Positions 1 through 45,556 of a DNA stretch of 45,556 bases are shown here, piece by piece (positions within the stretch are counted from its first letter, which is position 1; every line of letters begins with the position of its first letter). The notes below the pieces were generated by a model, which did not search any database, was not told the DNA's origin, and was given only the letters and a program-made list of their open reading frames with translations. Source of the DNA: Pseudomonadota bacterium (GTDB lineage Bacteria; Pseudomonadota; Gammaproteobacteria; Burkholderiales; Rhodocyclaceae); assembly GCA_018262235.1 (NCBI GenBank), contig JAGTRY010000018.1, forward strand, positions 1 through 45,556, given 5' to 3'. A program made the position numbers and the translations under genes.

Positions 1-828
1 CTGTGCCTCGGTGTTGCCCAGGAGGCGCAGCATCTTCTGTATCCCCAGTTCGGTGGAGCGGGCATGCAGGGTGGCCAGGACGAGCGGGCCGGCTTCCGAC
101 AGGGCCAGTGCTTCCTGCGCTGTCTGCGCGTCACGGATCTCGCCGATCAGGATCACATCCGGGCGTTCACGCAGCGCGTCCAGCGCGCCAAGGTAGAAGC
201 TGGCAACGTCTCCGTCGGCACCGACTTCGCGCTGGGTGACGATGGCTTTGCGCTGCGGGATGAGGGTTTCGACGGGATCTTCAATCGTGATGATGTGGCC
301 GGCGCGGGTCTTGTTGATCTGGTCGAGCAGCGAGGCAATGGTGGTCGACTTGCCCTGGCAGGTGTCGCCGATGATCAGCACCAGGCCGCTGGAAATCTTG
401 GCGAAATCCTGGGTGCTCTGGCGCAGGCCCAGACTGGCGAGTGGCAAGGGTTCGGTCGGGAAGCGGCGGATCACGCAGCCCAGGCGCTTGCGGCCTTGAA
501 AGGTGAAGCAATTCACACGGATGCGGGCGCTGTATAGGTCCTTGGCGCGGTCAAAGGCGCGCTCCATGATGCGCTCTTCCCAGTTCGGCTCGATCACCTC
601 GAAGAATTCTTCCAGTTCTTGCGCGGTGACGGGAATGTCCGACACGGCCACCAGGCGCTTGGGCTGGCGCAGCATGATCGGGCTGTTCTGGTGAATGATG
701 ATGTCGCTGAAACCGATGTTCGAACTGAGCAGGCTCAGGATCTGTTCGACCAGGGTGCCCGTGCTCGGGAAGTCGCCGCTCTCGGCGGTGGACAGGGTTT
801 CGATCTGTGAGTAATTCGGCTGGTCCAT
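1..828 (-). CDS. PilT/PilU-like type IV pilus retraction ATPase, C-terminus off the window edge
   Basis: Reads from an ATG at 828 to the left edge without a stop (276 codons), so the C-terminal part is missing. It belongs to the secretion/retraction ATPase family that powers type IV pilus disassembly at the inner membrane. Visible landmarks are an N-terminal PAS-like ATPase domain (about residues 28-125, ending in an RRFPTEPLPLASLGL stretch), a Walker A at 154-162, an Asp box with TIEDPVE near 181-187, Walker B VILIGEIRD at 225-233 and a His box beginning HARST near 255. The Walker A reads GDTCQGKST, where PilT proteins normally have G-P-T-G-S-G-K-S-T, so this looks like a divergent paralogue rather than canonical PilT. 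It is transcribed alone from a roughly 320-bp upstream gap. Family assignment is firm; whether it is PilU, a third paralogue or something specialised is open. Confidence 0.88.
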   Translation of the reverse strand, partial: MDQPNYSQIETLSTAESGDFPSTGTLVEQILSLLSSNIGFSDIIIHQNSPIMLRQPKRLVAVSDIPVTAQELEEFFEVIEPNWEERIMERAFDRAKDLYSARIRVNCFTFQGRKRLGCVIRRFPTEPLPLASLGLRQSTQDFAKISSGLVLIIGDTCQGKSTTIASLLDQINKTRAGHIITIEDPVETLIPQRKAIVTQREVGADGDVASFYLGALDALRERPDVILIGEIRDAQTAQEALALSEAGPLVLATLHARSTELGIQKMLRLLGNTEAQ

Positions 829-1149
829 GGCGTCCCTCGGTGATTTGATGATGTGCCGCGGGACAGTGCGGGCCGGAGAGCGGGCCCGCGGTCTGAGGCG
901 CGGTTCTATAGCGTGAGTATAAGGCGGGGAGGAACTGTCCGAGACAGCTTGCCGATGTATGTTTTCTGCCGGATTGCGACAAGCGGGGAGGATGTGCCGG
1001 AGCCGATGCCTGCGGCATTGCCGGGGCTGGCGCGCGACCGGCCTTTCGCCATTGCATGCGCAGCAGGAAGGCGTGCCGCGAGCGTTTCGTGCAGGATTTC
1101 TCCCGGTAGAACAGCCCGCGGCCCTTCCGGTCTATCGATCCGGACAGGT
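829..1149. other. Intergenic region, leader of the PilT-like gene
   Basis: No convincing gene; the frames here are short and have no recognisable product. It holds a GC-rich stem-loop (arms 868-874 and 883-889) that would lie in the 5' leader of the minus-strand ATPase gene, a TATACT -10-like hexamer on the minus strand at 916-921 without a good -35, and a small dyad CTGTC-CGA-GACAG at 935-947. The 3' end of the MCP at 1150 abuts it with no clear intrinsic terminator. Confidence 0.5.
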
Positions 1150-2766
1150 CTAGCCGAGCTTGAAGCGTGCCACGCTGGTGCGCAGGGTGTCGGCAAGCGA
1201 TTCCATGTCGCTGGCTGCGCCAGACATTGATTTGGCTGCTGCGGTGTTTTCTTCGACCATCTGCACGACTGTTTCCACGCGTACGGCGATGTCACGACTG
1301 GCTGCGGATTGTTCTTGCAGCGCGGAAGAGACTTCGTCGATCACATGCCGCACCGATTGTGCGTTGCTATCGATTTCGGTGACGGTCGTGCCTGCCTGCC
1401 GCGCCAGTTCCAGCCCATCCAGCACCGAGCCGACGGCGGATTTGAGGCGGTCCGTCATGGCATGTGTACCGGCCTGGATCGACGCCACCATGTTGCTGAT
1501 TTCCTTGGTGGAACTCGTGGTTTTTTCGGCCAGTTTGCGGACTTCGTCTGCGACAACGGCAAAGCCGCGACCTTGTTCGCCAGCGCGGGCTGCTTCAATG
1601 GCTGCGTTGAGTGCGAGCAGGTTGGTCTGGTCGGCCACTTCCTTGATGACCAGCACGATGGACGAGATGCGTTCGGATTCCTGGCCGAGTTCTTCCGCCT
1701 GGCCGGCACTCTCGCGCATGGTTTTGGCGGCAGAGTCGATCTGCTCGATCATGTTCCGGATGCCGTGGGCACCTGCGTTGGCCTTGTTGCTGGCTACCGT
1801 GGAGGCATCGCGTGCGCCTTGCGAGATCTCGGAGATGTGATCGACGCTGGTCGACATTTCTTCCAGGGCCGCGGCCATGGCTGCGGCGGATTCGGACTGG
1901 GTTTCGATGCTGTTGAAGACCGTACGCGAGTTGCCTTCCAGCTGGATGGCTGCTTCGCCAATCCTGGCAGCACCGGTGGTGACTTCGGTGAGCGCCTGGT
2001 TGAGCGAGCTGGTCATGCGTTCGAAGGCTTGTTGCAGCTGGCCGATTTCGTCACCGGAGGTCACCTTCACCCGTGCGCTGAAGTCACCACGGGCCAGACG
2101 GTCGGCATAGCTCACCATGTCGGCAAGAGGCTGTGTGATTGAGCGCGTGACCAGCCAGGCACACAGAACGCCGGCGAACATGGCACAGGCAAAGGCGAAA
2201 ATCAGCGTGAGCAGACTGGCGCGTGCATCCGCCTTCATGGTGGCGATCTCTTCACGCGAGTCTTGTTGCACCGCCTTGATCAGCTTGTCGGCATTGGTCT
2301 GCAAGGCAGCGGCCAGGGGAGAGCCCTTGGCCATGCTGGCAAAAGCCGCCTCCATGTCACCGCTTTTGCCAAGACGGCTGGTTTCCTGGGAGGCGGGGAT
2401 CAAACTGTCGGCGTTCTGCGCGATCTGGCTGGCGGCTTCCTTGACATCCGCTTCCTCCGCACTCAGGAAAGGTTCCACCCGTTTGCGTATCGACGTGATG
2501 TTCTCGACCATCTTTTCTGCTTCAACCGCGACGCCGGCTGCATCCTTCTTGAGCAGCATGTTGCGGACCGTGAGGCGGAAATTCATTACATCGCGCAGTA
2601 ACTCGGCAGCCGTCTCTGCGCGGTTGATCCCTTGGTCCTCCACCGTCAAGGCGCGTTCTTCCATGGCATACGACTTGAGACCGGAAATCAGGGTGGCAGC
2701 GCCGAACAATAAAAGAACCGCTCCAAATGCGGCAAACAACCTCTGTCCGATACTCAAATTTTTCAT
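1150..2766 (-). CDS. Methyl-accepting chemotaxis protein, four-helix-bundle sensor type
   Basis: A 538-residue transmembrane chemoreceptor that senses a ligand in the periplasm and controls CheA through CheW. Order: first membrane helix about residues 10-30, a periplasmic helical region (about 31-188, 4HB_MCP-like), second membrane helix about 189-211, HAMP domain about 212-265, then a long cytoplasmic coiled coil. The signalling hairpin tip is recognisable around residues 375-410 ([17 protein letters not shown] followed by [16 protein letters not shown]). The C-terminus ends RFKLG with no CheR/CheB-tethering pentapeptide, so methylation would depend on other receptors or direct binding. It is monocistronic, and a FliA-like promoter lies about 85 bases upstream. 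The ligand cannot be read from sequence. It is less similar to the two MCPs at 9273-12707 than those are to each other. Confidence 0.95.
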
Positions 2767-2851
2767 ACGCCATACTCCAGAGTTGATGGGGATCGGGCTT
2801 CGTGCGTGAGAACACGTATGACGGAGCCTTTGCCTGTCATAAAGAAATGGA

Positions 2852-2878
2852 GTAACGGCAGGGTAATCAGGAACTTGA
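2852..2878 (-). promoter_or_regulatory. FliA (sigma-28)-like promoter of the MCP
   Basis: On the minus strand: TCAAGTTC (2871-2878), 11-base spacer, GCCGTTAC (2852-2859). The known sigma-28 consensus is TAAAGTTT-N11-GCCGATAA. The same layout recurs before the other two MCPs in the window. Confidence 0.7.
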
Positions 2879-2919
2879 TGAAGGTTTGTCCGCTGGCTCG
2901 GAATCAGCGGGCGGGCGCT

Positions 2920-3372
2920 TCAGATCAGATCAGCATTGATGACCGTTTTGAGCACGGTCTGTTTCTCACCATTGCGCTCGCGTTGCTGGAACCACCACAG
3001 CGAGCCCTTCTTGAACGAAAGCACGCTTTCCTCGTCGCGCAGCAGCGTGGATGCGACTTGCCCGAGGGTCGGCTGATGGCTGACCACCAGCACTGCGCCG
3101 CCCGCCTCGGGCCAGCCGGCGGCATCGAGCAGGCCCTGTGGTGTGGCATCCAGGCCGACGGCCGGGGAGATTTCGTAATGATGGCCCCAGGCCTCGGCAG
3201 TCTGGCGGGTGCGGGTCGCCGGGCTCACCAGGATGCGCAGTTCAGCAGGCGCATGGTGTTCAAGCCAGCGGGCCATGCGCTGGGATTGTTTCAGGCCACG
3301 GGGGGTGAGGGTGCGCGCGATATCGGGGCTGCCTTCGCTAGCGTCGGCGTGTCGCCACAACAAGAGGTCCAA
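2920..3372 (-). CDS. sixA: SixA-type phosphohistidine phosphatase
   Basis: A histidine phosphatase superfamily protein of the small SixA type, which removes phosphate from phosphohistidine (Hpt domains, or PTS protein NPr, in E. coli). The RHG-type catalytic motif lies at the extreme N-terminus (LLWRHADA) and the second catalytic histidine in VVSHQPTLG. The frame is open further upstream, but the start is placed at a TTG at 3372: an AGGAG lies six bases before it, the protein then begins directly with the conserved first strand as SixA does, and the 150-residue length fits the family. It is the last gene of moaC > CYTH-CHAD > sixA, 55 bases after the CHAD stop. SixA next to CHAD proteins is a recurrent pairing. 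The window also carries two Hpt-containing hybrid kinases that could be substrates (inference only). Confidence 0.88.
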   Translation of the reverse strand: MDLLLWRHADASEGSPDIARTLTPRGLKQSQRMARWLEHHAPAELRILVSPATRTRQTAEAWGHHYEISPAVGLDATPQGLLDAAGWPEAGGAVLVVSHQPTLGQVASTLLRDEESVLSFKKGSLWWFQQRERNGEKQTVLKTVINADLI

Positions 3373-3427
3373 ACCATTCTCCTGGATGATGAGACTGCAG
3401 GCGTCGCTTGGGCGCCGGGTGTTTGCG

Positions 3428-4921
3428 TCAGAGGCGCCAGACTTTCTTGTCCAGCAGCCTGACACAGCGGGGCAGGATACGGCGGCGAAGTTTCAGGCTC
3501 GTTGCAGCATGCCAGCCGGAGAAAAAGGCGACGGCTTCGGCAAGCGAGCGGTCCTCTGCCGCCCAGGCGTTCAGACGCGGCAGGGCGATGGCCAGATCGT
3601 TGAGCCGGCCCAGGTCCGTCAGCACCTTTCCGAGCGCGCTTCGGGTGCGCTGGTGGGCTTTGCCCGGGACAAGCGCAGCGAAGGTTTCTTCCACATGGCG
3701 CAGGCGCTTGATGGCGATCCGCAGGGCGTGCAGCGCGTCGGGAGTGCGTGTTTCCCGGGCGTGCCTGAAACGCTGACGGGTTTGTTTGAGCAGCGTTTGC
3801 CGGGTTTGCCGGATCAGTTCGGGCAGTGTGGGCGGGTTGGCTACTTGTGGCAGATTGCGCAAGGCCCGGCTCAGGTTCAGCAGGGGAAGACCGCTGCCGG
3901 GCGCGGCCAGATGCACCATGATTCCGACCCGGGCGGCTGCCGCTTCGGCCTCGGTGCGTGCCAGCAAAGCCGGCAGGCGCTGGTCGCTGTCGCCTTCGCG
4001 GGCACTTCCCAGCAGCTCGTCGCGCAGGACGGTCAGATCGCGTACGCAGGCCAGTTCAGCGGCCTGGCGGGCGAGGACGGGGGGCCAGTCGCGCACAAAG
4101 TCTGCCGGCAGGACCGGGGCGAAGATGCGGATCAGGCTGCGCAGGCGGCGCAAGGCCAGGCGCAGCTGGTGGATGAATTCCGGATCGTCCGTATGCAGAA
4201 CGCCATGCAGGTTCGCCGTCCAGCAGGCCAGGGTCTGCCAGGCGAGACCATGAAAGGCTTGCAGTGCAGGCGTGTGCGGATCCAGCACGGGGGCACTCGC
4301 GCGCACGGGGCAGAGGGCTTCGTTGCGGAACAGGCGGTAGCCGCGTGCGGCCTTGCTCGGGTCGTAGGGCAGCAGTGGCAGGCTGGCCGCCAGCTCGCAG
4401 GCCAGTGCCAGCAGGTCGTCAGCACTGCCGGTTTCGAGTTCGAGCTCCAGTTCGCTGATCGGTTCGCTGCGGCCATTGGCCACGATTTCACCGGTGTCGA
4501 TCATGATCAGGATGCGGACGCCGTCACGCGGGCTCAGGCTCAGGGTTTCCCGGCGGAAATTGGTGGTGAACAAGGGCACGATCTGTGCGGCATGTTTTTC
4601 CAGCAGGTGGCGCGGCTGCTCGGCATCCACGGCCGAGAAATCGAAGTGGCCGTGGAAAGCCTGTTCCCATTCAGGGCGCGAGGAGAGTCCGCCCACTGAC
4701 TCGGCTGCGCATTTCACGGTCTGCAACCACAGGCGGCCGGCCTTGCGTGTGCGCAGCGCCACGCGCTGGGCGGACAGCGCCATGTCCGGCGTGTCGTAAT
4801 AGGTGTTGATCAGGGTCTGGGCGCGCCCGACACGCTCGGCCCCGGCCAGCAGCGGGTGCTGCCGGATTGCCGCACGTGCGGCAGGCGGGAAAGCCAGTTT
4901 GAGTTCAATCTCTTGTGCCAT
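3428..4921 (-). CDS. CYTH-CHAD domain protein (triphosphatase / polyphosphate-binding)
   Basis: 497 residues in two parts. The N-terminal half (about 1-200) is a CYTH tunnel domain with the diagnostic ExExK motif in EIELKLAF at residues 4-11, many alternating basic and acidic strands and LINTYYDTPD. The C-terminal half (about 215-480) is a CHAD domain, a histidine- and arginine-rich helical repeat containing HQLRLALRRLRSLIRIF and LHALRIAIKRLRHVEE. Relatives such as E. coli YgiF hydrolyse inorganic triphosphate, and CHAD domains bind polyphosphate. The ATG overlaps the moaC stop by one base (TAATG at 4919-4923), indicating translational coupling. No polyphosphate kinase is in the window, so the polyphosphate link rests on family knowledge. 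Confidence 0.93.
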   Translation of the reverse strand: MAQEIELKLAFPPAARAAIRQHPLLAGAERVGRAQTLINTYYDTPDMALSAQRVALRTRKAGRLWLQTVKCAAESVGGLSSRPEWEQAFHGHFDFSAVDAEQPRHLLEKHAAQIVPLFTTNFRRETLSLSPRDGVRILIMIDTGEIVANGRSEPISELELELETGSADDLLALACELAASLPLLPYDPSKAARGYRLFRNEALCPVRASAPVLDPHTPALQAFHGLAWQTLACWTANLHGVLHTDDPEFIHQLRLALRRLRSLIRIFAPVLPADFVRDWPPVLARQAAELACVRDLTVLRDELLGSAREGDSDQRLPALLARTEAEAAAARVGIMVHLAAPGSGLPLLNLSRALRNLPQVANPPTLPELIRQTRQTLLKQTRQRFRHARETRTPDALHALRIAIKRLRHVEETFAALVPGKAHQRTRSALGKVLTDLGRLNDLAIALPRLNAWAAEDRSLAEAVAFFSGWHAATSLKLRRRILPRCVRLLDKKVWRL

Positions 4922-5400
4922 TACTCCGCTCTCCAGTGGCCGGTCTTGCCGCCTTCCTTTTCGAGCAGACGTACGGACTCGATGACCATGCCGCGATCCA
5001 CGGCCTTGGCCATGTCATAGATGGTCAGCAGTGCCACGCTGGCGGCCGTGAGTGCTTCCATTTCCACGCCGGTGCGGCCGACGGTTTCGGTGGTGACTTC
5101 GCAGGTGATGGCGCTCTCGGCTTCGTCAATGGTGAATGCGACCGCTACGCGCGTCAGCGGGATCGGATGGCACAGCGGAATCAGGTCGGCGGTACGCTTG
5201 CTGCCCTGGATGGCCGCGATGCGGGCGATACCCAGCACGTCACCCTTCTTGGCGGTGCCGGCCTGGATCATGGCCAGGGTGGCGGGCAGCATGCGGATGC
5301 GTCCGCAGGCCACGGCGCGCCGGGCGGTTTCGGCCTTGGCGCCGACGTCGACCATGTGGGCCTGACCCTGTGCGTCGAAATGGGTGAGCGGTGAGGACAT
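4921..5400 (-). CDS. moaC: Cyclic pyranopterin monophosphate synthase MoaC
   Basis: 159 residues, the normal MoaC length, from the ATG at 5400 ([12 protein letters not shown]). The frame runs on upstream, but that part overlaps the divergent bepA promoter and has no family similarity. Conserved blocks seen are [31 protein letters not shown], the [12 protein letters not shown] active-site segment, and [11 protein letters not shown] followed by KEGGKTG. MoaC converts the 8-oxo-cyclic GTP derivative made by MoaA to cPMP in molybdenum cofactor synthesis, as a soluble hexamer. No other mo-cofactor gene is nearby; it heads an operon with a CYTH-CHAD protein and SixA. A minus-strand TATGAT at 5470-5475 overlaps the bepA -10, so the two divergent promoters may share or compete for the same site. 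Confidence 0.96.
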
Positions 5401-5446
5401 GACGTGAGCTTTACCTGATTTTTCCGCAGGCGTAGATGCGGTGCGG

Positions 5447-5474
5447 TTGAACGAATCCGTATGGGCAGTATCAT
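5447..5474 (+). promoter_or_regulatory. Sigma-70-type promoter of bepA, placed for a leaderless transcript
   Basis: TTGAAC (5447-5452), a 16-base spacer, TATCAT (5469-5474). Only six bases separate the -10 from the ATG at 5481, so transcription would start at or next to the initiation codon. No Shine-Dalgarno sequence is present. Confidence 0.6.
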
Positions 5475-5480
5475 AGCCCG

Positions 5481-7013
5481 ATGCGAACCTTTTCTGTCTT
5501 GCGGCGCTGGCTCGCGCGGGGATTGATTCCCGTGCTGCTGATCCAGTCCGTCGCGGCCCAATTGCCGGCCAAATCCTCTTTACAGTTGCCTGATTTGGGT
5601 GATCCGGCACAGACCTCGCTCACCCCCGCCCAGGAAAAACGCATTGCCGAGGAGGTGATGCGTGAAGTACGTTTCCACGAGCCGAGTTACCTGAACGATC
5701 CTGAGGTCGAGGAATATCTCGCGGCGGTCGGCCACAAACTGGTCGCCGGCGGGGTGCCGCAGAATCAGGATTACCAGTTCTTCGTCCTCAAGGATCCGAC
5801 CATCAATGCCTTTGCCATGCCGGGCGGAGTGATCGGCGTACATACCGGGCTGATCGTGACGACCCAGACGGAATCCGAGCTAGCCGGGGTGCTGTCCCAC
5901 GAAATCGGTCACGTCGAACAGCATCACATGGCGCGCATGCTGTCGCGCCAGACGAATACCACGGTGCTGGTGCTGGCCTCCATCCTGGTGGCCGTGCTTG
6001 CCGGGCGCAACAATGCGAACGTGGCAGGCGCTGCGCTGGCTTCGGGGCAGGCGGCGGCGATCCAGAGCCAGCTGAGCTATTCGCGCGACTATGAACGCGA
6101 GGCAGATCGCGTCGGCCTGCAGATCCTGAACGCGGCCGGTTATGACCCGCAAGGCATGCCGGATTTCTTCGAACGCATGTATCAGCAGACACGCATGGTC
6201 GAGAACAACGCCCCGGCCTATCTGCGTACCCACCCGCTGACCCAGGAACGGATCTCGGACATCAGTGGCCGGGTGAGGTTGCTGGGGGCGAAGCCGCAGA
6301 CCAGTTCCATCGATTATTTTCTGGTGCGCGCCAAAATCGAGGCGCAGCAGCTTGGGGCACAGAATGCCATCGCGCGGATCAGCGCACGGCCAGTCAAAAA
6401 CGCGCTGGAACAAGGCGCCCGCTGGTATGGTCTGGCCCGTGCGTATCTGCAGGATCACAATTTTGTGGAAGCACACAAAGCGCTGAGCCAGTTGCAGGCA
6501 CTCAAGCTGGATAGTTCGATGCCGGCGATGCTTGCGGCTGATCTGGCGCTTGCCGAAGGCAAGGCGGAAGAGGCCGCCCGGCTCTGCCATGCGGCAATTG
6601 CGCCGCACCCTGGCCGGCAATCCCTCGTATACTGCGAAGCGGAATCCTGGCTGGAAGCCGGAAAACCGGAGCTTGCCTTGCAAGCGGTTGATGCGCCGTC
6701 GCGCTATAACCGTCAGGATTACCGGTTGTATCAGTTGCAGGCCAAGGCCAATTCGGCACTGGGGCGGAATGCCCAGGCGCATCGGGCGCAGGCGGAGGTC
6801 TACGTGCTGCAGGGCGATCTGTCCGGCGCGGTCGACCAGTTGCAACTCGCCCAGCGCGATGGGGGCGGGGATTACGTCGAGCAGATCTCCATCGATGCGC
6901 GCCTGCGCGAGATGCGTACCCGCTTGTGCGAGGAAATGAAGGAACAAGGGCGCGGGAATGCACCTGTGAACGGATCTTTGTCCGAAGGGAAAATCAATGG
7001 ATTATGCCGATAG
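5481..7013 (+). CDS. bepA: BepA-like M48 metallopeptidase with TPR domain
   Basis: 510 residues. It starts with an arginine-rich signal peptide (about residues 1-26, [14 protein letters not shown], then a hydrophobic stretch), so it is exported to the periplasm. The peptidase M48 domain carries the zinc motif HEIGH at 140-144 and the downstream glutamate segment [10 protein letters not shown] around 207-215. From about residue 320 to the end are TPR-like helical repeats ([16 protein letters not shown] and similar). E. coli BepA (YfgC) has this architecture and helps assemble or degrade outer-membrane LptD and BAM substrates. It heads a plus-strand run in which its last 17 bases overlap the TusA-family gene. 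The promoter geometry suggests leaderless mRNA. An lptE lies elsewhere in the window, but no direct link is shown. Confidence 0.93.
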
Positions 7014-7230
7014 CGAACTGGATGTGCGTGGCCTCAAATGCCCGCTGCCCATCCTGCGTACCAAGAAAGCCCTGGCCACAATGGCCTCGGGGCAGGTGCT
7101 CAAGGTCCTGGCCACCGACCCGAGTGCCGTGAAGGATTTCGAAGCCTTCACGCGCCAGACCGGGCATGAGTTGATCCAATCCACCACCGGCGAAGGCGAG
7201 GAACTGGTTTTCCTGCTGCGTCGCAAATAA
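6997..7230 (+). CDS. tusA: TusA/SirA-family sulfur carrier protein
   Basis: 77 residues with the family's hallmark near the N-terminus: LDVRGLKCPLPIL, giving Cys15 in a C-P-L-P motif. TusA-type proteins carry persulfide sulfur from a cysteine desulfurase to acceptors for tRNA thiolation or cofactor synthesis; other members are redox regulators with unclear roles. The ATG at 6997 lies inside the end of bepA (17-base overlap, different frame) and yaeQ follows after 8 bases, so the genes are almost certainly cotranscribed. No tusBCDE genes are nearby, so the exact acceptor is unknown and the symbol should be read as family level. Confidence 0.93.
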   Translation: MDYADSELDVRGLKCPLPILRTKKALATMASGQVLKVLATDPSAVKDFEAFTRQTGHELIQSTTGEGEELVFLLRRK

Positions 7231-7238
7231 GGCACCCC

Positions 7239-7781
7239 TTGGCTCTTCGCGCAACCGTCTTCAAGGCGGAGGTTGGTATTGCTGACCTCGATCGCCACTA
7301 CTACCAGGACCATAATCTGATCCTGGCCCGTCACCCCTCCGAAAACGACGAACGCATGATGGTGCGTCTGCTCGCCTTCGTGCTCAACGCCTCGGAAACG
7401 CTCGAGTTCGGGCGCGGTCTCTCTTCTGACGATGAACCCGCGCTGTGGGATCGCGACCTGACCGGCGCGGTGCAGCACTGGATCGAAGTTGGCCAGCCCG
7501 ACGAGCGCTTGATCCGGCGTGCCTGTGGCAAGGCGGATCGCGTCAGCGTGTATGCCTTCGGGCGCGGCGTCGATCAATGGTGGCAGAGCAATGCTGCGGC
7601 ATTGGGCAAACAGGAGAAGCTGCAGGTCTGGCGCGTCTCACCCCAGGAATGTGCCGACATGGCCAAGCTGGTCGAACGCGGCATGAAGCTGCAATGCACG
7701 ATCCAGGATGGCCATGTCATGGTCGCTGCGGATAGCGACACCCTGCAGATCGAGCCGCTGCGCCTCACCGAGGAGCGCTGA
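7239..7781 (+). CDS. yaeQ: YaeQ family protein
   Basis: 180 residues beginning MALRATVFKAEVGIADLDRH at a TTG codon (7239). This matches the conserved start of YaeQ proteins, followed by the family blocks LILARHPSENDERMMVRLL, DDEPALWDRD, WIEVGQPDERLIRRAC and LQCTIQDG. YaeQ has a variant PD-(D/E)XK nuclease-like fold; multicopy E. coli yaeQ was reported to compensate for loss of the antiterminator RfaH, but its activity is not settled. The family-matching N-terminus decides the TTG start; the upstream AAGG is weak. It sits 8 bases after the TusA-family stop and overlaps or abuts rmuC. Confidence 0.92.
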   Translation: MALRATVFKAEVGIADLDRHYYQDHNLILARHPSENDERMMVRLLAFVLNASETLEFGRGLSSDDEPALWDRDLTGAVQHWIEVGQPDERLIRRACGKADRVSVYAFGRGVDQWWQSNAAALGKQEKLQVWRVSPQECADMAKLVERGMKLQCTIQDGHVMVAADSDTLQIEPLRLTEER

Positions 7782-7782
7782 G

Positions 7783-9192
7783 ATGGCGCTTGATCTGTTG
7801 ACCTGCGTGGTCCTGGCGGTTCTGGTCCTGGCGGTGCTGTGGTTGGGCTGGCGCCTGAAGCAGCAGGCGCTGCGTCAGCAGGAACAGGCCGATGCGCAGT
7901 TGCAGCGCATGGAAGTAGCCCTGTCAGGCGGGCATCGTGCCATGCTCAATGATCTGGCCGCGGGGCTGGATCGTCTGGGGGACCGCATGACGGCAACCCA
8001 GACCGACAGTGCTGAGCGTCAGCGTCTGCTGGTCGACACCGAGTTGCGCGCGACCCGTGCAGCCATGCAGGCCCTGCATCTGGCCATGCAGCAGCGGATT
8101 ACCGAGCAGGGTACGGCCACCGCCACACGCCTGACCGAGCTGGCCAGCACGCTGTTGCAGCGACAGGAATTGCTCAAGACCGAAATGCTCTCGCAAACGC
8201 TGGAGAAGCTTGCCGAAGCTGCGCGTTCGGATCGCGAACTGTTGCAGGACGGGCTGCGCAAGGCCGCCTTGCAGCAGGCTGAAACGACCGAAACCCTGAC
8301 CCGGACCATGAACGAGCGGCTCGATGCGATCACCGGGGTGGTCAATCAGCGTCTGGACGAAGGCTTCAAGAAAACCAACGAGACCTTCACGAACGTCATG
8401 GCGCGCTTGGCAACCATCGACGAAGCGCAAAAGAAGATCGGCGACCTGACGGTCAACGTGGTCAGCCTGCAGGAGCTGTTGGGTGACAAGAAGGCGCGCG
8501 GTGCTTTCGGCGAAGTCCAGCTTGAAGCGCTGGTGCAGAATGCATTGCCGCCGGATGCCTATGAATTCCAGTGCCAGCTGGCTTCCGGCGTGCGTGCCGA
8601 CTGCGTGCTCAAGCTGCCCGAGCCGACCGGCCGGGTGGCGGTGGATTCGAAGTTTCCGCTCGAAAATTATCACCGCATGTTTGATTCCACGCTTGGCGAG
8701 CTGGAGCGCAAGGCTGCGGCGAGCCTGTTCAAGCAGGACATCAAGCGCCATGTCGATGCGATTTCAGGCAAATACATCGTGGCAGGCGAGACCTCGGATG
8801 GTGCCGTCATGTTCGTGCCGGCCGAAGCCGTGTTTGCCGAGATTCACGCCTATCACCCCGATCTGGTGAGCTACGCGCAGAACAAGCGCGTATGGATCGT
8901 CTCGCCGACGACCCTGATGGCGGTGCTGAATACCGCGCGTGCGGTGCTCAAGGATGTGGAAACGCGCAAGCAGATTCACGTCATCAAGGATGCGCTGGGC
9001 AAGCTTTCCAAGGATTTCAGCCTGTTCGACGTGCGCATGAAGAAGCTGGCCGATCATATCCGCCAGGCCCATGAGGATGCGCAGGACGTTCATATCTCCA
9101 GCCGCAAGATCTCCAGTCACTTCGAGAAGATCGAGAAGGTGCAGCTGGAGGATGTCAGCAGTTTGCTGACGGCGCCGGACGACGCGCAGTAG
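7783..9192 (+). CDS. rmuC: DNA recombination protein RmuC
   Basis: 469 residues from the ATG at 7783, preceded by AGGAG seven bases upstream and overlapping the last base of the yaeQ TGA. Order: an N-terminal membrane helix (about residues 5-24, VVLAVLVLAVLWLGW), a long glutamine- and arginine-rich coiled coil (about 28-210), and the RmuC nuclease-like domain with VAVDSKFPLENYHRM at about residue 285, an AYHPDLVSYAQ segment, and VWIVSPTTLMAVLNT. RmuC family proteins limit DNA inversions at short repeats in E. coli and are predicted PD-(D/E)XK nucleases anchored to the membrane. Two adjacent genes (yaeQ, rmuC) thus both encode PD-(D/E)XK-type folds. The gene ends convergently with the MCP at 9273. 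Confidence 0.94.
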   Translation: MALDLLTCVVLAVLVLAVLWLGWRLKQQALRQQEQADAQLQRMEVALSGGHRAMLNDLAAGLDRLGDRMTATQTDSAERQRLLVDTELRATRAAMQALHLAMQQRITEQGTATATRLTELASTLLQRQELLKTEMLSQTLEKLAEAARSDRELLQDGLRKAALQQAETTETLTRTMNERLDAITGVVNQRLDEGFKKTNETFTNVMARLATIDEAQKKIGDLTVNVVSLQELLGDKKARGAFGEVQLEALVQNALPPDAYEFQCQLASGVRADCVLKLPEPTGRVAVDSKFPLENYHRMFDSTLGELERKAAASLFKQDIKRHVDAISGKYIVAGETSDGAVMFVPAEAVFAEIHAYHPDLVSYAQNKRVWIVSPTTLMAVLNTARAVLKDVETRKQIHVIKDALGKLSKDFSLFDVRMKKLADHIRQAHEDAQDVHISSRKISSHFEKIEKVQLEDVSSLLTAPDDAQ

Positions 9193-9235
9193 GCTGCGCG
9201 CTTTCCTGAACAGACGGCCCGTCTCCTGGGCCAGC

Positions 9236-9266
9236 GCGGCGGCGGCTCCGTGCAAGGCGCCGCCGC
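9236..9266. terminator. GC-rich stem-loop between convergent rmuC and MCP
   Basis: Arms 9236-9244 (GCGGCGGCG) and 9258-9266 (CGCCGCCGC) form a perfect 9-bp stem with a 13-base loop. It lies between the two stop codons and would form in transcripts from either side. There is no U tract, so it is a weak intrinsic terminator or a 3'-end protecting hairpin. Confidence 0.4.
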
Positions 9267-9272
9267 GTGAGC

Positions 9273-10910
9273 TTATACCGTAAAGCGGCTGGTCGCTGTC
9301 TGCAGGGATTGGGCCAGGCTTGCCAACTGGCGGGCGGTTTCGGCTGAGCCGGAGACTGCTGCGCTGGTTTCTTCAACCATTTGCGCGATGCGTTCAACCT
9401 GCTGGGCGATGCTGTTGCTGGCCAGACCTTGTTCGCGCGTGGCATCGGCCACTTCGCGGATGCGTCCGAGCGTGGCTTCGGCACCGGCACGCATCTCGCG
9501 CAGCGACTGTGCGGCCGCTTCAGTCGAAGCCACACCGGAACGGGCTTGTGGCACGGCGGATTGCATGACCTGTACGGCTTCCCGGGTTTCGCTCTGGATG
9601 GCTTCGACCATGCCACTGATCTCGGTCGTGGCCTGGGTGGTTCGTTCGGCCAGCTTGCGGACTTCATCGGCGACTACCGCAAAGCCACGGCCCTGTTCGC
9701 CGGCGCGTGCAGCCTCGATGGCGGCATTCAGGGCGAGGAGGTTGGTCTGGGCTGCAATCTCCTTGATGACACTGGCAATCGAACCGATTTCGTCGGTGCG
9801 TTTGACCAGCCCGCTGATACGGTCCCCGGCCTGGCTGACGGTGGTGGATATATCCGAAATCACGGTGACCGCGCTGGCGGCGCGTTGCTCGCCCTCGACG
9901 CCCAGTTCGCTGGCGCGTTGTGATTCGCTCTCGGTTTGGCGCGCGCTGTCTGCGATGTGATTGACGGCTACGGTCATTTCTTCGATGCCGGCGGCCATGG
10001 AGCTGGTGGCATCCGATTGCTGCATGGCGGCATCCGAAACCTGATGTGCGGTCTGCGCAACTTTGCCGGCGTTGTCGTTGAGCTGGAGCGAGGTGGCGTG
10101 GATGTCGCGGATCAGCACGCCAATCCCTGTCAGCATGCTCTTGAGCTGGGCCAGAACGCTGCGGGGATCCCCGTTGTCGTGGAAGTCGGTATTCAGATCG
10201 CCGTTGGCGGCGCGTTGCATGATGCTCTTCAGTTGTACCGGCTCTCCGCCGAGCTGTCGCACGATGCTGCGTGCGGTCAGCGCACCGATGCCTCCCGCCA
10301 GCAGGATGGCCAGCAGGGCGACCAGAGCGAAGCGTAGGGCTTCACGCTGCAATGCTGCATTCACGTCATCGACATAGACCCCGGTGCCGATGATCCACTG
10401 CCAGCCGGGTACGGCGGCAACATACGCCAGTTTCGGGAGGGCTTCGGTCTGCCCCGCACCACGGGGGAAGACATAGTTGATGTAACCGGAGCCAGGCCCT
10501 TTGGCAATGCTGACGAACTCATCCCAGAGTTTGAAGCCGGCCGCATCGGTTTTGCCCAGCATGTTGTGACCTTCGATCTTCTGGTTGCCCGCCACCATGA
10601 CGCCATTGCCATCGAAGTCGTAGATGAAGAAGTAGTCGCCATTGGCAAAACGCAGATTGATCAGGGCGTCCTTGGCTTGTTGCTGTGCTTCGGCGTGGGA
10701 CAGTTTTCCGGCCGTTTCCAGCTTCTGATAATTGCCGACGATGCCGTTGGCGACTTCCACCAGGTGCTTGATGCGTTCCTGATGCCCGGTCAGTATCGTG
10801 CTGCGGGATTCGATCAGGGCAAATGCGGTCAGCATGAGCAGGCCGATCAGGGCTGCAGCGATGACAAGCGTGAGGCGGGTTCTGACATGCAGGTTTTCCA
10901 GCGCAATCAT
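9273..10910 (-). CDS. Methyl-accepting chemotaxis protein with single Cache domain (paralogue A)
   Basis: 545 residues. The first membrane helix is at about 13-35; a periplasmic sCache-type domain spans about 36-190 ([17 protein letters not shown], then [16 protein letters not shown], typical of these sensors); the second helix is about 192-213. HAMP follows (about 214-266, with the [21 protein letters not shown] signature), then the MCP signalling domain with the [17 protein letters not shown] and [16 protein letters not shown] hairpin. It ends SRFTV, with no CheR-tethering pentapeptide. Ligands of sCache receptors are typically small carboxylates or similar, but cannot be read here. The next gene upstream (11067-12707) is a close paralogue in the same orientation; each has its own FliA-like promoter and the upstream copy has its own terminator. 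Confidence 0.95.
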
Positions 10911-10942
10911 TCTTTTCTCCAGATACGGACTGCCATTTCCCT

Positions 10943-10969
10943 TTTACGGGTGAGCGCAGAAGGACTTGA
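10943..10969 (-). promoter_or_regulatory. FliA (sigma-28)-like promoter of MCP paralogue A
   Basis: Minus strand: TCAAGTCC (10962-10969), 11-base spacer ending CTCA, CCCGTAAA (10943-10950). The -10 and the following AGGGAAATG are shared with the promoter of paralogue B. Confidence 0.65.
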
Positions 10970-11008
10970 ATGTCTGACTGGGCAGGTTGCGCGGGCGCTC
11001 GTGTCGCA

Positions 11009-11040
11009 AAAGCGACTCACGGCGCCCGATCCGTCGCTTT
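11009..11040 (-). terminator. Intrinsic terminator after MCP paralogue B
   Basis: Minus-strand RNA would pair AAAGCGAC (complement of 11033-11040) with GTCGCTTT (complement of 11009-11016), with extra ACGG/CCGT pairing inside, followed by a short T run. It lies between the stop of paralogue B and the promoter of paralogue A. Confidence 0.5.
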
Positions 11041-11066
11041 CTGCTGCCTTGCTGACGGCTTTCGGT

Positions 11067-12707
11067 TCAGACGCTGAAGCGGCTGACCGCGGCCTGCAGT
11101 GAGTTCGATAGGGTTTCGAGCTGGTGGGCCGTTTCGGCTGAGCTGGTCACAGCCAGACTGGTTTCTTCCACCATCCGGGCAATGCGTTCGACTTCCTGGG
11201 CGATGCTGTTGCTGGCCAGACCTTGTTCACGGGTTGCGTCAGCCACCTCCCGGATGCGCGCCAGGGTGCCTTCCGCGCTGACACGCATCTCGCGCAGAGA
11301 CAGCACGGCAGCATTGGTCGACGCCACGCCTGCCTGGGCCTGCGGTACGGCTGATTCCATGACGCGTACTGCATCGCGGGTTTCACTCTGGATGCCGGCA
11401 ACCATGCCGCTGATTTCCGCCGTGGCCAGGGTGGTGCGTTCGGCGAGTTTGCGGACCTCGTCGGCGACCACTGCAAAGCCGCGTCCCTGTTCGCCGGCAC
11501 GCGCCGCTTCGATGGCAGCATTCAGCGCCAGAAGATTGGTTTGTGCGGCAATTTCCTTGATCACCCCGGCAATCGAGCCGATTTCGTCGGTGCGTTTGAC
11601 CAGCCCACCGATGCGTTCACCTGCCTGGGTGACAGTGGTGGAAATTTCCGAAATCACCCCGACGGCGCTGGTGGCGCGTTGCTCGCCTTCGATGCCGAGT
11701 TCGGTGGCCCGCTGTGATTCGCTCTCGGTCTGGCGGGCACTATCGGCGATGTGATTGACCGCGACGGTCATCTCCTCGATGCCGGCGGCCATCGTACTGG
11801 TGGCTTCGGATTGATGGATGGCGGCGGCCGAGACCTTTTGCGAAGTCTGGGCAACCTGGCCGGCATTGGTGTTCAATTCGCCGGCCATGGTGTGGATGGT
11901 CCGGACCAGGCTCGACAGACCTTCCAGCATTTGCTGCAAGCGACGCAGCACGCTGTCCTGGCTGGAGGTTGAGGCGAGCTGCTGGCGCAGATCGCCATTG
12001 GCCGCCCGGCTCATGATCTCCATCAGATTGATGGGTTCAGCGCCGAGTTGCCGCACGATGCTGCGTGAAATGAGGGTTCCCGCCGCCAGCATCAATCCGA
12101 TGATCAGCAGGGCCAGCAGGCTGTAGCTGATGGCTTCGCGCTTGACACTGGCGGAGACATCATCGACATACACCCCGGTGCACACCAGCCATTCCCAAGG
12201 GGCGAAGGCTTTCACGTAAGAGAGCTTGGGGATCGGGGTCTTGTCATTGCCGGGGCGGACGTAGACGTATTCCGAAAAGCCTTCCCCTTTGGTGATGCCG
12301 GTCTGGACCATTTCGTCACGGAAGAGCTTGCCTTGAGCATCAGGCTTGCCCAGCTGGAGTTTGCCTTCCAGTGAGGGGTCGGTGCCGTGGGCCACCATGA
12401 AACCCTTGTAGTCGTAGACGAAGAAGTAGTCATCGCTACCGAAACGCAATGCCCGCAAGGCTTCCTTGGCCTTGGTCTGGGCTTCTTCGCGCGAGAGCTT
12501 GCCGCTGGCTTCCTGCTTCTGGAAATGATCGACCAGACTGACGGCGGAACTGACCAAGTGCTGGATACGTTCGCGGTGACGATCCATGGCGCTTTGTTCC
12601 ACGCCGATCACGACGAGAATCGTGAACACGATAAATCCCATCAGTGCGATGGCTGTCAGCAGCGACAGGCGGGCGTTGACCCTCAAACGACTTAACAATT
12701 CGAACAT
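11067..12707 (-). CDS. Methyl-accepting chemotaxis protein with single Cache domain (paralogue B)
   Basis: 546 residues, co-linear with the receptor at 9273-10910: membrane helix about 13-35, sCache periplasmic domain ([33 protein letters not shown]), second helix about 192-213, HAMP with [21 protein letters not shown], and an almost identical signalling domain. The C-terminus is SRFSV, again with no tethering pentapeptide. The cytoplasmic halves are far more alike than the sensory halves, as expected for a duplicated receptor that diverged in ligand. It lies first in the tandem pair, with a FliA-like promoter at 12788-12814 and a terminator after the stop, so the two copies are probably separate transcription units. 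Confidence 0.95.
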
Positions 12708-12787
12708 TTTCTTTTCCCTGGAAACGTCTCGTGCCTGGCAGCAAAGAGACTGACCAGCCCATGGCTCCCACCGGGAAGCATTTCCCT

Positions 12788-12814
12788 ATAACGGGTGAGG
12801 GATTATGTTCTTGA
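12788..12814 (-). promoter_or_regulatory. FliA (sigma-28)-like promoter of MCP paralogue B
   Basis: Minus strand: TCAAGAAC (12807-12814), 11-base spacer ending CTCA, CCCGTTAT (12788-12795). Matches the element before paralogue A in spacing and in flanking AGGGAAATG. Confidence 0.65.
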
Positions 12815-12895
12815 GGGAAATCGTCTGCGCCGCCAGCCAACCTAGCCTGGGATGGCGTGTTTTGAGGGCGGGGAAGTTTGGCGTGTAGTGCCGTT

Positions 12896-13906
12896 TCAGC
12901 GGGCCCGGACGCGCAGGGCCAGTTGCAGGAACTCGTCCCAGACATCGCCTTGTCCAAGCCCTTTGGCGAGCCGGTCGATGCGCGCGGCATGCATCAGGGC
13001 AGCCCGCAGGCCGCCGCTTTTCAGGCGCTGGACCGCACGCCTGATCAGGTTCTGGCGCGGGCCGAACACGCGTTCCGCTTTCAGGGCCGCGTCCACACTC
13101 TGGCCGGCATCCATCGCGGCGCGCACATTGGCCAGGGCGCGGATCTCGTTGGCCATGGTCCACAGCACCAGCGGGGTGGCCGCGCCTTCGCCCTTGAGGC
13201 CTTCGAGCAGGCGTGCGCAACGCGGTGCATCGCCTTCGAGCAGGGCAATCCTCAATTTTTCGGTGTCGTAGCGCGCCACATGGAGCACGGCGTCTTCAAC
13301 CTGTTCGAGCGTCAGGGCTCCCGGCTCGTACAGCAGGCCCAGCTTCTGGATTTCCTGATGGGCTGCGAGCAGATTGCCTTCGATATGGCAGGCGATGAAT
13401 TCCAGCGCTTCGCGCGGCGCTGTCTGTTGCTGACGCGCCAGCCGTCCGGCAATCCATTGCGGCAGCTGGGCAAGCTCTGGCGCATTGCATTCGATCATCA
13501 CGCCGGCTTCGGCCAGAGCGAGGAACCAGACCGTCTTGCGCGTGGCCCAGTCGAGCTGGGGCAGGGTGATCAGGGTGACGTCCGGGGCATGCGGATCCAG
13601 CTCGCGCGCCAGGCGGGTCAGAGCTTCGCCGCCTTGTTTGCCGGGCTTGCCATTGGGAATGCGCAAATCCATGAGCTTGCGCTCGCCGAACAGCGACAGA
13701 TTGCCTGCAGACAAACCGAATTCGTCCCACTTGAAATACTGGTGGGTGACCTGCACCTCGCGTTCGTTCACGCCATGGGCACGGGCTGCCGCACGGATGC
13801 TGTCAGCGGCTTCGAGCACCAGCAGCGGCTCGTCGCCATGCAATACGTAGAGCGGCGCCAGTTCGCGTTGCAGATGCGTGGCAAGCTGCTCGGGACGCAG
13901 ACTCAT
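12896..13906 (-). CDS. holA: DNA polymerase III delta subunit
   Basis: 336 residues, normal length for HolA, the subunit of the clamp loader that opens the beta clamp. Family landmarks are the N-terminal LYVLHGDEPLLVLEAADSIR, the SLFGERKLMDLRI segment, LITLPQLDWATRKTVW, a central IEGNLLAAHQEIQKLGLLY, and the C-terminal helical collar with LVLWTMANEIRAL and RVFGPRQNLIRRAVQRL. Its ATG overlaps the lptE stop (ATGA arrangement at 13903-13906), the standard coupling in leuS-lptE-holA operons of beta- and gammaproteobacteria. No terminator is obvious between the stop and the MCP promoter at 12788. Confidence 0.96.
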   Translation of the reverse strand: MSLRPEQLATHLQRELAPLYVLHGDEPLLVLEAADSIRAAARAHGVNEREVQVTHQYFKWDEFGLSAGNLSLFGERKLMDLRIPNGKPGKQGGEALTRLARELDPHAPDVTLITLPQLDWATRKTVWFLALAEAGVMIECNAPELAQLPQWIAGRLARQQQTAPREALEFIACHIEGNLLAAHQEIQKLGLLYEPGALTLEQVEDAVLHVARYDTEKLRIALLEGDAPRCARLLEGLKGEGAATPLVLWTMANEIRALANVRAAMDAGQSVDAALKAERVFGPRQNLIRRAVQRLKSGGLRAALMHAARIDRLAKGLGQGDVWDEFLQLALRVRAR

Positions 13907-14394
13907 GGCGTAGCGGGTTTGGTCGCGGCCAGACGGCGCATCAATTGCTGGACCAGATCGCTTTCCATATCGCGATACAGCAGGGCTTCTTCCTGCTCTT
14001 TGGCGAGTTCCTGGCCGGTGGCGAAGCTGACTGTCCGGTAGATATAGATCAGGTTGAGCGGCATCACTTCATGGCCTTGCTTGTCGATCAGGCGGAAGCT
14101 GAAGTACTGGCGCAATTCGTATTCCCGTACCGTCCCCGTTGAGGAGAGGGACAGGATGTGTTTTTCTTTCGAGTCACGCACGACCACCAGGCGTACGTCG
14201 GCGTCCTCTGCCTTGCTCACCACCTGGGTACTGCCGCTGGTGGCAACCTGGCGCTTGATGGCTGCGGCCAGATCCGAATACGGGTTCATCTCCAGATAGA
14301 GCTTGGCAAATGGCAGCGGTTGCGGACCGCGCAGATGAAAGCCACAGGCGGTAAGCGAGATCAGCAGAGCTGCGATGAGGAGTCGGCGGAGCAT
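13903..14394 (-). CDS. lptE: LPS assembly lipoprotein LptE
   Basis: 163 residues. It begins with a lipoprotein signal peptide (MLRRLLIAALLISLTACGFHL) with a lipobox LTAC, so Cys17 would be lipidated and the protein placed at the outer membrane. The segment CGFHLRGPQPLPFAKLYLEM and the C-terminal ALLYRDMESDLVQQLMRRL are typical of LptE. With LptD it forms the translocon that inserts lipopolysaccharide in the outer leaflet. It sits between leuS and holA; a REP-like inverted pair separates it from leuS, which may weaken read-through or shield the 3' end of leuS mRNA. Confidence 0.95.
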   Translation of the reverse strand: MLRRLLIAALLISLTACGFHLRGPQPLPFAKLYLEMNPYSDLAAAIKRQVATSGSTQVVSKAEDADVRLVVVRDSKEKHILSLSSTGTVREYELRQYFSFRLIDKQGHEVMPLNLIYIYRTVSFATGQELAKEQEEALLYRDMESDLVQQLMRRLAATKPATP

Positions 14395-14416
14395 TTTTTT
14401 CCTTCGGAAAAAGTGC

Positions 14417-14493
14417 GTAGCCCGGACGAGGCGTAGCCGTCATCCGGGGTTACTGTGGTCATTCCCGGATGGCGCTGCGCTTATCCGGGCTAC
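14417..14493. repeat. REP-like inverted repeat pair (BIME-like) between leuS and lptE
   Basis: Two REP-type units face each other. Unit 1 begins GTAGCCCGGA at 14417 and closes with TCCGGG at 14443-14448. Unit 2 is its inverted relative, from CCCGGA at 14464-14469 to TCCGGGCTAC ending near 14493. Each unit folds into its own hairpin with the GTAG/CTAC tips at the outside, as REP/BIME elements do. Unit arms match except for the inner bases. Such elements in proteobacterial genomes are mobilised by RAYT transposases and can affect mRNA stability. No transposase is in the window. Confidence 0.75.
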
Positions 14494-14495
14494 GT

Positions 14496-17147
14496 TCATA
14501 CAACAATATTAACAAGCCGGCCCGGCACCACGATGACTTTCTTCGCAGGCTTGCCGTCCATGAACTTCTGTGCAGCGTCTGTGGCAATCGCCAGGGCTTC
14601 GATGGCCTTGTTGTCGGCACCGGCCGGCACCTTCACCGAGCCGCGCGTCTTGCCCAGCACTTGCAGGACGAGTTCGATCTCGTCCTGCACCAGCGCGGCT
14701 TCGAGCGGCTCCGGCCAGGGCGCCGACAGAATGTCATCGCCATAGCCGAGATCGGCCCACAGCGTGTGGGTGATGTGCGGGGTGATGGGCGAGAGCACGC
14801 GCAGCAGGATGCCGAAACATTCTTCGATGACCTCGGCAGCAATGCCAGTGTCGCGTGGTGCTTTCTCCAGCGCGTTGAGCATCTTCATGCACGAGGAGGC
14901 TACGGTGTTGAACTGCTGCTTGCCCAGGTCGTAATTGGCCTGCTTGAGCAGCAGATGGATCTCGCGGCGCAGCGCAGCGAGATTATCCGGCAGCTTGTCG
15001 GCATTGAGCTTGCGCTGGCCCGGGAGCTGCGGCTGGATCTGGCTGGCGAAGAGGTGACCGAACGCCCACACGCGTTTCAGGAAGCGGTAGCTGCCTTCGA
15101 TGCCCGCATCGGACCACTCGAGCGTCTGCTCGGGCGGCGCGGTGAACATCATGAAGAAGCGCGAGGTGTCGGCGCCGTATTGCTCGATCATCGCATTCGG
15201 GTCGACGCCGTTGCGCTTGCTCTTGGACATCGTGCCGTAGCCACCGTAGTCGACGGGGTTGCCGTCGCGGATCGCGGTGGCACCGGTGACGCGGCCGGCT
15301 TCGTCCTTCTGCAGCGTGACTTCTTCAGGTGCAAACCATTCGATGCCGGTCTTGTCCGAGCGGCGCGAGAACAGGTGGTTGAGCACCATGCCTTGGGTGA
15401 GCAGGCGCTTGAAAGGCTCGCGGTAATTCACGAGTTTCAGGTCGCCCATCACCTTGGTCCAGAAGCGCGAGTAGAGCAGGTGAAGAATCGCGTGCTCGAT
15501 GCCGCCGATGTACTGGTCGACCGGCAGCCAGTAATTGACGCGCTCATCGACCATGGCGGCATCGTTGCCCGGTGTGGCAAAGCGCGCGTAGTACCAGGAC
15601 GAATCGACGAAGGTGTCCATGGTGTCCGTCTCGCGACGTGCCGGCTTGCCGCATTGGGGGCAGGCGCAGTTGAGGAAGTCCGGACGCTTGTGCAGCGGGT
15701 TGCCGGAGCCATCCGGCACGCAGTCTTCGGGCAGCACGACGGGCAGTTGGTCGTCGGGCACCGGCACCGAGCCGCAGTCATCGCAGTGGATGATGGGGAT
15801 GGGGCAGCCCCAGTAGCGCTGGCGAGAAATGCCCCAGTCGCGCAGGCGCCACTGGATCTTTTTCTCGCCGATGTTTTTCGCAGTGAGGTCGGCAGCGATT
15901 GCTTCAACCGCTGCTTCGTAGCCGAGACCATCGTATTTGCCGGAGTTGAGACACTGGCCGTTCTTGCTGCCGTACCACTCTTCCCAAGCATCGGTAGAGT
16001 AGGTTTTGCCCTCCAGGCCGACGACCTGGATGATCGGCAGACTGTATTTCTTCGCGAAGGCGAAATCGCGCTCGTCATGCGAGGGTACGCCCATCACCGC
16101 ACCATCGCCGTATGACATCAACACGTAGTTGCCGACCCACACTTCGACCTGCTCACCCGTGAGCGGGTGGGTGACGAAGAGGCCGGTGGGCAAGCCTTCC
16201 TTCTCCATGGTCGCCATGTCGGCTTCCATGACTGAACCGTGCTTGCACTTCTCGATGAAGGCGGCGAGCGCGGGATTGTTCTTCGCGGCATGCGTGGCGA
16301 GCGGGTGCTCGGCGGCGACGGCGCAGAAGGTGACACCCATGATGGTGTCGGCACGCGTGGTGAACACCCACAGCTTGCCTTCATTGATCAGCGCGCCGGT
16401 TTCGTCCTTGATCTCGTGCGGGAAGGCGAAGCGCACGCCGGTGCTCTTGCCGATCCAGTTGGCCTGCATGAGCTTGACGCGTTCGGGCCAGTCGCCCAGC
16501 GTGTCGAGGTCGTTCAGGAGTTCGTTGGCGTATTGCGTGATGGCGAGGTAGTAGCCGGGGATCTCGCGCTTTTCGACCACCGCGCCGGTGCGCCAGCCAC
16601 GACCGTCAATGACCTGTTCGTTGGCGAGCACGGTCTGGTCGACCGGGTCCCAGTTCACGACTTGCGTCTTCTTGTAGGCGATGCCTTTTTCGAGCATGCG
16701 CAGGAACAGCCACTGGTTCCACTTGTAGTACTCGGGCTTGCAGGTGGCGAGCTCGCGGCTCCAGTCAATCGCGAAACCCAGCGACTTCAACTGGCCCTTC
16801 ATGTATTCGATGTTGTCGTAGGTCCACTTGGCGGGCGGCACCTTGTTGGCAATCGCCGCGTTCTCGGCGGGCAGGCCGAAGGCGTCCCAGCCCATCGGCT
16901 GCATGACGTTGTAGCCACGCATCTTGTGGAAGCGCGTCAGCACATCGCCGATGGTGTAGTTGCGCACATGGCCCATGTGCAGCTTGCCCGAGGGGTAGGG
17001 GAACATCGACAGGCAGTAGTACTTTGGCCTGGTCGTATCTTCGACGGCCTTGAACGCGGCAGTGCGTTCCCAGAAGGCCTGGGCGGTTTTTTCGGTGGCG
17101 GTGTGGTTGTACTGGGGGTTGAGTTTTTCCTGCGAGGGCGACGACAT
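14496..17147 (-). CDS. leuS: Leucyl-tRNA synthetase
   Basis: 883 residues from the ATG at 17147 ([14 protein letters not shown]). The frame extends to an ATG at 17192, but a promoter -10 lies on that codon and the first 15 residues have no family similarity. Class I signatures: HMGH at 57-60 in [17 protein letters not shown] and [12 protein letters not shown] with the KMSKS-type loop at 639-643. The editing domain (CP1) is present between them ([20 protein letters not shown]). It charges tRNA-Leu with leucine. The gene leads the operon leuS > lptE > holA. Confidence 0.97.
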
Positions 17148-17190
17148 GGCGGATCCGGTTGGCAAGGGTTGGCATTTGCGCGAATTCGCC

Positions 17191-17199
17191 ATTTTAGCA
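17191..17199 (-). promoter_or_regulatory. Extended -10 promoter of leuS
   Basis: Minus-strand TGCTAAAAT (TG-n-TAAAAT extended -10). Transcription would start about 35-40 bases before the leuS ATG at 17147. The -35 is poor, as tolerated with an extended -10. Confidence 0.5.
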
Positions 17200-17256
17200 G
17201 GCTAGGGGGCTGACAGGCGCTTCGTGCGGGTCTGTCATGCCAGCGTGCTTGAGCGA

Positions 17257-19155
17257 TCAGTCGGGGTGCTGGTTCTTCAAGTCCTGCAATTCACGCTCGG
17301 CAAGGCGCAGGGCGGTGATGTCGAGGTTCGCGCAGACGATCACCGGGCGTCCTTCGGGATCTTCGCAGGTCGTTTTGGCGACCAGCAGCACGCGCTCTTC
17401 ACCGGTTTGCGAGAGGATTTGGTGCTCTTCCTTGAACAGATTCCGCCCGGCCAGGACCGCGAGATCTTCCTCACGTGATTTCCGGGCGCGTTCGTGGTGC
17501 TCCACAATCGCGCCGGCCAGCAGTTCAGGCTGTCTCTGGTAGAGCGGATTGGCGTGACACATGGCGGATGCCAGGTCTTCCATGCTGCAGCCGACGGCCG
17601 GGAAATCCGGGGGCAGGTTGCGGCGACGCAGAAATGCCTGATTGACCCGCACGTAGCGGCTGTCTGCATCCTTGACATAGAACTCTTCGGGGATCAGGTC
17701 GATCAGACGCTGGGTGAAGGTCTGGGTGCGTCCAAGCAGGGCGGTTTCGCGTGCAAGGGCATCGGCCAGATGACGTTCGGCCAGGCGCCATTTGGTGACA
17801 TCGAAGAATGCCGTGACAATGACCGGCCGACCTTCGCCATCCAGGCATCCGCCTTTGTATACGGTACGGAATCGTTCTTCTCCGGTGACGCTGTGGAGGT
17901 TGTGTTCTTCCTTGACGAGGATGTCGCCGGCCAGCACTTCGTAATCTTCCTGCAGCGACAGGGATGCCCGCTGAAGTTCGGTTTCCTGTGCTGCCCGGGG
18001 AACCCCTTCCAGCAATTTGGCGACTTCAAGCGGATTCTTGCCAAGCAGTTCTTCGCGCGAGCGCCCGCGCTCGCGAACGAAGGCGTCATTGACCATCAGG
18101 TAACGGCAATGGGCATCCTTGACGTGAACGGGGTGCGGGATGACATCGATCAGGCGCTGGATGAAGGACTGGGCTTGTTCGCGCCGGGCCACTTCGCGTT
18201 GCAGGGCTTGCTTGAGATTGCGTTCGGCCATCCGCCAGGGCGTGATATCGAAATTGCTGCCGACGATGACGGTGCGCCCTTCAGCATCTTCACAGGTCTG
18301 TTTGGATACGATGGTGAAACGTGCTTTGCCGGTCTGCGGGTCGATGCTCTCTTCTTCGCGGAAGACCGACATGCCATCCAGGACGCGCAGGTCTTCCTGA
18401 TTGATCATCGAGGCGTAGGCCGGATCGCGGAACAGATCGAAGGTGGTGGTGCCGATCAGTTCCTTGCGGCTGCGATTATGCAGGGCACAGAAGGCCGAAT
18501 TGACCTGTGTGTAATGGCTTTGATTGCCTTCAATGTGTTTGATGTAGACCGATTGAGGGATCACGTCCATCAGGCTTTGCACGAAGGTCTGGCTGCGTGC
18601 CAGCAGGGTTTGCTCGCGTTCGAGCAGCTGATCCATGTTCGCGTTGTTTCCGCTCAGGTTCTCCCACAGCAGCACGATCCGGGCGCTGCCATCCGGCGCG
18701 GTCAAGGACAGACCGTGGGCGCGCAACATCGCCATCTTGCCTGTTTGCGGTAACAGCGCTTCTGCACTGCCACTGCCTTTCTCCAGGGTCCGCTGGTGTA
18801 GTCTGGCGACGAATTCCTGCCAGGCCTCCGGCAGCGCAGACAGGGTATCGTCCGGACGCTCGCTGGCAGACGCCTTGAGCTGTGCGAGTGCCAGGAAAGC
18901 AGGGTTGGCGATCAGGGTCCGGGCTTGTGCATCAAGGAGCAAAACCGGCTGGGTGGTGTTATTCAAAGCGGCATGTGTCGAGGACTCACAGGCCTGCAGG
19001 ATTTCGCGATGGTGTCGCAGGCTGCGCCAGGGGAGCGGCAACATGAGCATGGCGGAGAGTAGAGCGGCCAACCATGCTGGCAGTGCGAACAGCCATGTCG
19101 CAATGACCATGCCCAGCATGATCAATCCGCTCGCCAACATCTGTCGCTTGTTCAT
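17257..19155 (-). CDS. Membrane-anchored PAS-array protein without output domain
   Basis: 632 residues. Two hydrophobic helices at about 8-25 and 27-45 form an N-terminal hairpin anchor. A divergent PAS domain follows (about 60-170), then three modules of one PAS subfamily at about 205-320, 335-455 and 475-620. Each opens with a signal-helix segment and a motif like RLIDVIPxPVYVKD, continues VNxAFxRERG, and closes with an FDITxWRLAER-type helix. The protein stops right after the last such helix (LAERELQDLKNQHPD): no kinase, GGDEF, EAL, MCP or DNA-binding domain follows, and the next bases lead into the leuS promoter, so it is not an obvious frameshift remnant. The same modules occur in the hybrid kinase upstream (19398-22655). 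Its role is unknown; an accessory sensor or partner of that kinase is an inference. Confidence 0.88.
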   Translation of the reverse strand: MNKRQMLASGLIMLGMVIATWLFALPAWLAALLSAMLMLPLPWRSLRHHREILQACESSTHAALNNTTQPVLLLDAQARTLIANPAFLALAQLKASASERPDDTLSALPEAWQEFVARLHQRTLEKGSGSAEALLPQTGKMAMLRAHGLSLTAPDGSARIVLLWENLSGNNANMDQLLEREQTLLARSQTFVQSLMDVIPQSVYIKHIEGNQSHYTQVNSAFCALHNRSRKELIGTTTFDLFRDPAYASMINQEDLRVLDGMSVFREEESIDPQTGKARFTIVSKQTCEDAEGRTVIVGSNFDITPWRMAERNLKQALQREVARREQAQSFIQRLIDVIPHPVHVKDAHCRYLMVNDAFVRERGRSREELLGKNPLEVAKLLEGVPRAAQETELQRASLSLQEDYEVLAGDILVKEEHNLHSVTGEERFRTVYKGGCLDGEGRPVIVTAFFDVTKWRLAERHLADALARETALLGRTQTFTQRLIDLIPEEFYVKDADSRYVRVNQAFLRRRNLPPDFPAVGCSMEDLASAMCHANPLYQRQPELLAGAIVEHHERARKSREEDLAVLAGRNLFKEEHQILSQTGEERVLLVAKTTCEDPEGRPVIVCANLDITALRLAERELQDLKNQHPD

Positions 19156-19397
19156 GTCCCGTGCCTGCTAGGTTTGTATTCCTGCGGTCATATTCTGGAT
19201 TCTGCCTGCCAGCTTACTGCAAGGGTGCCCGCTTCTTTCTCTGCGGGCCAGGGAAAGTACGGAATTCGCATTTTTTAACAAAAATCCTTGATTTTCGTGG
19301 TTTTGAGGACACATCGCCTGTCCGGATCAGGCTCTGGCTGTCCGGCGTGTGACATCTGCATGATCGCATACGCCGGGGGATTCCGGGTTGGCTTCGG

Positions 19398-22655
<3,258 letters not shown>

Positions 22656-22828
22656 GTCCCGAAAAACCTGTGGTGTCGGTGCGAACACTTCAGGACGTGA
22701 TCGCTTGTCTGCTTAATCTACCAGTATCTGGCAGGCCTTGCGGCCACAGCCATCAGTAAGTGTCTGATTCCTGCTTCATAAAGCGGATATGCCCGAAGGT
22801 GCCTGACGATCACAGAGGGAGGCATCCT

Positions 22829-22855
22829 AAAGGATTTCGGCACCTGGACGATAAA
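22829..22855 (+). promoter_or_regulatory. FliA (sigma-28)-like promoter of the REC-GGDEF / CHASE kinase operon
   Basis: TAAAGGAT (22829-22836), 11-base spacer, GACGATAA (22848-22855). This is the best match in the window to TAAAGTTT-N11-GCCGATAA, about 53 bases before the ATG at 22909. Confidence 0.7.
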
Positions 22856-22908
22856 CCAAAGATGAGATTGGCCGGCATTCTGCCGTCCCTGCATGCGAGA
22901 ACCATTTG

Positions 22909-23829
22909 ATGGATTATTCCGACGTTCAGCCTGAAGCCAGAATTCTGATCATTGATGATTCGTCCACCAGTATCCGTCTGGTGAGCCACTTTGTACGTGA
23001 CATGGGGACCGTGCATTTCGCCACCAGTGGCGAGATGGGCCTGAAAATGGCGCTTGACTTGCAACCCGATCTGATTTTGCTGGATATGGAGATGCCCGGC
23101 ATGGATGGTCTGGATACGTGTCGGCGACTCAAGAAACAACGTGTTCTCGAGAATGTACCGGTCATTTTCATTACCGCCCATAGCGGGGTGGATTACGAGG
23201 TGGCCGGTTTTGCTGCAGGCGCCGTGGATTTCATCGGCAAGCCACTCACCGAGATGATCGTGCGCGCCCGTGTGCGCACTCACTTGACGCTCAAGCGCCA
23301 GGGAGATCTGTTGCGCGAGCAGGCCATGCGGGATGGGCTGACCGGGATTCACAATCGCCGCGCTTTTGACGAGCGTTTCCTGCTGGAATGTCGGCGCCAT
23401 CGTCGTAATCCGGAATCGCTGGGACTGGCGCTCATCGATATCGATAATTTCAAAGCCTACAACGATTTGTATGGGCATCAGGCGGGAGACGCCTGTCTGC
23501 GCGAAGTGGCCCAGGTGATCGATGCCAATGTCCGCCGCCCCGGAGAGTTTGCGGCGCGCTATGGTGGCGAGGAATTCGCCGTAATCCTGCCGCATTGCGC
23601 GGGTGACGAGGTGCAACGTTTTGGTGCTTTTCTGGTGAGTCAGATTCGTGTGCTGGCGCTGCCGCATGAGGCTTCCGCGGCGGGGGTGGTGACGATCAGC
23701 GTCGGCGTCATTGCGGGAAAACCTGTCGCAGAGGATGCCGAGCAACAATTTCTGAGCAGTGCGGATGCGGCCTTGTATCGCGCCAAAGCTGCCGGACGGA
23801 ATTGTGTCCGCCTGGCAGGGAGAGAGTAA
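22909..23829 (+). CDS. Response regulator with GGDEF output (diguanylate cyclase)
   Basis: 306 residues. The receiver domain (about 10-125) has acidic Asp16-Asp17, phospho-acceptor Asp59 in LILLDMEMPGMDG and Lys111 in the KP loop. The GGDEF domain (about 138-302) has RDGLTGIHNRRAF, the metal and substrate segment LIDIDNFKAYND, and an intact GGEEF active site at 219-223, so it should make cyclic di-GMP (PleD/WspR-like). The product-inhibition site, normally RxxD five residues before GGEEF, reads RPGE at 210-213, which may loosen feedback inhibition. The ATG at 22909 is chosen over an adjacent TTG. Its stop overlaps the start of the CHASE kinase by one base, so the kinase is the likely phosphodonor. 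Confidence 0.95.
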   Translation: MDYSDVQPEARILIIDDSSTSIRLVSHFVRDMGTVHFATSGEMGLKMALDLQPDLILLDMEMPGMDGLDTCRRLKKQRVLENVPVIFITAHSGVDYEVAGFAAGAVDFIGKPLTEMIVRARVRTHLTLKRQGDLLREQAMRDGLTGIHNRRAFDERFLLECRRHRRNPESLGLALIDIDNFKAYNDLYGHQAGDACLREVAQVIDANVRRPGEFAARYGGEEFAVILPHCAGDEVQRFGAFLVSQIRVLALPHEASAAGVVTISVGVIAGKPVAEDAEQQFLSSADAALYRAKAAGRNCVRLAGRE

Positions 23830-26800
23830 TGGACTCCGGCGATGCAGCGGGGGCAGGGGAACGCGTGGCAGCATTGCATCAAGGCCGGATCCGGCGTGTG
23901 TTGCCATGGTTGGTACTGAGCCTGGGCCTGCTGGGAACGCTAGTGGCCTGGAAGACCGTGTCGGATTACGTCCGTACGCGTCAGGAGAATGCTTTTCACG
24001 CTGCCGTGAGTGATGCGCGTCGGGATATCGAGCAGCGGATGGAAAATTACCGGCAGATTTTGCTCGGTTTCGGGGGGCTGATTCATGCCGACAATGCAGT
24101 CAGCCGCGAGCAGTTCAATACCTATTACCGATCGCTGGCACTCAAGCATCGTTATCCCGGGGTAGTGGGGGTCGGTTATGCCATCGTATTTGGCCCGGAA
24201 ATGCTGGCAGAGCATGAGCGCCAGATGCGTGCTGAAGGCTTCGCAAATTACCGGGTTCTGCCGCCTGGGCGGCGTGAGCGGTACAGCGCGGTCATCTATG
24301 GCGAGCCATTCGCCGAGGACGGTTCGCCGCCGCGATCCTTGGGGATGGACATGCTTACCGAGGCCACCCGACGACGTGCCATGGACTGGGCACGTGATAA
24401 CGCGAGCACCGCGCTGACGGGGAAATTGCGTCTGTTCCTTGGTACGGATGCGGCAGATCAGATCAGTGTGGTCATGTATGTACCGGTGTATCGTGCGCAT
24501 GCCATGCTGGAATCCCTTCAGGACCGGCGCCAGGCATTGCTGGGCTACGTATTTGCCGGGTTCCGTTTGAATGAATTGCTGGAGGGCATTTTCGGGCAGC
24601 ATTGGGATATCGGCCTGGATCTGCAACTCTATGAGGGTGGGCAGACTGATGCCAGACAGTTGCTTTATGACTCGACCGTTCGGAACAAACCGGATCTGCT
24701 CGATGACGAGGACGATCCGGAACGTCTGAATATCACGGTCCCGATCAATTTGCCGGGCGGGAAGTGGACGGCTGCATTCCGGGCGCGCAGTGACTGGATC
24801 GGGCGTACGTCAAGCAGCTTGCCGGCCCTGATTCTGTATGGCGGCCTGGTGATCGACGGAATGCTGTTTGCGCTCTTGATGCTGTATGGCCGTTCGGAAC
24901 AGAGCATCTGGACCAAGGCCGAGGCGCGTGCGGCAGCGATGACCTCTGAACTGCGTGCCAGCGAAGCGCGTTTCCGCACGGTGGTGCAGGCCAGTCCTGG
25001 CGGCATGCTGCTGGTGGATCCGCATGGGCGGATCGAACTGGCGAATGCCGAGGCAGAGCGCATGTTTGCCTACGAAGCTGACGGGCTGCTCGGTGCGGGG
25101 ATCGATGAACTGCTGCCACACCGGATGCGGAACGCCCATCAGATATTGCGGGAAAACTACATGCGCTTACCGGTCAACCGGGTGATGGGGGAAGGGCGGG
25201 CGCTTTGTGGTCTGCGGTGCGATGGTAGCGAGTTTCCACTGGAGATTGCGCTCAGTCAGGTGCATACCGAGCGGGGCGTATTGGTCCTGGCGGCCGTGAC
25301 CGATATTACCGAGCGCCACACCGCGGCCATGCGCGAGGCGGCAACGCGGGCAATGCTGCAAGGGGTGATTGATGGTGCCACCGCGTTTTCGATCATTGCG
25401 TGCGATCCGTCCGGCTTGATCACCCTGTTCAATACGGGTGCGCAACGCATGCTGGGCTACAGTGCAGAAGAAATGGTGGGGAAGCAGTCCTCGCTGGTCC
25501 TGCATGATCCGGCCGAACTGAAAGCGCGTGGCGAAGAATTGTCACAAACCCTGGGCGTGCACATCGAGGGCTACGACATTCTGGTTCATGCTGCACGGGC
25601 GGGACAGACCGAGACGCGTGAATGGTTTTTCATCCGCAAGGATGGCCGTTCCGTGCCGGTGAGTCTGACGGTCAGTGCCATTCCGGGGCCGACCGGTGTG
25701 CCGACCGGTTTCATCGGGATTGCTTACGATGTCAGTGCCCAACGCATGGCCGAGCATGCCCTGGCCGAAGCCCGTGATCATGCGGAAGCTACCAGCCGGG
25801 CCAAGACCGAGTTCCTCTCCAACATGAGCCATGAAATCCGCACACCGCTCAACGCGGTGCTGGGGATGGCGCAGTTGCTGGGGTTCGGGAAACTGGATGC
25901 CGAACAACGCGAATACCTGCGCATGATCGAGGTCTCCGGCAAGACCCTGCTTGGGGTACTGAACGATATTCTGGACTTCTCGAAGATAGAGGCCGGCCAG
26001 CTGGAAATATCGTCACATCCCTTCTTCCTGCAGGACATGACCGATGCCCTGGCCGACATCATGCAGGCCAATGCTGTGGGCAAGAATCTCGACATGTCCA
26101 TCGAGATCGATCCGGCTGTGCCGGTCAGCTTGCTGGGCGATCAGCTGCGCTTGCAGCAGATCCTGATCAATCTGGTTGGCAATGCCATCAAATTCACGCA
26201 TCAGGGCGAAGTGCGCTTGTACGTCCATCTGCTTGAGCGTCGCGAGGAGTCAGTACTGGTCCAGTTTGTGGTGGAAGATACAGGGATCGGCATGAGCGAG
26301 GAGCAGATCGGGCATCTGTTTGTGCCGTTCTCGCAAATCGATAATTCGATGACGCGCAAATATGGCGGCTCTGGTCTGGGGCTGGCGATCTGCAAGCGGC
26401 TGGTCGAGATCATGGGGGGGCAGATCGGGGTGAGCAGCGCGCCGGGGCAGGGCAGCCGTTTCCGCTTCACGGTATGGCTCAAGCGTGCGCGCACCGAGCA
26501 GGCCGCGCTGCCGAATTCCCTGGATGATTTGCGGGTGCGTGACCTGCTACTGGTTGAAAGCAATCCCACGCTGGCCGGGTCCATCACTTCAGCCGTAAAA
26601 TCCTTGGGGATCCAGTGCGAGCAATGTGCGAGCGAGAGTGAAGCCATTGCGCATATTGTCGCGCGGGGGCGGCCGCACGATGTTGTCCTGATCGACTGGA
26701 ACATGCCGGATCAGGGCCGTAGCCTGCTGATTTCCCAACTGCACGGGGAGCTTGCCCTGCAGCACTCCATCGTGTTGGGCGTTTCCTCCGCATATGGTCG

Positions 26801-28013
26801 CGAAGCCCTGAATGCCGATCCGCTGGCGGTGTCGCTGGATGGCGTGCTGATCAAGCCGGTCACCAGTTCGACTTTCCTGGATTGTGTGATGCAGGCATGT
26901 GCCAAGCGTGACAGCTCGCGCGACTTGCGCAAGCTCATGCAGATTCCCGAGTTGCAACTGCGTGCCCGTTCCTTGCGCGGTGCGCGCTTGTTGCTGGTGG
27001 AGGACAACGCGATCAACCAGATGGTGGCGCGCGGAATCCTGCAATTGGCCGGTGCGGTGATCGATGTCGCCAGCAACGGGCAGGAAGCGGTCGATCGTCT
27101 GCGCCGCCATCCCGGCTTGTACGTGATGGTCCTGATGGATGTCCAGATGCCGGTCATGGATGGATGCACGGCCACCCGCATCATCCGTGACGAGCTGCAG
27201 CTTGATCTGCCGGTGGTGGCGATGACTGCCGGGGTCTTGCCGTCGCAGCGCAGTGAATGCCTTGCGGCCGGCATGACGGATTTCCTCGCCAAGCCGCTGG
27301 ATGCCCAGCTGACCATCGATACGCTGGAAGCGGTTCTGCTGGGGAATCGTGGCGCGGAGGATCCGGTCCAGCCAGTGTTGTCGGACCCGCAAGACGGCCG
27401 AGCTGCGGAAAGTGCGCTGATGGAAAGCGTGCCCGGTCTCGACCAAGAGTTGGCGCTGGCGCGCATCGGTGGCAATCGTGCCTTGTATGGCGAGTTGTTG
27501 CTGCAGTTCCGGATCGAAATCGCCGGCTTGTCGAATGATACCCAGAACGCCCTGGCGAACTGTCAGCTGAGGGATGCCGAGCGAGGCTTCCACACGATCA
27601 AATCCACGGCGGCGAGCATCGGCGCGATAACGCTGGTCGAGTGGGCACAGGCAGCGGAGTCGGCTGTACGTACGGGCGATATCCCACGGGCGCAAGCGCT
27701 TTACAACGACATCCACGATGAACTGGAGCGTCTGTTGCCCGGGATCTCACGCCTGCTGGAGCAACGCAAGTTGTCCCCTGCCCACGCAGCCTCGGGCCGT
27801 ACCGGCGTGGATCAGGTGGCGCTGGAGCAACTGCTCGAACAGTTGCGCCGTCATGATCTGGATGCGCTGGATGTCTTTGAATATCTGCGCGCGGGCTTGC
27901 CGGGCGCATTCGGCGCCGCCGATGCGGAGCGTCTGACCCTGCTGGTCAGCGGGCTGGATTTCGATCCGGCCGTCGCACTGCTGGAGAAACTCATGGGGAT
28001 GAGGATCGAGTGA
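23829..28013 (+). CDS. CHASE-domain hybrid histidine kinase: CHASE, two PAS, HisKA-HATPase, two REC, Hpt
   Basis: 1394 residues from the ATG at 23829 (TAATG overlap with the preceding stop; GGGAGAGAG just upstream). Order: membrane helix about 23-42; periplasmic CHASE domain about 60-300 (FGGLIHADNAVSREQFNTYY, YPGVVGVGYAIVFG); second helix about 332-353; PAS about 375-495 and about 505-640; HisKA with NMSHEIRTPLN (His668); HATPase with NLVGNAIKFT, DTGIG and GSGLGL; receiver 1 about 905-1025, which keeps Asp956 but has LLVESN where an ED/DD pair is usual; receiver 2 about 1052-1172 with LLVEDN and Asp1104, canonical; and Hpt with His1255 in FHTIKSTAAS. Receiver 1 may be a regulatory pseudo-receiver. 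The coupled REC-GGDEF protein is the obvious target, giving signal-controlled c-di-GMP (inference from operon structure). Confidence 0.95.
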   Translation: MDSGDAAGAGERVAALHQGRIRRVLPWLVLSLGLLGTLVAWKTVSDYVRTRQENAFHAAVSDARRDIEQRMENYRQILLGFGGLIHADNAVSREQFNTYYRSLALKHRYPGVVGVGYAIVFGPEMLAEHERQMRAEGFANYRVLPPGRRERYSAVIYGEPFAEDGSPPRSLGMDMLTEATRRRAMDWARDNASTALTGKLRLFLGTDAADQISVVMYVPVYRAHAMLESLQDRRQALLGYVFAGFRLNELLEGIFGQHWDIGLDLQLYEGGQTDARQLLYDSTVRNKPDLLDDEDDPERLNITVPINLPGGKWTAAFRARSDWIGRTSSSLPALILYGGLVIDGMLFALLMLYGRSEQSIWTKAEARAAAMTSELRASEARFRTVVQASPGGMLLVDPHGRIELANAEAERMFAYEADGLLGAGIDELLPHRMRNAHQILRENYMRLPVNRVMGEGRALCGLRCDGSEFPLEIALSQVHTERGVLVLAAVTDITERHTAAMREAATRAMLQGVIDGATAFSIIACDPSGLITLFNTGAQRMLGYSAEEMVGKQSSLVLHDPAELKARGEELSQTLGVHIEGYDILVHAARAGQTETREWFFIRKDGRSVPVSLTVSAIPGPTGVPTGFIGIAYDVSAQRMAEHALAEARDHAEATSRAKTEFLSNMSHEIRTPLNAVLGMAQLLGFGKLDAEQREYLRMIEVSGKTLLGVLNDILDFSKIEAGQLEISSHPFFLQDMTDALADIMQANAVGKNLDMSIEIDPAVPVSLLGDQLRLQQILINLVGNAIKFTHQGEVRLYVHLLERREESVLVQFVVEDTGIGMSEEQIGHLFVPFSQIDNSMTRKYGGSGLGLAICKRLVEIMGGQIGVSSAPGQGSRFRFTVWLKRARTEQAALPNSLDDLRVRDLLLVESNPTLAGSITSAVKSLGIQCEQCASESEAIAHIVARGRPHDVVLIDWNMPDQGRSLLISQLHGELALQHSIVLGVSSAYGREALNADPLAVSLDGVLIKPVTSSTFLDCVMQACAKRDSSRDLRKLMQIPELQLRARSLRGARLLLVEDNAINQMVARGILQLAGAVIDVASNGQEAVDRLRRHPGLYVMVLMDVQMPVMDGCTATRIIRDELQLDLPVVAMTAGVLPSQRSECLAAGMTDFLAKPLDAQLTIDTLEAVLLGNRGAEDPVQPVLSDPQDGRAAESALMESVPGLDQELALARIGGNRALYGELLLQFRIEIAGLSNDTQNALANCQLRDAERGFHTIKSTAASIGAITLVEWAQAAESAVRTGDIPRAQALYNDIHDELERLLPGISRLLEQRKLSPAHAASGRTGVDQVALEQLLEQLRRHDLDALDVFEYLRAGLPGAFGAADAERLTLLVSGLDFDPAVALLEKLMGMRIE

Positions 28014-28059
28014 AAAACCTTGCCGGGCGCGGGCGAAGGGGCAAGCATTGCGCGGTTTT
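28013..28059 (+). terminator. Possible terminator after the CHASE kinase
   Basis: CTTGCC (28019-28024) can pair with GGCAAG (28040-28045), and an outer AAAACC with GGTTTT (28054-28059). It starts at the kinase stop codon. The stem is interrupted, so this is tentative. Confidence 0.3.
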
Positions 28060-28106
28060 CCGGGTCCATGGCGTTCAGTACCCCGACCTTCCCCGGCACA
28101 CTCCTC

Positions 28107-28112
28107 TACAAT
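28107..28112 (+). promoter_or_regulatory. Probable -10 element of uvrD
   Basis: TACAAT, 27 bases before the uvrD ATG. No good -35 hexamer at 16-18 bases upstream. Similar TACAAT hexamers precede nadC and xseA. Confidence 0.4.
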
Positions 28113-28139
28113 GCGCGCTTCCTTCAAAGCGTCGCCTCC

Positions 28140-30362
28140 ATGACCAAGCTGCTTGAAAACCTCAATGCGGAGCAACTCGCCGCCGTTACCCTGCCGCCAC
28201 AGGCGGCGTTGATCCTGGCCGGAGCCGGTTCCGGCAAGACCCGCGTGCTGACCACGCGGATCGCCTGGCTGCTGCAGACCGGACAGGCCAGCCCGGCAAG
28301 CCTGCTGGCGGTGACCTTTACCAACAAGGCAGCGAAGGAAATGCTCACGCGCCTGGGCGCGATGCTGCCGATCAATACGCGCGGGATGTGGATCGGCACC
28401 TTTCACGGGCTGTGCAACCGGCTGCTGCGTGCACATTACCGCGAAGCGGCGTTGCCACAGACCTTCCAGATCCTCGATACGGCTGACCAACTGGCGGCGA
28501 TCAAGCGCCTGCTCAAAGCCTTGAACGTGGATGACGAGAAGTTTCCACCACGCGAGCTGCAACATTTCATCAACGGCAACAAGGAAGCGGGCTATCGTCC
28601 GGCTGCGGTGGAAGCCTGGGACGATTACACGCGTCAGCGCGTCGGGCTGTACAAGGAATACGACGATCAGTGTCAGCGCGAAGGCGTGGTGGACTTTGCC
28701 GAGCTGATGCTGCGCTGCTACGAGCTGCTGGAGCGTAACGAGCCGATCCGGCGTCATTATCAGGGGCGCTTCCGGCACATCCTGGTTGACGAGTTCCAGG
28801 ATACCAACCGGCTCCAGTACCTGTGGTTGAAACTGCTGGCCTCGCATTGTGCGGAAAATCCTGCGGCCGTGTTTGCGGTAGGTGATGATGACCAGAGCAT
28901 CTACGCCTTTCGTGGTGCCGAGGTCGGCAACATGCGGGACTTCGAGCGCGAGTTCAAGGTTGCCAGCGTTATCCGCCTGGAACAGAACTACCGCTCGCAC
29001 GGCAACATCCTCGACGCCGCCAATGCGATCATTGCCAACAATAGCAAGCGTCTGGGCAAGAATCTGTGGACCGATCAGGGCAGCGGCGAGCCGATTCGCG
29101 TGTATGAAGCCGGCACGGACATGGATGAGGCGCGCTGGATCGTCGAGGAAATCCAGCAGCTGATCCGCGACGGTGCTGCACGCTCGGACATTGCGCTGCT
29201 CTACCGCAGCAACGCCCAGTCCCGCGTGCTGGAGCACCAGCTCTTCTCCAGTGGCGTGGCCTACAAGGTGTACGGTGGGCTTCGCTTCTTCGAGCGTCAG
29301 GAAATCAAGCACGCGCTGGCCTATCTGCGCCTGCTCGCCAACCCGGATGACGACACGGCCTTCCTGCGTGTGGTGAATTTTCCGACGCGGGGCATCGGTG
29401 CCCGCTCGCTCGAACAGTTGCAGGATGCGGCGCGCAGTTTCAACACCAGTCTGTATGCCACGGTGCCGCATCTGTCTGGCAAGCCGGGGGTTGCCATCGG
29501 CGCCTTCGTGCGCCTGATCGAGGAAATGCGGCGTGCCACCGAGGGTTTGCCGCTCTACGAGATCGTCGATCACATCCTTGATACTTCCGGCCTGCGCACC
29601 CATTACAAGGCCGAACGTGAGGGGCAGGAACGCCTCGAAAACCTCGACGAGCTGGTCAGTGCCGCACGCTACTTCATGAACGAAGCGGACCAGCCGGTGG
29701 CCGAGGGCGAGGAGGCGCTGCCTGGCGACCCGCTGTCACGCTTTCTGGCGCATGCCTCGCTGGAGGCGGGCGACCATCAGGCTGAAGCCGGACAGGATGC
29801 GGTGCAGCTGATGACCGTGCATGCGGCCAAAGGGCTGGAATTCGATGCGGTCTTCATCACGGGCGTCGAGGACGGGCTCTTTCCGCATGAACAAAGCATG
29901 AATGATGCGGACAGTCTGGAAGAAGAGCGGCGTCTGATGTACGTGGCCGTGACGCGTGCCCGGGCTCGCCTGTATCTGACGCTGGCGCAGAGCCGCATGC
30001 TGCACGGCCAGACACGCTACGCGATCAAGAGCCGTTTCTTTGACGAGATCCCCGAAGCGCTGCTCAAGTGGCTGACCCCGCGTGTGCAGGCGTTCCAGGC
30101 GCCGAACCGGGGCTATGGTGCGAATGCGGAGGCCTATCAGAGTGAAAGCGTGCTGGCGGCTTCGCACCGTACGCCGCCGCAGAAGAGCCGGGATCTGTCC
30201 GGTTTCCGCATCGGCCAGCTGGTGCGCCATGCGCGGTTTGGCGAGGGGGTGATCGTCGCCGCACAAGGCAGTGGTGAGGACGCCAAGATCCAGATCAATT
30301 TCGGAGCGGGCGTCGGTATGAAATTGCTGTTGTTGAGCATGGCGAAACTGGAGCCGGTTTGA
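28140..30362 (+). CDS. uvrD: DNA helicase II UvrD
   Basis: 740 residues from the ATG at 28140; the open frame runs further upstream but lies over the promoter. SF1A helicase motifs: Q motif LNAEQLAAV, Walker A GAGSGKT at 28-34, motif Ia AVTFTNKAAKEM, GTFHGLCNRLLR, motif II LVDEFQDTN, motif III GDDDQSIYAFRGA, motif IV EQNYRSHGNI, and motifs V/VI LMTVHAAKGLEFD and RRLMYVAVTRAR. The C-terminal tail (GQLVRHARFGEGVIV) is the Tudor-like RNA-polymerase-binding module found in UvrD/PcrA and not in Rep, which decides the name. It unwinds DNA 3'-5' in nucleotide excision repair and mismatch repair. Confidence 0.97.
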   Translation: MTKLLENLNAEQLAAVTLPPQAALILAGAGSGKTRVLTTRIAWLLQTGQASPASLLAVTFTNKAAKEMLTRLGAMLPINTRGMWIGTFHGLCNRLLRAHYREAALPQTFQILDTADQLAAIKRLLKALNVDDEKFPPRELQHFINGNKEAGYRPAAVEAWDDYTRQRVGLYKEYDDQCQREGVVDFAELMLRCYELLERNEPIRRHYQGRFRHILVDEFQDTNRLQYLWLKLLASHCAENPAAVFAVGDDDQSIYAFRGAEVGNMRDFEREFKVASVIRLEQNYRSHGNILDAANAIIANNSKRLGKNLWTDQGSGEPIRVYEAGTDMDEARWIVEEIQQLIRDGAARSDIALLYRSNAQSRVLEHQLFSSGVAYKVYGGLRFFERQEIKHALAYLRLLANPDDDTAFLRVVNFPTRGIGARSLEQLQDAARSFNTSLYATVPHLSGKPGVAIGAFVRLIEEMRRATEGLPLYEIVDHILDTSGLRTHYKAEREGQERLENLDELVSAARYFMNEADQPVAEGEEALPGDPLSRFLAHASLEAGDHQAEAGQDAVQLMTVHAAKGLEFDAVFITGVEDGLFPHEQSMNDADSLEEERRLMYVAVTRARARLYLTLAQSRMLHGQTRYAIKSRFFDEIPEALLKWLTPRVQAFQAPNRGYGANAEAYQSESVLAASHRTPPQKSRDLSGFRIGQLVRHARFGEGVIVAAQGSGEDAKIQINFGAGVGMKLLLLSMAKLEPV

Positions 30363-30483
30363 CGCAGGAGGCTTGTGACGCGTCAGGGCGAACACGTGAG
30401 TCCTGCGCGAAACTGGCGGTATCACGCGAAAAGCTTCACAGAAAATGAGTATTGCCCCGCCGGGGCAGAAGATCGGGACAGGC

Positions 30484-32385
30484 ATGTCACAAACAGGAAT
30501 GGAGCAGGGCGCACCGATTTCACGTGCGCGCTTGGCCGGGCTTACCCTGGCGGCAGTGGGCGTGGTGTTCGGGGATATCGGCACCAGCCCGTTGTATACG
30601 ATGAAAGAAGTGTTCGGCGTGCATGGCATTGCGATTGAACACGATGCTGTTCTGGGGATCCTCTCGCTGGTGTTCTGGGCGCTGACCCTGATCGTCTCGC
30701 TCAAGTACGTGCTGTTCATCATGCGTGCGGACAATCGTGGCGAGGGCGGCATCATGGCGCTCACCGCACTGGCCCAGCGTGCTTCGGCCAATGCTTCGCC
30801 ACGCGTGCTGTGGGCACTGACCGCGCTGGGGATTTTCGGTGCGGCCCTGTTCTATGGCGATGGCGTGATCACGCCGGCCATGTCGGTGCTCTCCGCGGTT
30901 GAAGGGCTGGAGATCGCCGCGCCCGGGATGCATCGTTTTGTCGTGCCGATCACCATCCTTGTGCTGCTGGTCTTGTTCTGGATGCAAAGCAAGGGAACGG
31001 CCAGCGTCGGCGCGTTGTTTGGACCGGTGATGGTGGCCTGGTTCCTGACGCTGGGCGGACTCGGCATCGCCGAGGTGGTGGCCTATCCGTCGGTGCTGGC
31101 GGCGATCAATCCCTGGTATGGCGCGAATTTCTTCATTGAACACCGTCTGCACGGGTTCCTGGCGCTCGGGTCGGTAGTGCTGGCCGTAACTGGCGGCGAG
31201 GCCTTGTATGCGGACATGGGGCACTTCGGCCGGCGTCCGATCAAGCTGGCCTGGTTCGGCCTGGTGCTGCCCTGCATCTATCTGAACTATCTGGGACAGG
31301 GCGCGCTCTTGCTGGGGGATCCGAGCACGGTGCGCAACCCGTTCTACCTGCTCGCGCCAGACTGGGCGTTGTACCCCATGGTCGGCTTGTCGACCATGGC
31401 CACCATCATCGCTTCGCAGGCGGTGATTTCGGGCGCCTTCTCGCTGACCCGCCAGGCGACGCAGCTGGGGTACTGCCCGCGCATCGCCTATGTGCATACC
31501 TCTGCGCGCGAGATCGGGCAGATCTATGTGCCGGCAGTGAACTGGGCCTTGCTGCTGGCCGTGGTGGCGCTGGTGCTGGGGTTCCGTTCATCGAGCAACC
31601 TGGCTTCGGCGTACGGCATTGCAGTGACCTTCACGATGATGATCGACACCATCCTGGCCTTTGTCGTGGTACAGCAACTGTGGCGCTGGTCCGGTTTGCA
31701 GAGCCTGATGTTCCTGGGCTGCTTCATGGTGGTTGACCTGTCCTTCGTGGTTGCTTGTGCAGTCAAGGTGATCGATGGGGGCTGGTTCCCGCTGGCCTTG
31801 GGCGGCGGCGTCTTCACCTTGCTGGCGACCTGGCATCGGGGCCGGACCCTGCTTTCCGAACGGACCCGGCTGGAGACCATGCCGCTGGATATCTTCATCC
31901 AGTCCTTGTTCCATTCCCCTCCGCGGCGGGTGGAAGGTACCGGCATCTTCATGACCTCCGCGCCAGCCGGGGTGCCGCGCCCCTTGCTCCACAACCTGCT
32001 CCACAACAAGGTGCTGCATGAACGCGTGGTGCTGCTCACCGTGATGACCGAAGACGTGCCGATCGTGCCGGAAATCGACCGGGTCGAGATCGAGAATCTG
32101 GATTCCGGCTTTTATCGCATGCTGGTGCGTTACGGCTTCAAGGATGAGCCGGATGTGCCGGAAGCGATGCGGCTGGCAACGGAAAGCGGGCAGCTGGAAT
32201 TCCACATGATGGAAACCACTTTCTTCCTCGGGCGTGAGCGCCTGGTTCCGCATATCAAGCCCGGTATGGCCTTGTGGCGTGAGCGCCTGTTCTTCTTTAT
32301 GTTCCGCAATGCCAGCAGTGCGGCCGATTTCTTCAGGATTCCGCCGAATCGGGTGGTGGAATTCGGTACCCAGGTCGAGCTTTGA
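30484..32385 (+). CDS. kup: Low-affinity potassium transporter Kup
   Basis: 633 residues from the ATG at 30484, which has a GGGA upstream; an in-frame ATG at 30445 would add 13 residues but lacks a ribosome-binding site. Kup/HAK/KUP signature at the N-terminus: LAGLTLAAVGVVFGDIGTSP followed by LYTMKEVFG. About twelve hydrophobic helices follow, including GIFGAALFYGDGVITPAMSV and YADMGHFGRRPIKLAW, then a hydrophilic cytoplasmic C-terminal domain (about 460-633) ending RVVEFGTQVEL. It takes up K+ with protons at the inner membrane. It stands about 120 bases after uvrD; no cotranscribed partner is obvious. Confidence 0.96.
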   Translation: MSQTGMEQGAPISRARLAGLTLAAVGVVFGDIGTSPLYTMKEVFGVHGIAIEHDAVLGILSLVFWALTLIVSLKYVLFIMRADNRGEGGIMALTALAQRASANASPRVLWALTALGIFGAALFYGDGVITPAMSVLSAVEGLEIAAPGMHRFVVPITILVLLVLFWMQSKGTASVGALFGPVMVAWFLTLGGLGIAEVVAYPSVLAAINPWYGANFFIEHRLHGFLALGSVVLAVTGGEALYADMGHFGRRPIKLAWFGLVLPCIYLNYLGQGALLLGDPSTVRNPFYLLAPDWALYPMVGLSTMATIIASQAVISGAFSLTRQATQLGYCPRIAYVHTSAREIGQIYVPAVNWALLLAVVALVLGFRSSSNLASAYGIAVTFTMMIDTILAFVVVQQLWRWSGLQSLMFLGCFMVVDLSFVVACAVKVIDGGWFPLALGGGVFTLLATWHRGRTLLSERTRLETMPLDIFIQSLFHSPPRRVEGTGIFMTSAPAGVPRPLLHNLLHNKVLHERVVLLTVMTEDVPIVPEIDRVEIENLDSGFYRMLVRYGFKDEPDVPEAMRLATESGQLEFHMMETTFFLGRERLVPHIKPGMALWRERLFFFMFRNASSAADFFRIPPNRVVEFGTQVEL

Positions 32386-32517
32386 GCATCCGGACATGGC
32401 CGCTGCGATGCGGCGCTCCGCTGGGTGTTCATGCAGCCTCGGGGGATTCCCGGCTTGCGGGGCGAGCCTGAACACGCCAAGCTTGAGTTTCCATGTGCTT
32501 GTGGCAAAACCAGGCTG

Positions 32518-33990
32518 ATGAAATTCCCTCCCGCCCTTCCTGTTCTTCGCAGTACCGAACTGCGTGCCATCGAGTCTGCCTGTGCTCAGGCCCAGCCGTC
32601 CCTGATGGAGCGTGCCGGGCGGGCGGCTGCGAGCTGGGCGCTGAATCTGCTGGAAGCGCGGCCGGGGTGCGTGCTGGTGCTGGCCGGACCGGGCAACAAT
32701 GGCGGTGATGGATTTGTCCTGGCGCGTGTGCTGCGTGAACAGGGCGTGGAAGTCGTGGTGGTCAGCATTGCCAAGCCCTCACGCTTGCCTGCAGATGCAG
32801 CCGCGGCACGTCAGCGCTGGCTGGATGACGGCGGGCAGATCCTGCCGGATTTCATCGGCACCCAATGGGTGCTGGTGGTCGATGCGCTGTTCGGTATCGG
32901 ACTGACGCGTCCGCTCGAAGGTGTCTATGCCGAATGGATTGCGCGGCTGAATGTCCTGAACTGTCCGCGTCTGGCGCTGGATGTGCCTTCCGGACTGAAT
33001 GCGGAGACTGGTGCGCTCACCGGGCCGTGCGTACAGGCCAGTCACACAGCCAGTTTCATTGCCCATAAACCCGGCTTGCTGACCCTGGATGGGCCGGATC
33101 ATTGCGGCCAGCTCCGGGTTTTCGATCTGGATCTTCCGCCGCCGGCGGCTTCGGGACATCTGCTGGGGCCGGCGTGTTTTGCGGACTGGCTCAAGCCGCG
33201 TCGGCACAATATGCACAAAGGCCAGTTCGGTGCGGTCGGCGTGATTGGTGGTGCTGCAGGCATGCAGGGGGCTGCGTTGCTGGCGGCGCGTGCGGCCTTG
33301 TATCTGGGGCCGGGCAAAGTGTTTCTGGGGCTGCTGGATCCACAAGGTGCCGGAGTGGATCCGCTCCATCCCGAAATCATGTGGCGCAATCCGGGCGAGC
33401 TGCCCATGCTCGCCACGGCGCTGGTGATCGGGCCGGGCTTGGGCAAGGGCGAAGGCGCTTGTCTGCAGTTGCGCCGTGCCATCGGCTTTGCCGGCCCTTT
33501 GCTGGTGGATGCGGATGGCCTGAATCTGCTGGCCGAAGATCCCACCTTGCAGGAGATGCTCGCCGCACGCAGTGAAGCTGCCATCCTGACGCCCCATCCT
33601 GCCGAGGCTGCCCGCCTGCTGCAGACCACGGTGGCACAGGTGCAGGCTGACCGGGTCAGCGTGGCGTGTGAGCTGGCCTGCCGTACCCGTTCAATTGTCG
33701 TTCTCAAGGGGAGCGGCAGTATCGTTGCGGATCCGGATGGCCGCTGGTTCATCAATCCGAGCGGGCATGGCGGAATGGCCTGTGGGGGTATGGGCGACGT
33801 GCTCAGCGGCCTGATCGGTGCACTGCTGGCTCAAGCTTGGCCGGCTTTGGCCGCTACCTTGTGTGGCGTGCATCTGCATGGTGCTGCAGCCGATCAGCTC
33901 GCCTCGGAGGGCGTCGGGCCGGGGGGGCTCACGGCCAGTGAAACCATGCCGGCGGCAAGGCATCTGTTCAATTCCTGGATTCTTCACTGA
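32518..33990 (+). CDS. nnr: Bifunctional NAD(P)HX epimerase / ADP-dependent dehydratase
   Basis: 490 residues from the ATG at 32518 (AGG just upstream; family-like MKFPPALPVLRSTELRAIE). The N-terminal half is the YjeF_N/NnrE epimerase: LAGPGNNGGDGFVLARVL, DALFGIGLTRPLEG and LDVPSGLNAETGA. The C-terminal half (from about 225) is the NnrD ribokinase-like dehydratase: GAVGVIGGAAGMQGA, VIGPGLGKG, LLVDADGLNLL, ILTPHPAEAARLL, VLKGSGSIV, and the catalytic NPSGHGGMACGGMGDVLSG. It repairs hydrated NADH and NADPH, and the fused form resembles E. coli YjeF. In the same direction a permease and nadC (NAD synthesis) follow, a loose NAD theme. Confidence 0.95.
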   Translation: MKFPPALPVLRSTELRAIESACAQAQPSLMERAGRAAASWALNLLEARPGCVLVLAGPGNNGGDGFVLARVLREQGVEVVVVSIAKPSRLPADAAAARQRWLDDGGQILPDFIGTQWVLVVDALFGIGLTRPLEGVYAEWIARLNVLNCPRLALDVPSGLNAETGALTGPCVQASHTASFIAHKPGLLTLDGPDHCGQLRVFDLDLPPPAASGHLLGPACFADWLKPRRHNMHKGQFGAVGVIGGAAGMQGAALLAARAALYLGPGKVFLGLLDPQGAGVDPLHPEIMWRNPGELPMLATALVIGPGLGKGEGACLQLRRAIGFAGPLLVDADGLNLLAEDPTLQEMLAARSEAAILTPHPAEAARLLQTTVAQVQADRVSVACELACRTRSIVVLKGSGSIVADPDGRWFINPSGHGGMACGGMGDVLSGLIGALLAQAWPALAATLCGVHLHGAAADQLASEGVGPGGLTASETMPAARHLFNSWILH

Positions 33991-34008
33991 AGCAAACCTT
34001 ACCACGCC

Positions 34009-34878
34009 ATGTCAGCATCTCATCCCTTGCGCGGTATTGCGCTGTTTGCCTGTGCAGTCTTCCTGTTTGCCTGCCTGGATACTTCCACCAAGTACCTGAC
34101 GAAAAGCTACAGCGTGCCGGTGATCGCCTTTGCGCGTTATTTCGTGCATCTGCTGCTGATGCTGGCGATCCTGGTTCCGCGTCACGGTCTGAGCATGGTC
34201 CGTACCCGGCGGCCAGGGCTGGTGATTCTGCGGGCAATGTCTCTGGTGTTGATGACGCTGCTCATGCTGCAAGGTCTGAAGCGCTTGCCGCTGGCCGAGA
34301 CGACTGCCATCAGTTTCGTTGCCCCCTTGTTGGTGGTTTTATCGGCACGCCCCTTGCTCGGCGAGCGGATCGGCCGGTTGCGCCTGTTGGCGGTGCTGAG
34401 TGGCTTCGGCGGCGTGTTGCTGGTGGTCCGGCCCGGTGCGCATCTGGACCCGACCGGTGTGGTGCTCGTGCTCGCAGCCGCCTTGTGCTGGGCTGCCTAT
34501 CAACTGCTCTCCCGCGCGCTCGCTGGGAGCGAGAGCACGATCACCCTGTTGTTTTACGTGGCCCTGGCTGGAACGGTATGTTTTGGTTCGAGCCTGCCAT
34601 GGGTGTTGCCTGAGCCATTGCCGGGCTGGCGCGAGGGGAGCGTGATGCTGAGTCTGGGGGTGAGCGGTGGGCTCGGCCACTACTTGTTCACGCATGCCTA
34701 TCGCGACGCCCCGGCATCGCTGCTGGCGCCCTTTTCCTATCTACAGCTGCTTTGGGCCGGCTTGCTCGGCTGGTTGGTGTTCGACCGCATTCCCGACCAT
34801 CTGACCTTGTTGGGCATGGGCATCATTGCGGCGGCAGGTGTCGTGGTGGCCATTCAGCAAGGGCGTCGCGCCTCCTGA
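34009..34878 (+). CDS. DMT-superfamily (EamA) transporter
   Basis: 289 residues with ten predicted membrane helices in two EamA repeats (about 8-135 and 150-285). Typical features are LDTSTKYLTKSYSVPVIAF in helix 1, the AETTAISFVAPLLVVLSARP segment at the end of helices 3-4 followed by LLGERIG, and a repeat of this in the C-half (APASLLAPFSYLQLLWAG). The family exports or imports small metabolites such as amino acids, S-adenosylmethionine or nucleotides; substrate cannot be assigned. It starts 18 bases after the nnr stop and is probably cotranscribed with it. The following 299 bases separate it from nadC. Confidence 0.9.
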   Translation: MSASHPLRGIALFACAVFLFACLDTSTKYLTKSYSVPVIAFARYFVHLLLMLAILVPRHGLSMVRTRRPGLVILRAMSLVLMTLLMLQGLKRLPLAETTAISFVAPLLVVLSARPLLGERIGRLRLLAVLSGFGGVLLVVRPGAHLDPTGVVLVLAAALCWAAYQLLSRALAGSESTITLLFYVALAGTVCFGSSLPWVLPEPLPGWREGSVMLSLGVSGGLGHYLFTHAYRDAPASLLAPFSYLQLLWAGLLGWLVFDRIPDHLTLLGMGIIAAAGVVVAIQQGRRAS

Positions 34879-35177
34879 AATTCTCGCGTGGTATCGGGGC
34901 GTGAGCGGGGCTGACTATCGGGTAGTCGTACGGCATTGCGGCTTTCTTCTGGGTAATGTTGTGGCTGCCACACGGGCTTCACGTAACGCCCATGTTTGCC
35001 GGGCTGTCGTGTGTGCCAGGGCAGACCCTGAGACAAGCAGGATTCCGGTCATGCGCTTGCTGCGGCATGTACAATCGCCGCCACATGATTGCCCGCCGGG
35101 CGTTCGTGTGCCGGCCTTGGCCGGGCTCCATGCAACTACACAACAGCGCCTCAAGAAAAGCGCTACAGGACATACTG
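34879..35177. other. Intergenic region upstream of nadC
   Basis: Roughly 300 bases with no supported gene. A TACAAT hexamer at 35070-35075 followed by CGCCGCC could be the nadC -10, leaving about 100 bases of leader; no convincing -35 is present. The open frame running into nadC from 34956 is rejected as an N-terminal extension. Confidence 0.45.
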
Positions 35178-36029
35178 ATGAACCGATTCTCCGAACAGCT
35201 GCGCATCGAAATCCTGCGCTCCGTCGCCCAGGCGCTTGCCGAAGATGTTGGGACGGGCGACCTGACAGCCCAGCTTATTTCCGACCAGGCCAGTGCGCGT
35301 GGACGGGTGATTACCCGCCAGGATGCGGTGCTGTGTGGAACCGCCTGGTTTGATGCCGTTTTCCAGATCCTCGATCCGGAGTCTTCGGTGATCTGGCATG
35401 CCAAGGATGGTGATCGCGTCAAGGAAGGTCAGGCACTCTGCGATATTTTTGCCAATGCCCGAGCCTTGCTGACGGCGGAGCGGACAGCCCTGAATTTCCT
35501 CCAGATGCTTTCCGGCACATCGACTACGACGGCCTTGTACGTCGAAGCCGTCGCCGGAACCAAGGCGCGGGTTGTGGACACTCGCAAGACCTTGCCCGGC
35601 CTGAGGCTGGCCCAGAAATATGCGGTCAGGATGGGTGGGGGCGCCAATCACCGCTTTGGTTTGTATGACGGAATCCTGGTCAAGGAAAACCACATCATTG
35701 CTGCCGGTAGTGTGACGGCCGCGATGAAGAGGGCGCAGGAACTGGCGCACGCCAATGTTTTCATTGAAATCGAGATTGAAAACCTTGGCCAGCTGGAAGA
35801 AGCCCTCAATGCGGGCGCGCGTCTGATCCTGCTGGACAATCTGGATATCGCGCAGATGAGCGAAGCGGTGAAGATCACTGCCGGCCGGGCCCAGCTCGAA
35901 GCCTCCGGTGGGGTGAAACTGGCACGCGTCAAGGAGATCGCCGATACCGGTGTGGATCGCATTTCCATTGGCGCGTTGACGAAGGATTTGCGCGCAGTGG
36001 ATCTATCTCTTCGGCATATCGAGGAGTGA
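35178..36029 (+). CDS. nadC: Nicotinate-nucleotide pyrophosphorylase (carboxylating)
   Basis: 283 residues from the ATG at 35178, with AGGA eight bases before it. Family blocks: ALAEDVGTGDLTAQL, ALLTAERTALNFLQMLSGTST, the catalytic DTRKTLPGLRLAQKYAV, MGGGANHRFGLYDGILVKEN, and the C-terminal EASGGVKLARVKEIADTGVD then ISIGALT. NadC joins quinolinate and PRPP to nicotinate mononucleotide with loss of CO2, the step feeding de novo NAD synthesis; nadA and nadB are not in the window. The gene ends convergently with sodB, separated by a perfect palindromic terminator. Confidence 0.97.
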   Translation: MNRFSEQLRIEILRSVAQALAEDVGTGDLTAQLISDQASARGRVITRQDAVLCGTAWFDAVFQILDPESSVIWHAKDGDRVKEGQALCDIFANARALLTAERTALNFLQMLSGTSTTTALYVEAVAGTKARVVDTRKTLPGLRLAQKYAVRMGGGANHRFGLYDGILVKENHIIAAGSVTAAMKRAQELAHANVFIEIEIENLGQLEEALNAGARLILLDNLDIAQMSEAVKITAGRAQLEASGGVKLARVKEIADTGVDRISIGALTKDLRAVDLSLRHIEE

Positions 36030-36042
36030 GTGGAACATAAAA

Positions 36043-36063
36043 AACCACGAGAACTTCGTGGTT
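36043..36063. terminator. Stem-loop just after nadC
   Basis: AACCACGA (36043-36050) and TCGTGGTT (36056-36063) form a perfect 8-bp stem with a 5-base loop. No U tract follows, so it probably acts as a 3'-end hairpin upstream of the main terminator. Confidence 0.4.
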
Positions 36064-36070
36064 GTGAATC

Positions 36071-36106
36071 AGCAAAAAGGCGAACCCGCGGGTTCGCCTT
36101 TTTGCT
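36071..36106. terminator. Perfectly palindromic bidirectional terminator between nadC and sodB
   Basis: A 36-base perfect palindrome: AGCAAAAAGGCGAACCCG and its exact reverse complement, with no unpaired base. Both strands give a GC-rich stem with flanking A and T runs (AAAAA / TTTTT), so it should terminate the converging nadC and sodB transcripts. Confidence 0.9.
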
Positions 36107-36121
36107 GGATGAGCGTTTTGC

Positions 36122-36703
36122 TCAGGCGAAATTTGCCGCAGCAAAATCCCAGTTGGCGAGATGCGTCAGGAAGGTCTCGACGAACTTCGGGCGGGCGTTG
36201 CGGTAGTCGATGTAATAGGCATGTTCCCACACGTCGATGGCCAGCAGCGGCGTTTCGCCAGAGGTCAGCGGATTGCCGGCAGCACCCGTGTTGAGGATGT
36301 CGACCGAACCATCAGCCTTCTTCACCAGCCAGGTCCAGCCGGAACCGAAGTTGCCGACCGCACTCTTGGTGAAGGCTTCCTTGAAAGCATCGAAGCTGCC
36401 GAACTTGGCATCGATGGCCGCAGCCAGAGCACCCGTGGGGGCGCCGCCGCCGGCAGGTTTCAGGCTGCTCCAGAAGAAGGTGTGGTTCCACACCTGGGCG
36501 GCGTTGTTGTAGATGCCACCGCTGGCCTTCTTGATGATTTCTTCCAGGCTGGCATTTTCGAATTCGGTGCCCGGGATCAGGTTGTTCAGGTTGGTCACAT
36601 AGGCTTGATGGTGCTTGCCATAGTGGTACTCGAAAGTTTCTTCCGAGATGTGCGGAACCAGGGCGTTCTTGGCGTAGGGCAGGGCGGGCAGGGTGTGTGC
36701 CAT
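36122..36703 (-). CDS. sodB: Superoxide dismutase, iron type
   Basis: 193 residues, normal for Fe-SOD. Metal ligands match the family exactly: His27, His74 (NHTFFW), Asp157 and His161 ([11 protein letters not shown]). The [13 protein letters not shown] segment and GSGWTWL support iron rather than manganese. It dismutates superoxide in the cytoplasm. An in-line GGAG lies about ten bases before the ATG. The gene follows xseA on the same strand with 106 bases between; that gap contains a separate promoter with a dyad over its -10, so sodB probably has its own regulation. The two genes are neighbours in many betaproteobacteria. Confidence 0.97.
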
Positions 36704-36739
36704 GTGGGTGACTCTCCGTGTTGGTTTTGTAAGAGGATG

Positions 36740-36776
36740 TCCGAGTAGATTACTCGGATTTGTATTGATACCACAA
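36740..36776 (-). promoter_or_regulatory. sodB promoter with palindromic operator over the -10
   Basis: Minus strand: -35 TTGTGG (36771-36776), an 18-base spacer, -10 TAATCT (36747-36752). A perfect dyad TCCGAGTA-GAT-TACTCGGA covers 36740-36758 and includes the -10. The arrangement and the core resemble type 1 sites of Rrf2-family regulators such as IscR, but the half-site has G where IscR sites usually have C. The regulator is not identified. Confidence 0.55.
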
Positions 36777-36809
36777 ATTACGGTTTGTAATAAGCATCAT
36801 AGGCTGAAC

Positions 36810-38162
36810 CTACGGTCTTTCCGCCCGGACTTTCAGACGGGATCCGGCGAGCTGGATCTCAAGGCGTTCCCCATCGCTCGTTGCGCTCGCGTCACGCAGG
36901 ATGACACCTTCCTCGTTGCGCACAATGGCATATCCGCGAGCCAGTACAGCGTCGGGATTCAGGCTGGCGAGTCGGGCTGCCAGACTGTCGAGTTGCAGTT
37001 GGGCATGGCTTAGGCGCCAGTTGCCGGCACGGGCCAAACCTTGCGAGCAGGTCTGCAGGCGGGCATACAGGGGGGCTGTGCGCGGGGCATGGGCAGCAAG
37101 CCGGGTGGCCAGGGTGTCGATCCGTGTCCCCAGGCGTCGCTGGTGTGTCTGCAATGCCTGGTGCAGGCGCAGATGCAACATTGTCAAACGTTCTCCGCTA
37201 CGCACCAGACGGGCGCGCGGGTGTGTCAGGCGCCGCTGCAATTCGTCAAGACGCTGGCTGGCCTGTTGCAGACGGCGCTGGCTGGCACGTTGCAGGTTGC
37301 TCTGCAATTGCGGCAGATGCTGACGCAGGGCATAAACGCCGGCCGAAGCGATTTCCGCTGCCGCGGTCGGAGTCGGTGCGCGCAGGTCGGCGGCGAAGTC
37401 GGCAAGCGTGGTGTCGGTTTCATGGCCGACACCGCTGATGACTGGAATGCTGCAAGCCGCGATGGCACGGGCAACGGCCTCGTGATTGAAAGCCCACAGG
37501 TCTTCAATGCTGCCGCCGCCTCTGCATACGATCAGCACGGAGATGCCGTCCTGTCGGGCGCGGACGGAGGCTGTCCGGATCGCGGCGGCAATCTGTGGGC
37601 CCGCCGTATCGCCCTGTACCGGTGAGGGGTAGAGGATGACCGGCAGTGCTGGCGAGCGCCGCCGCAGGGTGGTGATGACATCCCGCAATGCGGCTGCAGC
37701 CGGTGAGGTGATGATGCCGATGCCGTGCGGGAATTCGGGGATGAGGCGTTTGCGTTCGGTGTTGAAGAGACCTTCGGCTTCCAGATTTGCCTTGAGACGC
37801 AGGAAAGTTTCATAAAGGTTGCCCAGGCCGGCCCGGCGGATGCTGTCGACCGACAGTTGCAGATCTCCGCGCGCTTCATAAAGCGTTGCCTGGGCCCGGA
37901 CTTCGATACGCATGCCTTCGCTGAGCTGGAAGGGCAGGAGCTGGGCTTTGGTTCGCCACATCGTGCAGCGTATCTGGGCGCGCTCATCCTTCAGGGTGAA
38001 ATAGAGGTGACCGGAGGCTGCGCGGACAAGATTGGAGATTTCGCCGCTGACCCAGCCGAGCGGAATCGAGGCTTCAATCAGTCGCCGAAGCTGTAGGACA
38101 AAGTCTGACACGCTGGAAACTGGCGTGCTTACTTGTTCTGGATAAGATGTGCCCGTGAACAT
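36810..38162 (-). CDS. xseA: Exodeoxyribonuclease VII large subunit
   Basis: 450 residues from the ATG at 38162; an in-frame GTG at 38186 would add eight residues but overlaps the -10. The N-terminal OB-fold domain spans about 15-115 (LGWVSGEISNLVRAASGHLYFTLKD, cut into IRCTMWR). The catalytic region has IPEFPHGIGIITSPAAAALRD, VLIVCRGGGSIEDLWAFN and the conserved PVISGVGHETDTTLADFAADLRAPTPTAAAE split; then a long arginine-rich coiled coil (about 280-400) and a C-terminal LARGYAIVRNEEG segment. ExoVII, with small subunit XseB (not here), degrades single-stranded DNA in both directions. Confidence 0.96.
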   Translation of the reverse strand: MFTGTSYPEQVSTPVSSVSDFVLQLRRLIEASIPLGWVSGEISNLVRAASGHLYFTLKDERAQIRCTMWRTKAQLLPFQLSEGMRIEVRAQATLYEARGDLQLSVDSIRRAGLGNLYETFLRLKANLEAEGLFNTERKRLIPEFPHGIGIITSPAAAALRDVITTLRRRSPALPVILYPSPVQGDTAGPQIAAAIRTASVRARQDGISVLIVCRGGGSIEDLWAFNHEAVARAIAACSIPVISGVGHETDTTLADFAADLRAPTPTAAAEIASAGVYALRQHLPQLQSNLQRASQRRLQQASQRLDELQRRLTHPRARLVRSGERLTMLHLRLHQALQTHQRRLGTRIDTLATRLAAHAPRTAPLYARLQTCSQGLARAGNWRLSHAQLQLDSLAARLASLNPDAVLARGYAIVRNEEGVILRDASATSDGERLEIQLAGSRLKVRAERP

Positions 38163-38169
38163 GGCGTCG

Positions 38170-38175
38170 ATTGTA
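38170..38175 (-). promoter_or_regulatory. -10 element of xseA placed for leaderless initiation
   Basis: Minus-strand TACAAT (complement of 38170-38175). Seven bases separate it from the ATG at 38162, and no Shine-Dalgarno sequence lies between, so the transcript would begin at or next to the start codon. The -35 is weak. Confidence 0.45.
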
Positions 38176-38234
38176 GCGCAATCCACACCCCTGCCCGGAA
38201 GGCCGCATGAATACTGGCTTGGCGCGATTCAGGC

Positions 38235-38251
38235 AAGCGTTGACAACGCTT
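38235..38251. repeat. 17-bp palindrome, possible operator or short hairpin
   Basis: AAGCGTTG-A-CAACGCTT, two perfect 8-base arms around a single A, followed by TTCTTTTAT. It contains a TTGACA (38240-38245) but no -10 at the right spacing. Confidence 0.45.
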
Positions 38252-38370
38252 TTCTTTTATAAGCTTCTGATTTTAAATAAGATGTAATAACAGCTTCATT
38301 TTTGACCGAATTGAAAAAAACCTTTTCGCCAAGCCTACTTAGCGTTCGCTTTCAAGACCTGTTCACATAC

Positions 38371-38393
38371 TTATCCACAGAAACTGTGGATTA
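38371..38393. promoter_or_regulatory. Inverted pair of DnaA boxes
   Basis: TTATCCACA (38371-38379) is a perfect consensus DnaA box. After five bases, TGTGGATTA (38385-38393) is an inverted box with one mismatch. The pair lies between the AT-rich stretch and the exbB promoter region. Confidence 0.6.
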
Positions 38394-38529
38394 CCCCAAA
38401 TGGGTGCATGGTGGCTTTCTGTGCGGTTTTTTCCGCTGGATGGTGAGTGTCCGGTGTTGCAGCGTGCTTGCCCTTGATAGGCGGGAGGCGATAGAGTTCG
38501 ACGCTTGTTGAAACTCAGGAGTTGCTCCC

Positions 38530-39168
38530 GTGCTGGAGATCATCCGTGCTGCCGGTTGGCCGATCATTCCGCTGTTGTTCGCATCCATCATCGCGCTGGC
38601 CTTGATTATCGAACGCAGTATCTCGTTACGCCGTTCGGTCATCGTCCCGGCCGGTCTGCTTGAAAAAGTGCTGGGGGATCTGCGCAAATCCGGTCCCTCG
38701 GAAGAACTGGTTGCACGTCTCAGAGCGCATTCTTCGCTGGGTCAGGTGCTGGCAGCCGGGGTGCATAGTATGCGCAGCACGCGGGAAGTCATGAAGGAGT
38801 CCATTGAGGAAGCAGGTCGCTCGGTGGCACATGATCTGGAACGCTTTCTCACCACGCTGGGAACGATTGCGACGGTGAGCCCGCTGATGGGACTGTTCGG
38901 AACCGTGGTCGGCATGATCGAGTTGTTTGGCGCACAGGGACCGTCCGGCGTTGGCGCAGATCCGCAGCAACTGGCCCACGGCATTTCGGTTGCGCTCTAT
39001 AACACCGGTTTTGGCTTGATGATCGCCATTCCTTCGCTGATCGCCCATCGTCATTTCCGGGCGCAGGTGGATAGTCTGGTCGTCGATATGGAGCAGCAGG
39101 CGGTGAAAATGGTCGAGGTGCTGCACGGTGAGCGCCGTGGCGCACCTGGCGCGAACGGCAACAAGTAA
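38530..39168 (+). CDS. exbB: ExbB / TolQ-family proton channel protein
   Basis: 212 residues from a GTG at 38530, with AGGAG eight bases upstream. A membrane helix at about 8-27 is followed by a cytoplasmic region and a MotA/TolQ/ExbB core (about 105-200) with two more helices: TLGTIATVSPLMGLFGTVVGMIELF and ISVALYNTGFGLMIAIPSLIA. With ExbD it forms the proton channel that energises TonB-dependent outer-membrane transport. The position exbB-exbD-lpxK-ycaR-kdsB is standard in betaproteobacteria; no tonB is in this window, and some call this pair ExbB2/ExbD2. Confidence 0.93.
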   Translation: MLEIIRAAGWPIIPLLFASIIALALIIERSISLRRSVIVPAGLLEKVLGDLRKSGPSEELVARLRAHSSLGQVLAAGVHSMRSTREVMKESIEEAGRSVAHDLERFLTTLGTIATVSPLMGLFGTVVGMIELFGAQGPSGVGADPQQLAHGISVALYNTGFGLMIAIPSLIAHRHFRAQVDSLVVDMEQQAVKMVEVLHGERRGAPGANGNK

Positions 39169-39179
39169 GGCGGCGCGAC

Positions 39180-39599
39180 ATGGACTTCCGGCGTGGCCGT
39201 GGCAAGGAAGAGCTGGAGATCAACCTGATCCCGCTCATCGACGTGCTTCTGGTGATCATCATCTTCCTGATGCTGACCACCACCTACTCCAAATTCTCCG
39301 GGCTGGAGATCAATCTGCCGACTTCCGATGCGCCGCCCGCACAGGAACAGCCCAATGAGATTGATGTCACCATTACCGCGACCGGTGATGTGCTGATCAA
39401 CCGCAGCGCCGTGGCGGGGCATGATCTGAACGCGATCGTGGATGCCTTGCGCCGGATCGTCCCGGAGGGTGGCAAAGCGCCGCTGGTGGTGATCAACGGG
39501 GACGCCAAAGCCAACTTCCAGAGCGTGTTTGACGTGATGCAGGCGGCGCAGAAGGCCGGGCTGCCGAACGTGTCCTTCGCTGCGCAAACGCAGAAGTAA
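39180..39599 (+). CDS. exbD: ExbD / TolR-family protein
   Basis: 139 residues: short cytoplasmic N-terminus, one membrane helix at about 15-36 (INLIPLIDVLLVIIIFLML) with the conserved channel aspartate in PLIDV, and a periplasmic domain (IDVTITATGDVLINR, PLVVINGDAKANFQSVFDVM). It is the ExbB partner in the proton-motive-force channel. The start ATG lies 11 bases after the exbB stop, and lpxK begins 12 bases after its stop, so the three are cotranscribed. Confidence 0.93.
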   Translation: MDFRRGRGKEELEINLIPLIDVLLVIIIFLMLTTTYSKFSGLEINLPTSDAPPAQEQPNEIDVTITATGDVLINRSAVAGHDLNAIVDALRRIVPEGGKAPLVVINGDAKANFQSVFDVMQAAQKAGLPNVSFAAQTQK

Positions 39600-39611
39600 G
39601 CCGGGTTGCCC

Positions 39612-40628
39612 GTGGCTACCCTGAATCGCCCCGTCTGGTGGAGCAAGCGTGCGTGGAACGCAATCCTGTGGCTGCCTCTGGCGGGGTTGTTCTTCGGTGT
39701 ATCCGCTTTGCGACGCCTGGCTTATCGCACTGGCTGGCTGCGTGCCGAATCCCTGCCTGTGCCGGTAATCGTCGTCGGCAATATCGCTGCCGGGGGGAGT
39801 GGCAAGACGCCGGTGGTGATCTGGCTGGCTGCTGCCTTGCGGGCGCGCGGGTTTAGTCCGGGAATCCTGTCACGGGGTTATGGGGGGCAGGTACAGGCGC
39901 CAACCGCCGTACAGACTGACAGCGATCCGCAAATCGTTGGTGATGAACCCGTATTGCTGGCACGCCGTACGGCGTGTCCCTTGTGGATAGCCCGTGACCG
40001 GGTGGCCGCAGGGCGGGCTTTGCTTGCTGTGCATCCCGAGGTGAATGTACTGATCACCGATGATGGTCTGCAGCATTATCGGCTGGCGCGTTCGGCAGAA
40101 ATAGTCGTGCTCGATGAGACGATTCTGGGCAATGCCTGGCCTCTGCCGGCAGGGCCTTTGCGCGAGCCGATTTCCCGTTTGGCGAATGTCCAGTTGCTGA
40201 TCTGTAATGGCGTCGTCAGCCCGCGTTTGCAGGGTTTGCTGCCGCCAGTGCCACAAGTGTCCATGCATTTGCGGGCACAGCAGTTTTACCGTCTGAATGC
40301 GCCGATGGAACGGCGTGACGTCACTGATTTCACCGGGCTGCGGCTCCATGCATTGGCCGGAATCGGCCACCCCGAGCGCTTCTTTGCCAGCTTGCGCGGG
40401 TTGGGTCTCAGGCTGGAAAGTACGCGGGCTTTGCCTGACCATCATGCGTTTAGCCATGAAGATCTCCGTGTGCCCGCAGGAGAAGTCCTGCTGCTGACCG
40501 AGAAGGATGCAGTAAAATGCGCATCCCTCGCGTCGGCGGATGTCTGGGTGCTTCCGGTGGAGGCCTGTATTGACGACGCCGCGCTGGATCATCTGCTGGA
40601 GAGTCTGCATGGACCCGAAACTGCTTGA
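39612..40628 (+). CDS. lpxK: Tetraacyldisaccharide 4'-kinase LpxK
   Basis: 338 residues from a GTG at 39612 (GGG six bases before); a TTG at 39606 would add two residues. An N-terminal hydrophobic helix (about 15-35) anchors it to the inner membrane. The P-loop is in [19 protein letters not shown]; further family segments are [56 protein letters not shown] and [10 protein letters not shown]. It phosphorylates the lipid A disaccharide at the 4' position, making lipid IVA. The last 20 bases overlap ycaR. Confidence 0.95.
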
Positions 40629-40794
40629 GATTCTGGTTTGCCCTGTGTGCAAGGGGCCGCTTGAACACCGTCGTGCCGAAAGTGAATTGGTCTGTCGTCC
40701 TTGTCGTCTGGCGTATGCAATCAAGGATGGCATCCCGGTGATGCTGGCTGACGAAGCGCGCCAGCTCTCGGCTGAAGATGCTGGAGCGCCATGA
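40609..40794 (+). CDS. ycaR: Trm112/YcaR-family small protein
   Basis: 61 residues: [20 protein letters not shown] followed by four-cysteine context (CPVC and CRPC), typical of the UPF0434/Trm112 family whose members bind zinc and act as small partner proteins of methyltransferases or LPS enzymes. Its exact role in bacteria is unsettled. It starts 20 bases inside the lpxK end, and its stop overlaps the kdsB start (ATGA), the fixed position of ycaR in lpxK-ycaR-kdsB operons. Confidence 0.93.
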
Positions 40795-41579
40795 TGCGGG
40801 TGCGTTTCAAGGTTGTTGTGCCGGCGCGTTTTGCGTCGACACGTCTGCCGGCCAAACCGTTGGCGGATATCGCTGGCAAACCGATGGTGGTCCGTGTCAT
40901 GGAGCGAGCGCTGGCTTCGGGGGCTGAGGAAGTCTGGGTGGCTACCGATCATGAAGGGGTGCGTGACGCTGTGCTGGCAGCGGGTGGCAAGGTGCTGATG
41001 ACCCGGCCGGATCATCCGACAGGCACGGATCGTCTGGCCGAAGTGGTCACCACGCTTGGCTGGGCGCCAGGGGATATCGTGGTGAATGTGCAGGGTGACG
41101 AACCCTTGATCGATCCGGCTCTGGTTCGCCGTGTGGCCGAAGCGCTGGCGGCAGACGTGAATGCCGAAATTGCCACGGCTGCCCACCCGATCGAAAGCGT
41201 CGAGGAGTTTCTCAACCCGGCCGCCGTGAAGGTTGTGTGCGAGAAGAACGGGCATGCCCATTATTTTTCGCGTGCACCGATTCCCTTTCCACGTGATGCT
41301 GCACTGGCCGGGGCCTTGCAGCCGGGCCAGGCATTGCCTGCCGGAGTGCAGCCCTTGCGCCATGTCGGTCTTTACGCCTATCGCGTGGGTTTTTTGCAAG
41401 CGTTCGCCACGCTGGCGCCAGCGCCGACCGAGAAAATTGAAATGCTCGAACAGCTGCGTGCCTTGTGGCACGGCTATCAGATTCGTGTTGAAACCTTGAG
41501 CGAGGCGCCGCCTGCCGGGGTTGATACCCCTGAGGATCTCGCCCGCGTGCGAGCCTTGTTTGCCGCAAACAACCATTGA
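40791..41579 (+). CDS. kdsB: 3-deoxy-manno-octulosonate cytidylyltransferase
   Basis: 262 residues. N-terminal nucleotide-binding segment [20 protein letters not shown] and [69 protein letters not shown]; and the C-terminal [14 protein letters not shown]. KdsB activates Kdo with CTP to CMP-Kdo for LPS core attachment, acting in the cytoplasm. It is coupled to ycaR by an ATGA overlap and followed after 12 bases by adk. With lpxK this makes a lipid A/Kdo-linked block. Confidence 0.96.
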
Positions 41580-42248
<669 letters not shown>

Positions 42249-42266
42249 TCTTCGCTGCGTGACGAA

Positions 42267-42300
42267 AAAAAGCCGCAACGTTTTGGCGTTGCGGCTTTTT
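42267..42300. terminator. Bidirectional terminator between adk and murJ
   Basis: AAAAAGCCGCAACG (42267-42280) and CGTTGCGGCTTTTT (42287-42300) form a perfect 14-bp stem with a 6-base loop, with A and T runs at each end for termination in both directions. Confidence 0.9.
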
Positions 42301-42325
42301 GTTGCCTGTCAGGCTGTTCGGTTAA

Positions 42326-43864
42326 TTACACCCGGCGCTTGAAATCGGCGGGGCGAAAACCCAGGGCGAACAGGGTGGCAAAGTAGGCGCAGCCGCCCGC
42401 ACCCATGACGCCGGAGAGATGCAGGATGCGCCAAAGCGTAGTGCTATCTAGCCATCCTGCTTCACTGCCCATCGTCAGATAGAGCACTCCTCCCATGACG
42501 CTCAGGGCGAGCACGAGTTTGCCCGCAAAGCTTCCCCAGCCCGACAACGGGGAGTATGCGTTGCGCTGGCGTAAGCCACGGTAGAGCAAGAGAGCATTGA
42601 GGCTGGCGGCCAGACTGATTGACAAGGCCAGTCCGGCGTGGCGCAGATCCAGTACGAAGATGAACAGCAGGTTCATCAGCTGGGTTGCCGTCAGCGAGAT
42701 CAGCGCGTATTTCAGGGGCGTGCGGATGTCCTGGCGCGAATAGAAGGCCGGAGCCAGGATCTTCACGAAAATCAGCCCCAGCAAGCCGATGCTGTAGGCG
42801 AGCAGCGCATGCTGGGTCTGCAGGGTGTCGGCAGATCCGAATGCGCCACGCTGGAAAAGGGTGGAGGCCAGCGGAACGGCAAGGATCATCATCCCCAGCG
42901 CGGCGGGTGCTGTGAGCAGGCAAGCCACGCGCAGCCCCCAGTCCAGGGTTGCCGAGAATCCTTGTGTGTCGTTGCTGGCTTTCATCTTCGACAGGTTGGG
43001 CAGCAGGATGGTGCCCAGCGCCGCACCGAGGATGCCCATCGGAAATTCCATCAAGCGATCTGCGTAGTTCAGCCAGGAGATGCTGCCCGTCGGAAGCCAG
43101 GAGCCGAAGCTCTGGTTGATCAGCAGACTGACCTGTGCCACAGACACTCCCAGTGTGGCCGGCAGCATGATCTTCAGAATGCGCCGTACGCCAGGATCGG
43201 CCAGGCTAATCGAGAAGCGTGGCAGCATGCCGATGCGGGCCAGTGCCGGAATCTGGATCACCATCTGCAACACGCCACCAATGAAGGCGCCCCAAGCCAG
43301 CGCATCAACAGGACGCTCAAAATAGGGGGCAGCGAAAACCATCATGAGGATGGAACTGACATTCAGCAGCGTCGGCGTGAAAGCCGGGATGGAAAACCGG
43401 TTCCAAGTGTTCAGGATGCCGGCGGATACGGCCACCATCGCCTGGAAAAAGATGTAAGGGAAGGTGATCCGGGTGAGGGCGACGGTCAGCTCGAACTTGT
43501 CCGTGCCGGGGCTGAAACCGCTGGCCGTGGCCCGGATGACCCAGGGCGCGCCAATCACGCCCAGCACCGAGACGACGAAGACGACCAGGCCGAGCATGGA
43601 GGCGACGTGGCTGACCAGTTCGTGAGTCTCGTCCGGTGAGCGTCGGCTCTTGTATTCGGCGATGATGGGGACAAAGGCCTGCGAAAAAGCCCCTTCGGCA
43701 AACAGGCGACGGAGCAGGTTTGGCAGCCGGAACGCAACATTGAAAGCATCGGTCAGCATGCCTGCGCCGAAATAATTGGCAATCAGCGTTTCGCGGATCA
43801 GACCGAGGATGCGCGAAAGAAAGGTGAGGCCGCTGACGGTGGCGAGAGCCTTGAGCAGGTTCAT
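42326..43864 (-). CDS. murJ: Lipid II flippase MurJ
   Basis: 512 residues from the ATG at 43864; the frame is open upstream but those bases cover the promoter. Starts [20 protein letters not shown] then [15 protein letters not shown], the standard MurJ start. About fourteen hydrophobic helices; characteristic segments are [51 protein letters not shown] and [20 protein letters not shown]. It flips lipid II across the inner membrane in peptidoglycan synthesis. Divergent from rpsT, a neighbour arrangement common in betaproteobacteria. Confidence 0.96.
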
Positions 43865-43906
43865 GGGGTGTTCGGGCAGGACGTAGCACGGTGCTGAATG
43901 GCGCGC

Positions 43907-43912
43907 ATCATA
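43907..43912 (-). promoter_or_regulatory. Probable -10 of murJ
   Basis: Minus-strand TATGAT preceded by TGC (extended -10), about 43 bases upstream of the ATG. The -35 is weak. Confidence 0.4.
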
Positions 43913-43955
43913 GCATCCGTGGATGTTGTCCAAAGATTCGGGAGTGTTTTTGGGC

Positions 43956-43984
43956 TTGCAAGAATCCGAGGGGCAAGCTAGAAT
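43956..43984 (+). promoter_or_regulatory. Sigma-70 promoter of rpsT
   Basis: TTGCAA (43956-43961), a 17-base spacer, TAGAAT (43979-43984). Optimal spacing; transcription would start near 43991, giving a leader of about 32 bases. Confidence 0.75.
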
Positions 43985-44022
43985 CCGCCTCTTCGCGTAA
44001 TTTCTCACCAAAGACCGAACAA

Positions 44023-44295
44023 ATGGCCAATTCTGCACAAGCCCGCAAGCGCGCCCGTCAGGCACTCGTGGCCCGCGCTCACAACGCTAGCCAGCGTTCC
44101 CGTCTGCGTACTGCTATCAAGGCCGTGCGCAAGGCAGTTGAAGCCGGCGACAAAGCCGCCGCCCAACAAGTGTTCCAGCAGTCTGTCAGTGTCATCGACA
44201 GCATTGCCGACAAGGACATCGTTCATAAGAATGCCGCTGCTCGTCACAAGAGCCGTCTGTCTGCCGCTATCAAGGCGATGGGCGTAGCTGCCTGA
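44023..44295 (+). CDS. rpsT: 30S ribosomal protein S20
   Basis: 90 residues, highly basic, beginning [14 protein letters not shown] with [20 protein letters not shown] and [19 protein letters not shown], the two parts typical of S20. It binds the 16S rRNA 5' domain and the 3' minor domain helix early in assembly. The ATG at 44023 is chosen over longer upstream frames, which would run through the promoter. The ribosome-binding site is weak, in line with translational feedback described for S20 in E. coli. A terminator follows before argF. Confidence 0.97.
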
Positions 44296-44328
44296 TTGTG
44301 TTCTGCGCCACTTCGGTGGCCGGAATCA

Positions 44329-44360
44329 AAAAGGGGTGTGACGCGAGTCGCGCCCCTTTT
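44329..44360 (+). terminator. Intrinsic terminator after rpsT
   Basis: AAAAGGGG (44329-44336) and CCCCTTTT (44353-44360) form an 8-bp stem with further pairing inside, followed by CATTTTTC. Separates rpsT from argF. Confidence 0.75.
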
Positions 44361-44432
44361 CATTTTTCTTCTTGTTGACGCTGAAACCCTCCCGATTTGG
44401 CGATGCCACTGCATTGCCCGAGAAAGAGCATC

Positions 44433-45359
44433 ATGAATAAAGCGCCCAGACACTTTCTTGAATTCAAGGATCTGACTCGCGAAGAGCTTGACTACGTTTT
44501 TGCCCGTGCTCTCTGGATCAAGGACAAATTCAAGCGCTACGAGACGTACCACCCGCTGTTTGATCGCACCCTGGTCATGATCTTCGAGAAGGCCAGCACG
44601 CGTACGCGCCTGTCTTTCGAAGCCGGCATGTTCCAGTTGGGTGGTTCGGCGATCTACCTGAATACGCGTGACTCCCAGTTGGGGCGTGGTGAGCCGGTGG
44701 AAGACGCTGCGCAGGTCATCTCGCGCATGAGTGACGTGGTGATGATCCGTACCTTCGAGCAGACCATCGTCGAGCGCTTTGCGGCTAATTCGCGCGTGCC
44801 GGTGATCAACGGTTTGACCAATGAGTTCCATCCCTGCCAGATCCTGACCGACGTATTCACCTGGATCGAGCGACATGGTTCCATCCAGGGCAAGACCGTG
44901 GCCTGGATCGGTGATACCAACAACATGTGCAACACCTGGCTGCAGGCGGCCGAGTTGCTGGACTTCAAGGTGCACGTGAGTTCGCCCAAGGGCTACGAAG
45001 TCGACCCGGCCAAGGCCAATATCTCCGGTTCGTCCCATTACGAGCAGTTTGCCGATCCGATGGATGCCGCGCGTGGTGCGCATATCATCACGACGGATGT
45101 GTGGACTTCAATGGGATTCGAAGCCGAAAATGAAATCCGCATGCGTGATTTCAAGGACTTCCAGGTCGATGGCGACATGATGCGCGTGGCAGACAAGGAA
45201 GCCATGTTCATGCATTGCCTGCCGGCCCACCGTGGCGAGGAAGTTACCGCAGAGGTGATTGATGGTCCGCAGAGCGTGGTGTGGGACGAAGCAGAAAACC
45301 GTTTGCATGCACAGAAAGCTTTGCTGGAATTCCTGGTGATCGGGCGTGTTGAAGTCTGA
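44433..45359 (+). CDS. argF: Ornithine carbamoyltransferase
   Basis: 308 residues from the ATG at 44433 (MNKAPRHFLEFKDL, with GAGAAAGAG upstream). Carbamoyl-phosphate site STRTR at 55-59 in FEKASTRTRLSFEAG, FEQTIVERFA, the ornithine-side NEFHPCQILTD, and the catalytic HCLPAHRGEEV at 261-271 with Cys262. It makes citrulline from ornithine and carbamoyl phosphate in arginine synthesis, in the cytoplasm as a trimer. It has its own terminator. A weak TTGACG at 44375-44380 could belong to its promoter, but no good -10 follows. Confidence 0.97.
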   Translation: MNKAPRHFLEFKDLTREELDYVFARALWIKDKFKRYETYHPLFDRTLVMIFEKASTRTRLSFEAGMFQLGGSAIYLNTRDSQLGRGEPVEDAAQVISRMSDVVMIRTFEQTIVERFAANSRVPVINGLTNEFHPCQILTDVFTWIERHGSIQGKTVAWIGDTNNMCNTWLQAAELLDFKVHVSSPKGYEVDPAKANISGSSHYEQFADPMDAARGAHIITTDVWTSMGFEAENEIRMRDFKDFQVDGDMMRVADKEAMFMHCLPAHRGEEVTAEVIDGPQSVVWDEAENRLHAQKALLEFLVIGRVEV

Positions 45360-45409
45360 CTGAAGTCTTGTAACGATGTTCCCCGATTGGAAACCCCGCC
45401 TTATGCGGT

Positions 45410-45442
45410 AATGCCGTTCATTTAGGTGAGCGGCATTTTTCA
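45410..45442 (+). terminator. Intrinsic terminator after argF
   Basis: AATGCCGTTCA (45410-45420) pairs with TGAGCGGCATT (45427-45437) over 11 bp including one G-U, loop of six, followed by TTTCATTTT. Confidence 0.8.
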
Positions 45443-45460
45443 TTTTGAGGGTAGTGGACA

Positions 45461-45556
45461 GTGTCCAAGACTGTTAACGTGGCCGTCGATGCTGCCATGC
45501 CACTTCTCTATGACCACCGATGTAATGCCGATGATCGGGTGATCATTTGGCAGAGC
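45461..45556 (+). CDS. Start of an unidentified gene, cut by the right edge
   Basis: From a GTG at 45461, 32 codons run open to the last base (MSKTVNVAVDAAMPLLYDHR and then CNADDRVIIWQS). A GAGG lies ten bases before the GTG, and the gene would begin just after the argF terminator. The opening strand pattern (VAVD, then a leucine-rich turn with YD, then RVIIW) faintly recalls the N-terminus of primosomal helicase PriA (VAL-D, FDY, RV-VPFG), but the conserved PFG is absent, so no name is given. Confidence 0.45.
   Translation, partial: MSKTVNVAVDAAMPLLYDHRCNADDRVIIWQS

Follow-up and report, generated by a model that had tools for sequence, protein, structure and literature searches.

The usual picture of a bacterial sensor kinase is a homodimer with sensors of its own. 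PAS sensors without an effector are already known as a kind, and the family described here, PO-A, is a variant among them. Short LOV proteins and VVD (VIVID) are PAS-fold sensors of this sort and are, in the published accounts, thought or shown to act by homo- or heterodimerization (PMC4335406, PMC4039372); VVD, a LOV protein, is reported to inhibit the WCC through competitive heterodimerization (PMC4039372). RetS is described as a membrane sensor that silences a related kinase, GacS, by replacing one of its protomers (PMC12148439). In PpsR, helical PAS extensions are reported to set the oligomeric state, to form parallel dimers, and to be open to binding by a regulator (PMC3949515).

PO-A is encoded on a 45,556-nucleotide stretch of DNA from a member of the Rhodocyclaceae (GenBank assembly GCA_018262235.1, contig JAGTRY010000018.1, positions 1 to 45,556), called the window below (Table 1). 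The frame is intact from an ATG start, and the first residues, M-N-(K/R/G), are common to two of three orthologues, the third having an earlier start codon. The initial annotation described a membrane hairpin followed by four PAS domains and no output domain. Pfam and an AlphaFold2 model confirmed this layout, with the hairpin modeled at low confidence and PAS 1, which gave no match to a home-made PAS profile, called from the model. Membership in the PAS domain family is supported by a PAS_4 score of 92.4 bits against a curated cutoff of 23.1 and by the PAS folds in the model. The model, a single chain built from five aligned PAS-only proteins, had a mean pLDDT of 84 and a pTM of 0.37; the domains are therefore reliable, but their arrangement is not. 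The two hairpin helices (residues 4 to 22 and 27 to 38) reached a pLDDT of about 50 to 60, and Pro26 is invariant across the five aligned proteins. No HisKA, HATPase, GGDEF, EAL, or receiver domain was found in PO-A by Pfam at E values up to 1. The non-PAS matches at the same threshold, RRP14 (27.0 bits, above its cutoff of 22.4) and fvmRadSAM-pep (below its own cutoff), both fall on the linker helix at residues 479 to 505 and are taken as coiled-coil noise.

Table 1. Features of the window discussed in the text (window coordinates; residue numbers are those of PO-A)
Feature	Position	Strand	Basis
leuS, start more likely near 17147	14496..17192	(-)	Orthologues, upstream alignment
TGCTAAAAT, -10-like element of the probable leuS promoter	17191..17199	(-)	Conservation upstream of leuS in genomes with and without a PAS-only gene
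PAS-only membrane protein PO-A, 632 residues	17257..19155	(-)	ORF, Pfam, orthologues, AlphaFold2 model
C-terminal helix stub, residues 614-629 (a kinase would continue to the H-box here)	17269..17316	(-)	AlphaFold2, tail comparison
PAS 4 (terminal), residues 491-612	17320..17685	(-)	HMM 476-615, AlphaFold2
Helical insert-bearing stretch of PAS 4, residues 524-561 (38 residues)	17473..17586	(-)	Insert counts
PAS 3, residues 343-452, with a 28-residue insert-type stretch	17800..18129	(-)	HMM 326-456, AlphaFold2, insert counts
Insert-bearing stretch of PAS 3, residues ~374-401	17953..18036	(-)	Insert counts
PAS 2, residues 202-303	18247..18552	(-)	Pfam PAS_4 198-296, AlphaFold2
PAS 1 (N-PAS), residues 71-166, divergent	18658..18945	(-)	AlphaFold2
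Helical, probably membrane, hairpin, residues 4-38	19042..19146	(-)	Hydropathy, AlphaFold2 helices (low confidence), Pro26 column
Hybrid kinase (hairpin, four PAS, HisKA, HATPase, REC, HPT), candidate partner	19398..22688	(-)	Pfam, HMM, hydropathy
Response regulator with GGDEF, divergent from the kinase	22906..23829	(+)	Pfam
CHASE-PAS-PAS hybrid kinase with receivers and HPT	23802..28013	(+)	Pfam

Like short LOV proteins and VVD, PO-A has no fused effector domain; whereas those are single flavin-binding LOV domains, PO-A is a membrane-anchored array of four PAS domains without the LOV flavin motif. That flavin-cysteine motif is NCRFLQ-like, and none was seen when the 632-residue sequence was read by eye. 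PO-A resembles RetS in being a membrane sensor related to a kinase, but RetS works through its own DHp domain, whereas PO-A has neither DHp nor HATPase, its chain ending 18 residues past the last DIT motif. The best Foldseek match of the PO-A model was PpsR (4hh2; E = 2.7e-14, 15% identity, TM-score of 0.22 by query), likewise a tandem PAS protein with helical extensions but a DNA-binding transcription factor. The PAS-array hybrid kinases and PAS-diguanylate cyclases of the genus have the same PAS module as PO-A and mostly the same 25-residue linker; in contrast to PO-A, they carry HisKA/HATPase or GGDEF, and the insert-type stretch described below occurs in 0 of the 100 modules examined. The HisKA and HATPase_c domains of a PAS-array hybrid histidine kinase are absent from PO-A and from six relatives as well.

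The bases that follow PO-A had been assigned to the leuS promoter, and a conserved -10-like element 58 bp beyond the PO-A stop supports this assignment. The element reads TAAAAT in seven of eight genomes and TTACAAT in G006, and it is also present in genomes without a PAS-only gene. It overlaps the start listed for leuS (17192), so the actual start is probably close to 17147, and the conservation of the element indicates that the PO-A C terminus stops against the leuS promoter in the window. On the other side, 242 bp separate PO-A from the hybrid kinase gene. A consensus scan of positions 17150 to 19420 returned no promoters or terminators (shuffled sequences averaged 2.5 terminators and 0.4 promoters) and says nothing firm about cotranscription across this gap. 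Beyond the kinase, the response regulator-GGDEF gene overlaps the CHASE hybrid kinase gene by 28 bp (22906-28013(+)) and is possibly a phosphorelay partner.

We searched eight genomes of the genus (Uliginosibacterium and kin, the window's own included) with PO-A (cutoff of 1e-80), leuS, the neighboring kinase, and the N-terminal 185 residues (cutoff of 0.01). PAS-only genes were present in five of the eight. Copies of PO-A were found in the window, sp. 31-16 (628 residues, 65% identity), UBA1310 (648 residues, 52%; a genome 89% complete), and U. aquaticum (46%), and copies of a paralogue, PO-B, in sp. 31-16 (633 residues), U. aquaticum (1,046 residues, six standard modules), and D. carminicum (about 895 residues, on a 5.2-kb contig). 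In a tree for which three modules were chosen from each gene (two from U. aquaticum PO-A), these seven PAS-only genes split into PO-A and PO-B groups with support of 100/99. A kinase or cyclase output domain is absent from all three PO-A orthologues and all three PO-B genes, the PO-B set having been chosen partly by this absence; the noncircular part of the PO-B evidence lies in the insert-type module, which none of the kinases and cyclases in the 31-gene comparison has. The PO-B genes matched the N terminus of the window's PO-A weakly (2e-5 and 0.0015), so that a diverged PO-B in G003, G006, or G007 may be missed. We inspected by eye the ends of nine further PAS-array frames lacking a kinase match: eight end in GGDEF sequence, and the ninth is a 257-residue piece of a split kinase.

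In two wider genome samples, relatives may be missed because at most eight (family) or three (order) candidates were scored per genome. Four of 150 genomes in the family sample matched PO-A at 1e-60, the window's own included, all from this genus (1 of 68 genera), with the match in one of them, G003, due to its kinase; among 399 genomes of the order sample, only the window's own matched at 1e-50. Scanning GTDB contigs with short peptides gave eight loci, of which five came from Uliginosibacterium, UBA1310, or Dactylopiibacterium, two of them (L007 and L008) being the PAS-only gene itself, and three were weak cyanobacterial matches. Among the titles listed in searches of open papers, none described multi-PAS, output-less subunits.

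Gene order around the family varies. PO-A adjoins leuS in three genomes and lies one gene away in the fourth, and leuS was the only other recurrent neighbor seen apart from kinase genes. The order is kinase-PO-A-leuS in the window, two-PAS kinase (715 residues, of another type)-PO-A-leuS in UBA1310, and two kinases-PO-B-PO-A-leuS in U. aquaticum, where the kinase is reached through PO-B. In sp. 31-16, PO-B and PO-A are flanked on one side by a pair identified by eye as proB/obgE-like and on the other by a GH6 gene that adjoins leuS; the cluster with the orthologous kinase is 53 to 58 kb away, the kinase itself at about 58 kb. In D. carminicum the PAS-only gene adjoins a 7TMR-DISM histidine kinase. 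The idea that the PAS-only gene always sits beside a PAS-array hybrid kinase is not supported as it stands: the neighbor differs in UBA1310, U. aquaticum, and D. carminicum, and sp. 31-16 has no adjacent kinase. Nevertheless, a kinase gene of one of three types is the neighbor in four of the five genomes, on the same strand in each (via PO-B in U. aquaticum). In G003 and G006, where the searches yielded no PAS-only gene, a kinase of the same broad group lies next to leuS; the core of the G006 kinase forms a sister to the 1096-type (91/91), and that of the G003 kinase belongs to the same wider group. The association between PAS-only and kinase genes is real but loose, and gene order argues for a wider or changing partner set. 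Separately, the GH6 (glycosyl hydrolase family 6) protein encoded between PO-A and leuS in sp. 31-16 carries a poly-serine stretch (L015:6658-7872(-)).

Three of the PAS modules of PO-A had been matched to those of the upstream kinase. The two proteins do share 44% identity over 442 residues, but no window PO-A module groups with the modules of that kinase in a PAS tree with 121 modules (120 columns, many weak forks, D. carminicum PAS-only gene left out). Recent copying of PO-A from its neighbor, which this tree does not bear out, was rejected. Several PAS-only modules group across species: four at PO-A position 2 (100/98), five terminal insert modules (100/94), and, at position 1, six together with one very long-branched kinase module (100/90). 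The PO-B second modules pair together (100/95), and one internal U. aquaticum PO-B module falls with cyclase first modules (98/91). Overall, the PAS-only modules form no single clade, with six changes on the tree, at least three of them forced.

What sets half of the PAS-only modules apart is the stretch before the E-D motif, which we assign to the region around helix F-alpha. Aligning 126 modules (31 genes) showed that this stretch spans 13 to 18 residues in the 83 kinase modules and 15 to 16 in the 17 cyclase modules. An insert-type stretch is present in 13 of the 26 PAS-only modules, the other 13 having 15 to 16 residues, whereas every kinase and cyclase module examined (83 and 17) lacks one. 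One module in each of the seven PAS-only genes has a 28-residue stretch, and the terminal module of six of the seven has a stretch of 30 to 38 residues; both forms are absent from the kinase and cyclase modules. The exception is U. aquaticum PO-A (L017:8949-10772(-)), whose ordinary terminal module clusters with two modules from inside the neighboring PO-B of the same genome (99/97), so that a swap within the locus probably happened.

In contrast to the inserts, the helical linkers are shared. Linkers were located by a pattern that runs from one DIT motif to the F-x-Q-R-L-I-D motif that follows. Of those found, 18 of 22 in PAS-only proteins, 36 of 40 in kinases, and all 16 in cyclases are 25 residues long, with near-identical hydrophobic spacing in the three classes; the other four PAS-only linkers, of 22 residues, follow N-PAS. 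This common length would make in-register pairing with many proteins possible. The C terminus is more variable. PO-A had been said to stop directly after the signaling helix, and a short end-helix stub is indeed present, but the tail has 18 residues past the DIT motif, compared to 25 up to the H-box His in the neighboring kinase. Tail length varies between 9 and 36 residues across the seven PAS-only genes, and the helix pattern is absent from all three PO-B tails. Since the PO-A end helix does not extend far enough to meet a DHp domain and the PO-B tails lack the pattern, any pairing would need to run through the PAS cores and internal linkers. We also considered an origin from a truncated cyclase. 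The tail RLAERELQDLKN looks like a cyclase linker by eye; however, scoring, done with inconsistent anchors, ranked cyclase linkers lowest for the PO-A tails, and this origin is not claimed.

We tentatively favor the reading that PO-A is a PAS-array subunit, catalytically silent, that works in trans through hetero-oligomerization, like VIVID. The PAS cores and 25-residue linker helices of PO-A would pair with other PAS-array proteins, the candidates being hybrid kinases such as the neighbor, PAS-diguanylate cyclases, and the PO-B paralogue. Parallel dimers of linker helices, as in PpsR, would set a PAS-only chain in register with any PAS-array protein, and a ligand or redox state sensed by a specialized PAS domain could then shift the share of the catalytic partner present in active homodimers. 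We lean to this reading because most linkers share one length and pairing would be possible through the PAS cores; VVD is a precedent showing that such competition can work, and the replacement of a GacS protomer by RetS is another. It is also in line with the missing output domain in six relatives, the module groups of their own lineage, the inserts, the constraint on the gene (see below), and the same-strand adjacency to a kinase. Against it, equal linkers follow from common ancestry alone; a neighboring kinase is not a constant feature, and G003 and G006 have kinases of the group although no PAS-only gene turned up in them; the helix pattern is missing from the PO-B tails; dN/dS of the PAS-only gene over the five pairs other than window/sp. 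31-16 is higher than that of the 1096-type kinase over its six; and the PAS-only modules are not one clade, the terminal insert module having been replaced in U. aquaticum. The partnership with the neighboring hybrid kinase suggested in the initial annotation is structurally plausible through PAS cores and helices, but a fixed pairing with that kinase is unsupported. We consider it unlikely, although worth stating, that the family plugs in register, via its 25-residue linkers, into many PAS-array kinases and diguanylate cyclases, as a shared trans-acting sensor or a dominant-negative protomer that tunes the whole PAS network. More generally, a conserved and specialized sensor array without output would offer a natural setting in which to ask if kinases and cyclases share PAS sensors in trans, as with VVD in fungi, and the PO-A/PO-B pair with its kinase and cyclase relatives provides a defined list of candidate partners.

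The main rival to a trans-acting subunit, possible in our view but somewhat doubtful, is a self-contained sensor, in which a ligand is sensed by homodimers of a PAS-only protein or by PO-A/PO-B heterodimers, which then signal to a protein other than a PAS-array kinase or cyclase. In its favor, PO-A and PO-B adjoin and are co-oriented both in sp. 31-16, with no kinase beside them, and in U. aquaticum. The insert stretches, modeled as helices beside the PAS core, may likewise point to a specialized pocket or surface. The adjacent histidine kinase gene in four of five genomes, however, speaks against a sensor that works apart from kinases.

An improbable alternative is a ligand or redox buffer or a scaffold, holding a cofactor or organizing the membrane without regulated signaling. 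The lack of an output domain is consistent with such a role, as is the Cys of a K-x-x-C motif, kept in 24 of 26 PAS-only modules; the same Cys, however, is common in kinase modules (60 of 83) and cyclase modules (13 of 17) and so marks no separate role. Two cysteines of PAS 2, C223 and C288, are invariant in the five aligned PAS-only proteins. A special redox site at this pair was dropped from consideration, since 10 of 83 kinase modules have the same pair and C288 is found in most modules.

That PO-A is a truncated, decaying relative of a kinase or cyclase is very improbable and largely refuted. The gene does end against the leuS promoter, and PAS arrays are plastic in this genus, where a cyclase and a kinase of D. 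carminicum look split. However, the frame is intact at 37 to 65% identity in four aligned relatives and open in D. carminicum, and it has inserts of its own. The earlier view that PO-A is no truncated remnant was borne out: relatives with a kinase domain at the same place were sought, and all three PO-A orthologues lack an output domain there. Nor did we see the relaxed selection expected of a remnant, as NG86 dN/dS between PO-A orthologues was 0.22 to 0.47 over six pairs, with synonymous sites near saturation. (NG86 values are used throughout; of 19 pairs, YN00 worked for two, each of them a leuS pair.) Between the window and sp. 31-16, dN/dS was 0.22 for the PAS-only gene, 0.22 for the kinase, and 0.11 for leuS. 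In the other five PO-A pairs it was 0.23 to 0.47, compared to 0.20 to 0.26 over six pairs of the 1096-type kinase, which indicates that the PAS-only gene is under purifying selection but held less tightly than the kinase. By domain, the same window/sp. 31-16 comparison gave 0.27 for the last PAS and 0.20 for the tail (17 codons), so that both are constrained, and 0.45 for the third linker (34 codons); N-PAS is the least alike domain, at 46% identity to the nearest orthologue (residues 60 to 170). On sequence comparison, the PO-A family is real, conserved in one genus, and specialized rather than a decayed kinase, and decay is unlikely because the orthologues and the sister PO-B genes also end without a kinase or cyclase domain. 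An argument for a single gain on the species tree was dropped, since a leuS tree of seven genomes, without the partial leuS of UBA1310, does not resolve the positions of D. carminicum, G006, and G007.

A split kinase, whose missing catalytic half would be a separate polypeptide docking on the tail, is scarcely credible: the chain does end in a helix stub, but what follows it in the window, UBA1310, and U. aquaticum is leuS, and no stand-alone HisKA/HATPase frame of at least 90 residues lies beside a PAS-only gene in the stretches scanned.

Two further observations concern PAS arrays in the genus. In D. carminicum, the PAS-cyclase and the PAS-kinase each look split into two frames while the PAS-only gene is open (L088:293-2980(-), L089:1373-4072(+), and L076:5295-7774(+)); an assembly error is a possible cause of the split frames. 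Long kinases with six, seven, and eight tandem PAS domains occur in different species (L019:5323-9048(-), L018:7680-11756(+), and L074:5327-9565(+)), which indicates that module number changes over short evolutionary times.
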